DNA from: Sneathiella chinensis
GTDB lineage: Bacteria > Pseudomonadota > Alphaproteobacteria > Sneathiellales > Sneathiellaceae
Assembly (NCBI RefSeq): GCF_012720115.1
Contig: NZ_VNWN01000002.1
Span: 62,001 to 126,000 of the forward strand
Direction: 5' to 3'
DNA: 64,000 bases
Shown here: piece after piece, positions 1 to 64,000 of the stretch
How the letters are laid out: the number at the start of each line of letters is the position of its first letter
Position numbering within the stretch: position 1 is the stretch's first letter
The notes under the pieces: generated by a model
Databases searched by the model: none
The model's input: only the letters and a program-made list of their open reading frames with translations
What the model was told of the DNA's origin: nothing
Translations under genes and position numbers: made by a program

Positions 1-205
1 TGCCAGCAAAACGGCGATCGCCGCGACCGCAAAACACGCATGGGGAGCATCCTTCCCCCCCGCAAGGCAGAAAGCCTGTAAATTCATCTCCAAACACGCG
101 CCCAAGCGGCTGTTCCGCTTGTAAAAAAGCAGGGAATAGGGAAATATACGGGCAATCAAGGGGACCGGGTTCGCCCGGAATTTGCGTCAAAGGAGAAACG
201 TACCC
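1..205. other. Left-edge intergenic region, possible divergent gene start
   Basis: No complete gene is visible. On the minus strand an ATG at 87 opens a frame running off the left edge (about 29 codons), ending in a hydrophobic Ala/Val/Leu-rich stretch that could be a signal peptide or membrane segment. The ribosome-binding context is poor (GGAG abuts the ATG), so this is only a possible partial gene. The right part is the leader of the TRAP binding-protein gene, with AGGAGA about 10 bases before its ATG at 206. Confidence 0.3.
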
Positions 206-1171
206 ATGGGCGTTACACTGCTGAAGAAACTGTCGATGGCCGCGCTGGCCGGTTCTGTCCTGTTTGCGGGCACCGCTGCGGCCGAAACACGGATCACCTA
301 TAAATCCGCGAAAACCGCCACATCCTACTACCAGATGGCCGTCCAGATCGCCGAGGCGGTCAAGACCGGTACGGATGGCAACATCATCATGACCGTTGAG
401 GAAAGCCAGGGCTCTGTCCAGAACGTCATGGAAGCGGCTGTGCGTCCGGGCAACTATGTCTTTACCACCCCGCCTGCCCTCGCCCGTCTTGCCAAGGAAG
501 GCAAAGGGATGTTCGAGGACAAGCAGAACCCGAAATTTGCCGATATCCGGGCCCTGTTCCCCATTCCATCCTTGAGCATGCATTTCGTGGTGCGCGCCGA
601 TGCCGGGATCAACAGCTTTGACGATCTTGCCGGCAAGACCATGCTGATCGGCAAGGGTTCCTTCGGGGCCCGCGAAGGCGCCAAATACCTGCAACTGTTC
701 GGCCTTGAAGGCAAGGTCAAGCTGGCCGATGTGGAACTGTCCAATGCCGGTCCGGCCCTCAAGAACAAGCAGATCGACGGCTTTGTGACCTCCGGCTCGT
801 TCCCGGCGCCGAACGTGATCGAGGCGGCTGCCGGGTCTGAGGTAAAAATCCTGTCCCTGAGCGATGAACAGATCGCAGCCACCAAACGCACCAAGCTGAT
901 CATTCCAAAAGGCACCTATGCCGGTGTGGACGAGGATATCAGCACCACTTCGCTGCCGGTGATTGCCTATACCACCACCAACATGGATGATGAAACCGCC
1001 TATACCCTGACCAAGACCTTCTGGGAACAGAAAGGCAAGATGGGCAGCGACAATCCGTGGTGGAACGGTGTGACAACAGACATGCTGAACAATATCACCG
1101 GTCAGATTCACCCCGGTGCCGTTCGCTATTACAAGGAAGCTGGCATCGCCCTTCCTGCATCCGCCGAATAA
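206..1171 (+). CDS. TAXI-family TRAP transporter solute-binding protein
   Basis: Periplasmic substrate-binding component of a TRAP transporter, 321 aa. A cleavable signal peptide is clear: MGVTLLKK, a hydrophobic core, then a TAAA-ET cleavage site near residue 27. The mature protein has the TAXI-family pattern, including an early TYYKS-like segment (ITYKSAKTATSYYQMA) and a central DLAGKTMLIGKGS segment. The frame is open upstream to a TTG at 182, but AGGAGA about 10 bases before the ATG at 206 supports the internal start. It lies 24 bp before a fused TRAP permease, and the two form a complete transporter. TAXI transporters usually import carboxylates or amino acids; the substrate here is unknown. 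No regulator is adjacent. Confidence 0.93.
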   Translation: MGVTLLKKLSMAALAGSVLFAGTAAAETRITYKSAKTATSYYQMAVQIAEAVKTGTDGNIIMTVEESQGSVQNVMEAAVRPGNYVFTTPPALARLAKEGKGMFEDKQNPKFADIRALFPIPSLSMHFVVRADAGINSFDDLAGKTMLIGKGSFGAREGAKYLQLFGLEGKVKLADVELSNAGPALKNKQIDGFVTSGSFPAPNVIEAAAGSEVKILSLSDEQIAATKRTKLIIPKGTYAGVDEDISTTSLPVIAYTTTNMDDETAYTLTKTFWEQKGKMGSDNPWWNGVTTDMLNNITGQIHPGAVRYYKEAGIALPASAE

Positions 1172-1195
1172 CCCTCAACCTATTCGGAGTTGGTG

Positions 1196-2962
1196 ATGTC
1201 CGTACCGGGTCGTGTTTTCTGGGTACTGCTCGGTGCGGCATCCATTTCCTTTCATCTGGGCCTGATTTTTTCAGGTCTGGTTCCCAACCTGCTGTCCCGC
1301 CCCCTGCATATGGCGCTGGCCCTGCCGTGGATTTTCCTGTTCGGCGCCACCGGCCGGTGGCAGATTGGCTCAGGCATCGCCCTGACCCTTTCGGGGCTGG
1401 CGGCCACCCTTTATGTGGCCTTCAATGCGGAAGCCCTTGGTAACCAGTACGGATTTCTGACCACGGACATCCAGTATGTTGTTGCCGCAACCCTGCTGAT
1501 TGTCACACTGGAAATGGCCCGGCGGGCCATTGGCTGGCCGTTGCCACTGGTCGCGCTGCTGGCCCTTCTCTACGGGTTGTTCGGACAGCATATTCCGGGG
1601 GAGTTCGGCCATCCGGGTGTCCCCCTGCAAAGTTTCCTTGGCAACCAGACCATCGCTGAAGGGGGGCTTTGGGGCAGCCTGACGGGCGTGTCCGTTTCAA
1701 TCGTGTCCATCTTCGTGATCATGGGGGCCGTCCTGAACGCGGGGGAAGCCGGGCAGGGTTTCATGAACCTGGCAACCGCCGCCGCCGGTCGCCTGAAAGG
1801 TGGTGCCGCCAAGGTTTCCACCTTGTCTTCGGCGCTTTTCGGCTCCATCTCCGGCTCGGCGTCGGCCAACGTGGCCTCAACCGGGGCCATTACACTTCCG
1901 GCCATGACCCGGCTTGGCTATCCCAAAACCCTTGCCGGGGCAGTGGAGGCGGTTGCCTCCTCCGGCGGGCAGATCATGCCGCCGCTCATGGGGGCCGGGG
2001 CCTTTGTCATGGTCGAACTGACCGGCATTCCCTATACCGGGATCATGAGCGCGGCGCTGCTGCCGGCGATCCTCTATTTCCTGACGGTCTGGGTTGGCAT
2101 CAACGCCTTCTCGCGCCGCTTTGACCTTCGCGGCCTTCCGTCCGAACAGCAACCTTCAACCCGGGATGTGCTGATTACCTCCGGCTTTTTTGCGATCCCG
2201 TTCCTGATCCTGCTGGAGCGCATGTTCATCGGCGGCACCACACCGCAATATGCGGCCAGCACCGCCATTCTGGCGGCTTTTGTACTCCTGTTCATTGATG
2301 GCCGGTTGCGGTTCGACTGGCGGAAAACCCTGCTGCGTCTGGAACAGGTTTGCCTGTCCAGCGGCAAACAGATCGCCATGATCGGGTCCATCATCCTGTG
2401 TGCCTCCATCATCATCGGGGTTCTCAGCACCACGGGGCTCGGCATCAAGATCACCTCGCTGATCCTGTCCGGGTCGGGACAAATGCTGTGGCCGGCGCTG
2501 TTACTGACGGCCCTTGCCTGTCTGATCCTCGGGATGGAGGTTCCGACAACCGCAGCCTATGTGATCTGCATTTCCGTGGCGGGACCTGCCTTGCAGCAAC
2601 TGGGCCTTGCCCCGCTGCAGGCCCATCTGTTCGTCTTCTGGTTTGCCCTGCTGTCCACCATCACGCCGCCCGTATGCGGCGCGGTCTTTATTGCGGCGGG
2701 CATGATCGGCGAAAACTGGCTGAAGGTCTCGCTCTATGCCATGGCGCTTGGTATCGGGCTTTACATCATCCCGCTGGCGCTGATTGCCAATCCGGCCCTG
2801 ATCGGGCTGGATGCGGACCCGATGGCCGCGCTCATGGCCTTTGCCAAGATCGCGCTGTCCCTGTCGGCCATCTCGTTCGGGGTTATTGCCCCCTTGAACC
2901 CTCTGCTCAGGATCGGGCTGGTCCTGATCGGGTTTGGGGGAATTTTCCTGTTCACACTCTAG
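1196..2962 (+). CDS. TRAP transporter fused permease (DctQM fusion)
   Basis: Inner-membrane permease of about 588 aa in which the small 4-TM DctQ-like part is fused to the 12-TM DctM-like part, as is usual for TAXI-type TRAP systems. It is hydrophobic throughout. The DctM core shows the conserved glycine/serine-rich ALFGSISGSASANVASTG and GGQIMPPLMGAGAF segments (around residues 206-270) and the late TPPVCGAVF repeat. The ATG at 1196 has CGGAG six bases upstream; a TTG at 1190 is also in frame but lies too close to that site. It is probably co-transcribed with the preceding binding protein. Confidence 0.93.
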   Translation: MSVPGRVFWVLLGAASISFHLGLIFSGLVPNLLSRPLHMALALPWIFLFGATGRWQIGSGIALTLSGLAATLYVAFNAEALGNQYGFLTTDIQYVVAATLLIVTLEMARRAIGWPLPLVALLALLYGLFGQHIPGEFGHPGVPLQSFLGNQTIAEGGLWGSLTGVSVSIVSIFVIMGAVLNAGEAGQGFMNLATAAAGRLKGGAAKVSTLSSALFGSISGSASANVASTGAITLPAMTRLGYPKTLAGAVEAVASSGGQIMPPLMGAGAFVMVELTGIPYTGIMSAALLPAILYFLTVWVGINAFSRRFDLRGLPSEQQPSTRDVLITSGFFAIPFLILLERMFIGGTTPQYAASTAILAAFVLLFIDGRLRFDWRKTLLRLEQVCLSSGKQIAMIGSIILCASIIIGVLSTTGLGIKITSLILSGSGQMLWPALLLTALACLILGMEVPTTAAYVICISVAGPALQQLGLAPLQAHLFVFWFALLSTITPPVCGAVFIAAGMIGENWLKVSLYAMALGIGLYIIPLALIANPALIGLDADPMAALMAFAKIALSLSAISFGVIAPLNPLLRIGLVLIGFGGIFLFTL

Positions 2963-3013
2963 GCTTAACCCGTCACAATAGGCGGTACGCAAATCTGGAT
3001 TCGGGTCTATTTC

Positions 3014-4060
3014 ATGTCATCAGACACCCCCCATACGGCGGTCCGGCCCATCACGGACGCCCTTGCCCGCCACGAACAGGGACAAGGCGAGACACCGGCC
3101 CTGCCCCGGAACTTCACCATCCGCAAGACATGGCTTGCAAGTGAGGCCTATTTCCCGCGTCTGCTGTTGCAACTGATCGGGATCCGGCGCACCGACATTC
3201 CCGGCCTGCAACGCAAACACATGCTGGGCCTGCTTCTGGCGCGGCTTTTCAAGTCGGGTCAATACGGGGCGATTGCCTCGCGGGCGGACGCCTTGCAGAT
3301 CAAGACCGATGGCACCCGCCTGCGGGCCTTCTTTACGGAAAGTGGGCCCGACGCGGCGGGAGAATGCCTCAAGATCGTTCGGAAAGACAGCAGCCTTGCC
3401 GAGCGCACCCGGAGCGAACTTGCCTTTCGCAAGCGGTTGTCCGCCCTTGGAACCATTACGGTCCCGGAAATTCACGCCATCCGGGAAGACGACGATTTTC
3501 TCTATGTCACCGAGCAGATGATCCAGGGCCACCGGTTCAGCAACCGCTATGACGCGCCGCTGTTCATCTCGCAAGGGATCGAGGAATTATGCAAGACCTA
3601 TCAGGCGATCGGGACGCGGATGGAACCGCTGTCGGCGCATTATTCCCCGGACCTGCCGGACCGCATGAAGGCGGTGCTTGGCGAAACCAGGCTGCCCGAA
3701 GGGTTCATGGACCGGGTCACTCTTGCCTTTGAACGCAACCCGACCATCCTGATCGGCACCTGTCACAAGGACCTGCTGCCCTCCAACCTGTGTGTGGCGG
3801 ACGGACGGCTCTATTTTCTCGACTGGGAACTGGTGTCGGACGGGCCGGTTCTGGATGATCTTTTGAAACTGCCGCTCAAGAACCGGCGCTCTCACGCAGC
3901 GGTTTCCGCCGTTTTCAAGGCCCTCAGAACCCATTTCCCGGAGGCCGAGAAATCCCTGCCGCTGCATTTCGCCGCCAGCATCGCCGAACGGATTGTCAAA
4001 AACCCGAAAAAGAGCGAGGAGCGCCTGAATTACTGGCGGTTCCACAAAAATGGGCATTAA
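3014..4060 (+). CDS. APH-like phosphotransferase family protein
   Basis: 348 aa. The C-terminal half carries the kinase-like catalytic signature of the aminoglycoside phosphotransferase/choline kinase superfamily: TCHKDLLPSN (catalytic Asp in HxDLLPxN, about residue 254) and then FLDWE (metal-binding Asp, about residue 274). Family members phosphorylate small molecules such as choline, sugars or aminoglycosides; nothing visible identifies the substrate. The N-terminal 120 residues are less typical and contain a basic, Leu-rich segment. The start ATG has no strong Shine-Dalgarno sequence, so the exact start is uncertain. It follows the TRAP permease by 51 bp and precedes a methyltransferase by 93 bp; co-transcription is possible but a functional link is not shown. 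Confidence 0.75.
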   Translation: MSSDTPHTAVRPITDALARHEQGQGETPALPRNFTIRKTWLASEAYFPRLLLQLIGIRRTDIPGLQRKHMLGLLLARLFKSGQYGAIASRADALQIKTDGTRLRAFFTESGPDAAGECLKIVRKDSSLAERTRSELAFRKRLSALGTITVPEIHAIREDDDFLYVTEQMIQGHRFSNRYDAPLFISQGIEELCKTYQAIGTRMEPLSAHYSPDLPDRMKAVLGETRLPEGFMDRVTLAFERNPTILIGTCHKDLLPSNLCVADGRLYFLDWELVSDGPVLDDLLKLPLKNRRSHAAVSAVFKALRTHFPEAEKSLPLHFAASIAERIVKNPKKSEERLNYWRFHKNGH

Positions 4061-4153
4061 ACCACTCGCGCACCGAAACCGGCCCTTTTCTCCTTTGGTT
4101 TCACCATCAGATGATATAAAACCTCCCCGTCGGCATCGAAGACAGGAATTCAA

Positions 4154-4891
4154 ATGACACATCAGTCCCGTAGCTGCCCCGTTTGCAGCAGTAACGAAAC
4201 CCGTTTCTTTGTAGAAAAGAACGGCTATCCGTTCTCGAAATGCACAAGTTGCGATCTGGTTTTTATTGACCCGGAACTGCCTCCTGTCTCGCTGGAGCCG
4301 CTCTATAATGAACAAGGGGCGCCCGAGATCGGGGAACGTTACCCCTATGACAAGATCGAGCACCGCCGCAAGCGGGCCAAGGTTCGCGCCTTCCGCTTTG
4401 CCAAATATTTCAAGGGCAAGGATGCCGTCGATATTGGCTGCGGCGGCGGTTATATGGTCGACGCCATGCAGAATGCCGGGGCCAATGCCACCGGGATCGA
4501 TCTGGACCCGGAAGCCATTGCCTTTGCCAAGGCCAACCACAACCCGCAGGCCACCTATTACTGCGAAACCATCGAGAATTTCCTGAAACGGGGCAAAACC
4601 TTCGATTTCGGGCATTCCTCACAGGTGATTGAGCATGTGGGCAACTTCAACGAATTTGTCGAGGGCTGGGCAGCCCTGGTCAAGCCGGGCGGATATTTCT
4701 TCCTGAAAACCCCGGACCGGAAACACTGGCTGAAAGGCGAGCATCCGGAAACATGGCCGAACCCGCCCCATTACACCCAGTATTTCAGCCGAAAAAACAT
4801 CCGTATTTTGCTGGAAAAACACGGTTTTGAGGTCCAGAAGATCGGTTTCAACATCAAACCGACTATGGAAATCCTCGCCCGCCGTCGCTGA
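4154..4891 (+). CDS. Zinc-ribbon class I SAM-dependent methyltransferase
   Basis: 245 aa. It starts with a likely zinc ribbon (Cys8, Cys11, Cys30, Cys33, as CPVC and CTSC). A Rossmann methyltransferase domain follows, with SAM motif I VDIGCGGGYM near residue 92 and an acidic motif II (GIDLD). The fold resembles the Methyltransf_23 group often found in surface-polysaccharide or small-molecule modification. The acceptor cannot be deduced. The gene sits between an APH-like kinase and a YqaA-like membrane protein; both neighbours are of unknown role, so context does not resolve function. It is followed by a possible terminator region at 4920-4981. Confidence 0.85.
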   Translation: MTHQSRSCPVCSSNETRFFVEKNGYPFSKCTSCDLVFIDPELPPVSLEPLYNEQGAPEIGERYPYDKIEHRRKRAKVRAFRFAKYFKGKDAVDIGCGGGYMVDAMQNAGANATGIDLDPEAIAFAKANHNPQATYYCETIENFLKRGKTFDFGHSSQVIEHVGNFNEFVEGWAALVKPGGYFFLKTPDRKHWLKGEHPETWPNPPHYTQYFSRKNIRILLEKHGFEVQKIGFNIKPTMEILARRR

Positions 4892-4919
4892 TCCGCTCCG
4901 GCTCAGATCAATTCAGAAA

Positions 4920-4981
4920 CGCCCGAACGGGCGCTTTTCAGGCTTACCTTAGCCCAAAAAAGCGATCCTTCGGGCGTTTTT
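4920..4981 (+). terminator. Overlapping inverted repeats, putative terminator or attenuator
   Basis: CGCCCG/CGGGCG (4920-4933) forms a short self-complementary element followed by CTTTTC. A second copy of the right arm, TTCGGGCG (4969-4976), is followed by five Ts and can pair instead with CGCCCGAA at 4920-4927. The two pairings are mutually exclusive. The element lies downstream of the methyltransferase and about 95 bases before the YqaA-like gene, so it could be a plain terminator or an attenuator. Confidence 0.45.
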
Positions 4982-5076
4982 CCGTTCTCAGGCACCCCGG
5001 AACCGCCGCAGAGACTGTTCTTCCCCCAAGCCATCCGGTATAGTCGCCGGACTTCTTAAAGCATCAGGCGGGCGCA

Positions 5077-5505
5077 GTGGGTTCCTATATCGGTTTGTTC
5101 AGCAGCGGGTTTCTGTCCGCCACCCTGCTTCCCGGCTCTTCCGAAGCGCTGCTCGCCAGTCTCCTGACCCTTGGCAAGGGCACGCCCCTTGCGCTGACAC
5201 TGGTGGCAACGGTCGGCAATGTGCTGGGATCGATCCTCAATTTCATTCTGGGCGCATGGCTGATCCGGTTTCAGGACCGAAAATGGTTCCCCGCCTCCCC
5301 GCGTCATCTGGAAAAGGCCGGGCAGTGGTATCGTCGGTTCGGCGTCTGGTCCCTGCTGTTTTCATGGCTGCCTGTGATCGGCGACCCGCTGACCGTGTTT
5401 GCCGGTCTGACCCGTGTGCATTTTGGCCTGTTCTGCCTGCTGGTCGGGATCGGCAAACTGGTCCGATACAGCGTGATAACCGGGGTGACCCTGTCCATTT
5501 TATAG
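5077..5505 (+). CDS. YqaA-like small membrane protein (VTT/DedA-related)
   Basis: 142 aa with several hydrophobic helices, matching the YqaA branch of the VTT/SNARE-associated (DedA-related) membrane family. Visible family features are an early re-entrant-like SATLLPGSSE segment, a glycine-rich GNVLGSILNFILGAW helix, and a later SWLPVIGDPLTVFAGL segment. DedA relatives are linked to membrane homeostasis and lipid scrambling; YqaA itself is not functionally defined. The start is GTG, with no in-frame ATG nearby and only a weak AGGCGGG ribosome-binding site. A CTCATC/GATGAG hairpin at 5520-5537, followed by TTAATTT, may be a weak terminator. Confidence 0.75.
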   Translation: MGSYIGLFSSGFLSATLLPGSSEALLASLLTLGKGTPLALTLVATVGNVLGSILNFILGAWLIRFQDRKWFPASPRHLEKAGQWYRRFGVWSLLFSWLPVIGDPLTVFAGLTRVHFGLFCLLVGIGKLVRYSVITGVTLSIL

Positions 5506-5628
5506 ATTTGTGACATTTGCTCATCTTTTGCGATGAGTTAATTTCCTGTTAACCAAGCGCCACTTATTCTTTTGCAAAAAGCCTTCCTGCCGTGCGGGTT
5601 GGATATCTCTTTGCGCAACGAGACTACC

Positions 5629-7695
5629 ATGTTTGAAAAATTACGGGTCAATGAGCGGATTATCGCTCTTACAGCCGCCCTTTTGCTGTCTTTTATCGTC
5701 ATTTCAGGGTTTTTCGTGTTCGATATGAAAAACACCCTGATGGAGGATCGCAAGGAAAAAACCCGCAACGTGGTCGAAGTCGCCTATTCCGTGATCGCCC
5801 ATTACGGGGCCCTCGCGGACCGCAAGGAACTGACCGAGGAAGAAGCAAAAGCCCGTGCCCTCAGCCAGTTGGAAGGCCTTCGCTATAACGAGAAGGACTA
5901 CTTCTGGATTAATACGGAAGATGCCCATGTCCTGATGCATCCCTTCGTGAAGAAAATTGTCGGAACCGATGCGTCCAACCTGAAAGACCCGACCGGAAAG
6001 CGCCTGTTTGCGGAATTTGGCCGGATTGGCCGAAATGGCGGGGAAGGCTTTGTTGACTATCTTTGGCCAAAACCCGGCTTTGACAAACCGGTCGCCAAGA
6101 TTTCCTACGTCAAGGGATATGCCCCGTGGGACTGGATCGTGGGGTCCGGGATTTATGTGGATGATGTGGAAAGCATCTTCATCACCCAGTTGAAACAGAT
6201 CGGCCTGCAGTTGGGCATTGTCCTTGCCATCGCCATTGCCGCCAGCCTGATCATCGGGCGCAGCATCACCGTTCCCCTGTCCCACATGATCGGGACCGTT
6301 GGCAAACTGACGCAAGGGGATTTCTCCGGCAAGGTCCAGACCTGGAACAGCCGCAGTGAAATCGGGGTCCTGTCACAGGCCCTTGCCATCTGGAAACAGT
6401 CCGCCATTTCCGCCTTCCAGACCGAGGTGGCACTGGATAACTGCACCACCAGCGTCCTGCAACTGGATCGGGAGGGTCATGTCACCTATCTGAACGCTGC
6501 GGCACTTTCGTTGCTGGGGGAACTGGGATTGGAACAGGATCCGGACATGCTGAAAGGCAAAGACCTTTCCTTCATGATCCCGGACATTCGCACATTCGAG
6601 AACACGATCGCCCATCTTGAGGGCAGCCACACACAGGATCTGGACCTGAACGGACACGCCCTGACCTATACGGCGACCCCGGTCAGCAACGCCTTTGGCG
6701 AGCGTCTTGGAACCGTCCTTGAATGGGAAGACCGGACAGAACAGCTTTTGCAGGCGGCGGAACGCCGGGCGGCAGAACAGAAGCAACTGGCCGACGAAAA
6801 AGCCACAATGGAGGCCCAGAAGGCCCGGGCCGAGAAAACCAGCACGCTGCTGACGGATCATGTGATCGGCGCCATCCGCAATGTGGTCGATTCCACCAGT
6901 CGCATGAAAGAGGAAGCCACGACCATGACCGGCATTTCCGAGGATTCCAGCCGGAAAAGTCAGGTCGTCTCCTCCTCTTCACAGGAGGCCACCCATAATG
7001 TAGAGGCCGTTGCCGCCGCTGCCGAACAGATTTCCCGCTCCATTCAGGGCATCCAGACCGAGGTCACCAACGCCGCCGCCACCGCCCGAAACGCAGTCGG
7101 TGAGGCGCAAACCGCCTCCGGTGCGGTGCAAGGCCTGTCCGAGGCCTCCACCCAGATCGGGGCGGTGATCGATCTTATTCAGGATATTGCCGCACAGACC
7201 AACCTGCTGGCCCTGAACGCCACCATCGAGGCCGCCCGCGCCGGTGAGGCCGGTAAGGGGTTTGCCGTTGTGGCGACGGAAGTCAAGAATCTGGCCGACC
7301 AGACGGCCCGCGCCACCGGCGAAATCGCCAGTCAGATCAGCGGCATCCAGTCCGCGACCGGGGATGCGGTGAAGGCCATTGAACTGGTCACCGAAGCGGT
7401 TTCGAAAATCGATACCATTTCATCGGTGATTGCGGGTCGGGTGGACGAACAGTCACAGGCCACCAACGAGATTAGCCAGAACGCCCTGCTGGCCGCCAAT
7501 GAAACGGCGACGGTCTCCGGGAATATCTCGGAAATTGCCGATGGCAGCTCGACCATCGGTCATGCGGCACGGGATGTTCTCCGGGCCAGTGATGATCTCA
7601 GTTCCATCGCCGGGAACCTGCAGGCGGTTATCGAGACCTATCTTCAGGAAATGAACGAGGAAGACAGGGCCGACAAACGCGCCCGGTCCGCCTGA
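5629..7695 (+). CDS. Methyl-accepting chemotaxis protein with Cache and PAS domains
   Basis: 688 aa chemoreceptor. Order of domains: TM1 (about 11-33); a periplasmic sCache_2-type sensor with the typical YFWIN and [13 protein letters not shown] motifs; TM2 (about 190-212); HAMP; a cytoplasmic PAS domain (about 275-385); and a C-terminal signalling hairpin. The hairpin tip contains [20 protein letters not shown], the universal MCP tip. sCache_2 domains in other receptors bind small organic acids; the ligand here is unknown. No CheR-tethering pentapeptide is seen at the C-terminus. The frame is open from a TTG at 5572, but the ATG at 5629 starts a normal MCP N-terminus ([11 protein letters not shown]). 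A strong bidirectional terminator follows. Confidence 0.93.
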
Positions 7696-7717
7696 ACCCA
7701 TCCCCGCAGACGACATT

Positions 7718-7750
7718 AAAAAAGGCGCCCGGTGTTTCGGGCGCCTTTTT
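7718..7750. terminator. Bidirectional rho-independent terminator
   Basis: A GC-rich stem GGCGCCCG/CGGGCGCC is flanked by A-run on the left and T-run on the right. It lies between the convergent chemoreceptor gene and the nitronate monooxygenase gene and can stop transcription from both sides. Confidence 0.9.
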
Positions 7751-7754
7751 CTGA

Positions 7755-8890
<1,136 letters not shown>

Positions 8891-8911
8891 CATGGGACAA
8901 TCCGGTCCGGA

Positions 8912-9310
8912 TCAGGCCGGGACGACCGCTGTTGCCTCGATTTCAATCAGGGCGTCATCCTCCATCAGGGCCGCAACCTGCACCATGGCCATGGCCGGAA
9001 AATGCTTGCCCATCACCTTGCGATAGACTTCGCCCACCTCACGCTGCTTGGCCTTGTATTCGGCCTTGTCCACCACATACCAGACAAGGCGGACGATGTG
9101 TTCGGCACGGCCACCACCGGCCTCGACAATCTCCAGCACATTGCGAAGTGTCTGTTCCATCTGGCCGATAAAGTCATGGGTTTCAAACACCTGATCCGCA
9201 TTCCAGCCGATCTGCCCCCCCACATAGAGTGTCCGGCCACTTGCCGCCACACCATTTGCATATCCGCGGGCCGGTTTCCAGCCCTCCGGATGAATGATCT
9301 CGATGCTCAT
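8912..9310 (-). CDS. RidA (YjgF/YER057c/UK114) family protein
   Basis: 132 aa, the normal RidA length. Visible features are YVGGQIGWNAD near residue 30, a mid-protein QTLRNVLEIVEAGGG helix, and the C-terminal VAALMEDDALIEIEATAVVP. The last region normally holds the arginine and glutamate that shape the active-site cleft; here the usual R before xxLPxxxxVEIE is replaced by the AALMEDDALIEIE variant, so it is not a canonical RidA. Family members hydrolyse reactive enamine/imine intermediates. It is the last gene of the operon, overlaps the thioesterase by 4 bp (ATGA), and in this setting could remove the amino group from a 2-aminobenzoyl-CoA-derived intermediate. That role is inferred from context. 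Confidence 0.88.
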   Translation of the reverse strand: MSIEIIHPEGWKPARGYANGVAASGRTLYVGGQIGWNADQVFETHDFIGQMEQTLRNVLEIVEAGGGRAEHIVRLVWYVVDKAEYKAKQREVGEVYRKVMGKHFPAMAMVQVAALMEDDALIEIEATAVVPA

Positions 9311-9726
9311 AGCTCCCCTTTCATGAAAGATGTTGCATTCTGTCGAATGGCCACCGGCCAGGGCCGGGGCTTGCCATCCTGTTGCGCGATATGAACCAGC
9401 GTCAGGTCGGCGCTGAACCGTTCCTCAAGGCCGGATCGGGCCGTGACGGTCAAGGTCATGCTGCTGGTGCCGATTTTCACCACGTCCAGCGTCATTTCCA
9501 GCAAGTCCCCCAAGCGGCTGGGGGCGGAAAAGCGGGTGTGAATATCCACCGTCGGGACCGCATGTCCCTGTTCCATGTGAATGCGGGAGAACGGCGCCTG
9601 CAATCCCTCGTCAAACCAGGTTTCCACGGTGGCGTTGATCATCTCGAAATAGCGGGGATAAAAGACAATACCCGCCGGATCGCAATGCTGGAACATGACC
9701 TTCTGATGGGTCAGAAACTGGCTCAT
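9307..9726 (-). CDS. Hotdog-fold acyl-CoA thioesterase (4-hydroxybenzoyl-CoA type)
   Basis: 139 aa. The N-terminal CDPAGIVFYPRYFEMI motif is the hallmark of the 4-hydroxybenzoyl-CoA thioesterase/YbgC group, with catalytic Asp16 and the PxYF loop. The hotdog helix and sheets follow. In an aromatic CoA operon such enzymes often release CoA from stalled or dead-end aryl-CoA intermediates rather than act as a pathway step. It starts 13 bases after livF and overlaps the RidA gene by 4 bp. Its substrate is inferred to be the operon's aromatic CoA ester. Confidence 0.88.
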   Translation of the reverse strand: MSQFLTHQKVMFQHCDPAGIVFYPRYFEMINATVETWFDEGLQAPFSRIHMEQGHAVPTVDIHTRFSAPSRLGDLLEMTLDVVKIGTSSMTLTVTARSGLEERFSADLTLVHIAQQDGKPRPWPVAIRQNATSFMKGEL

Positions 9727-9739
9727 CCCTGTCCCTTTC

Positions 9740-10426
9740 CTAAACGCCCAGATACCGGTTCTCGATATCCGTGGTCAGTTCGGCAGGCGTACCCGTCCAC
9801 ACGGTTGTTCCCTTTTCAAGGATCACGCACCGATCCGCAACCGGCAGCAATTCCGACAGGGTCTTGTCCACAATCAGGATCGACTGCCCGGTCCGTTTCA
9901 AATCCCGGACCGCCGCCCAGATTTCCTGACGAATGACAGGGGCCAGCCCTTCGGTGGCTTCATCCAGAATGAGCAGCCGTGGATTGGTCATCAACGCCCG
10001 CCCCACGGCCAGCATCTGCTGTTCGCCGCCGGACAGGGTATTGGCATATTGATCAAAGCGTTCCTTGAGGCGCGGGAACAGGTTGTTGATGCGCTCCAGC
10101 GTCCAGTCACCGGGGCGCGCTGCCGCAATCAGGTTCTCATATACTGTCAGGTTGGGAAAACAGCGCCGACCCTCCGGCACCAGTCCGACCCCCAGCCGGG
10201 CAATCCTGTGCGAGGGGAGCGGCCCCACATCCTGTCCCAGAAACTCAATGGACCCGGCCCCGTATTTCACCAGCCCGCAGATGGAGGAAATGGTGGTTGT
10301 CTTTCCCATGCCGTTCCGGCCCATCAGGGCGACAACTTCCCCTTCGTTCACATCAAGATCCACGCCAAACAGGGCCTGCGATGGTCCGTAAAAGGTTTCA
10401 AGGCCGCGCACGGTCAGAAAACTCAT
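9740..10426 (-). CDS. Branched-chain-type ABC transporter ATPase (LivF-like)
   Basis: 228 aa cytoplasmic ATPase. It has Walker A GRNGMGKTT (about 36-44), signature LSGGEQQ, and Walker B LLILDEATEGLAP. The switch/H-loop region reads IVDKTLSEL, whereas typical LivF proteins have VEQN at this point. It belongs to a complete five-gene Liv/HAAT-type importer (binding protein, two permeases, two ATPases). Because the importer is embedded between the CoA ligase gene and the thioesterase gene, its likely cargo is the aromatic acid degraded by the operon, not an amino acid. It overlaps the LivG-like gene by 4 bp. Confidence 0.93.
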   Translation of the reverse strand: MSFLTVRGLETFYGPSQALFGVDLDVNEGEVVALMGRNGMGKTTTISSICGLVKYGAGSIEFLGQDVGPLPSHRIARLGVGLVPEGRRCFPNLTVYENLIAAARPGDWTLERINNLFPRLKERFDQYANTLSGGEQQMLAVGRALMTNPRLLILDEATEGLAPVIRQEIWAAVRDLKRTGQSILIVDKTLSELLPVADRCVILEKGTTVWTGTPAELTTDIENRYLGV

Positions 10427-11187
10427 GATGTTTCCTCCCCAAGATAGGCTTCCCGGACAATCCTGTTGCCGCGAATTTCATCCACCGTTCCGGTGGCAAC
10501 CACCCGGCCATACACCAACACGGAAATCCGGTCAGCAAGGGCAAAAACCGCGTCCATGTCATGCTCCACCAGCAAAATGGGCGCCTGATCGCGCAAGCCC
10601 CCCAGAAAACCGGTCAGGGTCTTTGATCCCTCCGGCCCCATTCCGGCCATGGGCTCATCCAGCAGGAACGCCTTGGGCTTCAGGGCCAGCGCCAAGGCAA
10701 TTTCCAGTTGCCGCCGCTCGCCGTGGGACAGTTCCGCCGCCGGAATATGGGCGCGATCCTGAAGGCCGACCTTTTCCAGCATCTTCATGGCCCCGTCCAC
10801 CAGATCACGGTCCTTCATCACCGGCTTGAAAAACCGGAAGCTGGACCCGGACTTGGCCTGAACGGCCAGCATCACATTGCGCAAGGCCGAGAATTCCAGC
10901 GCCAAGGACGACACCTGAAAGGTCCGGCCCAACCCCAACTGGGCCCGGTCGGCAACACCCAGCCCTGCAAGGTCCTGCCCCAAAAAGCGGATCGTGCCGC
11001 TGTCGGGCGGATATTCACCGGAAATCTGCCGGATCAGGGTGGATTTCCCCGCCCCGTTCGGCCCGATCAGGGCATGAATTTCACCGGGATACAGGGTCAG
11101 GTTGACCCCGTCCGTCGCCTTGAGGGCCCCAAAAGATTTGTAAAGTTCGCTGATTTCAAGAACCGGTTGCGTCGCCTGATCAGTCAT
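10423..11187 (-). CDS. Branched-chain-type ABC transporter ATPase (LivG-like)
   Basis: 254 aa cytoplasmic ATPase. Walker A is GPNGAGKST (about 42-50). The signature is LSHGERRQLEIALAL, the usual LivG variation of LSGGQ. Walker B is FLLDEPMAGMGPE, and the H-loop VEHDMD is intact. It overlaps the LivM-like gene by 8 bp at its start and the LivF-like gene by 4 bp at its end, so translation is probably coupled through the cassette. Confidence 0.94.
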   Translation of the reverse strand: MTDQATQPVLEISELYKSFGALKATDGVNLTLYPGEIHALIGPNGAGKSTLIRQISGEYPPDSGTIRFLGQDLAGLGVADRAQLGLGRTFQVSSLALEFSALRNVMLAVQAKSGSSFRFFKPVMKDRDLVDGAMKMLEKVGLQDRAHIPAAELSHGERRQLEIALALALKPKAFLLDEPMAGMGPEGSKTLTGFLGGLRDQAPILLVEHDMDAVFALADRISVLVYGRVVATGTVDEIRGNRIVREAYLGEETS

Positions 11188-12169
11188 GCTTTTCCTTTCC
11201 GGCCAGAAACCCGATCACGCCGCCGCGGGCATAAAGGACAACCCCCAACAGAACCAGCCCCAGATAGAACATCCAGTATTCACTGATGCCGCCAAAAACG
11301 GATTCGATCAGGATAAACAGCGCCGCCCCGACCACAGGGCCAAACAGCCGACCGACCCCGCCCAGAATGACAAAGACCATGATTTCGCCTGACATGTGCC
11401 AGGCCAGCATGTCCGGGCTGACAAAACGGTTGAGGTCCGCAAACAGGGCCCCTGACAGGGCCGTAATCATGGCCGAGATCACAAAGGTGGTCAGGCGAAT
11501 GCCAAACGGATGAATACCCACCGTGGCCAGCCGCTCGTCATTTTGCCGCGCCGCCTGCAACGCTGCCCCGAACCGGGAATTCTTGATCATGGAACTGAAC
11601 AGGATCACCAGCATCAACAGCACGAAGGCAATCATGAAGAAGCTGATCGGGTCCATGGTATTGACCCCCGGCAGCACGTTTCGAACATAGATGCTAAGAC
11701 CATCCTCACCCCCATAGGCGGGCCAGGAAATGGCGAAGTAATAGATCATCTGCGCAAAGGCGAGGGTGATCATGATGAAATAGACACCACTGGTGCGAAG
11801 GCTGAAAAACCCGATCAACAGGGCCGCCAGACCGCTGACCAGCAGGGCCACAAACCAGATGACCAGCATCTGTGTGGTGCCGTTCAGCTCGAACGGGCTA
11901 CTGAGGATCGGCTCGTAATTCAGGGCATGGCTGGCCAGAATACCGGCCGCATAGCCGCCCAGCCCGAAAAAGGCCGCATGACCAAAGGACACCAACCCGC
12001 CAAGCCCGAGGGCCAAATTCAAGCCCACCCCGGCAATGGCCAGAATGGCAACCCGCGTTGCCAATGTGATATAGAACGGCTCGTCCAGTGCGGTGGCCAC
12101 AAACGGCGCCGCCAGCAACGCCAGCGCCAGAACACAGTTCAGCCCGTTTTCTTTGGATAATCTAACCAT
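11180..12169 (-). CDS. Branched-chain-type ABC transporter permease (LivM-like)
   Basis: 329 aa polytopic inner-membrane protein. It carries the LivM/BPD_transp_2 hallmark GLGGLVSFGHAAFFGLGGY-type segment (ALGLGGLVSFGHAAFFGL, about residue 55-72) and the late VFVILGGVGRLFGPVVGA segment. It pairs with the LivH-like permease to form the channel. Start and stop overlap the neighbouring permease and ATPase genes by 8 bp each. Confidence 0.94.
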   Translation of the reverse strand: MVRLSKENGLNCVLALALLAAPFVATALDEPFYITLATRVAILAIAGVGLNLALGLGGLVSFGHAAFFGLGGYAAGILASHALNYEPILSSPFELNGTTQMLVIWFVALLVSGLAALLIGFFSLRTSGVYFIMITLAFAQMIYYFAISWPAYGGEDGLSIYVRNVLPGVNTMDPISFFMIAFVLLMLVILFSSMIKNSRFGAALQAARQNDERLATVGIHPFGIRLTTFVISAMITALSGALFADLNRFVSPDMLAWHMSGEIMVFVILGGVGRLFGPVVGAALFILIESVFGGISEYWMFYLGLVLLGVVLYARGGVIGFLAGKEKHD

Positions 12170-13082
12170 TTGCAGGGAACAGCCCTTTCGGTTTCACGAC
12201 AAGCACAAGGGCCATCAGGATATAGATCGACATGGAGGCCAGCGCCGACCCGATGGACGTGGCCTGCGCATTGTCCATGAAAAGCTGGAAAAACTGGGGC
12301 AGCAGAAACCGGCCGAGCGTATCCACCACGCCGACCAGAACCGCCCCCACAAGCGCCCCCTTGATGGACCCGATCCCGCCAATCACAATCACCACAAAGG
12401 CGAGGATCAGAACCGGTTCGCCCATCCCGACCTGAACGGACTGGATTGCCCCGACAAGCGCGCCCGCAAGGCCCGCAAGAGCCGCCCCAAGGGCAAACAC
12501 GATGGTATACAGCAGGCGGATATCAATCCCGAGGGCGGCAATCATGGCCCGGTCGGATTCCCCGGCCCGGATGCGAATGCCAAGCCGTGTCCTTGAAATC
12601 AGCAAATAAAGGCCAAACGCCACCAGCGCCCCCACCACAATGATGGCAAAACGATAGAGCGGATATTGCAGCCCACCCGGCAGGCTGATGGGCCCCGCCA
12701 GCATGTCCGGCACATTCAGGAACAGCGGGAAGGAGCCGAACAGATACCGGGTTCCTTCCGAGAAAATGAGAATAAGGGCAAATGTCGCCAGAACCTGATC
12801 CAGATGGTCCCGATTATACAACCGCCGGATCACGGTCACTTCCACCAGCGCCCCGGCCGCCGCCGATGCCGCCAGACTGGCAACAACCCCCAGCCAGAAA
12901 GACCCGGTATAGCTGGCAACGGCTGCACAGGCAAAGGCCCCGACCATGTACAGAGACCCATGGGCAAGGTTGATCAGGCCCATAACCCCGAACACAAGGG
13001 TCAGGCCCGCCGCCATCAGGAACAGCATCACCCCGAACTGCAGCCCGTTCAGCAGTTGTTCTATAATCAGCGCTGACGTCAT
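12162..13082 (-). CDS. Branched-chain-type ABC transporter permease (LivH-like)
   Basis: 306 aa inner-membrane permease with about eight hydrophobic helices. LivH signatures are the N-terminal LTLVFGVMGLINLAHGSLYM and the late FVVIVIGGIGSIKGALVGA. It is separated from the upstream binding-protein gene by a 73-base gap containing a perfect 12-bp-stem hairpin. This probably lowers permease relative to binding-protein expression, as in many importers. Confidence 0.94.
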   Translation of the reverse strand: MTSALIIEQLLNGLQFGVMLFLMAAGLTLVFGVMGLINLAHGSLYMVGAFACAAVASYTGSFWLGVVASLAASAAAGALVEVTVIRRLYNRDHLDQVLATFALILIFSEGTRYLFGSFPLFLNVPDMLAGPISLPGGLQYPLYRFAIIVVGALVAFGLYLLISRTRLGIRIRAGESDRAMIAALGIDIRLLYTIVFALGAALAGLAGALVGAIQSVQVGMGEPVLILAFVVIVIGGIGSIKGALVGAVLVGVVDTLGRFLLPQFFQLFMDNAQATSIGSALASMSIYILMALVLVVKPKGLFPANG

Positions 13083-13111
13083 ACTTTCACGCTCGTTCTA
13101 GTCAGAAAAGA

Positions 13112-13142
13112 TGCCGGGACGCCATAGGACGGCGTCCCGGCA
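13112..13142 (-). terminator. Intercistronic hairpin between binding protein and permease genes
   Basis: TGCCGGGACGCC (13112-13123) and GGCGTCCCGGCA (13131-13142) form a perfect 12-bp stem with a 7-base loop. On the minus strand the stem is followed by TCTTTTCTG, a poor T-run. It is best read as a partial terminator or mRNA-stabilising structure giving more binding protein than permease. Confidence 0.7.
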
Positions 13143-13155
13143 CGAAAAGGCAGGA

Positions 13156-14301
13156 TTACATCTTGCATTCGTCAGCGTAGGCATCCTGATGGTTTTCAAG
13201 GGCCAGACTGTCGATCTTGTTGGTATAGATATCCCCTTCCTTGATCACTTCACGAACATAGATGTTCTGGATCGGGTGGTTGTTCTTGTTGAACTTGAAC
13301 GCACCACGCGGGGACTGGATATCCGCCTCTTTCAGGGCCGCCCGGAAGGCTTCCTTGTCATTGACGTCGGCCTTGCTCATGGCGGACAGGATCAGGTTTG
13401 CCGCATCGAACCCCTGCACCGCATAAAGGGAAGGCAGACGGCCAAATTCAGCCTGGAAGCTTTCAACAAATTCCTTGTTGCCCGGCACATCCAGATCCTT
13501 GGACCAGTGAGAAGAGTTCTTCACGCCCACAGCGTTCTGGCCAACAGCCTGAAGAATGCCCTGATCAAACGAGAAGGCAGGACCCATCACCGGCTTGAAA
13601 ACACCAGACTGGGCATATTGCTTCATGAAGGCGATGCCCATGCCACCCGGCAGGAAGACAAACACACTGTCTGCACCGGAGGCCCGGATCTGGGCAATTT
13701 CAGCGGCGTAATCGGTCTGGCCCAGCTTGGTATAAACCTCGCCTGCCAGTTCACCCTTGTAGAACCGCTTGAAACCGGTCAGGGAGTCTTTACCCGCCGG
13801 ATAGTTGGGAGCCATGATAAAGGTTTTCTGGTACCCGGCCTTGGTGGCGTAGGCGCCCATGCCTTCATGCAGGTTGTCGTTCTGGTAGGCCGCGTTGAAA
13901 TAGTTGGCGTTACAGCCCTTGCCGGCCAACTGGGACGGACCCGCGTTCGGGGAAATGTAGAATTTGCCCTGTGACACGGTGCTGGGGATCACGGCCATGG
14001 CCAGATTGGACCAGATGATCCCGGTCAGGATATCGACCTTTTCGCTCTGGATCATCTTGTCGGCAATCTGGACGGCCAGCGCCGGCTTGCGCGCATCATC
14101 CTCGATCACAACTTCCAGATCCTTATTCCCGGATTGCTTGACCGCCAGCATGAAGCCGTCCCGCACATCCACACCCAAACCGGCCCCGCCGCCGGACAGG
14201 GTGGTGATCATTCCAACCTTCACCGGTTCCGCCGCAGCGGTCCCCGCAAGACACATGGACAGACCGACAAGGCCCGCCTTCAAAATACCCGTTTTCTTCA
14301 T
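13156..14301 (-). CDS. ABC transporter substrate-binding protein (Peripla_BP_6 type)
   Basis: 381 aa periplasmic protein. The signal peptide is MKKTGILKAG plus a hydrophobic core, with probable cleavage after GTAAA near residue 24. The mature start KVGMITTLSGGGAGLGVDVRDGFMLAVKQ is typical of the Leu/Ile/Val-binding (type I) family. No lipobox is seen. Its position directly after the CoA ligase gene and before the Liv-type permeases makes it the likely binding protein for anthranilate or a related aromatic acid; this is inference. Eighty-four bases separate it from the ligase gene, including a small hairpin (CCGTT/AACGG near 14332-14347). Confidence 0.93.
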   Translation of the reverse strand: MKKTGILKAGLVGLSMCLAGTAAAEPVKVGMITTLSGGGAGLGVDVRDGFMLAVKQSGNKDLEVVIEDDARKPALAVQIADKMIQSEKVDILTGIIWSNLAMAVIPSTVSQGKFYISPNAGPSQLAGKGCNANYFNAAYQNDNLHEGMGAYATKAGYQKTFIMAPNYPAGKDSLTGFKRFYKGELAGEVYTKLGQTDYAAEIAQIRASGADSVFVFLPGGMGIAFMKQYAQSGVFKPVMGPAFSFDQGILQAVGQNAVGVKNSSHWSKDLDVPGNKEFVESFQAEFGRLPSLYAVQGFDAANLILSAMSKADVNDKEAFRAALKEADIQSPRGAFKFNKNNHPIQNIYVREVIKEGDIYTNKIDSLALENHQDAYADECKM

Positions 14302-14385
14302 CTAACATCTCCCATCTGATTATGACTGAACCGTTTTCCCAACGGCTTTAAAGAGGGCAACAGCAACAATCCGTCCAGAGTGCAG

Positions 14386-16005
14386 TCACGCCTGCCCTTC
14401 GCGCAACCGAAATCTTTGTATTTTACCCGTTTGCGTTTTTGGCAATTCACCCACAAAGCGAACCGAACGCGGATACTTGAACGGGGCCAGTGACGCCTTC
14501 ACATGATCCTGCAGGACCTTGATCTGGGCCGCATCCCCGTCATGCCCCGCATTCAGGACAATATGGGCCTCGACAATCTGGCCGCGTTCCTCGTCCGGGA
14601 CACCGATCACCGCACATTCGGCAACCGCCTCGTGGGCAAGCAGGGCGGCCTCCACTTCGGGACCGGCGATGTTATAACCGGATGAAACGATCATGTCATC
14701 GGACCGGGCGGCAAAATGATAATAACCGTCCGCATCCCGGATAAAACTGTCCCCGGTCAGGTTCCACCCGTCCCGCACATAGTTCCGCTGCCTACCGTCG
14801 GCCAGATACCGGCACCCGGTTGGCCCGCGCACCGCAAGGCGTCCCACCTCCCCGTCCGGGACATCCTCCATCCTGTCATTGACGATCCGGGCTTCGTAGC
14901 CCCGCACCGGTTTGCCGGTACAGGCGGGCCGGGAATCCCCGAACCGGTTGGAAATGAAGATATGCAGCATTTCCGTGGCCCCGATCCCATCCAGCATGGG
15001 CTTGCCGGTTTTCTCCAGCCATTCCTCGTAGACCGGCGCCGGCAGGGTTTCCCCGGCCGATACCGCCGCCCGAAGCGATGACAGGTCGGCCCCCTCCTCC
15101 ATGGCTTTCATCATCACCCGATAGGCGGTGGGCGCCGTGAAGCAGATGGTCGCCTTATAGGTCTCAATGATATGGATCATGTCCGGCGGAGCCGCCTTTT
15201 CCAGCAGGGTGGCCGCCGCCCCGAACCGCAGCGGGAAAATGGCAAGGCCACCAAGACCAAAGGTAAAGGCCAGCGGCGGCGAGCCGACAAAGATATCCTC
15301 GGGCGTGACCCCCAGAACCTCGCGGGCGTAACCATCGGCAATGATCAGAAGATCCCGGTGGAAATGCATGGTCGCCTTTGGCTCGCCGGTGGTGCCGGAC
15401 GTAAAGCCCAGCAGCGCCACATCATCCCGGCCCGTCCGCACCGCATCAAAACGGACCGGCTTGTTCAGGGCAATACGGTCCAGTTCCGCATCAAAATTGG
15501 CCGTACCGTCAAAGCCGACCACTTTTTTCAGGAACCGGCTGCCTTCCAGACAGGGTTCCAGATCTTCCAGAAGGCGGGTATCACACAGGGCCAGCCCGAT
15601 TTCCGCCTTGTCGATGATCTTGGCCAGTTCCCCGGTGCGCAGCATGGGCATGGTATTCACAACCACCGCCCCGGCCTTTGTCGCCGCCAGCCAGCAGGCC
15701 ACCATGGCCGGATTGTTGGCAGAGCGGATCAGCACCCGGTTGCCGGGCTGTATTCCGTAATCCTCGACCAGCGCATGGGCCAGCCGGTTGGTCCAGTCGG
15801 ACAGTTCCTTATAGGTCCTGCGGCGGCCGTTCCCAATCAGCGCCGTATGATCCCCATATCCCCGCTCGACCATGCGGTCCGTCAATTCGACCGCGGCATT
15901 GATGTATTCCGGATAATCAAACATGTCATGATTGATTTCCGGCCATTGCTCGATCGGGGGGAGGTTATCCCTTGCAAATGTATCGATATGAGCGGTTGGT
16001 CCCAT
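14386..16005 (-). CDS. Benzoate-CoA ligase family enzyme, probably 2-aminobenzoate-CoA ligase
   Basis: 539 aa adenylate-forming CoA ligase. Core motifs are FTSGTTGEPKATMHFH (AMP-binding P-loop, about residue 188), DGIGATEMLH (A5), LTGDSFIRDADGYYHFAARSDDMIVSSG (A7-A8, read in parts), and the C-terminal KTQTGKIQRF with the catalytic lysine. The NTMPMLRTGEL and ATEMLHIF variants are characteristic of the benzoate/2-aminobenzoate ligase group. It would make anthraniloyl-CoA from anthranilate, ATP and CoA. The ATG at 16005 is chosen over an upstream ATG at 16035 because GGGGAGA precedes it, giving a 4-base gap after the acyl-CoA dehydrogenase. Benzoate or salicylate are alternative substrates. Confidence 0.88.
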   Translation of the reverse strand: MGPTAHIDTFARDNLPPIEQWPEINHDMFDYPEYINAAVELTDRMVERGYGDHTALIGNGRRRTYKELSDWTNRLAHALVEDYGIQPGNRVLIRSANNPAMVACWLAATKAGAVVVNTMPMLRTGELAKIIDKAEIGLALCDTRLLEDLEPCLEGSRFLKKVVGFDGTANFDAELDRIALNKPVRFDAVRTGRDDVALLGFTSGTTGEPKATMHFHRDLLIIADGYAREVLGVTPEDIFVGSPPLAFTFGLGGLAIFPLRFGAAATLLEKAAPPDMIHIIETYKATICFTAPTAYRVMMKAMEEGADLSSLRAAVSAGETLPAPVYEEWLEKTGKPMLDGIGATEMLHIFISNRFGDSRPACTGKPVRGYEARIVNDRMEDVPDGEVGRLAVRGPTGCRYLADGRQRNYVRDGWNLTGDSFIRDADGYYHFAARSDDMIVSSGYNIAGPEVEAALLAHEAVAECAVIGVPDEERGQIVEAHIVLNAGHDGDAAQIKVLQDHVKASLAPFKYPRSVRFVGELPKTQTGKIQRFRLREGQA

Positions 16006-16009
16006 CCTG

Positions 16010-17155
16010 TTATCTCCCCATTGTCTGTCGGGCAATCACCACCTTCTGTACGTCAGACGCCCCCTCATAAATCCGCAGCGCCCGTATCTCCCGGTACAGG
16101 CCTTCCACCACAGATCCCTGCCGGACCCCGTCGCCGCCGTGAATTTGCACGGCCTTGTCGATCACCTCCTGTGCCCGATCCGTGGCATAGAGTTTCGCCA
16201 TGGCCGCCTCGCGGGTGACACGGGGGGCCCCGCTGTCCTTGGTCCACGCCGCCCGGTACACCAGCAGCGCCGCCGCATCCACGTCCAGCGCCATATCCGC
16301 CACATGCCCCTGCACCATCTGCAGGTCAAACAAAGGCGCGCCAAACAGGGACCGATCCTGTACACGGGCCACCGTTTCATCCAGTGCCCGGCGGGCAAAG
16401 CCCAGCGCCGCCGCCCCGACCGTGGCCCGGAACACATCCAGAACCGACATGGCAATCCGAAAGCCCTGCCCGGCCTCGCCGATCAGGCTGGATGCCGGAA
16501 TGCGGACATTCTCGAACGACAGGGTCGCCAGTGGATGGGGCGCGATTACATGCAGCCGTTCCTTGATGGAAAAACCGGGCAGGTCCGCCGGCACCACAAA
16601 AGCGGAAATGCCCTTCGCGCCCGGCGCTTCACCGGTGCGGGCAAAAACGCAGTAAACATCGGCAATACCGCCGTTGGAAATCCATGTTTTCTCGCCGTTC
16701 AGAATAAATTCATCCCCGTCGCGAACCGCCGTCATGTCCATATTGGCCACGTCCGATCCCGATTTCGGCTCACTCAGCGCAAAAGCGGACAGGGCCTTGC
16801 CCTCTCGCGTTTTCCGCAGCCAATTCCGCTGCTCTTCCGTTCCGAACAGGCTGATCGCGCCAGTGCCAAGTCCCTGCATGGCAAAGGCAAAATCCGCCAG
16901 TCCGTCATGCCGGGCCAGTGTTTCCCTTAAAATGCATAAGGACCGCACATCCAGAACCCCCGGATTGTCCGGATCGATCGCCGAATGACGCAGCCAGCCG
17001 GCCTCTCCCAACCGGGCAACAAGGGTTTTACAAGCCTGGTCCACATCGCTGTGATCCACGGGCAGGTTCTGCTGGCACCAATTTTCCAGCTTTTCCGCCA
17101 GGTCCCGGTGGCGATCCTCGAAAAAGGGCCAGTGAAGAAAACTTTTATCCGCCAT
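16010..17155 (-). CDS. Acyl-CoA dehydrogenase
   Basis: 381 aa FAD enzyme of normal family length. Signatures are [15 protein letters not shown] (FAD-binding, about residue 127), [16 protein letters not shown], and the C-terminal [13 protein letters not shown], where the Glu of YEG is in the catalytic-base position. In the aromatic-CoA operon it could oxidise the reduced-ring CoA thioester formed after the monooxygenase/reductase step. It lies 3 bases after the enoyl-CoA hydratase gene and 4 before the ligase gene, consistent with tight co-transcription. Confidence 0.93.
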
Positions 17156-17158
17156 GTG

Positions 17159-17971
17159 TCAGTTCCCCTCGAAGACAGGTTTTTCCTTGGCCACAAAGGC
17201 ATGATAGGCACGGTGGAAATCCTGTGTCTGCATACAGATGGCCTGTGCCTGTGCCTCTGCCTCAATGGCCTGCTCCAGACTGAGGTTCCATTCATGGTTC
17301 AGTTGGGTCTTGGTGATGGAATGGGCGAAATTGGGCCCCTCGGTAATCCGGGCCGCCATGTCCAGCGCGGTCCGTTCCAGATCGGCGGCATCCACCAGAC
17401 GGCTGTAATAGCCCCACCGCTCCCCTTCCTCGGCGGACATGGCCCGGCCTGTATACAGAAGATCCGCGGCCCGTCCCTGACCGATCAGGCGCGGCAGGAT
17501 GGCACAGGCCCCCATGTCACAGCCCGCCAGCCCCACACGGGTGAACAGAAAGGCGGTCTTGGCACCGGGCGTGGCGATCCGCATGTCGGAGGCCATGGTG
17601 ATGATGGCCCCGGCCCCAACGGCCACCCCATCCACCGCCGACAGGATCGGCTTGCCGCAATTGAGCATGGCTTTCACCAGATCCCCGGTCATGCGGGTAA
17701 AGGCCAGCAATTCCTTCATGTCCATCCGGGTAAGCGGACCGATAATGTCATGCACATCGCCGCCAGAGCAGAAATTCCCCCCATTGGGCAGAAAGACCAC
17801 GGCCTCCACATCCTCGGCGTAATGCAGGTCGCGGAAGGTATCGCGAAGCTCGGCATAACTGTCGAAGGTGAGCGGGTTTTTCCGTTCCGGGTTGTCAAGC
17901 TGGACAAGGGCAACCGTGCCCTGCATCCGCCATTTGAAATGTTGCGGCTTGAGGCCTGCCATTTTTCTCAT
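17159..17971 (-). CDS. Enoyl-CoA hydratase/isomerase family protein
   Basis: 270 aa crotonase-fold protein. The oxyanion-hole segments are [13 protein letters not shown] (about residue 67) and the helix following [19 protein letters not shown] (about 145). The first catalytic Glu position seen in hydratases is replaced (AGCDMGA rather than LxxExxx), so it may be an isomerase, a C-C hydrolase or a ring-opening enzyme rather than a hydratase. Translation likely starts at the ATG at 17971, which overlaps the MarR stop (ATGA) and has GGGAG upstream; an ATG at 17962 is the alternative. Pathway role is inferred from the operon. Confidence 0.88.
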
Positions 17972-18468
17972 TCTTTTTCTCCCTCGCGCCCGGCACTGGT
18001 CCGAACAAGTTTCACATCCAGAATGTCGCAGATGGTGGCGGCATCCCGGGCATTGATGTTTTTTAGAAGTTCACTGACCCATCCCTGATGGACCAGCGCC
18101 ATGTCCCTGAATTTTTCCCGGCCTTCCGGGGTCAGCAGCACCAGCATGACCCGCCGGTCGCCGGGAAGCGGCTCCCTGAGGACCAGTCCCTCGGCGACAA
18201 GGCGCTCGATAATCCCGGTCACATTGCCGTTCGACACCATCAGGGCCGCCGACAATTCACTCATTTTCAGGCCCTTTTCGGCGCGATAAAGGGCGCTCAT
18301 CACGTCAAAGCGGGGCAGGGTCGTGGCATATTCCTTGCGCAGGCGTTCCCGCAATTCCCCCTCGATATACCGGGAGACCTTCAGAAGGCGCAGCCACAGG
18401 CGAAGGCGCTGCTTGTCCCCTTCATCCCCGTGATTTTCCACCGCTTCGTCCGTCGCCAGATTGATCAT
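17968..18468 (-). CDS. MarR-family transcriptional regulator
   Basis: 166 aa winged-helix regulator. The HTH and wing are visible as [25 protein letters not shown] and [17 protein letters not shown]. The ATG at 18468 has GGGAGG upstream and overlaps the SDR stop codon by 4 bp; the open frame continues upstream but inside the SDR gene. MarR proteins in aromatic-CoA operons usually repress and are released by an aryl-CoA ligand. The 30-bp palindrome at 21584-21613 in front of this operon is a plausible binding site. It is encoded within the operon it probably controls. Confidence 0.93.
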
Positions 18469-19226
18469 ATCTCGCCTCCCGAGATGGACAGGGCCTGCCC
18501 GGTCACCGCCCCGGAATTCTCCCCGCACAGCCACAAAACCGCCTCGGCAACCTCGTCCGGCTGGACAAACCGGCCCATCGGGTTGCTGGCGGTCAGGCTT
18601 TTGACGGCGGCTTCCCGGCTCATGCCGGTCTTGCTCATGATCGTTTCAAGGGATTTTTCCAGAAGCGGCGTTTCCGTATAGCCGGGGCATACCGCGTTCA
18701 CCGTAATCCCCCGCGTCGCCAGTTCCAGCGCCAGCGCCCGGGTCAGACCCACAACCCCGTGCTTTGCTGCACAATAGGCGGTCACATACCCGTATCCCTT
18801 CAATCCCGCCGTGGAGGCAATGGCAACCAGCCGCCCCCATCCGGCGTCCTGCATGGCTGGGAGGGTCGCCTGAAAGGTGCGATAGACGCCGCTCAGGTTC
18901 ACATCCAGCGTGGATAGCCAGTGATCCTCGGTCATTTTTGAGAAGGGCACACTGTCCGCGGCCCCCGCATTGGCCACCGCAATGGTGATAGGGCCAAATG
19001 TGGCCGAGGCGGTTTCCACCAGTGCGGCCAGCGAGGCCGCATCGGTCACATCCGCCGGGACAGCCTGAATATTGACGTGACGGTCCGCCGTGCGATCCAA
19101 TTCCGCACGGCGTCTGCCGGCAACCGTCACGCGTGCCCCGGCCTTTGCAAGGCGAAGGGCGATGGCCTCCCCAACCCCCGACCCACCGCCTGTGACCAGG
19201 GCGTGTTTCTGTTCAAGCTGTGTCAT
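18465..19226 (-). CDS. Short-chain dehydrogenase/reductase (SDR)
   Basis: 253 aa classical SDR. The cofactor motif is TGGGSGVGEAIA (residues about 12-23). NAGAAD follows near 86. The catalytic Ser is in IASTAG and the Tyr/Lys in YCAAK (about residue 153). It probably acts on a 3-hydroxyacyl-CoA or alicyclic CoA intermediate as the beta-oxidation-like dehydrogenase step. It overlaps the MarR start by 4 bp and lies 6 bases after the monooxygenase/reductase gene. Confidence 0.92.
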   Translation of the reverse strand: MTQLEQKHALVTGGGSGVGEAIALRLAKAGARVTVAGRRRAELDRTADRHVNIQAVPADVTDAASLAALVETASATFGPITIAVANAGAADSVPFSKMTEDHWLSTLDVNLSGVYRTFQATLPAMQDAGWGRLVAIASTAGLKGYGYVTAYCAAKHGVVGLTRALALELATRGITVNAVCPGYTETPLLEKSLETIMSKTGMSREAAVKSLTASNPMGRFVQPDEVAEAVLWLCGENSGAVTGQALSISGGEI

Positions 19227-19232
19227 TTTACA

Positions 19233-21527
19233 TCATACCTTCATTGTTGCGGTTTCCCCGCGTTCCGCCAGACGGCGCATCTGGTCCGCCCCCGGCCCGT
19301 AAGGTTTGGGCCAGTGAGTGTTCATATCGCCAAACGCCGCCGCCGCATGCAGCGTCCAATAGGGATTGGACAGATGCGGCCGGGCCAGACAGACCAGATC
19401 GGCCCGCCCTGCCAGCAGGATGGAATTGACATGGTCCGGCTCGTAGATATTCCCGACCGCCATGGTCGCCATATGGGCTTCGTTCCGGATGCGGTCTGAA
19501 AATGGGGTCTGGAACATGCGGCCATAAACCGGCTTCGCCTGTTTCGAGGTCTGACCGGCGGAAACATCGCAGATATCCACACCCGCCGCTTTCAGCATCC
19601 GGGCGATTTCAACGGCTTCTTCCGGGGTTACGCCTGCCTCTCCGACCCAGTCATTGGCCGAGATCCGAACGGAAACCGGCTTGTCCTCCGGCCAGACGGC
19701 CCGGACGGCGGCAAACACCTCCAGCGGGAAGCGCATGCGGTTTTCCAAGGACCCGCCATACTCATCGGTCCGCCGGTTGGTCAGCGGCGTGATGAAGGAC
19801 GACAGCAGATAACCGTGGGCGCAGTGAAGTTCCACCATGTCAAAGCCAGCGGCCTCGGCCCGTTTGGTGGCCTCGACGAACTGACCGATGACCTGATCCA
19901 TGTCCTGCCGGTTCATGGCGTGGGGGGTCTGGTTCTGATCCGACCACGGCACCTCGGAGGCGGCCAACAGGGGCCAGTTCCCCTCCATCAGCGGGGCGTC
20001 CATTTCCTCCCACCCAACCTGTGTCGATCCCTTGGGGCCGGAATGCCCCAACTGGACACAGATTTTGGCCTCGCTTTCCGCATGGACAAAATCCGTGATG
20101 CGTTTCCAGGCGCGGGCCTGCTCATCCGTATAGAGGCCCGGACAACCCGGCGTGATCCGCCCTTCCGCGCTGACGCAGGTCATCTCCACATAAACCAGTC
20201 CGGCCCCGCCCTTGGCCCGCTCGCCATAATGCACCAGATGCCAATCGGTCGGGCATCCGTCCACCGCCTTGTATTGCGCCATGGGGGACACCACGATGCG
20301 GTTTTTCAGGGTCATGCCCCGCAACCGATACGGGGCAAACATGGGCGGACGGTTCAGGGCCGTGTCCGGGGCACCGGCCTGTTTCTGGTACCAGCGTTCC
20401 GCCCCGTCCAGCCACGCTCCGTCCCGAAGGCGCAGGTTCTCGTGGGAAATCCGCTGCGACCGGGTCAGCAGGGAATAATTGAACTGCACCGGGTCCAGAT
20501 CCAGATACCGCTCCACCTCTTCGAACCATTCAAGGGAGTTGCGGGCGGCGGACTGCAATTTCAGCACCTCGGTGCGGCGGGTATCCTCGTATTTGTCGAA
20601 GGCGGCGGGCAGGTTCCCCTCCCGATCGATATAGTCGGCCAGTGCAATGGCGCTTTCCAGCGCCAGCTTGGTCCCCGACCCGATGGAGAAATGGGCACTG
20701 GCCGCCGCATCCCCCATCAGCACCAGATTGCGATAGGACCAGCGTTCACACAGCACCCGCGGGAAATTGATCCACGCGGACCCCCGAATATGATTGGCAT
20801 TGGTCATCAGGGCATGACCGCCCAGATGCTTCTCGAAAATTCGCTCACACAGGGCAATGGATTCCTGCTGGTTCAGGCTGGCGAACCCGAACCGCTCAAA
20901 CGTTTCTTCCGAACATTCAACAATGAAGGTCGCCGTATCGTCATCGAACTGGTAGGCGTGGGCCCACACCCAGCCATGCTCCGTCTTCTCGAAAATGAAG
21001 GTGAAGGCATCGTCAAATTTCTGATGGGTGCCAAGCCAGACAAACTTGCATTTCCGCACATCGATATCCGGCTTGAACTGATCGGCAAACTGGCTGCGGG
21101 CCTTCGAGTTCAGGCCATCGGCGGCGACCACCAGATCATAGTCCCGCATATAGGCGTCGATATCCTCCACCTCGGTTTCAAAGCGGATATCCACCCCAAG
21201 CGCGCGGGCCCGTTCCTGCAACAGGACCAAAAGCTGCTTGCGGCCAATACCGCAAAATCCGTGACCGGTGGAAACCGTCCGCACCCCCTTGTGTACAACG
21301 GCAATATCATCCCAATAGGCAAAATGCTCGCGAATGGCGGCGGCGCTGACAGGGTCATTTTCATGAAGATTGTCCAGTGTCTCGTCCGACAGGACCACCC
21401 CCCAGCCAAAGGTGTCATCGGGGCGGTTTCGCTCTATCACCGTGACCTCAGAGGACGGGTCGCGCAGTTTCATGCTGATCGCGAAATACAGGCCGGAAGG
21501 ACCGCCCCCCAAGCATACAACTTTCAT
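19233..21527 (-). CDS. Fused FAD monooxygenase/OYE reductase (2-aminobenzoyl-CoA monooxygenase/reductase or salicylyl-CoA 5-hydroxylase type)
   Basis: 764 aa two-domain flavoprotein. The N-terminal half (about 1-370) is a class A FAD monooxygenase with the dinucleotide motif [12 protein letters not shown] and a later [20 protein letters not shown]-ribose motif. The C-terminal half (about 395-760) is an old-yellow-enzyme/NADH:flavin oxidoreductase domain with [26 protein letters not shown] and the SLENRMRF segment. This fusion is the architecture of 2-aminobenzoyl-CoA monooxygenase/reductase described from Azoarcus evansii, and databases also call it bifunctional salicylyl-CoA 5-hydroxylase. 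It would hydroxylate and then reduce the ring of anthraniloyl-CoA. It is the first gene of the operon and the best marker of the pathway. Confidence 0.92.
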
Positions 21528-21583
21528 CCCTCACCCATCATTTTTTTATAATTGAGGAAAAACTGTGACAGATGAAAAAAATC

Positions 21584-21613
21584 ATTTCAAGGTTAAAATT
21601 TTAAGATTGAAAT
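21584..21613. promoter_or_regulatory. 30-bp imperfect palindrome, putative operator of the aromatic-CoA operon
   Basis: ATTTCAAGGTTAAAA faces TTTTAAGATTGAAAT; 13 of 15 base pairs match. It lies 57 bases upstream of the monooxygenase/reductase start codon, in an AT-rich segment that stands out from the GC-rich surroundings. An extra TTTTTGAAA half-site-like sequence lies just beyond (21615-21623). Size and symmetry suit a MarR dimer site. The MarR gene in the operon is the obvious candidate, but binding is not shown. Confidence 0.6.
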
Positions 21614-21757
21614 ATTTTTGAAACAGGCAGCACCCATACTCCGAACAGGTCGGCCTGCCCCGCGCCCCGTCCGGATTTACCGAAAACCGCCCGATAAAAG
21701 GTTGACAGTCCGGTCCACTTTCCCCCCAATGACCCGACGTGCAAGGAGACTGATTTC

Positions 21758-23059
21758 GTGACCGTTTCTCCCCCCTGTTCCCCGGAAAAAGCTGCAACCC
21801 TTGGCGATTTGTTTCAAGCCTTTGGCCGCATCGGCCTGCTGTCTTTCGGGGGTCCCGCCGCGCAAATCGCCCTGATGCATCAGGTTCTGGTGGAGGAACG
21901 CAAGTGGCTGACCGAACGGCAGTATCTGGCCGCGCTCAACTTCTGCATGTTGCTGCCGGGGCCAGAGGCGATGCAACTGGCCACCTATTCCGGCTGGCGA
22001 TTGCACGGGGTTGTGGGCGGACTGTTATCCGGCCTTCTGTTTGTCATTCCCGGTGCCCTTGTCATTCTGGTGCTGGCCGCCCTTTATGCGGCGATCGGGG
22101 ATGTGCCCCTGGTGCAAGGCCTGTTCCTTGGGGTCAAGGCCGCCGTCCTTGTGATTGTGGTGCAGGCCCTGATCAAGATCAGCAAACGGGCCCTGCACGG
22201 GGCCGACCACTGGATAATCGCAGGGCTATCCCTTGCCGGTATTTTCCTGCTGGGCCTGCCCTTTCCGGTTCTGGTGATCATCGCGGGCGTGATCGGCTTC
22301 CTCCGGCCGGGGCCAGACGCGCCTGTTACCCCCACCGCCCCGCTTGTCCGGCCGCTTCATACGCTGAAAACCATACTGGTCTGGCTTCTTATCTGGGTGG
22401 GGCCGCTGGCCTTGCTCGCCCTGTTGCTGGGGCCAGACCATATTCTGGCCGGGCTGGCGTGGTTTTTCTCGAAACTGGCGGTGGTCACCTTTGGCGGTGC
22501 CTATGCGGTGCTGGCCTATATGGGGCAGGAAGTGGTGGACCAGCACGGCTGGTTGCAGGCGGCGCAGATGGTCGATGCCCTCGGCCTTGCGGAAACAACG
22601 CCGGGGCCGCTTATTCTGGTAACCGAATTTGTCGGCTTCCTGTCCGCCTATCAGGCTTCCGACGGCGGGTCATGGGGCCTTGCGATTGCCGGGGCCGTGG
22701 TGACCCTCTGGGCCACGTTTGCTCCCTGTTTCCTGTGGATTTTCGCCGGCGCCCCCTATATCGAATGGATTTCGGGTCAACCGCGCCTGAAATCGGCCCT
22801 TGATGCCATCACCGCCGCCGTGGTCGGGGTCATCCTGAACCTGAGCCTGTGGTTCGCCCTGCATGTCTTTTTCAGCCGGGTTGACCTCATCCATTGGGGC
22901 CCCTTGCAGGTCTATCAACCGGATATGGGAACCGCCAACCTGACCGCCATGGGTCTTGCCCTGCTGTCCGGCTATCTTCTGTTGATCCGAAAACTGCCCC
23001 TTTTGGCCGTGCTGGCGCTCTCTGCCGGGCTGGCCCTTGGCCTTGAATGGCTTGTCTGA
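21758..23059 (+). CDS. chrA: ChrA-family chromate ion transporter
   Basis: 433 aa long-chain ChrA with two homologous CHR domains. The N-terminal domain shows FGRIGLLSFGGPAAQIALMH and LPGPEAMQLATYSGW. The C-terminal domain repeats FSKLAVVTFGGAYAVLAYM and ETTPGPLILVTEFVGF. About ten membrane helices are predicted by hydrophobicity. Family members export chromate by proton antiport, but many genomic ChrA copies have no shown chromate role. The start is GTG with AAGGAGAC about 10 bases upstream. It is divergent from the aromatic-CoA operon and shares a 230-base intergenic region with it, so the palindrome there could also affect this gene. Confidence 0.9.
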   Translation: MTVSPPCSPEKAATLGDLFQAFGRIGLLSFGGPAAQIALMHQVLVEERKWLTERQYLAALNFCMLLPGPEAMQLATYSGWRLHGVVGGLLSGLLFVIPGALVILVLAALYAAIGDVPLVQGLFLGVKAAVLVIVVQALIKISKRALHGADHWIIAGLSLAGIFLLGLPFPVLVIIAGVIGFLRPGPDAPVTPTAPLVRPLHTLKTILVWLLIWVGPLALLALLLGPDHILAGLAWFFSKLAVVTFGGAYAVLAYMGQEVVDQHGWLQAAQMVDALGLAETTPGPLILVTEFVGFLSAYQASDGGSWGLAIAGAVVTLWATFAPCFLWIFAGAPYIEWISGQPRLKSALDAITAAVVGVILNLSLWFALHVFFSRVDLIHWGPLQVYQPDMGTANLTAMGLALLSGYLLLIRKLPLLAVLALSAGLALGLEWLV

Positions 23060-23087
23060 ATTCCCCCTCCCGAATATGCCTCTTTAC

Positions 23088-23111
23088 AAAAGTTCTAACT
23101 ATAGTACTTTT
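23088..23111. promoter_or_regulatory. Imperfect inverted repeat upstream of the AtuA-like gene
   Basis: AAAAGTTCTAAC faces TATAGTACTTTT with 9 of 12 pairs matching, 47 bases before the start codon at 23159. It is not followed by a T-run, so it looks like an operator rather than a terminator. The GntR regulator encoded two genes downstream is a natural candidate, but no known consensus was matched. Confidence 0.4.
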
Positions 23112-23158
23112 AAAAAAACAACAAAAACCACGGCACCAGTCGGGGAGGGGACAACATC

Positions 23159-24931
23159 ATGGCGACACCAACAACAGATATTCTCAGAATTGCCAATTGC
23201 AGCGGGTTTTACGGCGACAAGCTGTCTGCCGCGCGGGACATGGTCAAAGGCGGGCCCATTGATGTCCTGACCGGCGACTATCTTGCCGAACTGACCATGT
23301 CGATCCTGTTTTCCAAGAAAATGAAGAACCCCGAGGAAGGCTATGTGGGTACTTTCCTGAAACAGGTTCAGGATGTCCTGAAACCCTGTCTGGAAAAGGG
23401 GATCAAGATCGTCACCAACGCCGGTGGCCTGAACCCGAAAGGCATGGCCGACGCGGTCGAGGCCATCGCCGCCGAACTCGGGCTGGATTGCAAGGTGGCA
23501 TGGATCGACGGTGATGACCTGATCCCCCGCCTGAAGGGCCTGACCACAGACGGAGAGAGCTTTTCCAACATCGACACCGGCAAGGCCCTTGCCGACAGTG
23601 GCCTGAGACCCGCCACGGCCAACGCCTACCTGGGCGGCTGGGGCATCAAGGAGGCCCTTGATCAGGGCGCCGATATCGTGATTGCCCCCCGCGTGACCGA
23701 CGCGGCGGTGGTCATGGGGCCTGCGGCGTGGAAATTCGGCTGGAAACGGGATGATTTCGATGCACTGGCCGGGGCCATCGCGGCCGGGCACCTGATTGAA
23801 TGCGGCACACAGGTCACCGGCGGCAACTACGCCTTTTTTCAGGAAGTTCCCTCCTTCCACAATATGGGCTACCCCATTGCCGAGATGGAAGCCGATGGCA
23901 GCTTCACCATCACCAAGCATCCGGGAACCGGCGGTCTGGTCTCCGTCGGGACGGTCACCGCACAGCTTCTCTATGAAATCAATGATCCGGCCTACAAGAA
24001 CCCGGATGTGGTTGCCCATTTCGATACCCTGTCCATCGAGCAGGTGGGCGAGGACCGGGTCCGCGTCAGTGGCTGCCGGGGCAGCAACCCGCCGCCGCAG
24101 CACAAGGTCTGCATGAACATTCTGGGCGGATACCGGAACAGCATGGAACTGCTGATCACCGGACTGGATGTAGAGGAAAAAGCCAAAATCTTCACCGATG
24201 TCCTGTTTGATCTGGTTGGCGGCAAGGAGGCCTTTGATCAGGTGTCCATCGACCTGATCCGCACCGACAAGGAAACCCCCTCCCGCAACGAGGAAGCCTT
24301 TGCCAGCCTGCGCATTGCCGTCCGATCCAGCGATGCCAAGCTGGTGGGCCGGGTCTTTTCCGCCAAGATCATCGAACTGGCGCTGGCTTCCTATCCCGGC
24401 TTTACCGGGCGGACCAGCCCCGGCGCGGGCGGGCCGTTCATCATTCACTGGCCTGCACTGGTGGACAGCCGCCACATTACCGAAACCGTGCATCTGGGGG
24501 ATCAGGCCCTGCCGGTGCAGCCCACCAGCCAACTGGATCTGGAAGAAAAATACTATCAGAAACAGCCCGCAGACATTCCCCCGCCGCCCACCGGTGCCAA
24601 CACCACCCTGCCGTTCGGGCGGGTCTTCGGTACCCGCTCCGGCGACAAGGGCGGGGCGGCCAATGTGGGCGTCTGGGCCAAGACCGACGATGCCTATTCA
24701 TGGCTCTATCACCACTTTACCGCCGATCGCCTGAAAGAGCTGCTGCCCGACCTTCAGGGGTTCGAGGTCAAGCGCTTTGACCTGCCTAATATCCGGGCTG
24801 TCAACTTCATGATCTACGGCATTCTGGGCGAAGGGGTTGCCGCAAACGACCGCATCGATGGGCAAGCCAAGACCCTGGGGGAATATCTCCGCTCCCGCCC
24901 TGTTACCCTGCCGGCCAGCATTGCCTCCTGA
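23159..24931 (+). CDS. Acyclic terpene utilization AtuA-family protein
   Basis: 590 aa. The N-terminal region is the DUF1446/AtuA core, with NCSGFYGDKLSAARDMV at the start, VLTGDYLAELTMSIL, IVTNAGGLNPKGMADAV and IAPRVTDAAVV. The C-terminal 110 residues (from about 480) form the AtuA-like ferredoxin-fold module, starting FGRVFGTRSGDKGGAANVGVW. In pseudomonads AtuA is encoded with geranyl-CoA carboxylase for acyclic terpene breakdown, but its own reaction is undefined. Here no carboxylase subunits are adjacent. The protein is followed 28 bases later by an enoyl-CoA hydratase and then a GntR regulator, which suggests a small CoA-thioester catabolic module of another kind. Confidence 0.88.
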   Translation: MATPTTDILRIANCSGFYGDKLSAARDMVKGGPIDVLTGDYLAELTMSILFSKKMKNPEEGYVGTFLKQVQDVLKPCLEKGIKIVTNAGGLNPKGMADAVEAIAAELGLDCKVAWIDGDDLIPRLKGLTTDGESFSNIDTGKALADSGLRPATANAYLGGWGIKEALDQGADIVIAPRVTDAAVVMGPAAWKFGWKRDDFDALAGAIAAGHLIECGTQVTGGNYAFFQEVPSFHNMGYPIAEMEADGSFTITKHPGTGGLVSVGTVTAQLLYEINDPAYKNPDVVAHFDTLSIEQVGEDRVRVSGCRGSNPPPQHKVCMNILGGYRNSMELLITGLDVEEKAKIFTDVLFDLVGGKEAFDQVSIDLIRTDKETPSRNEEAFASLRIAVRSSDAKLVGRVFSAKIIELALASYPGFTGRTSPGAGGPFIIHWPALVDSRHITETVHLGDQALPVQPTSQLDLEEKYYQKQPADIPPPPTGANTTLPFGRVFGTRSGDKGGAANVGVWAKTDDAYSWLYHHFTADRLKELLPDLQGFEVKRFDLPNIRAVNFMIYGILGEGVAANDRIDGQAKTLGEYLRSRPVTLPASIAS

Positions 24932-24959
24932 AACAAGAAAAACAAGAAGGACCCTGAGG

Positions 24960-25769
24960 ATGAGTGAAACACCCCTGACACTGGAAGGCCTGACCTTCAC
25001 CACGATCGAACTGGCGGAACAGGACCATATCCTGACCATCACCCTGAACCGGCCCGACCGGAAAAACGCCATCAACCCGGTCATGAGCAACGAGTTGATC
25101 TATGCCCTCGACTATGCGGCGGAAACCCGGTCCATCCGGGCGGTGATCCTTGCCGCCAATGGCGACGTGTTCTGCGCGGGCGGCGATCTTCGGTCCATGA
25201 GCGGCAACGGCGAAAGCGGCCCCGTTTCCAATGTTCCCAAACGGGGGGAGACCGACGACATCTCGCTTCGTATCCGGCACCTGAACAAACCGGTCATCGC
25301 CCGCATTCAAGGCCCGGTTCTGGCCGGGGCGCTGCTTCTGGTCTGCAACGCAACCCATGCCTATGCCGCCGATCACGCCACGTTTTCCGCGCCGGAAATC
25401 AAGCGCGGCATCTGGCCCTTCATGGTCATGGCCAGCCTGTTCCGGGTCATGAACAAGCGCCGGGGACTGGACTTCATCATGCGCGGCAACGCCCTGTCCG
25501 CCCAAGAGGCCGAGCAGGCCGGACTGATCAACAAATCCGTCCCCATCAGCGACCTGGACAGCGCCGTTGACGCCATTGCAAGGGACCTGGCCGCATTGGC
25601 CCCCGGAACCATGCAGCAGGGCCTTGCCGCCTTTAACGCACAGGAAGACATGGACTTCGATGCGGCCCTTCCCTATCTGCGGGAACAGCTGGACATCTGC
25701 CTGAAAAGCGCCGATGCCCGCGAAGGCATTACCGCCTTCCTTGAAAAGCGTGCGCCCAACTGGGATTGA
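24960..25769 (+). CDS. Enoyl-CoA hydratase/isomerase family protein
   Basis: 269 aa crotonase-fold protein. Oxyanion-hole segments are AANGDVFCAGGDLRSM (about residue 65) and the later FSAPEIKRGIWPFMVMA (about 142), with Glu present in APEIKRG near the usual catalytic position. The start ATG at 24960 has AAGGAC 8 bases upstream; the frame is open further upstream within the AtuA gene but lacks family similarity there. It lies between AtuA and a GntR regulator and probably hydrates or isomerises an unsaturated acyl-CoA in that pathway. Confidence 0.9.
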   Translation: MSETPLTLEGLTFTTIELAEQDHILTITLNRPDRKNAINPVMSNELIYALDYAAETRSIRAVILAANGDVFCAGGDLRSMSGNGESGPVSNVPKRGETDDISLRIRHLNKPVIARIQGPVLAGALLLVCNATHAYAADHATFSAPEIKRGIWPFMVMASLFRVMNKRRGLDFIMRGNALSAQEAEQAGLINKSVPISDLDSAVDAIARDLAALAPGTMQQGLAAFNAQEDMDFDAALPYLREQLDICLKSADAREGITAFLEKRAPNWD

Positions 25770-25773
25770 TCCG

Positions 25774-26574
25774 ATGCGTTCCTCTGACAGTGCCTATACA
25801 TCCCGGGTTTCCCTCTATCTGAAGGTGGCGAATGTCATTCGCAGCCGGATTGTGAAGGGAATCTGGAAAGTGGGAGAGCGGCTGCCCAACATCACTCGGC
25901 TGTGTGACGAATTCAAGGTCGGGCGTATCACGGTGCGGCAAGCCCTCAACCTTCTGTCAGAGGAAGGACTGATCCAGTCCACCCGGGGCCGGGGAACCTT
26001 TGTCACCAGTGTGCTGCCCAAGGACAGCCCTCTGACCGATCCCCCAGATCAGCAAAATGCCGATACCCTGTTCGAGGGGCTGCGCGTTCCGGCAAACAGC
26101 ATCCGCATCATCGAGGTGGCGGAACCCGCCCCCCTGCCGCCCTATCTGGCGGGGCCGTACAATCCGTTTCCCGACTATGTCCGAATTCGGAAACTGCGCT
26201 GTCACAATGACATTCCCTACTGCCTGATGGATGTCTATGTGGCCCTGCAGATCTATGACCGGTTCCCGGACGGCATGCTGGAGCGGGAAGCGGTGGCCAA
26301 GCTGGTCAGCCGCCATTCACAGGAAGCCGTTGCCGATGCCAACCAGAGCCTGACCGTTGGTGTCGCCGATTACGAAACCGCCCGCATCCTGCAATGCGAC
26401 CTGTCCGCCCCCGTGGCGGAAATGGACCGCTATTTCCTGAGCCGGGACGATGCCATCCTGTCCCGCGGGCATTATCTCTATCGCGGTGACATGTTCCGCA
26501 TGGAAACCCATTACAGCGGCGATCCACTGGTTGATTTCCCATCCGGCTGGCTTCCCGGCGTCAAGGAGGAATAA
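25774..26574 (+). CDS. GntR-family (HutC subfamily) transcriptional regulator
   Basis: 266 aa. The N-terminal winged helix (about 15-85) shows WKVGERLPNITRLCDEF and ITVRQALNLLSEEGLI, ending with RGRGTFV. The rest is a UTRA ligand-binding domain, with paired segments DYVRIRKLRCHNDIPYCLMD and the C-terminal RGHYLYRGDMFRMETH. It starts 4 bases after the enoyl-CoA hydratase stop, so it is translated from the same mRNA and probably controls the AtuA-like operon. HutC-type regulators respond to pathway intermediates. Confidence 0.93.
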   Translation: MRSSDSAYTSRVSLYLKVANVIRSRIVKGIWKVGERLPNITRLCDEFKVGRITVRQALNLLSEEGLIQSTRGRGTFVTSVLPKDSPLTDPPDQQNADTLFEGLRVPANSIRIIEVAEPAPLPPYLAGPYNPFPDYVRIRKLRCHNDIPYCLMDVYVALQIYDRFPDGMLEREAVAKLVSRHSQEAVADANQSLTVGVADYETARILQCDLSAPVAEMDRYFLSRDDAILSRGHYLYRGDMFRMETHYSGDPLVDFPSGWLPGVKEE

Positions 26575-26578
26575 ACCC

Positions 26579-27064
26579 CTATCGCGGATTGTGGATCATG
26601 ATGCTGAGGATCATATCCACCGATGCGCCGTCTTTCGACAAGGGCAGATGAAGGCGTTCCAGATCATGATAATCGGTCCGGTAAGGCAGGCTGGCCGGGC
26701 CATATCGGTACACCGGCAGGCCGGTTTCTACCACCCGAACCCGATCCGTATGGGGATATCTCTCCTCGATCCCCGGATAAACCTCGTCCAGAAAGCGGCC
26801 CGTCGGGTCAAGTTCCATGCTGTCGGACACAGCCGATCCCACAACCCGAAACCGAAACCGAAGGGGCTGCGGATCGACATCCACCAGAACAATTTCAGGA
26901 AGCGCCGCAGGAACCCGGAACGGGTCAAAATCGGACCGCGCCGGCATTCGGTTTCCGGGATGAATTTCCAGATAATAAGACAACAGGTATTGCACCCGAT
27001 CGTCCCGAACTTCCCGTAACAAACCGTCTGCGGCCCTGTAACACGCCTCAGCATCCAATGTCAT
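26579..27064 (-). CDS. PAS_5-family PAS domain protein
   Basis: 161 aa single-domain protein of the PAS_5 family common in Rhodospirillales. Recognisable parts are YYLEIHPGNRMPARSDFDP, IVLVDVDPQPLRFRFRVVGSAV and the GRFLDEVYPG turn. There is no fused output domain, membrane segment or catalytic motif, so it may be a stand-alone sensor or structural partner. It is convergent with the GntR regulator, with stop codons about 5 bases apart. Confidence 0.85.
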   Translation of the reverse strand: MTLDAEACYRAADGLLREVRDDRVQYLLSYYLEIHPGNRMPARSDFDPFRVPAALPEIVLVDVDPQPLRFRFRVVGSAVSDSMELDPTGRFLDEVYPGIEERYPHTDRVRVVETGLPVYRYGPASLPYRTDYHDLERLHLPLSKDGASVDMILSIMIHNPR

Positions 27065-27147
27065 TTGCGCCCACCAACTGATACATCAATCGAAAGCGGT
27101 ATTCTAAAAACATACTCCCTCCCTGTCATCCCTTATAAAGACCTAAC

Positions 27148-27717
27148 TCATATTCCGGTTCGGTCCCACAACTCCAGTTGCAGGCCAAACCTGTCCTCCT
27201 GTACCCGCAGATACACATCGCTCGCCGCCCAACTCATGCTGAGCGGACGGTTCACCACCCTTGGAGAGCCGTATTTCTCGTGCAGACGCTCTATAAAATC
27301 GGCGTTTTCCTCTGCATCACCGGGTATGTTCAAGCTGATTTTCCAGACCCGGTTTCCGTGTTCGGGACGGGAAAAATTGATCCATGCCTGAATGCGTTCC
27401 TCTTTTTCACTCCGGGAATTCCAGCAATACAGCATGGCAATCTGTTCGGCGGTATATCGCATCTTCGCCGCACAAAGCCCCACCTGACTTTGTCTTTTAT
27501 CATGGGACCGGGCCCCAAGACTGTATCCCGTCGCGGCGGACAGGGCCGATGCCATGTGATCCGGCGCGACCAGCGAGGCAGCGCTCTCGTCAGTAGCCAG
27601 CGAGATTTTCTCACTCTCCGGGGTTTTACAAGCGGTCAGCAAGACAACGGCAAGACCGGGGAACAGGGCAGCGCGGAACAGGCGGGAAGACAACAACACG
27701 ATACAAACAACTGACAT
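27148..27717 (-). CDS. Putative lipoprotein of unknown function
   Basis: 189 aa with a signal sequence ending in the lipobox LTAC (Cys at about residue 30), so probably membrane-anchored in the envelope. After a Ser/Ala-rich linker, the mature part holds Cys residues in VGLCAAKMRY and MLYCWNSR, a charged C-terminal half, and no motif I recognise. A start at 27717 has no clear ribosome-binding site, but no better ATG precedes the hydrophobic segment. It stands alone on the minus strand between the PAS_5 gene and a chemoreceptor gene. Confidence 0.6.
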   Translation of the reverse strand: MSVVCIVLLSSRLFRAALFPGLAVVLLTACKTPESEKISLATDESAASLVAPDHMASALSAATGYSLGARSHDKRQSQVGLCAAKMRYTAEQIAMLYCWNSRSEKEERIQAWINFSRPEHGNRVWKISLNIPGDAEENADFIERLHEKYGSPRVVNRPLSMSWAASDVYLRVQEDRFGLQLELWDRTGI

Positions 27718-27788
27718 GGTACAAATTCAAAAGGACCCCAAGGGTACCATACCCAGCCGCTTTACCCAGCGAAAAGTAAACAGAAAAA

Positions 27789-27812
27789 GTCCCGGCACAT
27801 ACGCGCCGGGAC
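27789..27812 (-). terminator. Rho-independent terminator of the chemoreceptor gene
   Basis: GTCCCGGC and GCCGGGAC form an 8-bp stem with an 8-base loop. On the minus strand the stem is followed by TTTTTCTG. It lies 58 bases beyond the chemoreceptor stop codon at 27870. Confidence 0.85.
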
Positions 27813-27869
27813 CTTCAGTTTTCCCGCTTCGCCCCGTCATCGGGGCAAGGCTCATTCCAGATGTGGGGG

Positions 27870-29651
27870 TTAGGCCGCCCGCACCTTTGTCAGGAAGCCC
27901 TCGATACCTGATTTGAGGCGCCCGGACAGTTCATCCAGCCGCTGCGCGGCGGACTGGACCTGCGCCGCAGCCGCCCCGGTTTCCCCGGCTTTCACGGACA
28001 CGGTCTCAATCTTGCTGGACACTTCACGGGTGCCGTTGGAGGCTTCCTGAACATTTCGGGAAATCTCGTTGGTGGCGGCGCTTTGCTGCTCAATGGCAGA
28101 AGAAATGCTAACCGTGGATTCCCGGATGCTGTTGATCACATCATCGATGGTGGCAATGGCCGTCACCGCACCGCCGGTGGCAGTCTGCATATCGCCGATC
28201 TGGGATGCAATCTCCTCTGTTGCCCGGGCGGTCTGGGTGGCCAGGCTCTTGACCTCGCTGGCCACCACGGCAAAGCCTTTCCCGGCCTCGCCAGCGCGGG
28301 CGGCCTCGATGGTGGCGTTCAGGGCCAACAGGTTGGTCTGACCGGCAATATCATTAATCATATTGACCACTTCGCTGATCTTGTTGGCAGTTTCAGCAAG
28401 GGTCTGGACGGAAGCGGTGCTGTTCTTTGCTTCCACAACCGCCTTTTCGGACACCTTGTTGGCCTGCTGAACCTGACGGCTGATTTCATTGATTGAGGAG
28501 GTCAGTTCCTCAGCCGCAGATGCCACCGTCTGCACGTTCTGGGAGGCTTCGGTGGATGCCGTGGCAACCCCGGTGGCCAGATCCTGTGACATGGTCGCCG
28601 TGCTGGACATGGAACTGGCGGTATCCTGCAATTCCATCGCGGCGGCGGCCACGGTTTCCAGAACCTCGGAAACCTGACGTTCGAAATCCTCGATCAGGGC
28701 AGAAATCTCATCGGCGCGCCGCTGTTTCTCAAGATTTTCAGCCTGTTCCCGGCGGCGTTCCTCTTCCGCCCGCTGTTCTTCCTCGGCACGGGACTGACGC
28801 TCCATCTCCGCCTGACGCTCTGCGTTTCGCGCCGCTTCTTCCCGAAGCCGTTCCTGCTCGATCGCAGTGTCCTTGAAGATCTGCACGGCCCGGGCCATGG
28901 CACCGATTTCATCCTTCTGGTCCTGCGCCGGAACGTCAACCGTCCGGTCCCCCTCGGCCAGTTTGGCCATGACATCGGTCATGGAAACAATGGGCCCCCG
29001 GATCAGGCGGGTCATCAGAAAGTTCAGCACCATCGCAACCAACAGGGCCACGATGCCGATCACAATAAACTGACTGACAGTATCCTCCGTATTTTGCACG
29101 GCAGTGGTATAGAAAGACGTGCTTTCCTTCTGCCACAAGGCGGTGATGGTGTTGATTGTCTCATACAGTTTCCCGAACTGGGCATCGGCGGTTTTCATCA
29201 TGGCCACTGCCTTGTTGCTGTCGGTCTTGGTCATGTCGACAACGGCCGTCGTGGTGGCGACAAATTGCGCCAGTTCGTCGGTCAGCCTGTCAAACAGGGC
29301 CTTTTCTTCCGCATTGAAACGGCTGCTGGCGACAAAATCCGCCAGACTTTTCTGGGCCCCCGCAGCATATCCCTTGAGGCCTGCCCGCTCCTTGGCCAGT
29401 TTTTCCTCGGTATCACCGGCACCCACATGGGAGATCAACTGATACAGATTGCCGTTAAATCCCAGCAGATCGCGCTGAAAGCGGACGGCGGCCCCGGTTT
29501 TCATGGTGGCGTTGTTGTTCAGGACTTCCATTGTCCGCCTGCTGTCCTCCATGTCCATATAGGCCAGGTATCCAAGGAAAAGTGTGGCCACAATAAAAAT
29601 CAGGGGGGAGACAAGCAATTTGACAGAAATTTTCAAATTCCGGGGATTCAT
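27870..29651 (-). CDS. Methyl-accepting chemotaxis protein with 4-helix-bundle-like sensor
   Basis: 593 aa. TM1 spans about residues 12-31. A periplasmic helical region of about 155 residues without Cache signatures fits a four-helix-bundle sensor. TM2 is about 192-212, followed by HAMP (to about 265). An unusually long Arg/Glu/Gln-rich helix (about 268-325) then precedes the signalling domain, whose tip is [20 protein letters not shown]. The ligand is unknown. GAGG lies upstream of the ATG at 29651. No CheR pentapeptide is present. It stands alone with its own terminator; no che genes are in the window. Confidence 0.93.
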
Positions 29652-30133
29652 TTGGCAATCCTCTTAACTAATCAGGAACGGGACGGGGAAATCCCCAACA
29701 GGCAAACGTCTTCAGTAAATACGGCCAGGGCAGAAAATATCGCTCATGTTTTTGACAGGGATATGTCGTTGGAACGTCTTCCGAATCATCGGGCACGATG
29801 CGTTTTCCCTACCGGGAGCAGCGGCCTTCACAGCGACGCAACGCGTCGTCTCAACGGACATTCGGGGGGTAGCAATCTGGATCATATCTCTACTCCAACT
29901 CACACCAATACCAAAGATGACCCCTCATACTTCGACAGCAAATTACTGGCAGATATTTCTTAATCAAACTCTAACAAAAGAAATTTTGGACACAGCCCAA
30001 GGCCCAAAAAGACCGGTTTATTTTCAGCTTTTGATATTGAGATGTAACAATTCAGTGCTAAATAGAAATGACTTTGAAAAGAGAGATGGAAACCGGCGGT
30101 CATAGGGATCGCCACAAGAAAGGATAAAAAAGA
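29652..30133. other. 482-base intergenic region between divergent genes
   Basis: Contains the promoters of the chemoreceptor (minus strand) and AMP nucleosidase (plus strand) genes. I see no convincing gene in it. A perfect CGACGC-AAC-GCGTCG inverted repeat lies at 29834-29848. The right half (29881-30130) is distinctly AT-rich and ends with AAAGGA nine bases before the amn start. No riboswitch or promoter could be assigned with confidence. Confidence 0.5.
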
Positions 30134-31627
30134 ATGAGTGAATTCTTGAAAACTGTACCCGGCAATCATGGAAACGTCTCCAACTTGCAGGAATTCACCG
30201 AACCGGATGCCGCGCTCGCCGCAATCGAGGCCCTCTACGAAGAAAACGCGAACAAGGTCAAGCAGCGCTTTCACGCCTTTGAAAACGGCGACAAGACGTC
30301 CCCGGCTGATCCGGGATATTACCCCTATCTGGGGCTGGACATTGAGGCCTCCGACATCAAGCAGAGCGGGACACGCTCATACGGGAACCTGCATACGGCG
30401 GGCTCCTTCGGCACCACGCTCACCAATCCCAAGCTGTTCAAAAGCTATTACCGTGAACAAATTCAGTTGATCCTGAAAAACCACAACCGTCCGGTTCTGG
30501 TCGGGACCAGCGACACCCCCATGCCGCTGCCCTTTGTGATCGAAAAGGCCTCGGCCAGTGTCTCGGACGAGGATGTCCGGGCCCTGCAATCCATTTTCCA
30601 CATGCCGGACCTGTCGATCATTCACGACAATATCGCCAACGGCACCTATGAACCCCCGGCGGATGGCCCCATGCCCCTGTCCCTGTTCTCGGCGGAACGG
30701 GTCGATTATTCCCTGCTGCGGCTGTCCCACTATACGGGCACACAGCCCCACCATTTCCAGCGCTTTGTCCTGTTCACCAATTATCAGCGCTATGTGGATG
30801 AATTTATCGAATACGGCAAAAAGCAGGTTCTGGAAGGCGATGAATATCGCGCCTTTGTGGAACCGGGCAATGTCTATACCCCCAATCCGCGGCTGACCGA
30901 TCAGCCAGCCTTTGGGGAAGCCCCCCGGCACCTGCCCCAGATGCCCGCCTATCATCTGGTCCGGGATCAGCATGAAGGCATTACGCTGGTCAATATCGGT
31001 GTGGGACCGTCCAACGCCAAGACCATCACCGACCATCTTGCTGTCCTTCGGCCCCATTGCTGGCTGATGGTGGGGCATTGCGGCGGATTGCGCCGGACCC
31101 AGCGGCTGGGTGATTATGTGCTGGCCCACGCCTATGTCCGGGCCGACCATGTGCTGGACGAGGATATCCACCCCTCGGTCCCGCTGCCGGCCATCGCCGA
31201 AATACAGGTGGCCCTGACCGAACAGGTGGCCATTTCCGCCCGTGAGGATCTGGAAAGCACCTACCTGAAAGAACATTTCCGCACCGGAACGGTCTATACC
31301 ACCGATGATCGGGACTGGGAGTTGCGGCACAAGGAACTGGCCATGCGCTTCAACCAGACAAAGGCCATCGCCATCGACATGGAATCCGCCACCATTGCCG
31401 CCAACGGGTTCCGTTTCCGGGTTCCCTACGGCACCTTGCTGTGTGTCTCGGACAAGCCGCTGCACGGGGAAATCAAGTTACCCGGCATGGCCAACAAGTT
31501 CTATCAGGACAGAACGGCCAAGCATTTGCGGATCGGCATCGACACCCTTCGCAGCCTGCGGGAAAATGGCGTTGAAAGCCTGCATTCCCGTAAACTGCGC
31601 AGTTTCGACGAACCGGCCTTCCGCTAG
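30134..31627 (+). CDS. amn: AMP nucleosidase
   Basis: 497 aa, normal for Amn. The N-terminal regulatory half shows YYPYLGLDIEASDIKQSGTRSYG and LVGTSDTPMPLPFVIEK. The C-terminal half is a nucleoside-phosphorylase fold with TLVNIGVGPSNAKTITDHL, VGHCGGLRRTQRLGDYVLAH and AIDMESATIAANGFRF, the last holding the catalytic-site glutamate. The enzyme hydrolyses AMP to adenine and ribose 5-phosphate in the cytoplasm, controlling adenylate pools. It is a single-gene unit with AAAGGA upstream. Confidence 0.96.
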   Translation: MSEFLKTVPGNHGNVSNLQEFTEPDAALAAIEALYEENANKVKQRFHAFENGDKTSPADPGYYPYLGLDIEASDIKQSGTRSYGNLHTAGSFGTTLTNPKLFKSYYREQIQLILKNHNRPVLVGTSDTPMPLPFVIEKASASVSDEDVRALQSIFHMPDLSIIHDNIANGTYEPPADGPMPLSLFSAERVDYSLLRLSHYTGTQPHHFQRFVLFTNYQRYVDEFIEYGKKQVLEGDEYRAFVEPGNVYTPNPRLTDQPAFGEAPRHLPQMPAYHLVRDQHEGITLVNIGVGPSNAKTITDHLAVLRPHCWLMVGHCGGLRRTQRLGDYVLAHAYVRADHVLDEDIHPSVPLPAIAEIQVALTEQVAISAREDLESTYLKEHFRTGTVYTTDDRDWELRHKELAMRFNQTKAIAIDMESATIAANGFRFRVPYGTLLCVSDKPLHGEIKLPGMANKFYQDRTAKHLRIGIDTLRSLRENGVESLHSRKLRSFDEPAFR

Positions 31628-31652
31628 GCCCGGCCTCATTGCTGTCCCGGCC

Positions 31653-32531
31653 CTAGCCTTTCAGGTGGGGCAGGATCAGGTCCGCCAGCCGGTCACACAA
31701 GACCGGGGACAGGTCGTGCCCCATACCGGGCACCAGTTCAAAGCGGGCCCCCGGAATATGATCCGCTGTATCCCGGCCACAATCCGACGGGACCAACGGA
31801 TCATCCGCCCCGTGAATAACCAGACCGGGAACGGCAATTTTTGACAGCAGCGCCCGCCGACCGGGAGCGGCCAGCACCGCCCCATACTGGCGCATATAGC
31901 CGGTCGGGCAATAGCTGCGCCGGACACAGGCCCGAATATGATCTTCCAGCGCCGCCCGGTCCCAGCGGAAACCGGGACTGCCGATGGCGTCATTGACGGT
32001 CAGGCCAAAGGCCACGATCTCATCCTCGTCATCCGTGGTCGGGGCCGAGGCCAATATCCCCATCACCTCGGGCTTGGGGCCGGGCAGGCCCGCCTCGCTG
32101 GTAGAAGACATGATGCTGGTCAGGCTGGACACCCGGTGCCCGGCAAGAGCCGCCGTGATCTGGGCGATCATGCCGCCCATGGACATGCCGACCATATGGG
32201 CCTTCTCGATCGACAGGGCATCCAGCAGGGCCACCACGTCCCCGGCCATATCCTCCAGACCGTAGGGCACTTCCGGTGCCAAACCGCTGGCCCGGTCCTC
32301 CATCAGGGTTTCCAGAACGGGCACCGCCAGCCCTTCCAGTTTTTCAGACAGGCCGATATCCCGGTTGTCAAAACGGATCACATAATATCCCGCCGCCGCC
32401 AACCGGTCCGCGAAACTGTCCGGCCAGTCGATCAACTGAAACCCCAGCCCCGCGATCAGGACCACAGCCGGGTCAGACGGATTGCCGCGCAGATCCACTT
32501 CCAGCGATACATTGCCTGCCTGTATTTTCAT
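31653..32531 (-). CDS. Alpha/beta hydrolase
   Basis: 292 aa alpha/beta-hydrolase fold. The nucleophile elbow GMSMGG holds the catalytic Ser (about residue 115). The acid is in VIHGADDPLVP and the His in PGMGHDLSP near residue 273. The oxyanion segment LIAGLGFQLIDWP is typical of esterase/hydrolase members with broad activity. The substrate is unknown. It is convergent with amn (25 bases apart; a weak GC-rich inverted repeat lies between them) and follows trxA by about 107 bases on the same strand but beyond trxA's terminator. Confidence 0.9.
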   Translation of the reverse strand: MKIQAGNVSLEVDLRGNPSDPAVVLIAGLGFQLIDWPDSFADRLAAAGYYVIRFDNRDIGLSEKLEGLAVPVLETLMEDRASGLAPEVPYGLEDMAGDVVALLDALSIEKAHMVGMSMGGMIAQITAALAGHRVSSLTSIMSSTSEAGLPGPKPEVMGILASAPTTDDEDEIVAFGLTVNDAIGSPGFRWDRAALEDHIRACVRRSYCPTGYMRQYGAVLAAPGRRALLSKIAVPGLVIHGADDPLVPSDCGRDTADHIPGARFELVPGMGHDLSPVLCDRLADLILPHLKG

Positions 32532-32590
32532 CCTGTTCCCTGTCCCTTCCTCTCGGTCTCTCGGTCCCCGCGCATACGGGATTTTTTCAT

Positions 32591-32618
32591 AAAAAAAGCG
32601 GGCCTGTCAGACCCGCTT
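32591..32618 (-). terminator. Rho-independent terminator of trxA
   Basis: AAGCGGG and CCCGCTT form the stem. On the minus strand it is followed by seven Ts. It lies about 20 bases after the trxA stop codon and closes the long tsaE-to-trxA gene series. Confidence 0.88.
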
Positions 32619-32638
32619 CCTTTCGATCAGGTGGTCCA

Positions 32639-32959
32639 TCAGTCGATGGATTTGATCCACTCCTCGATCTGTCCTTTCGGGGAGGCGCCCACCTTGGTGC
32701 CAGCAACCTCGCCGTTCTTGAACAGCATCAGGGTCGGAATACCGCGAACGCCATATTTGGTCGGTGTGTTCGGGTTTTCGTCGATATTGATCTTGGCAAC
32801 CGTCAGTTCACCGGCCATTTCATTGGAGATTTCTTCCAGAGAGGGGGCAATGGATTTACACGGGCCGCACCATTCAGCCCAGAAGTCCACCAGCACCAGC
32901 CCGTCACTTTTCAGCACGTCCTGCTCGAAAGAAGTATCCGTCACGTTTGTTGTGGCCAT
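32639..32959 (-). CDS. trxA: Thioredoxin
   Basis: 106 aa classical thioredoxin. The active site is WCGPCK, with Cys31 and Cys34. The cis-proline loop is GIPTLMLF (Pro about 74). It reduces protein disulfides in the cytoplasm using thioredoxin reductase. It follows addA by about 120 bases on the same strand, the usual alphaproteobacterial arrangement. Confidence 0.97.
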
Positions 32960-33078
32960 TATGTCCTCGCGTCTGGCAAAAATAGGGCAGCGCCTTCAGA
33001 TCGATGCCCGTCATTAAATTGGGTATATGGCTAATAATTACGTATGGATGGTAAATCCGTCAAGTGACGGTAACCACA

Positions 33079-36000
33079 TCAGTCTTCCGGCAGGATCATC
33101 AAATGCGGCCCATCCGTCCATAAAAGCGCACATTTCACCGCCTTGTCCGGGTACATTCCCATCAGGGCCCGGCGGTAAATATTCATTTGCCGCAGATAGA
33201 CAGACGGCACATCCTCGACCCGGGTCGGCGATGGCCGGTTGGTCTTGTAGTCGACAATCAGGATGTCTTTCTCGCGGATCAGCAGGCGATCAATCTGGCC
33301 GGACATGATCTGGCTACCCAGCAGACCTGTCAGCGGCACCTCGGCCATCCCCTCCGGGCCGAATATCCCGGCAAATTCGGGATGCTCCAGAACGGCCAGT
33401 GTTTCAGACAGAATCTGGGCCTGTGCCGCCGCGTCCAGATTGTGGGCAGGCCGGGCCAGCCACGTACGGGCCACCTGTTCCCGATCCTGAACCGCAACAG
33501 AGGGCAGGCTTTCCAGCAAGCGGTGGATCAGAATACCGCGGTGGAAGCGGCGGCCATCATCCTGCCCAAGGGGTGAGCGAACCGCTGGCTCCTCTTCCTC
33601 CCGCGAGGGGGTCAGGGGTTCCGGTGGGAACGGCTCTGCCGCCGGGGGACGGCGAACCCAATCGGGGACGGGAACGGCCTCGCCCTCCGGCCCCTGTCCA
33701 TCTGTCTCCTCGTCCGGTTCTTTTGGAATGCCAAAGCTGCGGCGGCGCGCCACATCGCCCCACGGCAAGGCGATTTCGTCCACCGTGTCGGCATAATCGG
33801 CGCTGAAGGCGTCATCAATCAGGTCGTACCAGCACCCGCTGGCGCGCCGTTGCTTGCCCTCCCACCCGCAGATATACAAGCGATCCTCGGCGCGGGTCAG
33901 GGCCACATAAAGCAGGCGCTTTTTCTCTTCCGCCTGTCGGTCCCGCACCCGCTCGCGGGCGGCGGCCGACAGGGCATCGTCATGGGCTGTCCGCACCGGC
34001 CACAGGGGAACCGCCATCTCGTCCTCGGTCCAGAAAATCGACGTGTTGGAAGACGACCGGCTGGATTGACAGGTATCGGGCAGGAACACGATCGGTGCCT
34101 GCAGGCCCTTCGATCCGTGCACGGTCAGGACACGCACCTCATCCCGGCCCTGTTCCATGTCACGCTTGACCTCGGCGGCGCCCGCCTCGACCCAATGCAG
34201 GAACGCCTGCAACGAGGTGGCCTCGCCCCGCTGATAGCCAAGGGCCAGCGACAGAAACTCGTCAATCGGTTCGGCCGCTTCCTCGCCAAGGCGGCCAAGG
34301 ATTTTCTCCCGCCCCCGGCAACGGCCCAGAATATCGGCGAAAAACTCGTAAACCGGGACAAAGTCGGCCTGTCTTAGCAATCCGTTCAAGAAAGCCTCGG
34401 CCTCGGAAAAGAGGGCAAGACCGGGCCGATTTTCCCGCAGCGCCCGCCACAGGGACCCGTCCCGCTGATAGGCCAGATCAAACAACTGGTTGTCATCGCA
34501 GCCGACAAACGGCCCCTTCAGGACCACCGCAAGGTTGAGGTCATCCTCGGGCAACAGGGCAAACCGGGCCAGCGCCATCAGGTCCAGAACCGCCAACTGT
34601 TCGGTCAGGACCATACGGTCCGCCCCGGCCACAGGAATACCCGCCTGTTTCAGCGCCCGCACCATGGACAGGAAGAAACTGTTCCGGCTTTGGACCAGAA
34701 TCATGATGTCTTTGGGCCGGATTTTCCGCCCCGTCGATCCCAGCCGCTCACCGTCTTTCAGCCAGGTGCCAATCTGAACCGCAATATTCTGCGCCAGTTG
34801 GGCATCGGGCTTGGCGTTGAGTTCCTGATCCTCCGGCACGTCCCAGGGGTCGCTTTCTTCCTGCGCCGGATGCTTTACGGTTGGCCAGATTTCCGTGAAA
34901 CCGGCCTGCCCCTCGCGGAAAATGAAGTGGCTGATCTCGTCCGCCCCGGCGGTCAGGCCGGTCCGGGCCGAGACGGGCTGAAACACATCATCCACCAGCC
35001 CCAGAACCGCTTGCGTTGACCGGAAAGACAGGTCCAGCGGAACAATTTCCCACGGTTTTCCGGCAAAACGGGCCTTTTCCTCGAAATATCGGCGCATCTT
35101 GTCAAACGCCGCCGGGTCTGCCCCCTGAAAGGAATAGATCGACTGTTTTTCATCCCCCACCACAAAAATGGTGCGGCTGTCAGGGCCAGCCCCCTCACCA
35201 GCGAAAAACTCCTCGGCCAGTGCGCCCACCACTTCCCATTGTTCCGGGCTTGTATCCTGCGCCTCGTCCACAAGGATATGGTCGATCCCGCCGTCCAGCT
35301 TGAACATCACCCACGGCGCCACCGTTGCCGCGGTCAGCAGATCCCGGGTTTTCAGGATCAAATCGTCATAGTCCAGCTTGCCAAGGCGGCGTTTTTCCGT
35401 CTCGTAACCCTCGATCAACTCCCGCCCAAGGGTGATCAGCGCCGCCGTGCTCCGGTAGACCCGCACCCGGTTCCGCCGCTCCTGCACCTGCAAAAGCCGC
35501 TCCGCCTCGGCCAACATGACATCAATGATATCCGGCATCTTGGCCACTGTCTTGGCCGTCGCCAGCGTTTTTGGCGACCGAACGGCCCCGGTCGTGGTGA
35601 AAAAGGCGGTTTGATACAGTTCGAACAGGTCCGCCCGGCGTTCCGGCAGGCGCAGCCAGTCCTCCATCCTTGCGGCCGCCTTGCGATCATTGGCCGATCC
35701 TTCCAGCAGAACCGACAGGGCCTCGCGCAGGCGCGGGCCATCGAAGGTGTCCTCATCACAGGCGGTGCGCAAGATGTCTTCCTCGCTCACAGCCGGATCA
35801 ATCCCGATTTTTTCCGCCAGAACTGCCAGTGCCCCGTCCAGACCGCCAGCCCCCATCATCAGGCGGCGCAACCGGCCCCGGCGGCTGCTCAGGCCCTGCA
35901 TCAGGCTGGAAAAGTCCTGCTCATTCACCTCGCCGCTGATCACGGTCAGGGCTTGGCGCAAGACATCCTTGCCCGCCGCCTGACTGGTGCGAAGCACCAT

Positions 36001-36498
36001 ATCCCGGACCTGTTCCATAATCTCGCTGGCGGTTCGTTCATCCATGACCTCGAAATTCGGGGACACCGCCGCCTCAATCGGGAAGCGGCCCAGAACGGAT
36101 TCGCAGAAGGAATGGATGGTCTGGATTTTCAAACCGCCGGGGGCATCCAGAACATGGGCGAACAGCCGCCGGGCAATCCCGGTTTCACTGTCCGTTGCAG
36201 GCCGCCCCATCAGGTTCTGCAAGGCGCCGGCAAGGGCCGCGTCATCCATGACCGACCATGTGCCCAATGTTGTATTCAGGCGGTTGGCCATTTCCGCCGC
36301 CGCAGCCTTGGTGAAGGTAATACACAAAATGCGTTCCGGCCGTGTTCCGGCCAGCATCAGGCGCAGGGTCCGGTCCACCAGAACCCGCGTTTTCCCGGAC
36401 CCGGCAGAAGCCGCCACCCAGACAGAGCGCACCGGATCAGCGGCCCGTTGTTGCAGGGCAATCCCCTGTTCAGCGCGAGGAGAGAGATTAACCGTCAT
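33079..36498 (-). CDS. addA: Double-strand break repair helicase-nuclease AddA
   Basis: 1139 aa UvrD-like superfamily 1 helicase with a C-terminal nuclease, the AddA subunit of AddAB. The Walker A motif ASAGSGKT lies near residue 30 and motif Ia FTKAAAAEM near 61. Walker B is ILVDEAQDTSPEQW (about 400), and VGDEKQSIYSFQGADP follows. The RecB-type nuclease motif is LIVDYKTNRPS close to the C-terminus. AddAB processes double-strand breaks for RecA loading and recognises Chi-like sites. The ATG at 36498 has GGAG upstream and overlaps the addB stop by 11 bp; an ATG at 36564 further upstream lies deep in addB and adds non-conserved residues. Confidence 0.96.
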   Translation of the reverse strand: MTVNLSPRAEQGIALQQRAADPVRSVWVAASAGSGKTRVLVDRTLRLMLAGTRPERILCITFTKAAAAEMANRLNTTLGTWSVMDDAALAGALQNLMGRPATDSETGIARRLFAHVLDAPGGLKIQTIHSFCESVLGRFPIEAAVSPNFEVMDERTASEIMEQVRDMVLRTSQAAGKDVLRQALTVISGEVNEQDFSSLMQGLSSRRGRLRRLMMGAGGLDGALAVLAEKIGIDPAVSEEDILRTACDEDTFDGPRLREALSVLLEGSANDRKAAARMEDWLRLPERRADLFELYQTAFFTTTGAVRSPKTLATAKTVAKMPDIIDVMLAEAERLLQVQERRNRVRVYRSTAALITLGRELIEGYETEKRRLGKLDYDDLILKTRDLLTAATVAPWVMFKLDGGIDHILVDEAQDTSPEQWEVVGALAEEFFAGEGAGPDSRTIFVVGDEKQSIYSFQGADPAAFDKMRRYFEEKARFAGKPWEIVPLDLSFRSTQAVLGLVDDVFQPVSARTGLTAGADEISHFIFREGQAGFTEIWPTVKHPAQEESDPWDVPEDQELNAKPDAQLAQNIAVQIGTWLKDGERLGSTGRKIRPKDIMILVQSRNSFFLSMVRALKQAGIPVAGADRMVLTEQLAVLDLMALARFALLPEDDLNLAVVLKGPFVGCDDNQLFDLAYQRDGSLWRALRENRPGLALFSEAEAFLNGLLRQADFVPVYEFFADILGRCRGREKILGRLGEEAAEPIDEFLSLALGYQRGEATSLQAFLHWVEAGAAEVKRDMEQGRDEVRVLTVHGSKGLQAPIVFLPDTCQSSRSSSNTSIFWTEDEMAVPLWPVRTAHDDALSAAARERVRDRQAEEKKRLLYVALTRAEDRLYICGWEGKQRRASGCWYDLIDDAFSADYADTVDEIALPWGDVARRRSFGIPKEPDEETDGQGPEGEAVPVPDWVRRPPAAEPFPPEPLTPSREEEEPAVRSPLGQDDGRRFHRGILIHRLLESLPSVAVQDREQVARTWLARPAHNLDAAAQAQILSETLAVLEHPEFAGIFGPEGMAEVPLTGLLGSQIMSGQIDRLLIREKDILIVDYKTNRPSPTRVEDVPSVYLRQMNIYRRALMGMYPDKAVKCALLWTDGPHLMILPED

Positions 36499-39484
36499 CG
36501 CCGTCTCCACTGGACCATTCCCGGATCCGTGCCAGATGTTCATAATCATTGAACCGGTCCACAAAATCGGGCCGGGGGCGGGTCAGATAGGGGGTTGCCT
36601 CCCGATCGAACTGGGCAATCAACCGGTTCAATCCGTCCAGCGCCTCCACCGACAGCTCTTCCGCCGACTTCTTTTTGCTGGCCTGCCGGAATTCCCCGGC
36701 CGGGCTGCCGCCGCTCAGACGGATATAGGCAAGTTCCGTAACCTCACCGGGCGGGACATCCGAAAAGGCCCCGGCCTTGATCATGGCCGCCTCAAGGGCC
36801 AACTGCGGGGCGATGCCCGTATCCACTTCCTTCACGGATGGGGGATAGCCGGTCTTGTAATCCAGAATGGATAATTCACCCAGTGGGCTGCGATCGATCC
36901 TGTCCGCCGTTCCGGACAGAACAAAATCCGCATAGGGCGCGGCAAGACGCATGGTGCCCTTCTGTTCCAGCACCGCAGGCTTGAACCGGCTTCTGCGCTC
37001 CTGCTCGAATGCCACAAACCAGTCGGCGATCCGCTCAAACCGGGGCCACCAGAACCCCCATACCGCCGGAAAGGCCAGAAGGTCGGCAAAGGCCTCCCGG
37101 CCGAACTCCAGCAGGCGATCCACCGCATCTGCGGGCAGGGTATCGGGATAGGCGCGGATGAAATCCTCCAGCGCCTTGTGGATGATGGTTCCCTTGTCCG
37201 CTGCGCCCGGATTTTCCCCAATGGCATCCAGCGGGTTCAGTTCCAGAATGCTGCTGGCGAAAATGGAATAGGGGTCCTTCATCCATTTCTCGATGCGGGT
37301 TACCGACAGCCGCCGGGGCCGGGCCGAGACCGGCGGGGTTGGCCGGGGCGCGGCCACGGGCTGATAAGCTGCCGGTTGATCCAGCCGGGCCTGCCACTGC
37401 ACATAGGGCGCCCCTACCGGTGTCTCCAGACCGGTCCCGAACTTCTTCAATAATGTTTCGATCCGCAGCAGCCAGCGGCTTGGCACCATCGGCGTCCCGT
37501 CCACCTTTTCCGAGCGGGTCAGGACCACCTGTTTCGCACAAAAGGCCTGCTGAAAGTCATGGGCAGACAAACCGATTTTCTTTTCCGGGACCGGCAGGTG
37601 GAAATCCTTGCGCATGGGCCGGCTCATCCACGGGTCACTGGCGGCCTCTGGTGGCCAGATGCCATCGTTGAGGCCCCCCATAATCACCAGATCGGCGCGC
37701 TGCAGGCGGCCCTCAATCGGTCCCCAAATCTGCAGCCGGGGATGCATCCCGTACCGGGCACGGACCATCTGTCCGCTCATCAGATTGTCCAGAAGTTCGG
37801 GCCAGCTTTTTGGATTGATCCCTTCCATCACATCCGCCGCCTGCAACAGGTCGGACACAAAACTGGCCGCCGCCTCGCCGAAATGCCCCTGCCACAGGTG
37901 GGGTTGTTCCTCACCGTGGCGCTGCGACAGGCGTTCCGCAAACCGGATATGGGCAATCAGGAAGGTCCTGAAATCCACATCCGGCTGGCGGGACAGGGTT
38001 TCAAATTCACGGGCCAGTTCAGACATCTGGTCGAACCATTCCATCAGCCCTTCGGGCAATGTCTTTCTGGTGGCGCGGTTGTCCAGAACCGCCCGAATGC
38101 CATCCAGCCCCGGTGCCGGGCGCGGCCCGCGCAAGGCCCGGATTTCCAGCAGGCGGACAAACCGCCGGACCGCGCTGCGCTCCAGCCCCATGGTGGCGTA
38201 GGGATGCTTCAACATGGCCAACAGTTGCACCGGATCGGCCTCGCTGGCCATCATCTTGGCGGTCAGCCGCAGGAAAACCCCCGGCGGCGACTGGTCCAGA
38301 CTGCTGCCCGCACTGTCGTCCACCTCGATATCCCAGCGTTTCAGTTCCGCACTGACCCGGCGCGACAAATCCCGGTCCGGGGTGATCAGAACGGCTGTCT
38401 TGCGGGGGCTTTCCAGTGTTTCCCGCATCAGAAGGGCAATCACCAGCGCCTCGGCCTGCGGACCGGGGCAGGTCATCAGTTCCACACCGTCAAACGCCTC
38501 TGCCTCCAGCGGGCCGGCCTGCTGCCACTGGTCCGTGGTTTCGGCGGGACGCATGGCGTTTGACAGGAAAGCCGGACGCGACGGCGGACAGCTTCGTGCC
38601 GTCTCGCGGATGATATCCCCAACCTCGTCCCGGCTGATCCCCATGCGGTCCAGCAGGCGCGACAGGCCATATTGCGGATGGCCCGGCTCCCGCTTCACAT
38701 GCTCCCAACTGTCATCGTCCAGATACCGGTCCAGCCCCGGCAGGATGACGCAGCCCTGCGGCAACCGCGACACAAGGGACAGCAACTCCGCCGTTGACGG
38801 GATGGACCCGGTCGATCCCACCGCATAAACCGGATGGGTGGGCGGCTCCTTCTGCCACGCCTCCACCTGTGCGCGGATCAGAAGGTCCCGCCGTTTGGCC
38901 GGATCAAGACTGCCTTCCGCCTCCATCAGGGTCGGCCAGACATCACTGATCACCGTCAGGAATTCCAGCGTTTTCTGCCAATGAGCGGCATATTCATCGG
39001 GGACCAGATCTTTCAGGTCGGCAAAATCAAGGCTTTCCGTGTGAACCTGATCCAACAGGCGGGCCAGTTCACGGGCCAGACCGGCACATTGCGACAGGTC
39101 CAGACCATCCGGGTCGCGCTGCTGGATCAACCGGCTAAGCAGCAACTGCCGGCGCAAGCTGCCGATGGCCGGGGGCAGTCCCAGCATGTCCGGGCTGTCC
39201 CCGGGCAGGGCCGCATCGCCGCCCAGGATCAGGTCATCCTCGTCCACATCGCCCAGCGGCCGCATGCGGGGCAGCAGAAGCGGCTTTCCCTTGGTTTCCC
39301 TGAGAAACGCATTTTGCAATGCCCGTGCGGCGCGGCGTGTGGTGGTCAGGATGGTCACCTGCCCGAACGCGTTCAGATCGTCTCCGTACTGGTCCAGCAG
39401 ATACCGGGCCAGACAATCCACAAAGGAAATATCCGGTGGGATATTCAGAACATTGGGGCGGGGGTGCGGCGATTGACTGGTCAC
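36488..39484 (-). CDS. addB: Double-strand break repair protein AddB
   Basis: 998 aa, the AddB subunit. It has a degenerate helicase N-terminus (TILTTTRRAARALQNAFL near residue 45) and a C-terminal RecB-like nuclease domain with SGTADRIDRS and LSILDYKTGYPPS. The iron-sulfur cysteines of the Bacillus protein are not visible here, in keeping with the alphaproteobacterial type. The start is GTG, overlapping the murU stop as GTGA, so translation is coupled. It acts with AddA in break repair. Confidence 0.95.
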   Translation of the reverse strand: MTSQSPHPRPNVLNIPPDISFVDCLARYLLDQYGDDLNAFGQVTILTTTRRAARALQNAFLRETKGKPLLLPRMRPLGDVDEDDLILGGDAALPGDSPDMLGLPPAIGSLRRQLLLSRLIQQRDPDGLDLSQCAGLARELARLLDQVHTESLDFADLKDLVPDEYAAHWQKTLEFLTVISDVWPTLMEAEGSLDPAKRRDLLIRAQVEAWQKEPPTHPVYAVGSTGSIPSTAELLSLVSRLPQGCVILPGLDRYLDDDSWEHVKREPGHPQYGLSRLLDRMGISRDEVGDIIRETARSCPPSRPAFLSNAMRPAETTDQWQQAGPLEAEAFDGVELMTCPGPQAEALVIALLMRETLESPRKTAVLITPDRDLSRRVSAELKRWDIEVDDSAGSSLDQSPPGVFLRLTAKMMASEADPVQLLAMLKHPYATMGLERSAVRRFVRLLEIRALRGPRPAPGLDGIRAVLDNRATRKTLPEGLMEWFDQMSELAREFETLSRQPDVDFRTFLIAHIRFAERLSQRHGEEQPHLWQGHFGEAAASFVSDLLQAADVMEGINPKSWPELLDNLMSGQMVRARYGMHPRLQIWGPIEGRLQRADLVIMGGLNDGIWPPEAASDPWMSRPMRKDFHLPVPEKKIGLSAHDFQQAFCAKQVVLTRSEKVDGTPMVPSRWLLRIETLLKKFGTGLETPVGAPYVQWQARLDQPAAYQPVAAPRPTPPVSARPRRLSVTRIEKWMKDPYSIFASSILELNPLDAIGENPGAADKGTIIHKALEDFIRAYPDTLPADAVDRLLEFGREAFADLLAFPAVWGFWWPRFERIADWFVAFEQERRSRFKPAVLEQKGTMRLAAPYADFVLSGTADRIDRSPLGELSILDYKTGYPPSVKEVDTGIAPQLALEAAMIKAGAFSDVPPGEVTELAYIRLSGGSPAGEFRQASKKKSAEELSVEALDGLNRLIAQFDREATPYLTRPRPDFVDRFNDYEHLARIREWSSGDGDDG

Positions 39485-40206
39485 GATCCTGCAATAATCC
39501 GGTTGGCCTGTTCGACGGCATCAGGGGTGCCCACATGCAACCACTGCCCGGAATGTGTCAGGCCATACAGCCGTCCGTTTTCCGCCGCCTTGTCATAAAT
39601 TCGGTTGAGAGAGAACGCTTCCTCGGTGATGCCTTCAAACAGGTCCGGCGTCAAAATCTGGACCCCGGCAAACATGAACGGTGTCACGGTCCGCTCTTCC
39701 CGCCGTGTCAACCGGCCAAGGCCGTCCATCTCAAAATCCCCAAGCCCTGTATAATCGCCAAGGGTCACCGTTGCCTGCATCAGCAGCAGGGCATCCATTT
39801 GGTCCGGGTCCCACCGGTCCATCAGTTGTTTCAGCGATCCGTTCCGGCCATCCCGAATGATCACATCCGAATTGAGAACGGCAAAGGGCCGCCCCTCGAA
39901 ACAGGGCAGGACTTTCCGAACACCGCCGCCCGTCTCCAACAGGGCGCCCCGCTCATCGGACAGGGTAACCTCAAGGTCTGTGATGGTCTGGACATGCCGC
40001 TCCACCTGCTCTGCCAGATGATGGACATTGACGACCACAGACCCAATCCCGGCCCCGCGAACCAGATCGAATGCGTAATCAATGAGCGGACGGCCCGCCA
40101 CCGGCACCATGGGTTTGGGAACCGTATCGGTCAGGGGCCGCAACCGGCTGCCAAGACCCGCCGCCAAAATCATGGCCTTGTCGATTTTCCCGCTTCCAGA
40201 ACTCAT
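39481..40206 (-). CDS. murU: MurNAc-1-phosphate uridylyltransferase (MurU-like nucleotidyltransferase)
   Basis: 241 aa nucleotidyltransferase. The N-terminal signature is AMILAAGLGSRLRPLTDTVPKPMVPVAGRPLI (read in parts: AAGLGSRLRPLT, then PKPMVPV). Later the metal site appears in VLNSDVIIRDG. Immediate coupling to an AmgK-like kinase (ATGA overlap at 40203-40206) matches the AmgK-MurU pair that makes UDP-MurNAc from recycled MurNAc. The ATG at 40206 is preferred; upstream residues in frame overlap the kinase. A generic sugar-1-P nucleotidyltransferase is the alternative. Confidence 0.85.
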   Translation of the reverse strand: MSSGSGKIDKAMILAAGLGSRLRPLTDTVPKPMVPVAGRPLIDYAFDLVRGAGIGSVVVNVHHLAEQVERHVQTITDLEVTLSDERGALLETGGGVRKVLPCFEGRPFAVLNSDVIIRDGRNGSLKQLMDRWDPDQMDALLLMQATVTLGDYTGLGDFEMDGLGRLTRREERTVTPFMFAGVQILTPDLFEGITEEAFSLNRIYDKAAENGRLYGLTHSGQWLHVGTPDAVEQANRIIAGS

Positions 40207-41159
40207 TTCAACGTCTCTCCCAGTGTGACGTCCAGCCAGTGCCGCAGCGCAACCAGATCGGGATGCGCCAGATTTCGCCACAAATAACCCTTCATGCGCG
40301 GCATAAAGGCTTCGTATTTCGGTTTACCCTGTTGCCGGATCAACCGCACGAAAATCCCCAGTATCCGCAACGCCCGATGCGCGCCAAGCAGCGCGTAGCT
40401 GCGCAGGAACGCCTCCGGCTCCGCGCCGGTCGCCTCCATGTAGCGGGCAACCATATCCTGTTCCAGCGTCTCCGGAACGTCCCGCCGGGCATCCTGAAAC
40501 AGCGATACAAGATCATAGGCCGCCGGACCGACCATGGCATCCTGATAGTCAATCAGCCCCAAGGCCCGAAGGCCGGGCCGCCCCTCAAGATGGAAAACAT
40601 TCTCGGCATGGAAATCCCGAAGCAGGATCACACCCGGCTCCTGTTCCAGCGATGACAGAAGTTCCGTCCAGATCTGCTGATAAAAATCACGGGCCTCAGT
40701 GGACAGGGTCAGTTCGGCCTGCACTGCCGCGAACCAGTCCAGAAACATCCCGTTCTGGTCCAGCACATAATCAGACGTAAAACGGGGCAAGCCCTCCGGC
40801 ACCGGCTGTTGCCCAAGATCAATCAGGAAATCGACCGCCAGCCGGTATAATTCAGGCTCGTCCGCGCCCCCGGCCAGCAGGGACGCGAAAAGGGCATCCC
40901 CGAAATCCTCCATCAACACAAAACCATCCGCTGCATCCTGTTCCATGATCCGCGGCACACTATAGCCCCGGTCCTCAAGGATTTTTGTGACAGCCAGAAA
41001 CTTTTCCACAGTTTCCGAAGACGGGTCCATCATCAGGATCGCCGATCCGTCCCGACCGATCAGACGGTCATACCGCCGGGCCGAAGCATCCCCCGCAAGC
41101 GGCGCCCGGTGGGCATCCCCCCACCCGGATTTTTCAAGAAACGGTCCTGCGTCCTTCAC
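40203..41159 (-). CDS. amgK: MurNAc/GlcNAc kinase AmgK-like phosphotransferase
   Basis: 318 aa APH-fold sugar kinase. The catalytic segment is ILLRDFHAENVF (Asp in RDFHxEN), and the metal site is LGLIDYQDAMVGPAAYDLVSLF. AmgK phosphorylates MurNAc at C1 for MurU, giving fosfomycin-tolerant cell-wall recycling in pseudomonads; the role here is inferred from similarity and coupling to murU. The start is a GTG at 41159 that overlaps the tsaE stop (GTGA), with AGGACAGG upstream. Confidence 0.87.
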   Translation of the reverse strand: MKDAGPFLEKSGWGDAHRAPLAGDASARRYDRLIGRDGSAILMMDPSSETVEKFLAVTKILEDRGYSVPRIMEQDAADGFVLMEDFGDALFASLLAGGADEPELYRLAVDFLIDLGQQPVPEGLPRFTSDYVLDQNGMFLDWFAAVQAELTLSTEARDFYQQIWTELLSSLEQEPGVILLRDFHAENVFHLEGRPGLRALGLIDYQDAMVGPAAYDLVSLFQDARRDVPETLEQDMVARYMEATGAEPEAFLRSYALLGAHRALRILGIFVRLIRQQGKPKYEAFMPRMKGYLWRNLAHPDLVALRHWLDVTLGETLK

Positions 41160-41659
41160 GTCCTGTCCTTCATCAGTGGTTGCAAACGGTCGGCCCAGTC
41201 CGGCCCGCCGGAAAAGACAATCCGGCGGCGGGTACCGTTCCCTGCCGCGTCTCCGCAAATTTCAAGGGTGATATCCAGTCTTTCCTCGGGCAGGAACGGC
41301 CCCATCCGGTCAGCCCATTCAATCAGGGACAGCCCCATATCAAAGGCATCCTCGATATCCAGTTCGAACACCTCTTCCGGGTCCTCAAGGCGATACAGGT
41401 CGTAATGATAGATCGTCAGGTCCCGATCCGCACAATCATAGGTCAGCAACAGGTTAAAGGTGGGGCTGGGAACCTCGGTGCCGGGGGTGGTCAGGGACCG
41501 GATCAGGGACCGGGCGAACGCGGTCTTTCCGGCGCCCAGCGTCCCGGACAGGGTGATGATATCGGCCGGTTGCAGCAATGCGCCAAGGCGGGCGGCGATG
41601 GCGTCGGTCTCATCAAGGCTGTTGGCGTCAAGGGAAACAATCTGATCCATGGGGGTCAT
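41156..41659 (-). CDS. tsaE: tRNA threonylcarbamoyladenosine biosynthesis ATPase TsaE
   Basis: 167 aa. Walker A is SGTLGAGKTAFARSLI (about 39-54), followed by the conserved EVPSPTFNLLLTY and IYHYDLYRLEDPEEVFEL, and the Walker B-like SLIEWADRMG. It works with TsaB and TsaD to form t6A in tRNAs; those partners are not in this window. It overlaps the kinase gene on both sides (ATGA with the histidine kinase, GTGA with amgK). Confidence 0.96.
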   Translation of the reverse strand: MTPMDQIVSLDANSLDETDAIAARLGALLQPADIITLSGTLGAGKTAFARSLIRSLTTPGTEVPSPTFNLLLTYDCADRDLTIYHYDLYRLEDPEEVFELDIEDAFDMGLSLIEWADRMGPFLPEERLDITLEICGDAAGNGTRRRIVFSGGPDWADRLQPLMKDRT

Positions 41660-43743
41660 GCAGGAAGGCTTTCAATACACAGCTCGGCCGGAAGGTGGCA
41701 GGTCACTGTTGTCCCCTTATTCTCCGCGGATTGCAAGTCCACACGGCCCCCATGCATCTCGACAAAGCTCTTGACCAGGGACAGGCCCAGTCCGGCCCCG
41801 GCATTTTCCCGTGTGGTATCCCCTTTCGAGAACCGCTCGAAAATCTCGACCTGCATGCGGTCAGGAATGCCGACGCCTGTATCGGTCACCTGAATGATGA
41901 TTTCATCCGCTGTCTTTTCCGCCTTCAGGGCAATATGGCCACCCGGCGGGGTGAATTTGATGGCATTGCTGAACAGATTGAAAATGGCCTGTTTCATCCG
42001 CCGTTCATCCAGATTGGCCCAGCCAAGGTCGCTGGACACCTCGAAATCAAGGGACAGGCGGCGCTTGCGGGCCCGGTCATGGATCATGGTCACCACATTG
42101 GCCAGCATGGAATGGATTTCCACCGGTTCCTTGTCCAGTTCCAGACTGCCCGCCTGAATATTGGCCATATCCAGAATATCGTTGATCAGGTGCAGCAGGT
42201 GGTTGGAACTGTCGAGAATTCCCTTGCCATATTCCTTCTGCTTGTCGTTCAGCGGCCCGAAGAACTGCTTCACCAGAATTTCACCAAAGCCGATAATGGT
42301 GTTGAGCGGTGTGCGCAATTCATGGCTGACGCTGGCCACAAATTCCGACTTCATGCGGTCGGCCGCTTCCAGCGCCTCGTTGCGTTCGGTCAGCACCCGC
42401 TGGATACTGAGCGCATCGGTTACATCCACATAGGTGAACAGCACATTTCCGTCCGGCAGGGGAACCCGGTTGAAATCAATCACCCGGCCGCCGGGCTGTT
42501 CAAGTCGGCCGCTATCCGGGTCGCGCCGGGTCACATTGGCAATATTGTCTTCGCGGAAACCGTCGGCCTCCTCCAGCGTGCCAAGCCGGAACATCTCATC
42601 CACAATGGCGGAAATATGCAGGTTTTCCTGCAGGAATTCAGGAGAAAAACCCCAAATATCCCTGAAATTGGAATTAAACAGCTTGAGGCGGGCATCCGCC
42701 CCGAAAACGGCCACCCCTTCATGGAGATTATCCAGCGTGGCGCGCTGTACGGCGATCTGGGTGTTGCGGGCCCGCTCCAGAACCATCTTGTCGGTCACAT
42801 CCTCAAACATGAACAAAAGCCCGCCAAACGAATGGGGGGCAATCACCGTCCGGAGCATGGTCTCATCAGGCAGTTGAACCAGTTCTTCCTGGGTCTCGAT
42901 CAGGTTGGTGAACAGGGCCTTCCGTTTCGCCTTGTAGGCCGAGAAATCGGCCTGCTCCGGAAGGCGGCGCAATTCCCGCTGCTTGTCGATCACCTGCATG
43001 ATCGTGGGCTTCTCCAACAGAAAAGCCTCGTCCATACGCCACAGGTCCGCATAGGTCTGGTTGAAAAAGATCAGGGTCTGATCCGGCCCGTAAATGGCCA
43101 CGGCGGTGGTCATGTTCTGGAGAACATTGGCATGGCCTTCCACATGGGACTTCATTTCCGCGACCATGCCTTCCTCGCGGCTGATATCCTCGGCAAAGCC
43201 CGCCAACTGGTTTTCAAATTCCAGCGGAATTTCATAGATCAGGAAATTGCGAAGGTCCCCGCCCACAACGAACCGGCGCTTTTCCGTCTGCGGCATCTGC
43301 GATACCCGCGCCTTGGCGGCCAGTTTGCGGGCCTGCTCCGGCTCGCGGCTGGAGGCAAGCTCGTCCACATCCCCCATCCCGTCAGGCGGGCCGACAATCT
43401 CTTCATATTTGCGGTTATGCCAGATGATCCGCGACTGCTGGTCCCGGCGCCAGATGGCGAAGGGCGAGGCATTGAGCAGATCGATAAAATCATCCCGTTC
43501 CGCCTTCACATCGGCCACCGTGGATTTCAGGCCCAGAACCTCCCGCCCCAACGCGTCTTTTTCCCCGGCGGCAAGGCCCGCCTCCTCTTCAAGAAGACGG
43601 ATACGGTCTGCCAGATGATCGTTCAGGGTCAACAGGGACAGGGCCTTGCGCCGCATCACATAGAGCGCCATGGCCAGCCCAATGACCACCAGAACGGTCA
43701 GCCAGATCACACTGAATTCTGCTGAAGAATAATCGGTCCCCAT
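41656..43743 (-). CDS. PAS-domain sensor histidine kinase
   Basis: 695 aa membrane-linked kinase. One N-terminal TM helix (about 13-30) is followed by a coiled coil (about 38-80) and then several PAS-like domains (about 85-440). The phosphoacceptor H-box is VASVSHELRTPLNTIIGF (about residue 455), with the N-box NLFSNAIKFTPPGG, then GVGIPDRM and GAGLGLSLVK ATPase boxes. There is no receiver domain and no cognate response regulator next to it, so it is an orphan kinase. Its position directly before tsaE is widely conserved in Alphaproteobacteria. It overlaps tsaE by 4 bp. Confidence 0.93.
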   Translation of the reverse strand: MGTDYSSAEFSVIWLTVLVVIGLAMALYVMRRKALSLLTLNDHLADRIRLLEEEAGLAAGEKDALGREVLGLKSTVADVKAERDDFIDLLNASPFAIWRRDQQSRIIWHNRKYEEIVGPPDGMGDVDELASSREPEQARKLAAKARVSQMPQTEKRRFVVGGDLRNFLIYEIPLEFENQLAGFAEDISREEGMVAEMKSHVEGHANVLQNMTTAVAIYGPDQTLIFFNQTYADLWRMDEAFLLEKPTIMQVIDKQRELRRLPEQADFSAYKAKRKALFTNLIETQEELVQLPDETMLRTVIAPHSFGGLLFMFEDVTDKMVLERARNTQIAVQRATLDNLHEGVAVFGADARLKLFNSNFRDIWGFSPEFLQENLHISAIVDEMFRLGTLEEADGFREDNIANVTRRDPDSGRLEQPGGRVIDFNRVPLPDGNVLFTYVDVTDALSIQRVLTERNEALEAADRMKSEFVASVSHELRTPLNTIIGFGEILVKQFFGPLNDKQKEYGKGILDSSNHLLHLINDILDMANIQAGSLELDKEPVEIHSMLANVVTMIHDRARKRRLSLDFEVSSDLGWANLDERRMKQAIFNLFSNAIKFTPPGGHIALKAEKTADEIIIQVTDTGVGIPDRMQVEIFERFSKGDTTRENAGAGLGLSLVKSFVEMHGGRVDLQSAENKGTTVTCHLPAELCIESLPA

Positions 43744-43936
43744 AAATTACTCGCCTGTCCTGAAACCCTATATCCAAACCGGTTTCGCCCAGAAACCCCG
43801 TGCGTTACAGACGGCCAGTGTAGCCGTTCGCGGGGGGTTGTTCCAGAAGTATCCGGGAAAGCGCAACAGGGTCAATTGATTATCCCCGAAACCCGGTTTC
43901 GGGCCAAAAGGGAAACCGCCTGCCCCCTCTAAAACA

Positions 43937-43968
43937 GAAAAGGGCCGGCAATTTCTTGCCAGCCCTTC
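43937..43968 (-). terminator. Rho-independent terminator of ahcY
   Basis: The minus strand shows GAAGGGCTGGCAA, a four-base loop, and TTGCCGGCCCTTTTC, with one G-U pair. It is followed by a T-rich tract. It lies about 45 bases after the ahcY stop codon. Confidence 0.8.
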
Positions 43969-44012
43969 TGAATTCTCTCCAGACCCGCCCCTGAAGGCCG
44001 GCCTGACCGCCC

Positions 44013-45308
44013 TTAGTAGCGGTAATGCTCAGGCTTGAACGGCCCCTGCTTCGGAACATTGATATATTCGGACTGCTTGTCGGTGAGCTGGGTCAGCTTG
44101 ACGCCCAGTTTTTCCAGATGCAGGCTGGCGACCTTCTCGTCCAGATGCTTGGGCAGGACGTAAACGTCGTTGCCATACTGCTCGGCCCGTTCCCAAAGCT
44201 CGATCTGAGCCAGAACCTGGTTGGTGAAGGAGGCGCTCATGACAAAGCTCGGGTGACCCGTGGCACAGCCGAGGTTGACCAGACGGCCTTCGGCCAGAAC
44301 GATGATCCGCTTGCCATCCGGGAACTCAACTTCGTCCACCTGCGGCTTGACGTTGTGCCATGTCAGGTTGCGAAGGGCGTTGATCTGGATTTCAGAGTCG
44401 AAATGCCCGATGTTGGAGACAATGGCCCGGTCCTTCATGGCCCGCATGTGGTCGATGGTGATCACGTCTACGTTGCCGGTGGTGGTGACGAACACATCAC
44501 CCTGCGGCGCGGCGTCTTCCATGGTGACAACCTCATAGCCTTCCATGGCGGCCTGCAGGGCACAGATCGGGTCAATTTCCGTGACCAGAACACGGGCACC
44601 CTGACCGCGCAGGGACGCAGCAGACCCCTTGCCAACGTCACCGTAACCGGCAACAACGGCAACCTTACCGGCCAGCATCACGTCGGTGGCCCGCTTGATG
44701 CCGTCCACAAGGCTTTCCCGACACCCATACAGGTTGTCGAACTTGGACTTGGTCACGCTGTCATTGACGTTGATGGCAGGCACCTTGAGGGTTCCGGCCT
44801 TGGCCATTTCATAGAGGCGGTGAACACCGGTCGTGGTTTCCTCGGACAGGCCTTTGACGTCCTTCAGGAATTCCGGATACTTGTCGTGCATGATCTGGGT
44901 CAGGTCGCCGCCATCATCCAGAATGAGGTTCGGACGCCAGCCATTCGGCCCTTCGATGGTCTGCTCGATGCACCACCAGAATTCTTCCTCGTTCATGCCT
45001 TTCCAGGCGAAAACCGGGATATCTGCGGCGGCCATGGCTGCGGCGGCCTGATCCTGTGTGGAAAAGATGTTACAGGAAGACCAGCGGACTTCCGCGCCAA
45101 GGGCTGTCAGGGTCTCGATCAGGACCGCAGTCTGGATTGTCATGTGCAGGCAACCGGCAATCCGGGCACCGGCCAAAGGCTTGGCAGCACCGAATTCTTC
45201 GCGCAGTGCCATCAGGCCCGGCATCTCGGTTTCGGCAATGGCAATTTCCTTGCGGCCCCAGTCAGCAAGGGAAATATCCGCGACTTTGAAGTCTTCAACA
45301 GTGGTCAT
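44013..45308 (-). CDS. ahcY: Adenosylhomocysteinase
   Basis: 431 aa. It hydrolyses S-adenosylhomocysteine to homocysteine and adenosine in the methyl cycle. Visible motifs are [23 protein letters not shown]-type start (seen as [15 protein letters not shown]), [17 protein letters not shown] for substrate and NAD contact, [13 protein letters not shown] for NAD binding, and the C-terminal PEHYRY with its conserved Lys/Tyr. The ATG at 45308 begins the family N-terminus; in-frame sequence to 45413 is leader. It is the last gene after the regulatory PTS genes but has its own promoter and operator (45426-45455). Confidence 0.97.
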
Positions 45309-45380
45309 TGGACACTCTTTTCCGTTCGTAAGGGTTGATTCCGGTTCTCGGTCAGGACAACGGGCGGTCCCGCTGACACA

Positions 45381-45416
45381 AATTTGACGGCCTGTATAGC
45401 AAGGCCCTGTCAAATT
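45381..45416 (-). promoter_or_regulatory. Leader hairpin in the ahcY 5' untranslated region
   Basis: AATTTGAC/GTCAAATT (8 bp) plus GGCC/GGCC (4 bp) form a bulged stem with a 10-base loop, directly downstream of the probable transcription start. A second potential hairpin with GTCC/GGAC follows at about 45348-45375. The sequence does not match the SAH riboswitch consensus I know. It could be a stability element or an uncharacterised leader. Confidence 0.45.
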
Positions 45417-45425
45417 ATCAACGAC

Positions 45426-45455
45426 AATATAAAGACATCTTTATATCTTAATCAA
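45426..45455 (-). promoter_or_regulatory. ahcY promoter with perfect inverted-repeat operator in the spacer
   Basis: On the minus strand TTGATT (-35, 45450-45455) and TATATT (-10, 45426-45431) are separated by 18 bases. Between and overlapping the -10 is a perfect inverted repeat, ATATAAAGA and TCTTTATAT around a 2-base centre (45427-45446). The site suits steric repression by an ArsR-type regulator such as those known to control SAM/SAH recycling genes. The regulator is not encoded in the window. Confidence 0.65.
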
Positions 45456-45495
45456 TTGAAGAATCCAACGAGGATCGCCGACCCCTGAACCGGTC

Positions 45496-45789
45496 TCAGG
45501 CCGGATCGTCCAGATCTTCGCCAAACTTGCCCTCGACCAGCGTTTCCAGCGCGTCAACAACCTGTTCGGACTGAACCCCCGATGCGGCGATCTGGATGGA
45601 CGTTCCCAGCGACGCTGCCAGCATCATCAACCCCATGATGGACGTGCCCGACACTGCATTGTCATCCTTGGTGACAATCACCTCGGCATCATAGGCTTCG
45701 ACGCATTTCACGAATTTCGCCGCCGCCCGCGCATGCAGGCCCCGCTTGTTCCGGATTGTCAGATTTTTCTGAAGGGGATGTATTGTCAT
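45496..45789 (-). CDS. ptsH: Phosphocarrier protein HPr
   Basis: 97 aa HPr. The active-site motif RGLHARAAAKFV holds His19. The regulatory serine is in GTSIMGLMMLAA (Ser50), the site used by HPr kinase, which is also encoded in this cluster. The protein is part of a regulatory PTS, as no sugar-transporting EIIB/EIIC genes are present; enzyme I is not in the window. It follows the EIIA gene by 40 bases and precedes ahcY. Confidence 0.95.
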   Translation of the reverse strand: MTIHPLQKNLTIRNKRGLHARAAAKFVKCVEAYDAEVIVTKDDNAVSGTSIMGLMMLAASLGTSIQIAASGVQSEQVVDALETLVEGKFGEDLDDPA

Positions 45790-45829
45790 ACTGCGTGCCG
45801 TATCCTGTCTGTGCTGTCCCGATCAGGGA

Positions 45830-46231
45830 TCAGGACTTGTCCGACAACAGGTGGGACGCAACATTGATATATTTCCGGCCGGATTCCTGGGCTGCGGAAA
45901 CGGCCTGCTGCATCCCCTCATCCCGCATGCTGGCCAGCTTGATCAGCATGGGCAGGTTGATGCCTGCAATGACCTCCACATTGGCCTTTTCCATGATGGA
46001 GATGGCCAGATTGGACGGGGTACCGCCAAACATGTCCGTCAGCAGGATCACGCCGGAACCGGTCTCCACCTCATCCACCGCATTGAGAATATCCTGACGG
46101 CGCTGCTCCATGTCATCATCGGGACCGATCGAGATTGCCCGAACCTGTTCCTGCGGGCCGACAACATGCTCTGTTGCCGCGACAAATTCCTCTGCCAACC
46201 GGCCATGTGTTACCAGTACCATACCAATCAT
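45830..46231 (-). CDS. PTS EIIA component, mannose family (regulatory)
   Basis: 133 aa mannose-class EIIA. The phosphorylatable His is His9 in LVTHGRLAEEF. LLTDMFGGTPSNLAI and AGINLPMLIKLAS are the remaining family motifs. In Alphaproteobacteria this EIIA receives phosphate from HPr and has a signalling role, with no transport partner. The 116-base gap upstream separates it from rapZ. Confidence 0.95.
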   Translation of the reverse strand: MIGMVLVTHGRLAEEFVAATEHVVGPQEQVRAISIGPDDDMEQRRQDILNAVDEVETGSGVILLTDMFGGTPSNLAISIMEKANVEVIAGINLPMLIKLASMRDEGMQQAVSAAQESGRKYINVASHLLSDKS

Positions 46232-46347
46232 ATCGGACGCCTCATCAGTGACATGAACAGGTCAACCTTCATCCGGGGACATCCATCTGCCCCCACACAA
46301 CCGGTTGTCCAAACAACCCCGGAACCCCTCTTCTCGAACCATCATAT

Positions 46348-47307
46348 TCAGGGCGTCCCGGCGGACTTGTCATTGTCTGCCGGGACAGGATTATCAACAT
46401 CCCGGTGAACAAGACGGGTAAAATAGCCGGTTCTTTTCATTTGGTCATGTATATTTTCAGCGACACAGACAGAACGGTGTCGCCCGCCCGTGCAACCAAT
46501 GGCCACTGTCAGATAGGATTTACCCTCTGCCAGATAGCGGGGCAGCAGCAAAAGCAGCATGTCCTCAAGCTGCCGGACAAAGGCATCATAGGCCGGATCG
46601 GCCTTCACAAAACGGGCCACCCCCGCATCCTGACCGGTCAGGGGTCGCAGGGCGTCGTCATAATGGGGATTGCGCAGAAACCGCACATCAAAGACAAGGT
46701 CCGCCTCTCGCGGCACCCCCTTCTTGAAGGAAAAGGACGTGATGGTGGTGGTCATGGCCGGATGATCGGCCAGACTGAACCGGTCGATCAAAAGACTACG
46801 CAATTCCGGCAGGGACAGAAGGCTGGTATCCACCAGAATATCGGCATATTCCTTGAGACCGGACAGAAGCTGTTGCTCGGCCCGGATGCCGTCGGCAAGC
46901 GGCCGGTCATTGGCAAGCGGATGCCGCCGCCGGGTTTCCGTGAAGCGGCGCATGAGAACCGCTTCATCACAATCCAGATACAACAGGCTGATCCGGCTTT
47001 CGGTGTTGTTCCGCATTTCCTCCATCAGGGCGATCAGTTCCTTGGCGGAAAAGCCCCGCGTCCGAAGATCAACTCCGACCGCCACATTCTGCCGGCCCTC
47101 GCCGTCAAACTCGGTCAACAGACGCGGTAACAGGGACAGCGGGATATTGTCGGCCACCTCCCAGCCCAGATCCTCAAACTGTTTCAGGGTCGAGGTGCTG
47201 CCCGCGCCGGACAACCCGCTCACCACAACCATTTCATTGCGAGGCACGTCTTGCGGGGGCTCCGTGCCGGAGGGGGAATTCTTTTTGGACATATGCTCAA
47301 CTGTCAT
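46348..47307 (-). CDS. rapZ: RapZ-family nucleotide-binding protein with altered Walker A
   Basis: About 319 aa. The N-terminal P-loop domain reads VVVSGLSGAGSTSTLKQFEDLGW, in which the Walker A lysine (expected after SGAG) is Ser37. The C-terminal domain has SFSFKKGVPREADLVFDVRFL, NPHY and AIGCTGGRHRSVCVAE, the GCTGGxHRSV motif strongly conserved in RapZ. In enterobacteria RapZ is an adaptor for RNase E-mediated GlmZ decay; the alphaproteobacterial role is less clear. The start is uncertain: ATGs at 47316, 47307 and 47292 are possible. It overlaps the end of hprK. Confidence 0.9.
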   Translation of the reverse strand: MTVEHMSKKNSPSGTEPPQDVPRNEMVVVSGLSGAGSTSTLKQFEDLGWEVADNIPLSLLPRLLTEFDGEGRQNVAVGVDLRTRGFSAKELIALMEEMRNNTESRISLLYLDCDEAVLMRRFTETRRRHPLANDRPLADGIRAEQQLLSGLKEYADILVDTSLLSLPELRSLLIDRFSLADHPAMTTTITSFSFKKGVPREADLVFDVRFLRNPHYDDALRPLTGQDAGVARFVKADPAYDAFVRQLEDMLLLLLPRYLAEGKSYLTVAIGCTGGRHRSVCVAENIHDQMKRTGYFTRLVHRDVDNPVPADNDKSAGTP

Positions 47308-47782
47308 CGCTACCATCCATACTCTGCCAGTCCTGTGTCAGAAGGAAACGAATTCGCGCCGGTGTTGACGGGGCCTGCCCGTCCATTTCCACAAGGGGAA
47401 CCGGAATATCATCAATATGAAGGCGGGCCCGCTGCTCGGGGAGACGCTCGATCATGGACTTGTCGGCCAGATTGACCGCAAAGGCAACCGGAATATCGCT
47501 CACATGGGGAACCTGCACCAGACCGATTCCGCGAATTTCCATCAGGCCCGCAATTTTCGCCGGTGGGCGGGCCAGAACCTGTCCGTCCTTGCCATGCAGT
47601 TCCACATAATCATCGGCAATCAGGGTGGCGCCCCCGTCCAGCAATTGCAGGGCAATGTCGGACTTTCCGGCACCGGACGGCCCGCGCAGCAGGATGGCCC
47701 TGCCCTCAATCGCCACAGCCGTTGCATGAAGAATAATCATGCCGATACCCTGCCGGTCCTGAACCGTCCTGTCAATCAGCAT
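47297..47782 (-). CDS. hprK: HPr kinase/phosphorylase, short alphaproteobacterial form
   Basis: 161 aa, only the C-terminal catalytic domain of the roughly 310-aa Firmicutes enzyme, as is normal in Alphaproteobacteria. Walker A is GPSGAGKSD (residues 34-42). The VELHGKDG and IRGIGLVQVP segments follow. It phosphorylates HPr on the conserved serine (Ser50 of the ptsH product here). The gene lies directly between chvG and rapZ, linking the two-component system to the PTS. Confidence 0.93.
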   Translation of the reverse strand: MLIDRTVQDRQGIGMIILHATAVAIEGRAILLRGPSGAGKSDIALQLLDGGATLIADDYVELHGKDGQVLARPPAKIAGLMEIRGIGLVQVPHVSDIPVAFAVNLADKSMIERLPEQRARLHIDDIPVPLVEMDGQAPSTPARIRFLLTQDWQSMDGSDDS

Positions 47783-47827
47783 CCCGGCCGAGAGACCGGT
47801 TCTCCTTTCCCTATTGATATAGGGCCG

Positions 47828-49552
47828 TTACTTCCACATCCGCATGGTGAATTTGGCGCCAATGATCCCGCCGTCCGGGCTCATTCTGTTGGACGCGGAC
47901 AGGGTGCCGCCATGGGCATCCACAATCAGCCGTGAGATACTGAGACCCAGCCCGGAATGGCGTCCAAAGCCTTCGGATTGGGGCCGTTCCGTATAAAACC
48001 GGTTGAAGATGGCCTCCAGCTTGTTTTCCGGGATACCCGGTCCCTGGTCTTCCACATCCACCTGCACCCAGTTGCCATCGCCATTGCCCTCATGCTCGGT
48101 CAGGCGAACCTGAACGGTGCCCCCTTGCGGCGAGAAGGAAAGGGCGTTGTCGATCAGGTTTCTGAGAACCTGTCCAAGACGGCCCGGTGCCCCCTGAACA
48201 ACAATTTCGTTATGGGTGGTCTCGAAACTGACCGTCACGCCATTGTTGTTGCCGTTGCGATACATATCGACCACACCGTCAATCAGCTTGACCATTTCCA
48301 CGGGCTCGCCCTCGGTCCGGGACAATTCCGCATCCAGACGGCTGGCCGCAGAAATATCCGTGATCAACCGGTCCAGCCGCTTCACGTCACTGGAAATCAC
48401 CGCCTCCAGCTTTTTGCGGGTTTCCTCATCCTTGACCCGCTCGAAGGTATCGATTGCCGTCCCGAGGGAGGTCAGCGGGTTTTTCAGTTCATGGGCCACA
48501 TCGGCGGCAAAGGCCTCGACCGCGTCCATCCGGTCGTACAAGGCCGCCGTCATTTTCCGAAACGAGACGGACAGATCGCCGATTTCATCCCGGCGCCGCG
48601 AAAAGTCGGGCAGGTCCACCCGCCGCCCAAGACCCAGCCGAACCTTGTCGGCCGCTTCGGACAGGCGGTGAATGGGGGTGGCAATGGTGCGCGCCAGATA
48701 CAGCGACAAAAGCAGCGTGATCATGACGGTTACCGTAAACACGATCAGGGTGGTTACCTGCGCCGCCTTCACCGCATCATCGATGGCCTGACCGCTTTCC
48801 ACCAGCATCAGGCCGCCCAGAATATGCTTGAAGCCCTGAACCGGCACCGCCACGGTCAGCATCAGGGTCCCGTCTCGCGTCTGCCGGATGACCGACCCGA
48901 TCTCACCGCGCAGGGCTCCTTCAACCTCATAAAATTCCTTGGCGGACACGGCACTGTTGCCGGGATACAGGGGATAATCGCGGGTATCGGGGATCAGGCT
49001 GGCGATAAAGTCATAGAAATCGCCGAGAATTTTTTCCACACCCCGGGTCTCATCCGGTGGAGGCAGGTCCTCAAAAATGATTTCCCGGCCCGCCGAGATC
49101 AGAAGCCGGCTGTCGGCAATCAGACGGCCATCCCGGTTATACAAACGCGCCGGGGTCTTGGTCACCACGGCCAGTCGCCGTAGAACCTGCCGGATGGTTC
49201 GGGTTTCAAGAGTCAGGTGGCCGATCTGGCCGGTCAGGGAAACCTCGCGCAGGGCGCTTTCCCCCAGCGCCTCGGCAATCATGCGGCCATTGGTGGTCAG
49301 GGCCTGCACTCGCGCCTCGATCAGGCCGGTGCGGAACTGGTCCAGATACAGGATACCCCCGGCCAGAAACACCAGTGAAAAAAGATTGAGGGCCAGAATA
49401 CGCCGGCTCAGGGAGGAGAACGGCTCCCAGCGTCGGGATTTGGGCTTCTCCCCGCCATCCCGCAACTTCCGTCGTGTCTTTTTAACCGCCGGCTTGTCCC
49501 GGCTCAGGTCCTGAGCCTTCCCCGACTGCTCAGGGTCCCCGTTCTGCGTCAT
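47828..49552 (-). CDS. chvG: Sensor histidine kinase ChvG
   Basis: 574 aa. A long basic N-terminal cytoplasmic tail (Lys/Arg-rich, about 1-50) precedes TM1 (about 51-70). A periplasmic sensor and TM2 (about 263-283) follow, then HAMP. The H-box is ADVAHELKNPLTSLG, with an ATPase domain ending GLGLSISRLIVDAHGG. It partners with ChvI, 8 bases upstream. ChvG/ExoS in rhizobia and agrobacteria senses acid or envelope change, usually kept off by periplasmic ExoR; no exoR is in this window. Confidence 0.94.
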   Translation of the reverse strand: MTQNGDPEQSGKAQDLSRDKPAVKKTRRKLRDGGEKPKSRRWEPFSSLSRRILALNLFSLVFLAGGILYLDQFRTGLIEARVQALTTNGRMIAEALGESALREVSLTGQIGHLTLETRTIRQVLRRLAVVTKTPARLYNRDGRLIADSRLLISAGREIIFEDLPPPDETRGVEKILGDFYDFIASLIPDTRDYPLYPGNSAVSAKEFYEVEGALRGEIGSVIRQTRDGTLMLTVAVPVQGFKHILGGLMLVESGQAIDDAVKAAQVTTLIVFTVTVMITLLLSLYLARTIATPIHRLSEAADKVRLGLGRRVDLPDFSRRRDEIGDLSVSFRKMTAALYDRMDAVEAFAADVAHELKNPLTSLGTAIDTFERVKDEETRKKLEAVISSDVKRLDRLITDISAASRLDAELSRTEGEPVEMVKLIDGVVDMYRNGNNNGVTVSFETTHNEIVVQGAPGRLGQVLRNLIDNALSFSPQGGTVQVRLTEHEGNGDGNWVQVDVEDQGPGIPENKLEAIFNRFYTERPQSEGFGRHSGLGLSISRLIVDAHGGTLSASNRMSPDGGIIGAKFTMRMWK

Positions 49553-49560
49553 CTCTGCCC

Positions 49561-50259
49561 TTATTTATCCTTGAAACGATATCCGACACCATACAGCGTT
49601 TCGATAGCAGAAAATTCAGGATCCACGGCCTTCAGTTTCTTGCGAAGCCGCTTGATATGACTGTCGATCGTCCGGTCATCCACATAGATGTTGTCATCAT
49701 AGGCCGCATCCATCAACTGGTCACGGCTTTTTACATGGCCGGGTCGATTTGCAAGGGCGTGCAGCAGCATGAATTCGGTCACGGTCAGGGTCACTTCCTG
49801 CTCGTCCCAGAAACAGGCGTGACGCACACTGTCCAGTTTCAGCTTGCCGCGCACCAGCACTTCCTCGTCCTGTTCCTCGACACCGTTGGTGCGGGCACTG
49901 TTGCGGCGCAGGACAGTCCTGATCCGTTCCACCAGAAGACGCTGCGAGAAAGGTTTGCGGATATAGTCATCCGCCCCCATCTTGAGTCCGAGAAACTCGT
50001 CAATCTCGTCATCCTTGGAGGTCAGGAAGATCACCGGCAGGTTGGACTGGCGCCGCAACCGGTTGAGAAGTTCCATCCCATCCATGCGCGGCATCTTGAT
50101 ATCCAGTACCGCCAGATCCGGCGGATTGTCGATCAGTTCCTTGAGGGCCACTTCCCCATCGGAATACTTGGTCACGGTGAACCCTTCGGACTCCAGAAGA
50201 ATGGAAACCGTCGTCAGGATATTCAGGTCGTCATCGACCAACGCTACTTTTGTTGCCAC
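49561..50259 (-). CDS. chvI: OmpR-family response regulator ChvI
   Basis: 232 aa. The receiver domain begins [14 protein letters not shown], with Asp53 in [11 protein letters not shown] as phosphorylation site. The winged-helix domain (about 135-230) includes [15 protein letters not shown], and [17 protein letters not shown] is the recognition helix region. It is the first gene of the minus-strand chvI-chvG-hprK block. A 225-base intergenic region separates it from the divergent DMT transporter gene. Confidence 0.95.
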
Positions 50260-50484
50260 CAGTTGCCCCTTTCAGCCCACACCTGTATTCTACGAACTTT
50301 CCGGTTTAATTACCATCTTGCATTTGTCCGAAATATGGCGGGAAGGTGACATATACAAGGTTTCACAAGTCGTTCCGCCCGAAAATCACAAATAAAGGCT
50401 TTCCTGAAAACCGGCTTTCCGGTCAAATCACCCTGATCCGGACCTGTCAGGCCCACCAGAACAACCATAACAACCGAGGCCCCC

Positions 50485-51429
50485 GTGACTTCCTCCCTCA
50501 CCCAGAACCGCCCCGTTCACCTGCCGACCGAACTGATGTTCCTGTGTCTGCTGGCCCTGCTGTGGGGCTCGTCCTTCATGCTCATGAAGATCAGCCTTCA
50601 AGAAATTCCGCCGGTCACCCTGATCGCCATCCGGGTCAGCATCGCCACCCTGTTCCTGTTTGCCATCGCATCCTATCAGCGCCTGTCCCTGCCGCCCCGC
50701 GGCAAGATCTGGGGCGCCCTCTATATTCAGGGGTTTCTCAACAGTTTCGGGGCGTGGTTTCTGCTGGCCTGGGGACAACAGTTCGTGGATACCGGTCTGG
50801 CGGGCGTGCTCAATTCCACCTCACCCATCTTTGTCTGCCTGATCACCCTGCTGTTCATGCGGCAGGTACGGCTGGGCGGCCGGAAAATCGCCGGGGCCTT
50901 TCTCGGGCTTGCCGGGGTGGTGCTGATCATCGGCCTTGACGCCCTGGCCGGACTGGGGGAGCAGGTTCTGGCCCAGATCGCCATCCTGTCCGCTGCGGTG
51001 CTGTACGGCGCGGCAGCCCTTTATGGCCAGCGCTTCATCCATCTTTCCCCCACCATGACCGCGGCCATCACCTCTCTTTGGGGGCTGGTCACGCTGGTCC
51101 CGTTGTCCCTTGTCATCGACCGACCGTGGACACTGGAGTACACCGCCCTGCCGGTCCTCAGCGCCGTCTGCCTTGGTGTTCTCAATACGGGGGTCGCCAT
51201 GCTGGTCTATTACCGGCTGATCCGAACCCTTGGCCCGGTCGGCGTGGCCAGTCAGGCCTATCTTCGGGCAGGCGTCAGCGTCATTCTGGGGGTTACCCTG
51301 CTTGGGGAAACCCTGACCCTTGTCATCGGCACCGGGTTGATGATTGCTGTCTTCGGGGTTGTGCTGATCAACCTGCCGGACCGGCGCAAGGACCGCCGCC
51401 CCCCTCCCGCGTCAGAGTCACCCGAATAA
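50485..51429 (+). CDS. EamA/DMT-family transporter
   Basis: 314 aa with two EamA repeats and about ten membrane helices. The first repeat begins LALLWGSSFMLMKISLQEIPPVTLIAIRV, seen here from residue 21 as WGSSFMLMK. The second includes AILSAAVLYGAAALYGQRF and ends VIGTGLMIAVFGVVLINL. Substrates of this family are varied metabolites. The start is GTG with GAGG upstream. The gene lies between chvI and pckA, which are adjacent in rhizobia. Confidence 0.9.
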   Translation: MTSSLTQNRPVHLPTELMFLCLLALLWGSSFMLMKISLQEIPPVTLIAIRVSIATLFLFAIASYQRLSLPPRGKIWGALYIQGFLNSFGAWFLLAWGQQFVDTGLAGVLNSTSPIFVCLITLLFMRQVRLGGRKIAGAFLGLAGVVLIIGLDALAGLGEQVLAQIAILSAAVLYGAAALYGQRFIHLSPTMTAAITSLWGLVTLVPLSLVIDRPWTLEYTALPVLSAVCLGVLNTGVAMLVYYRLIRTLGPVGVASQAYLRAGVSVILGVTLLGETLTLVIGTGLMIAVFGVVLINLPDRRKDRRPPPASESPE

Positions 51430-51497
51430 GTATCATAAATATGATCGCGGAACGGGATCGGGGGTTCTTCGCCTCACGGCCCGCTCCGCAACACATT

Positions 51498-51522
51498 AGA
51501 ATAAAATTACGAATTCTATTTT
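51498..51522. promoter_or_regulatory. Imperfect inverted repeat upstream of pckA
   Basis: AGAATAAAATT faces AATTCTATTTT (9 of 11 pairs) around a 3-base centre in an AT-rich stretch about 170 bases before the pckA start. A GGTATATTACAA sequence follows and could supply a -10. It may be an operator, but the regulator is unknown. Confidence 0.35.
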
Positions 51523-51620
51523 CGGTATATTACAATACAAAGACAAGCCGAAACCAACCCGAAAAAACCCTTAAAAAAGTGCCGTTTTTTGCCCCTTTCA
51601 GGCCCTCCTGTGTTGCACCG

Positions 51621-51640
51621 GGATAGGGCGCACCCTATCC
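51621..51640 (+). promoter_or_regulatory. Perfect hairpin in the pckA leader
   Basis: GGATAGGG and CCCTATCC form an 8-bp stem with a CGCA loop, 53 bases before the pckA start. No T-run follows, so it is not a terminator. It may be an operator palindrome or a leader structure. Confidence 0.4.
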
Positions 51641-51693
51641 TTGACCCATAAACCAGAAACAACACAAAACATCATAATTTTCGGAGAGTCACT

Positions 51694-53298
<1,605 letters not shown>

Positions 53299-53312
53299 TC
53301 CGCCAACCTGAC

Positions 53313-53347
53313 AAAAAAGGCCGCCTCTTGCCGGGGCGGCCTTTTTT
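53313..53347. terminator. Bidirectional terminator between pckA and the first secreted-protein gene
   Basis: GGCCGCC and GGCGGCC form a stem flanked by six As on the left and six Ts on the right. A near-identical copy is at 53942-53972. Confidence 0.92.
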
Positions 53348-53377
53348 AATGGATCATGATCCTGTGGGCGGGCCGGA

Positions 53378-53764
53378 TCAGCTTGCCGGCTTCTTGTTCT
53401 CGTTCCATGCATCCCGCATGGCCTTGCATTCCGCCGACATGGTATTGGCCCGGCGTTCTTCCTTGATGTCCGAGCAGGACTTGCTGGCAACCTCGTTCAG
53501 GCAGGTTATCATATCCGCCGTCAGGTCCAGCGGCACCAGAACCTTTTCAAATTCGGCGCTGTGGGCCTCACACAAATCGAAGACCGTATCATACAGCAAC
53601 CCCTGCTGGTCAGAGCTCAGGCTCTGGTAATTCGGACGTTCCTCCAGACTGCATTGCGCCGTCTTCTTACAGTATAGTTCCCTGGCGTCCGTCAAGTCGT
53701 CCGCCGCAACCGGTGTGACCAGACAGGCCACCCCCAGCATTCCCATCAGAAAAGCGTTTCTCAT
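53378..53764 (-). CDS. Secreted six-cysteine protein of unknown function, copy A
   Basis: 128 aa. The signal peptide (MRNAFLMGMLGVACLVTPVAA, cut after VAA near 21) directs it to the periplasm. The mature part has six cysteines, at YCKKTAQC, LC, TC, SC and EC, in the same order as its neighbour at 54005. This suggests three disulfides. There is no recognised domain. The true start is the ATG at 53764 with GAGGGTG upstream, not the long upstream extension. It lies between two copies of the same terminator. Function unknown. Confidence 0.75.
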   Translation of the reverse strand: MRNAFLMGMLGVACLVTPVAADDLTDARELYCKKTAQCSLEERPNYQSLSSDQQGLLYDTVFDLCEAHSAEFEKVLVPLDLTADMITCLNEVASKSCSDIKEERRANTMSAECKAMRDAWNENKKPAS

Positions 53765-53881
53765 TGCACCCTCAAGTTGTTTTATCTTTATTCTATTTAC
53801 CCTTATAGACCCACCCTGTCCAGAATGTTGCCTCCTGCGGGTTTTCCGCCCAAAGCGGCCTGCCACCGGAAAAAAGAGGGT

Positions 53882-53986
53882 ATGAAGCACACCACGCCGC
53901 ACCGAAGAGGCTTGCAGGACAGATCTTCTGACCGGGCACAAGAAAGGCCGCCTCTTGCCGGGGCGGCCTTTCTCAATGGGTTGTGA
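53882..53986 (+). pseudogene. Vestigial duplicate of the divergent gene start
   Basis: An ATG at 53882 with an AGAGGG ribosome-binding-like sequence sits exactly 624 bases from the HAD hydrolase start at 54506, within a duplicated leader. The frame is only 34 codons (MKHTTPHRRG...) and runs through the second terminator. It is probably a leftover of the duplication, not a working gene. Confidence 0.4.
53942..53972 (-). terminator. Second copy of the GGCCGCC/GGCGGCC terminator
   Basis: Same stem and loop as at 53313-53347, with a shorter T-run (CTTTC). It terminates the second secreted-protein gene (minus strand, ending at 54005). Sequence similarity continues past it into the gene's 3' end. 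Confidence 0.8.
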
Positions 53987-54004
53987 TCCTGTGGGCGGGC
54001 CGAA

Positions 54005-54388
54005 TTACTTTGCCGCTTTCTTATGCATCTCCCATGCTTTTTGGATGGCCTGACATTCAGGCGACAGCGTATCGAAGTCTTGATTCTTATGAATTTCAGA
54101 ACAGGACATGTTGGCAGTACTGCCCAGGCAGACCAGTGTATTCAGTGACTGACCCAGCGGAATCACGGTCGCTGTAAACTCGCCGCTATCCTGATAGCAG
54201 CGATCGAATTTTTCCGCAGTCAACAGATCCCGACCTTCGGCAGACAGGTTCTTGTACCACCGCGTCTCCAATTGACATTGAACCACCTTGTTGCAAAATT
54301 TCTCCCGGACGCCCTTCAGGTCTTCCGCAGCAGCCGGTGCGATCAGGCAGGTCACCCCCAGCATACCGATCAGAAACGCGTTTTTCAT
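54005..54388 (-). CDS. Secreted six-cysteine protein of unknown function, copy B
   Basis: 127 aa paralogue of the gene at 53378. The signal peptide is nearly the same (MKNAFLIGMLGVTCLIAPAAA). The mature part keeps all six cysteines (FCNKVVQC, RC, VC, SC, EC) and the C-terminal pattern LSPECQAIQKAW, but most other residues differ, so the copies have diverged. The long frame extending to 55108 lies over the HAD gene and is not real. Its leader shares CCCTGTCCAGAATGTTGC with copy A. It is divergent from the HAD hydrolase gene. Function unknown. Confidence 0.75.
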   Translation of the reverse strand: MKNAFLIGMLGVTCLIAPAAAEDLKGVREKFCNKVVQCQLETRWYKNLSAEGRDLLTAEKFDRCYQDSGEFTATVIPLGQSLNTLVCLGSTANMSCSEIHKNQDFDTLSPECQAIQKAWEMHKKAAK

Positions 54389-54505
54389 TGCACCCCCAAG
54401 TTGCTTTGTTTTCAAAAGATTTACCGTTATCACCCTACCCTGTCCAGAATGTTGCATCCCGCAACCAAATATCCCAAAGTGGCCTGTCATTGTAACAAGG
54501 AGGAT

Positions 54506-55162
54506 ATGACAGTGCGGGATGCCGTGATTTTCGATATGGACGGATTGCTTCTGGAAACGGAGAAAATCGCCTTGAAAACGTTCCGGGCCACCTGCAGCCT
54601 GTTCGACATCCGCTTTAACCAGACCCTCTATGATACCTGCCTTGGCCGCAACCTTCAGGACACCGAAGGCATCCTGACCCGAAATATTCCGGCCTTTCCG
54701 GGGTCCGCCTTCATGACCGCCTGGAAGGACGCCTATCACGAGGAGGCCGTGGTCAAGCCGGTTCCCCTGAAACCGGGGGTGCGCCGCCTTCTCTCTCACC
54801 TGCAGGACAGCGGCATTCCCTGTGCGGTGGCGACCTCGTCGGGCCAGAGGGTAGCCCTCCGCAAGCTGGATAATGCGGGCATCATCGATCAGTTCCGCTT
54901 TGTGGTGTCCGGGGATCAGGTCACCAGAAGCAAGCCGGACCCGGAAATCTACCTGACCGCCGCCCGGCGCATCGGGACAGCCCCGGAACACTGTCTGGCG
55001 CTTGAGGATTCTGACAACGGGGTCCGGGCCGCCCATGCCGCCAACATGTTGGTCTTTCAAATTCCCGATCTGGTCGCGCCCTCCGCCGATGTGCGGCAAC
55101 TGGGCCATCAGGTCCTGCCCTCCCTGATACAGGTCTATAGCCTGTTCAAAAATCCCGCCTGA
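54506..55162 (+). CDS. HAD-family hydrolase, beta-phosphoglucomutase-like
   Basis: 218 aa HAD phosphatase with an alpha-helical cap. Motif I is IFDMDGLLLETE with the catalytic nucleophile Asp and acid/base Asp. Motif II is VATSSGQ, motif III is SKPDPEIYL with the conserved Lys, and motif IV is ALEDSDNGVRAA. The subfamily hydrolyses sugar phosphates or similar. The start is the ATG at 54506 with AAGGAGG upstream; the open frame continues upstream but overlaps the divergent secreted-protein gene. It is a single gene, and the exact substrate is unknown. Confidence 0.92.
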   Translation: MTVRDAVIFDMDGLLLETEKIALKTFRATCSLFDIRFNQTLYDTCLGRNLQDTEGILTRNIPAFPGSAFMTAWKDAYHEEAVVKPVPLKPGVRRLLSHLQDSGIPCAVATSSGQRVALRKLDNAGIIDQFRFVVSGDQVTRSKPDPEIYLTAARRIGTAPEHCLALEDSDNGVRAAHAANMLVFQIPDLVAPSADVRQLGHQVLPSLIQVYSLFKNPA

Positions 55163-55251
55163 CCCTGTTTTTTGGGGATGCTCCCGCCTCGTTCTCCTGT
55201 TAGGCTGGACAAAATCCCGTTGCGGCCCCGCAAAAACCGGAAAATAACAAT

Positions 55252-56190
55252 ATGTGGACCATCTCTCTTTCCATCCTGCCGATCTTTCTGCTGCTTATTT
55301 TCGGATATGTGCTGCGGCGCAACCATTTCCCCGGCGAACAGTTCTGGCCGCTGGCAGACCGGCTGTCCTATTGGGTGCTGTTCCCGGCCCTGCTGTTTTA
55401 CCGGACCACCACCGCCCCGCTGACCGGCGAGGTGGTGGGAACCTATGCCCTTGCCCTGATGGGGGCCTTGGCCACCTGTGCCGTCATCGCGGTTATCGCC
55501 ACCCGTCTGTTCAAAATCTCTCCGCAAGTGGGCGGGTCCCTGTTTCAGGGGGCAACCCGGCACAATACCTTTATCGCCTTTGCCGCCGCGGAAAGCCTGT
55601 TCGGCGCCGATGGCCTGTTGCTGGCCGCCGTTGCGACCTCCATTCTGGTGCCGCCGACCAACCTGTTCTGCGTTTCCGCCCTCGTCACCTATCAGGGGCG
55701 GAACGGAACCGTATCCCTGAAACGGAAACTGGTGCAGGAACTGGCGCGCAATCCACTTTTGCTGGCCATTGGGCTTGGGGTTGCCCTGAACCTGAGCGGT
55801 ATCGGGCCGGTCCCAATCCTTCATGAAATGGTGGGCATTCTGGCACAGGCGGCCCTGCCGGTGGCCCTGCTGTGTGTGGGGGCGGGCCTGCATATCCGGG
55901 CCATCCGGGCGGAAACCTGGTCCCTGATCATCTCGTCCCTGTGCAAGCTGGTGGTTTTTCCCGCCATCATGGTCGGCACCATCCTGCTGACCGGGCTGGA
56001 TGGCATGGCCGCCGTGGTTCTGGTGATTTATGGCGCCACCCCGACGGCCAGTTCAGGATACGCCCTTGCCAAACAGCTTGGCAGTGATGCCGAGGTTATG
56101 GCCGCCATCATCACGATCCAGACCCTGCTGTCCATGATCACCCTGCCCCTGTCCATCGCGGTGGCGTCCGCCTATTTCCTTGGCGGATAG
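55252..56190 (+). CDS. AEC-family (auxin efflux carrier) transporter
   Basis: 312 aa with about ten membrane helices in the two-repeat AEC pattern. Family features are LLLIFGYVLRRNHF near residue 15, LSYWVLFPALLFYRT (about 39), and the GGSLFQGATRHNTFIAFA half-repeat. The second repeat includes LPVALLCVGAGLHI and YGATPTASSGYALA. Family members carry carboxylates such as malonate or malate. It starts 89 bases after the HAD gene. Confidence 0.93.
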   Translation: MWTISLSILPIFLLLIFGYVLRRNHFPGEQFWPLADRLSYWVLFPALLFYRTTTAPLTGEVVGTYALALMGALATCAVIAVIATRLFKISPQVGGSLFQGATRHNTFIAFAAAESLFGADGLLLAAVATSILVPPTNLFCVSALVTYQGRNGTVSLKRKLVQELARNPLLLAIGLGVALNLSGIGPVPILHEMVGILAQAALPVALLCVGAGLHIRAIRAETWSLIISSLCKLVVFPAIMVGTILLTGLDGMAAVVLVIYGATPTASSGYALAKQLGSDAEVMAAIITIQTLLSMITLPLSIAVASAYFLGG

Positions 56191-56213
56191 CCCCGGAAAA
56201 CAGGGGTCGAAAC

Positions 56214-56999
56214 TTATTCTGAAAGGCCTGTGATGGTCGGTGTGTCCCCGCACAGGGAACAGCCCGGATCGCGCCGGACCTTCACTTTTCGGAAATTCGT
56301 CGCCAGCGCATCATAGATCAGCAAGCTGCCGGACATGCTGTCCCCGATCCCCAGCAATTCCTTCAGGACCTCGATCCCCTGAAGCGATCCCATGGCCCCG
56401 GCCAAGGCACCCAGAATACCGGCCTCGCCGCAGGTTTGCGCCACATCCGGCGGCGGCGGGGCAGGGAAAATACAGCGGTAACAGGGATGCTCCGGCCCCT
56501 GATGGGCCTTATAGGTGGAAAGCTGTCCTTCAAATTGCAACATGGCCGCCGAGACCAGCGTCTTTTTCAGGAAGAAACAGGCATCATTGATCAGGAAGCG
56601 GGTGGAAAAATTGTCAGACCCGTCGGCAATCAGGTCATAATCGCCGAATATCCGTTCCACATTGTCCGCAGTCAGTCGTTCCGCATACGGAACAACAGTA
56701 ACATCCGGGTTGATCCGCGCCACTGCATCGCGGGCGCTGTCCACCTTCAGGCGGTCAATATCGCGGGTTCCGTGGGCAATTTGCCGCTGCAGGTTGGAAA
56801 GATCGACCACGTCGTCATCGACCACGCCGATGGTCCCGACCCCTGCGGCAGCCAGATACAGAACCAGAGGGGAGCCAAGCCCCCCGGCACCGACGACCAG
56901 CACTTTGGATTGCAACAGCTTCTTCTGTCCGATACCGCCCACCTCGCGAAGGACAATATGACGGGCATAGCGGTCAAGCTGATCGTCGGTCAGGTTCAT
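56214..56999 (-). CDS. moeB: MoeB/ThiF-family adenylyltransferase
   Basis: 261 aa E1-like enzyme. The nucleotide-binding loop is VLVVGAGGLGSPLVLYLAAAGVG (seen as VVGAGGLGSPLV). DDDVVDLSNLQRQ and DGSDNFSTRF follow. The zinc site is CYRC and CSLC, and AQTCGEAGIL carries the potential catalytic cysteine. It adenylates the C-terminus of ubiquitin-like sulfur carriers for molybdopterin (MoaD) or thiamine (ThiS), or in cysteine synthesis. Its place directly after cysK (3-base gap) leaves open a cysteine-related role with a carrier such as CysO. It has no rhodanese domain. Confidence 0.9.
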   Translation of the reverse strand: MNLTDDQLDRYARHIVLREVGGIGQKKLLQSKVLVVGAGGLGSPLVLYLAAAGVGTIGVVDDDVVDLSNLQRQIAHGTRDIDRLKVDSARDAVARINPDVTVVPYAERLTADNVERIFGDYDLIADGSDNFSTRFLINDACFFLKKTLVSAAMLQFEGQLSTYKAHQGPEHPCYRCIFPAPPPPDVAQTCGEAGILGALAGAMGSLQGIEVLKELLGIGDSMSGSLLIYDALATNFRKVKVRRDPGCSLCGDTPTITGLSE

Positions 57000-57001
57000 T
57001 G

Positions 57002-57967
57002 TCAGATCCCGTCAAACAGGGCGGTGGTCAGGTAACGTTCCGCGAAGGACGGAATGATCACAACCACGGTTTTCCCGGCCATGTCGTCCCGCTGGGCCAC
57101 TTCAAGGGCGGCGGCAATGGCGGCACCGGATGAAATCCCGACGGGGATCCCTTCCTCGCGGGCCACGGCGCGGGCGGTCTCGAACGCGGTTTCGTTGCCG
57201 ATGGTCAGGACCTCGTCAATCAGGCTTTCATCCAGATTCTTGGGCTTGAAGCCGGCGCCAATACCCTGAATTTTATGGGGGCCCGGCTGACCACCGCTCA
57301 GGACCGGGCTGTCTTCCGGTTCAACCGCGATGATGCGGACATCCTTGTTCTTGCCTTTCAGGATGGTGCCCACACCGGTCAGCGTTCCGCCGGTCCCGAC
57401 GCCCATGACCACGGCGTCCACCTTGCCGTCCGTATCATCCCAGATCTCGTCAGCGGTGGTGACTTTGTGCACGGCCGGGTTGGCCGGGTTTTCAAACTGC
57501 TGCGGGATAATGGCATCGCCATATTCCGCAACCATTTCGTTGGCCCGCGCAATGGCGCCGTTCATGCCCTTGGCGGCTTCTGTCAGTTCCAGGTTCGCGC
57601 CCAGAAGTTTCAGCATCTTGCGCCGTTCAATGGACATGCTTTCCGGCATCACCAGTGTCAGGTCGTATCCCTTGGCGGCACAGACAAACGCCAGGCCAAT
57701 CCCCGTATTGCCGGAAGTGGGCTCGATGATCTTGGTGTTGGCATTGATCTTTCCGGCCTCTTCCAGCGCCTCGATCATGGCCACGGCAATGCGGTCCTTG
57801 ACCGATGCCAGCGGGTTGAAAAATTCAAGTTTCAGCAGGATGTCCGCCTTGGCACCCTTGTTCTTGCCATACCGTTGCATGCGCACCAACGGGGTTGCCC
57901 CGATGGTGTCAACAATGCTGTCAAATACTTTGCCGCGTGGCTCATTCTTGTTCATGATCATATCCAT
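57002..57967 (-). CDS. cysK: Cysteine synthase A
   Basis: 321 aa O-acetylserine sulfhydrylase. The PLP lysine is in [11 protein letters not shown] (Lys57). [10 protein letters not shown] is the substrate and phosphate-loop segment, and [12 protein letters not shown] binds the PLP phosphate. It makes cysteine from O-acetylserine and sulfide. Three ATGs near the start (57967, 57961, 57955) are possible and no strong ribosome-binding site decides. It follows the Rrf2 regulator by 73 bases. Confidence 0.96.
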
Positions 57968-58040
57968 TATTCAGAATTGAAAGGACGGGATTTCCGCCCG
58001 CTTTAATCAAACAACCCGGACCGGTCTGCCCCCGGTCCCT

Positions 58041-58490
58041 CTAGATATCGAAACTGGGTTCCCCTTCCGGGGCTTCCGTCTGGCAATCCTCGTTGGCCTG
58101 CCGACACAAATCCTCAAGGGTCACGCTGTCCAGTTGCCGCAGCAGGACGGCCTGCGCCTCAAGCCAGAGCGGACCAACCACTTTCTGACCGATTTCCGAG
58201 GAAAAAATCTGTGTTTCATTGTCGCCATCGCCCTCGCTGATGACCCGGACGATATCCCCGGCCGTAATGCGGCGCCGTTCCCGCGCCAGACGATAACCGC
58301 CCCGCGGTCCCCGTACGCCTTTCAGGATGCCGGCATGAACCAGCTGCTGCATGACCTGCTCAAGATACCGCTGGGGAATGCCCTGACGCTGGGTGATTTC
58401 CTTGGATTGCACCGGGTCCGGCCGGGCATTGAACGCAATATCAACGACCGCCTCCAGCGCATAGAGCATTTTCTTGGGTAGATGTAACAT
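58041..58490 (-). CDS. Rrf2-family transcriptional regulator
   Basis: 149 aa. The winged-helix N-terminus reads LPKKMLYALEAVVDIAFNARPDPVQSKEI, with IPQRYLEQVMQQLVHAGIL and VRGPRGGYRLAR completing the wing, each read separately. The three cysteines that bind the iron-sulfur cluster of IscR are absent (only two Cys near the C-terminus), so it resembles cysteine-metabolism regulators such as CymR. It is the first gene of the Rrf2-cysK-MoeB operon, and a 25-bp inverted repeat covers its promoter. Confidence 0.93.
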   Translation of the reverse strand: MLHLPKKMLYALEAVVDIAFNARPDPVQSKEITQRQGIPQRYLEQVMQQLVHAGILKGVRGPRGGYRLARERRRITAGDIVRVISEGDGDNETQIFSSEIGQKVVGPLWLEAQAVLLRQLDSVTLEDLCRQANEDCQTEAPEGEPSFDI

Positions 58491-58573
58491 AAGTCCTGAT
58501 TCCTGTTTTTACCGACTGGCCGTCTGCTCCAACCTTCTGATCCGACCCACTCAACGAGACAGCACCCGCGCAA

Positions 58574-58623
58574 GTTATACCTCGCAAATAGTGCCTATCA
58601 CAATAAAATCCAGTTTTATCGTG
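58574..58623 (-). promoter_or_regulatory. Promoter and 25-bp inverted repeat before the Rrf2-cysK operon
   Basis: On the minus strand TTGTGA (58598-58603) and TATAAC (58574-58579) are 18 bases apart. Overlapping the -35 is an inverted repeat: CACAATAAAA and TTTTATCGTG (9 of 10 pairs, 5-base spacer, 58599-58623). This suits autoregulation by the Rrf2 protein or control by a cysteine regulator. Confidence 0.5.
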
Positions 58624-58783
58624 TAGAATGTATAATTGTCCACCCAATTTATGATGTCAAAGCAGAATATTGCCAGTATCCCGTGATCAGGTTCACATCG
58701 CCCGGTTGTTCCAGTCATCCCCATGCCCGGCTCCCCGAACAGGAAAAGTCGCACCAATATTGGACAGCCTTGACGCTGTTTCC

Positions 58784-59686
58784 CTAACTTATCGGCGCCA
58801 CTTCAGCGTGCAGGGCGTTGGCAAAAAGTTCGAAAATCTGTCGGTCCGGACTGTCCTGACGCCGCAAGGTGTGAATATTGAAAGTGAGGGACGGCTCAAC
58901 CGGCTTGATCAACAATCCCAGTTGCGGTGCCATGAACCGGGCCGTCATACTGTCAATCAGGGCGCAACATCGAAGGGATTTACTAAAGGACGGGATCAGG
59001 GTGGGGGCCATGACCTGAACCCTGACATCCGGTGTCACCGCCAACGTCTCGAATTGCTGCTCGATCAATTCACCGATCGGGCCTGTATTGGCCAACAGGA
59101 CGGTCGAACGCCCCTCAAAGTCGTGAAAACTCAGACTGGGCTTTCCGGCAAGCTCATGATCCGCAGGGACGAGAGCGACAACCGGAATCTTGCTAACAAC
59201 ATTGACCCGGATATCCGGATGCATCGCGACAGGACCGGCGATCCCCAGATCCACAAGCCCCTCCCGCAGGGCCTGCACCTGCGCATGGCTGGATCCGATA
59301 TCAACAACAACCTTGAGCTGGGGCCGGTGGGACCAGACCCGCTGCAGGGCGTTGGCCAGAATGGGCATATTTGCCATCGTCGAGGCGACCATGATCCGGA
59401 AAGTTTCATTCTCTCCCCGTTGCAAGTCATTAACGGTCAATTCAATATGCCGAAGCCGTTCAAACATGCCATCGCATTCCCGAAACAGCCTGTGCGCCTC
59501 CCAGGTCGGCTTGATCCGTCCACGCTCATTGGTGAACAACTTGAGTTTAAGGGCCTTTTCAAAATAGCTCAGATGCCGACTGACGGTCGGTTGCGCCAAA
59601 CCAAGACGGCGAGCCGCCTCGGTAATGCTCCCCGTCTCGTAAATCATCTTGAATATTTCAATACGTTGAAGGGTTAAGGCTTTCAT
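58784..59686 (-). CDS. LysR-family transcriptional regulator
   Basis: 300 aa. The HTH is visible as TGSITEAARRLGLAQPTVSRHLSYFE (about 18-43). The C-terminal periplasmic-binding-like effector domain follows. The ATG at 59686 is preferred, with GGAG 12 bases upstream; a TTG start 6 codons earlier is the alternative. It is divergent from the TRAP transporter operon and shares a 105-base intergenic region with a perfect palindrome (59708-59724), so it most likely controls that operon in response to the transported compound. Confidence 0.93.
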   Translation of the reverse strand: MKALTLQRIEIFKMIYETGSITEAARRLGLAQPTVSRHLSYFEKALKLKLFTNERGRIKPTWEAHRLFRECDGMFERLRHIELTVNDLQRGENETFRIMVASTMANMPILANALQRVWSHRPQLKVVVDIGSSHAQVQALREGLVDLGIAGPVAMHPDIRVNVVSKIPVVALVPADHELAGKPSLSFHDFEGRSTVLLANTGPIGELIEQQFETLAVTPDVRVQVMAPTLIPSFSKSLRCCALIDSMTARFMAPQLGLLIKPVEPSLTFNIHTLRRQDSPDRQIFELFANALHAEVAPIS

Positions 59687-59707
59687 CTGTAACGGGTTCT
59701 CCAAGCT

Positions 59708-59724
59708 TATAGCAAAAAGCTATA
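59708..59724. promoter_or_regulatory. Perfect LysR-type inverted repeat
   Basis: TATAGC and GCTATA flank AAAAA, giving a 17-bp site that contains the T-N11-A pattern of LysR operators. It lies 22 bases upstream of the LysR start codon and 67 bases before dctM. Confidence 0.75.
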
Positions 59725-59791
59725 CAATTAGAAAAAGTTGTCTGTTTTTTTATGCCACTGCTTCTGTCATTGTCAACATAGGGAGGTACGC

Positions 59792-61081
59792 ATGCACGTA
59801 TTGGCAGTAACCATATTCTTCATTCTGGCTCTTTTCGGTGGCGCCGCCATCGCCTATCTGATCGGATCAACGGCGGTGCTGGGATTTGTCGCGACGGATA
59901 ATATCCGATATCTCGCTGCACTTCCCCAGCGGGTCCTCAGTCAGCTTGATATGTTTGCCTTTATGGCAATGCCCCTGTTCATCCTTGCTGGCGAGTTGAT
60001 GAACCGGGGCGGCATTGCCCAGGCCCTTGTCAATTTCAGCCTGTCCCTTCTCGGACGCTTCAAGGGGGGGCTTGGCCATGTCAACATTCTCACCAGCGTC
60101 TTCTTTGCCGGGATCTCCGGGTCGGCGACAGCGGATGCCAGTGCCCTCGGCAACACTCTGGTGCCGGTCATGGAAAGCAAGGGATACAAGCGGGACTACG
60201 CGGCCGCCATCACTGCTGCCTCCTCCATCATCGGCCCTATCATTCCTCCCAGCATCATCCTGATTTTCTATGGCGCCCTGATGAATACATCCGTCACCGC
60301 CCTGTTTGCTGCAGGTGTCGTGCCGGGCCTGCTGCTGGCGGGTGTGCTGATTGTCATCAATACCGTTCAGGCGCACCGCCTGGGTCATCCCGGAGGAAAA
60401 GAGGCAGAACGTCCCCGCGTGCTCCCTTCCTTCTGGCATGCGCTGCCCTCGCTCAGCCTGCCGGTGATTATCCTCAGCGGCATCCTGTTTGGCTTCATGA
60501 CCCCTGCCGAGGCTGCCGGCCTTGCCGTTCTCGCAGCCTATCTGGTCGGACGGTATTATGGCGGACTGCCGCTTCGCGATGTCTGGGAAGCCATGCACCG
60601 GACGGCGGCCCTGACCGGGGCCATCTTTGTCATCCTCGTAGCAATCGCCACTTTGGGATATCTCGCCTCGATAGAGCAGATACCTCAGAAACTGGCGGCA
60701 CAGATTACCGAACTGGGACTGAGCAAAACCGGCTACCTTCTGGTCCTCAACGTTTTGTTCCTGCTGGCCGGAATGATCATGGATGTAAAGGCAGCCCTCG
60801 CCCTCATGGGACCACTGCTCATCCCGCCGGCCCTCGCACTTGGGGTGGATCCGACGCATATGGGGATTATTGTCGGCTTCAACCTGACCATCGGTCTTCT
60901 GACACCACCGCTTGGCGGGGTCCTGCTGATCCTGTCCACGGTGACGAAAATCAACTACTGGCAGCTCGTCCGTGCGGTCCTGCCCTTCCTGCTGGCGGAA
61001 CTGCTGTTGCTCGCCGCCCTGATCCTTGTTCCCGACATCAGCCTCGCGCTTCCCGAAGCTCTGGGACTGATAAGCCGTTGA
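59792..61081 (+). CDS. dctM: TRAP transporter large permease (DctM)
   Basis: 429 aa inner-membrane protein with about twelve helices. DctM features are PLFILAGELMNRGGIA, FFAGISGSATADASALG and ITAASSIIGPIIPPSII in the first half, and FNLTIGLLTPPLGG in the second. The start ATG at 59792 has GGGAGG upstream; the open frame to 59738 lacks family character. It is the first gene of the TRAP operon, whose binding protein and small permease follow. The cargo is unknown. Confidence 0.95.
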   Translation: MHVLAVTIFFILALFGGAAIAYLIGSTAVLGFVATDNIRYLAALPQRVLSQLDMFAFMAMPLFILAGELMNRGGIAQALVNFSLSLLGRFKGGLGHVNILTSVFFAGISGSATADASALGNTLVPVMESKGYKRDYAAAITAASSIIGPIIPPSIILIFYGALMNTSVTALFAAGVVPGLLLAGVLIVINTVQAHRLGHPGGKEAERPRVLPSFWHALPSLSLPVIILSGILFGFMTPAEAAGLAVLAAYLVGRYYGGLPLRDVWEAMHRTAALTGAIFVILVAIATLGYLASIEQIPQKLAAQITELGLSKTGYLLVLNVLFLLAGMIMDVKAALALMGPLLIPPALALGVDPTHMGIIVGFNLTIGLLTPPLGGVLLILSTVTKINYWQLVRAVLPFLLAELLLLAALILVPDISLALPEALGLISR

Positions 61082-61105
61082 TCTAACACTGTGGAGAAAA
61101 GCACC

Positions 61106-62071
61106 ATGAAAAAACTGCTATACGCGACACTCGCTCTTGTCGGTCTTGCCCTGCCCGTGCAGGCGGAAACCGTCTCAATTGCCCTGTCCGGTACAGAAGA
61201 CATCAAGAAAAACGGCGAATATGTCTTCGCAAAAACCTTCTCGGATCACCTGAATGCAAACGGCGTCAAGACCGTCATTCACCCATCCAACTCTGTCGGC
61301 AAGGAAAAAGAGCGCTTTGACCAGACCGCACAGGGACTTGTGCATGTCAATTTTGCCGATGCCGCCCTGCTGTTCAAGCTGGCCCCCATGGTCAAGGCGA
61401 TCTACCTGCCGTTCCTCTATAACGGCAATCGGCATTTCGACGAGGTTGTCGAGAAAAGCAACATGATCAGCCGGATCAACGACGATCTTGGCGTCCATGG
61501 CATTCGGCTCGCAGCTTTCCCGTTCCGGGGCGGTCAGGCCGGTATTTTCAATACCCAGCACCCTATCACCAAATTTATCGATCTCTCGGATATCCGAGTG
61601 CGCGCAAAGGACAACCTGCAACTCAAGATTTTTGAATCCTGGGGTGCCAAGGCCACAATCGTTGACTGGTCCGAAGTTGCCAATGCGCTTCAAACAGGCG
61701 TTGCCGACGGGTATGTGAACCCGCCTGCCGCCGCGACCCTGTTTGGCCATACCGATATCCTCAAGCATTTCACCCCCATGAATATTGGTCCGTCCCCGCG
61801 CACGGTGCTGCTGTCTGAGGACTGGTATGCCAGCCTGGACGACGACACCCGCAAGATCATTGATGATGGCGTACAAAGAGGACTGGCAGCAAACCGCGCC
61901 TGGACAGAAAACTGGATTGCCTTTGCCAGCGATATCCTGCGGGAAAAAGGGGTCAAGATTTCACCACTAGAGCCGGGAGAACGGGACAAGTTTGTCGAAG
62001 CCAGCAAACCTTTGTGGCCACTCATCGTCGGCAAGGAAAATGTGGCCATCCTGATGAAAGCGGCCCTGTAA
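61106..62071 (+). CDS. dctP: TRAP transporter solute-binding protein (DctP family)
   Basis: 321 aa periplasmic protein. The signal peptide is MKKLLYATLALVGLALPVQA, cut before ET. DctP-type features are VGKEKERFDQTAQGLVHVNF, LSDIRVRAKDN and the ligand-binding Asn/Arg region around ADGYVNPPAAATLF. Such proteins bind carboxylates. The ATG at 61106 has GGAG nine bases upstream. The next gene is the small permease. Confidence 0.93.
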   Translation: MKKLLYATLALVGLALPVQAETVSIALSGTEDIKKNGEYVFAKTFSDHLNANGVKTVIHPSNSVGKEKERFDQTAQGLVHVNFADAALLFKLAPMVKAIYLPFLYNGNRHFDEVVEKSNMISRINDDLGVHGIRLAAFPFRGGQAGIFNTQHPITKFIDLSDIRVRAKDNLQLKIFESWGAKATIVDWSEVANALQTGVADGYVNPPAAATLFGHTDILKHFTPMNIGPSPRTVLLSEDWYASLDDDTRKIIDDGVQRGLAANRAWTENWIAFASDILREKGVKISPLEPGERDKFVEASKPLWPLIVGKENVAILMKAAL

Positions 62072-62096
62072 GGCCGAAAGCGGAGAAGGGACACCC

Positions 62097-62627
62097 ATGT
62101 CAAGAATGGCCAATCTTGTTGTCACGGCAAGTGACCGGCTCGACCGGATGCTGAGTTCGATCGCAATCGCCTGTCTGGGGTTGATGGTCCTCTTTGTCCT
62201 GATCCAGGTGGTGGCGCGATATATTTTCGCGTCGCCGCCCCCCTGGACAGAAGAGGCTGCGCGCTATGCCATGATCTGGCTTGGACTGCTTGGGGCCACC
62301 ATCTCTTTCAAAACGAAACTGGATCCGGCGCTTGTCAGTTTTTCCTCTGAAAAGCTGTCGGTCCTGAACGCGGTTGCGGGCCTTTTACGATCCCTGAGTG
62401 TCGTAATCTTCCTTCTGCCCATCTTCTGGCATTCATTTGTCGGATTGAACCTGAACCTGCAAAGAGGCTTCCTGTTCCGGCATTGGCATCTGGAGGCCCA
62501 TACCTTCGACATGTCAACATTCTGGATTGCCCTTGCCGTTCCCATCTTTGCACTGGCCGTCATCCTGCACGGAATTTCCCGTCTTGTTCTTGCCAGTCGC
62601 CATGTGAAAACGGAGAGTCACCAATGA
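62097..62627 (+). CDS. dctQ: TRAP transporter small permease (DctQ)
   Basis: 176 aa with four membrane helices. The first helix (about 23-45) ends ARYIFASPPPWTEEAARYAMIWLGLLGA, the common DctQ motif, seen here as RYIFASPPPWTEE. It pairs with DctM in the permease. It overlaps the next gene's start by 4 bp (ATGA), so the hydrolase is translated with it. Confidence 0.94.
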   Translation: MSRMANLVVTASDRLDRMLSSIAIACLGLMVLFVLIQVVARYIFASPPPWTEEAARYAMIWLGLLGATISFKTKLDPALVSFSSEKLSVLNAVAGLLRSLSVVIFLLPIFWHSFVGLNLNLQRGFLFRHWHLEAHTFDMSTFWIALAVPIFALAVILHGISRLVLASRHVKTESHQ

Positions 62628-63814
62628 GTATCAAGTCTGTCCCGGATGATATCGGTTCAGAGGAATTTGCCAACTGGCTGCAATCCCTGCGCCGGGACAT
62701 CCACCGTCATCCTGAAACAGCCTTCAAGGAGGAAAGAACCAGTAATCTGGTGGCCAACCTTTTGGAAAGCTGGGGACTGGTCCTGCATCGGGGGCTTGCC
62801 AAAACCGGTATTGTCGCAACGCTGCACGGAAAACGCGGCCCCGGACGAACCATCGGGTTGCGGGCTGATATGGACGCCTTGTTCATTGATGAGAAAAACA
62901 ACTTCAAACACAAATCCTGCCAGCAGGGCGTCATGCATGCCTGTGGCCATGACGGCCATACGGCCATGCTGTTGGGGGCCGCCCGCCTACTGGCCAAAAA
63001 CCCGGATTTCAAGGGAACCGTTCAGTTCATCTTCCAACCTGCGGAAGAAAGCGAGGGGGGTGGCCGCGTCATGATCGAAGAAGGATTATTCGATATGTTC
63101 CCCTGTGACGCCGTTTATGCGGTTCATAATGCACCGGGATTGCCAACCGGGGATTTTGCAATCCGGTCCGGTCCCATGCTGGCCGCTGGCGACACCTGGG
63201 AGGTTGAGTTTTCAGGATCGGGCGGACATGGCGCCATGCCCCATACCGCAACGGATCCTATCACCGCTGCCGGTGCCTTTATCAACACCGTTTCCACCAT
63301 TGTCGCCCGAAATGTTCCCTCAAGTGAGGCGGCCGTCCTCAGTATCGGCCATATCCATGCAGGCGATTACAATTCCCCGAATATCATTCCGGGCAATGTT
63401 CTCATTCGGGGGACAGCCAGAAGTTTCACTGCCGAAACACGGGACCTGCTGGAAGACCGACTTCACTGCCTTGCAGATCATAACGCCCGCGCCTTCCAGT
63501 GCGAGGCCGCCTTCAGGTTCATTCGGCGTTATCCGCCGCTCGTCAATCGGCAGGATCAGGTGGACATCGCGGCCCAGGCGGCCCGGCATGTGGCCGGAGA
63601 TGACCGCGTCACCACGGATATAGACCCCATCGGCGGTTCCGAGGACTTCGCCTTCATGCTGGAGGAGGTCCCCGGCGCCTATATGCTGATTGGCAACGGC
63701 CCCGGCCCCTTTGTCCATTCCGATACCTATGACTTCAACGACGACATCCTGTTGACCGGGGTGCGTTACTGGATGGCCCTTGTGAGCATGGAACTTGACG
63801 GACAGACATCATGA
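62624..63814 (+). CDS. M20-family amidohydrolase (hippurate hydrolase/aminoacylase type)
   Basis: 396 aa metalloenzyme. Metal and catalytic motifs are GLRADMDALFI, HACGHDGHTAMLLGAA, and the PAEESEGGG segment with catalytic Glu. GSGGHGAMPHTATDP is the dimerisation/substrate domain and PIGGSEDFAFML the C-terminal metal site. It removes an acyl group from an N-acyl amino acid or similar compound. Translational coupling to dctQ suggests that the TRAP system imports its substrate. Confidence 0.93.
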   Translation: MSIKSVPDDIGSEEFANWLQSLRRDIHRHPETAFKEERTSNLVANLLESWGLVLHRGLAKTGIVATLHGKRGPGRTIGLRADMDALFIDEKNNFKHKSCQQGVMHACGHDGHTAMLLGAARLLAKNPDFKGTVQFIFQPAEESEGGGRVMIEEGLFDMFPCDAVYAVHNAPGLPTGDFAIRSGPMLAAGDTWEVEFSGSGGHGAMPHTATDPITAAGAFINTVSTIVARNVPSSEAAVLSIGHIHAGDYNSPNIIPGNVLIRGTARSFTAETRDLLEDRLHCLADHNARAFQCEAAFRFIRRYPPLVNRQDQVDIAAQAARHVAGDDRVTTDIDPIGGSEDFAFMLEEVPGAYMLIGNGPGPFVHSDTYDFNDDILLTGVRYWMALVSMELDGQTS

Positions 63815-64000
63815 CCAAAACTTGCTCCATGGCAGTAACACTGGGCGACTGGGTTGCTTCAAACTCCCGCCCCCAGTCCGATAGTGCTCGGAAACGAGCC
63901 CTTGCCGCCCTTGCTGACGGGATTGCCTGTATCTTTGCCGGGTCCCGGGATTCGGCGACCGAAACAGTCCTGCAATCCACCCTGCGAAGCCATGGCCGGG
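63811..64000 (+). CDS. MmgE/PrpD family protein, N-terminal fragment
   Basis: Only 63 codons are in the window before the right edge. The segment LGDWVASNSRPQSDSARKRALAAL followed by DGIACIFAGS matches the N-terminus of MmgE/PrpD proteins (2-methylcitrate dehydratase and cis-aconitate decarboxylase relatives), read in parts. The ATG overlaps the hydrolase stop by 4 bp (ATGA). Together with the TRAP and M20 genes it suggests a pathway for an imported carboxylate, but the exact reaction cannot be judged from the fragment. Confidence 0.75.
   Translation, partial: MTKTCSMAVTLGDWVASNSRPQSDSARKRALAALADGIACIFAGSRDSATETVLQSTLRSHGR

Follow-up and report, generated by a model that had tools for sequence, protein, structure and literature searches.

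The interval between the pckA gene and the gene of a HAD-like phosphatase in Sneathiella chinensis contains a unit of about 600 bp twice, in head-to-tail tandem (53311-54508 of the window, the 64,000-nucleotide stretch of DNA analysed here). The sequence has undergone a segmental duplication in tandem, and the gene affected is accessory and encodes a small exported protein. The reading we favour, with a probability of roughly 0.55, is that the duplicated gene encodes a Sec-exported, disulfide-stapled helical protein of the binding or inhibitor type, and that both copies have been kept and are diverging. Tandem duplications are in themselves ordinary among genes for small exported proteins. What is newly described here is the family, characterised by its cysteine framework and fast core.

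Read in window order, each unit has a hairpin terminator, a minus-strand gene, the leader of that gene and, in divergent orientation, a ribosome site and its ATG (Table 1). Two repeat families cover the duplicated stretch (D1, 187 nt, 77%, spacing 624; D2, 135 nt, 79%, spacing 627). The local alignment of the two units has a score of 263, while 300 shuffles gave a mean of 20 and a maximum of 29. The duplication had been proposed in a preliminary description to include the terminator and the leader, and the repeats and the alignment score bear this out: coding and non-coding parts are homologous in register, and single-copy relatives exist. The constant offset proposed at the same time is 624 for the start codons (53764 and 54388), for the shared leader sequence CCCTGTCCAGAATGTTGC (at 53814 and 54438; mean expected by chance 0.04) and for the divergent ATG (53882 and 54506), but the stop codons and the terminator are offset by 627 because the copy 1 gene has one extra in-frame codon. 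This one-codon indel is the single length change between the two genes. The genome of S. chinensis has two copies in all, both in the tandem pair. Near pckA, the window also contains genes for a sensor kinase and a paired response regulator (47828-50259), which look ChvG/ChvI-like by eye.

Table 1. Features of the pckA–HAD interval and its flanks, in window positions
Feature	Position	Strand	Remarks
pckA (PEP carboxykinase)	51694..53298	+	ORF; left neighbour, convergent with copy 1; adjoins HAD in eight congeners
Hairpin terminator 1	53311..53350	both	Common to pckA (+) and copy 1 (-); A and U tracts on either side
Copy 1 gene, P0001	53378..53764	-	128 aa, signal peptide and six Cys
Copy 1 leader	53765..53884		18-mer at 53814-53831; orphan divergent RBS/ATG at 53882-53884
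Orphan ORF	53882..53986	+	34 codons; begins at the copied divergent ATG; probably a vestige
Terminator 2	53938..53977		Duplicated hairpin, broken U tract
Copy 2 gene, P0002	54005..54388	-	127 aa, signal peptide and six Cys
Copy 2 leader	54389..54508		Doubles as the intergenic region to the divergent HAD gene; 18-mer at 54438-54455
HAD-like phosphatase gene	54506..55162	+	Right neighbour; divergent from copy 2, likewise from the single-copy relative in G005

The hairpin of terminator 1 has a computed folding energy of -25.3 kcal/mol (z -4.2 on the plus strand, -3.1 on the minus strand) and, as A and U tracts flank both of its sides, can serve pckA and copy 1 alike. The hairpins of the two copies are identical at 29 of 30 positions, and the leaders are 72% identical. 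The 3'UTR between the stop codon and the hairpin (53346-53377 and 53973-54004) is conserved at 27 of 32 positions with no evident structure, TGATCCTGTGGGCGGGCCG being the same in both. The divergent start site, described earlier as duplicated, is present in both units as a ribosome site with an ATG, but it is a real gene start, that of the HAD phosphatase, only in copy 2. The ATG of copy 1 opens just the probably vestigial orphan ORF, which ends just past terminator 2. Since the leader of copy 1 retains this site, the copied unit began at the pckA terminator and extended as far as the HAD start codon or beyond. The orphan ORF has a weak similarity to the 5' part of the HAD gene (p about 0.02), which is suggestive only; a candidate remnant of the pckA 3' end ahead of terminator 2 was not significant (p 0.30). 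A 19-mer of the leader was rejected as a genome-wide operator, its exact matches in the genome being confined to the two leaders. Promoter matches occur here at about the frequency seen in shuffled sequence, with none of them on the minus strand within a leader, and all Rfam matches in the region are below gathering scores and located around the hairpins.

P0001 and P0002 are 44% identical. Their similarity extends past the signal peptide, the mature proteins alone giving Z = 35 against shuffles. The two mature parts have six cysteines at corresponding positions, and the signal peptide is likewise kept in both proteins, as had been noted from the first reading. The gaps between these cysteines (5, 25/26, 22, 8 and 15) conform to the family framework described below. 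Cleavage of the signal peptides is likely after residue 21 (PVAA/DD and PAAA/ED). Each signal peptide contains a seventh cysteine, Cys14, with GVT or GVA before it and further hydrophobic residues after it; by eye, neither protein has a lipobox with a cysteine at the cleavage site. The N-terminal signals and the likely cleavage sites make the predicted Sec export of both proteins well supported.

Within the genus, one of 24 congeners (G005) has a relative, in single copy and divergent from the same HAD gene; its contig is identical to DIYE01000299.1 of the Alphaproteobacteria MAG UBA6062. Past this relative lie genes for a 152 aa lipoprotein-like protein and a branched-chain ABC permease-like protein (L004:1564-2995), not pckA. 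In seven congeners pckA and the HAD gene are spaced by 99-130 bp with the terminator alone in between. In an eighth, G006, the gap holds an EamA-like transporter gene (L009:2171-2605), which indicates that this gap receives different genes in different species. The six-Cys gene is accessory, because the flanks directly adjoin in species that do not have it. No further relatives were found among 385 genomes sampled across the class, nor in the plasmids and viral contigs searched.

No known family had been recognised for the proteins at first. Pfam indeed gives no match for them, and neither PHROGs nor the PDB sequences give a convincing one; the closest of the PDB hits, 5zx1 (E 0.03), covers the protein only in part and was not accepted. 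A distant tie, however, leads through intermediates to the NCBIfam family NF047485, the one consistent family match for the window proteins, compared by profile score alone. This profile matches P0001 with E 0.23 (11.5 bits), P0002 with E 0.11 (12.6 bits) and the G005 relative with E 2.6e-6 (27.5 bits). At E <= 0.1 it matches 14 of 18 members of the six-Cys family, the best E being 1.8e-8 and the best genomic match 29.1 bits. The matches span most of the profile (positions 30-132, 35-130 and 20-131 of 132), but wherever a bit score was given (11.5-29.1) it lies below the curated cut-off of 38 bits, and no genome search exceeded that value. The intermediates thus show the six-Cys family, as judged by profile comparison, to be a distant relative of NF047485 (Leptospira LA_2478/LA_2722/LA_4182) and not a member of it. 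LA_2478 is entered as a hypothetical lipoprotein (PMC10100824), whereas the window proteins have no lipobox. The literature search gave no other paper in which this name denotes the Leptospira gene.

A search with NF047485 across the phylum led to two genomes of another proteobacterial genus, in a different class. When 80 genomes around those two were searched with a five-row profile, 21 of them, all of one genus, had a match, with 22 loci in total. Both flanks were recognised in 16 loci, each counted once: a ligase (AMP-binding) gene with the same orientation as the six-Cys gene, and a dUTPase-like gene that converges on it. In 23 of the 28 congeners without a match these two genes face each other, 72-241 bp apart; in the remaining five no ligase gene could be identified within the stretch fetched. 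The six-Cys genes of this genus share with the window pair their length, signal peptide and six-Cys framework, but they occupy a different genomic place, are single at each locus and encode proteins only 14-23% identical to P0002. These genes and the one in G005 are the single-copy relatives that the preliminary description had proposed to look for. In one genome, G795, the family occurs at two loci that lie on different contigs (L048 and L055); with completeness of 87% and contamination of 4%, a mixed assembly is possible.

All 18 aligned members, from two genera of different classes, have the framework C-x5-C-x(25-28)-C-x(20-25)-C-x8-C-x(11-15)-C, in which the first and fourth gaps are constant at 5 and 8. 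Besides the cysteines, the only conserved residue is one lysine, present in nearly all members. In the tree the two window copies join with full support, and the placement of the G005 protein is weakly supported. Two AlphaFold models, for which the alignments were shallow (two and three sequences), consist of helices only, with mean pLDDT of 79 and 82, and the predicted all-helical fold is well supported by them. The fold search gave no match to solved structures for either model, nor to viral models for the first, the only one compared with them. The narrow conservation suggests that the protein is not an enzyme but would rather serve in binding, inhibition or shielding. The invariance of the six cysteines would also suit a periplasmic protein that handles metal or redox equivalents, the cysteines binding metal or cycling between dithiol and disulfide. 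This is very improbable: a CXXC motif is absent from the 18 members, as is any conserved His, Asp or Glu ligand, and structural disulfides account better for an even number of cysteines in an exported protein.

The mature part changes quickly. In 66 syntenic pairs the mean identity is 36% for the mature six-Cys protein, 77% for the dUTPase-like protein and 68% for the ligase, and the six-Cys protein falls below its neighbours in every one of these pairs. Between the copies in the window, nucleotide identity is 56% in the mature part, 83% in the signal peptide, 72% in the leader and 90% in the terminator with the 3'UTR; the mature part is significantly lower than each of the others (p = 2.5e-5, 0.003 and 7e-8, respectively). 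Edges so much more alike than the core could mean that the mature part of one copy was swapped by recombination with a diverged relative, the edges being kept or homogenised by gene conversion. Such a mosaic origin is distinctly unlikely. Among codons whose amino acid is conserved, agreement at third positions in the mature part (27/40) is comparable to that in the signal peptide (9/13), and the leader agrees to a like degree (87/121). Hence no older synonymous divergence of the core and no recombination is needed, the amino-acid change being simply fast; nor was a donor found in the own genome.

The dN/dS between the copies is 0.64 in the mature part. Being below 1, it does not demonstrate diversifying selection; the picture would be similar if constraint had been relaxed. 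Such relaxation is the principal alternative to the binding-scaffold reading: only the scaffold would be constrained, one copy would be redundant, and the two would drift without a functional split. The N half of the mature part, where all three codon positions are equally diverged, agrees with such drift, as do the absence of the gene from most congeners and the broken U tract of terminator 2. Yet both frames are open, with the one in-frame codon as the sole change in gene length, and the six cysteines, the signal peptide and the ribosome sites are kept in both copies. In a simple neutral simulation (substitutions only, no codon bias, 2000 runs) both frames stayed open in 0.25% of the runs, and never with all six cysteines kept. 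The open frames and the retained cysteines argue against decay, simple as the simulation is, and we regard the relaxed duplicate as possible though unlikely. The earlier view that both copies are kept and diverging is upheld by the same observations. As to which copy changes faster, the indications disagree: unique changes number 5 in P0002 and 12 in P0001, and the tree branches are 0.86 and 0.49, respectively.

According to the binding-scaffold reading, three disulfides formed in the periplasm would staple the helices, and the exported scaffold would serve to bind, inhibit or shield, its fast-changing surface perhaps tracking a changing partner. The duplication would have yielded two separately transcribed versions, which have since diverged in the mature part while signal, leader and terminator were kept. 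In conotoxin-type precursors a conserved signal peptide precedes a mature part that varies on a fixed cysteine framework. The window proteins resemble them in their conserved edges, fast core and fixed framework, but are bacterial, longer and helical; the likeness is an analogy only, with no toxin evidence and no claim of homology. A bolder proposal, which we hold tentatively and consider rather doubtful, is that these proteins form a patchy, undescribed family of exported three-disulfide helical proteins, possibly with an as yet unsolved fold: an evolving binding module with a fixed cysteine scaffold and a surface that changes rapidly against some partner, amplified by tandem duplication.

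The cysteine framework unites into one family what would otherwise be orphan genes: the window pair, the single gene of a congener and about 20 genes in another genus. It also ties them, weakly, to an unstudied family of Leptospira. The tandem pair in S. chinensis is a natural experiment on the role of the family's variable surface.
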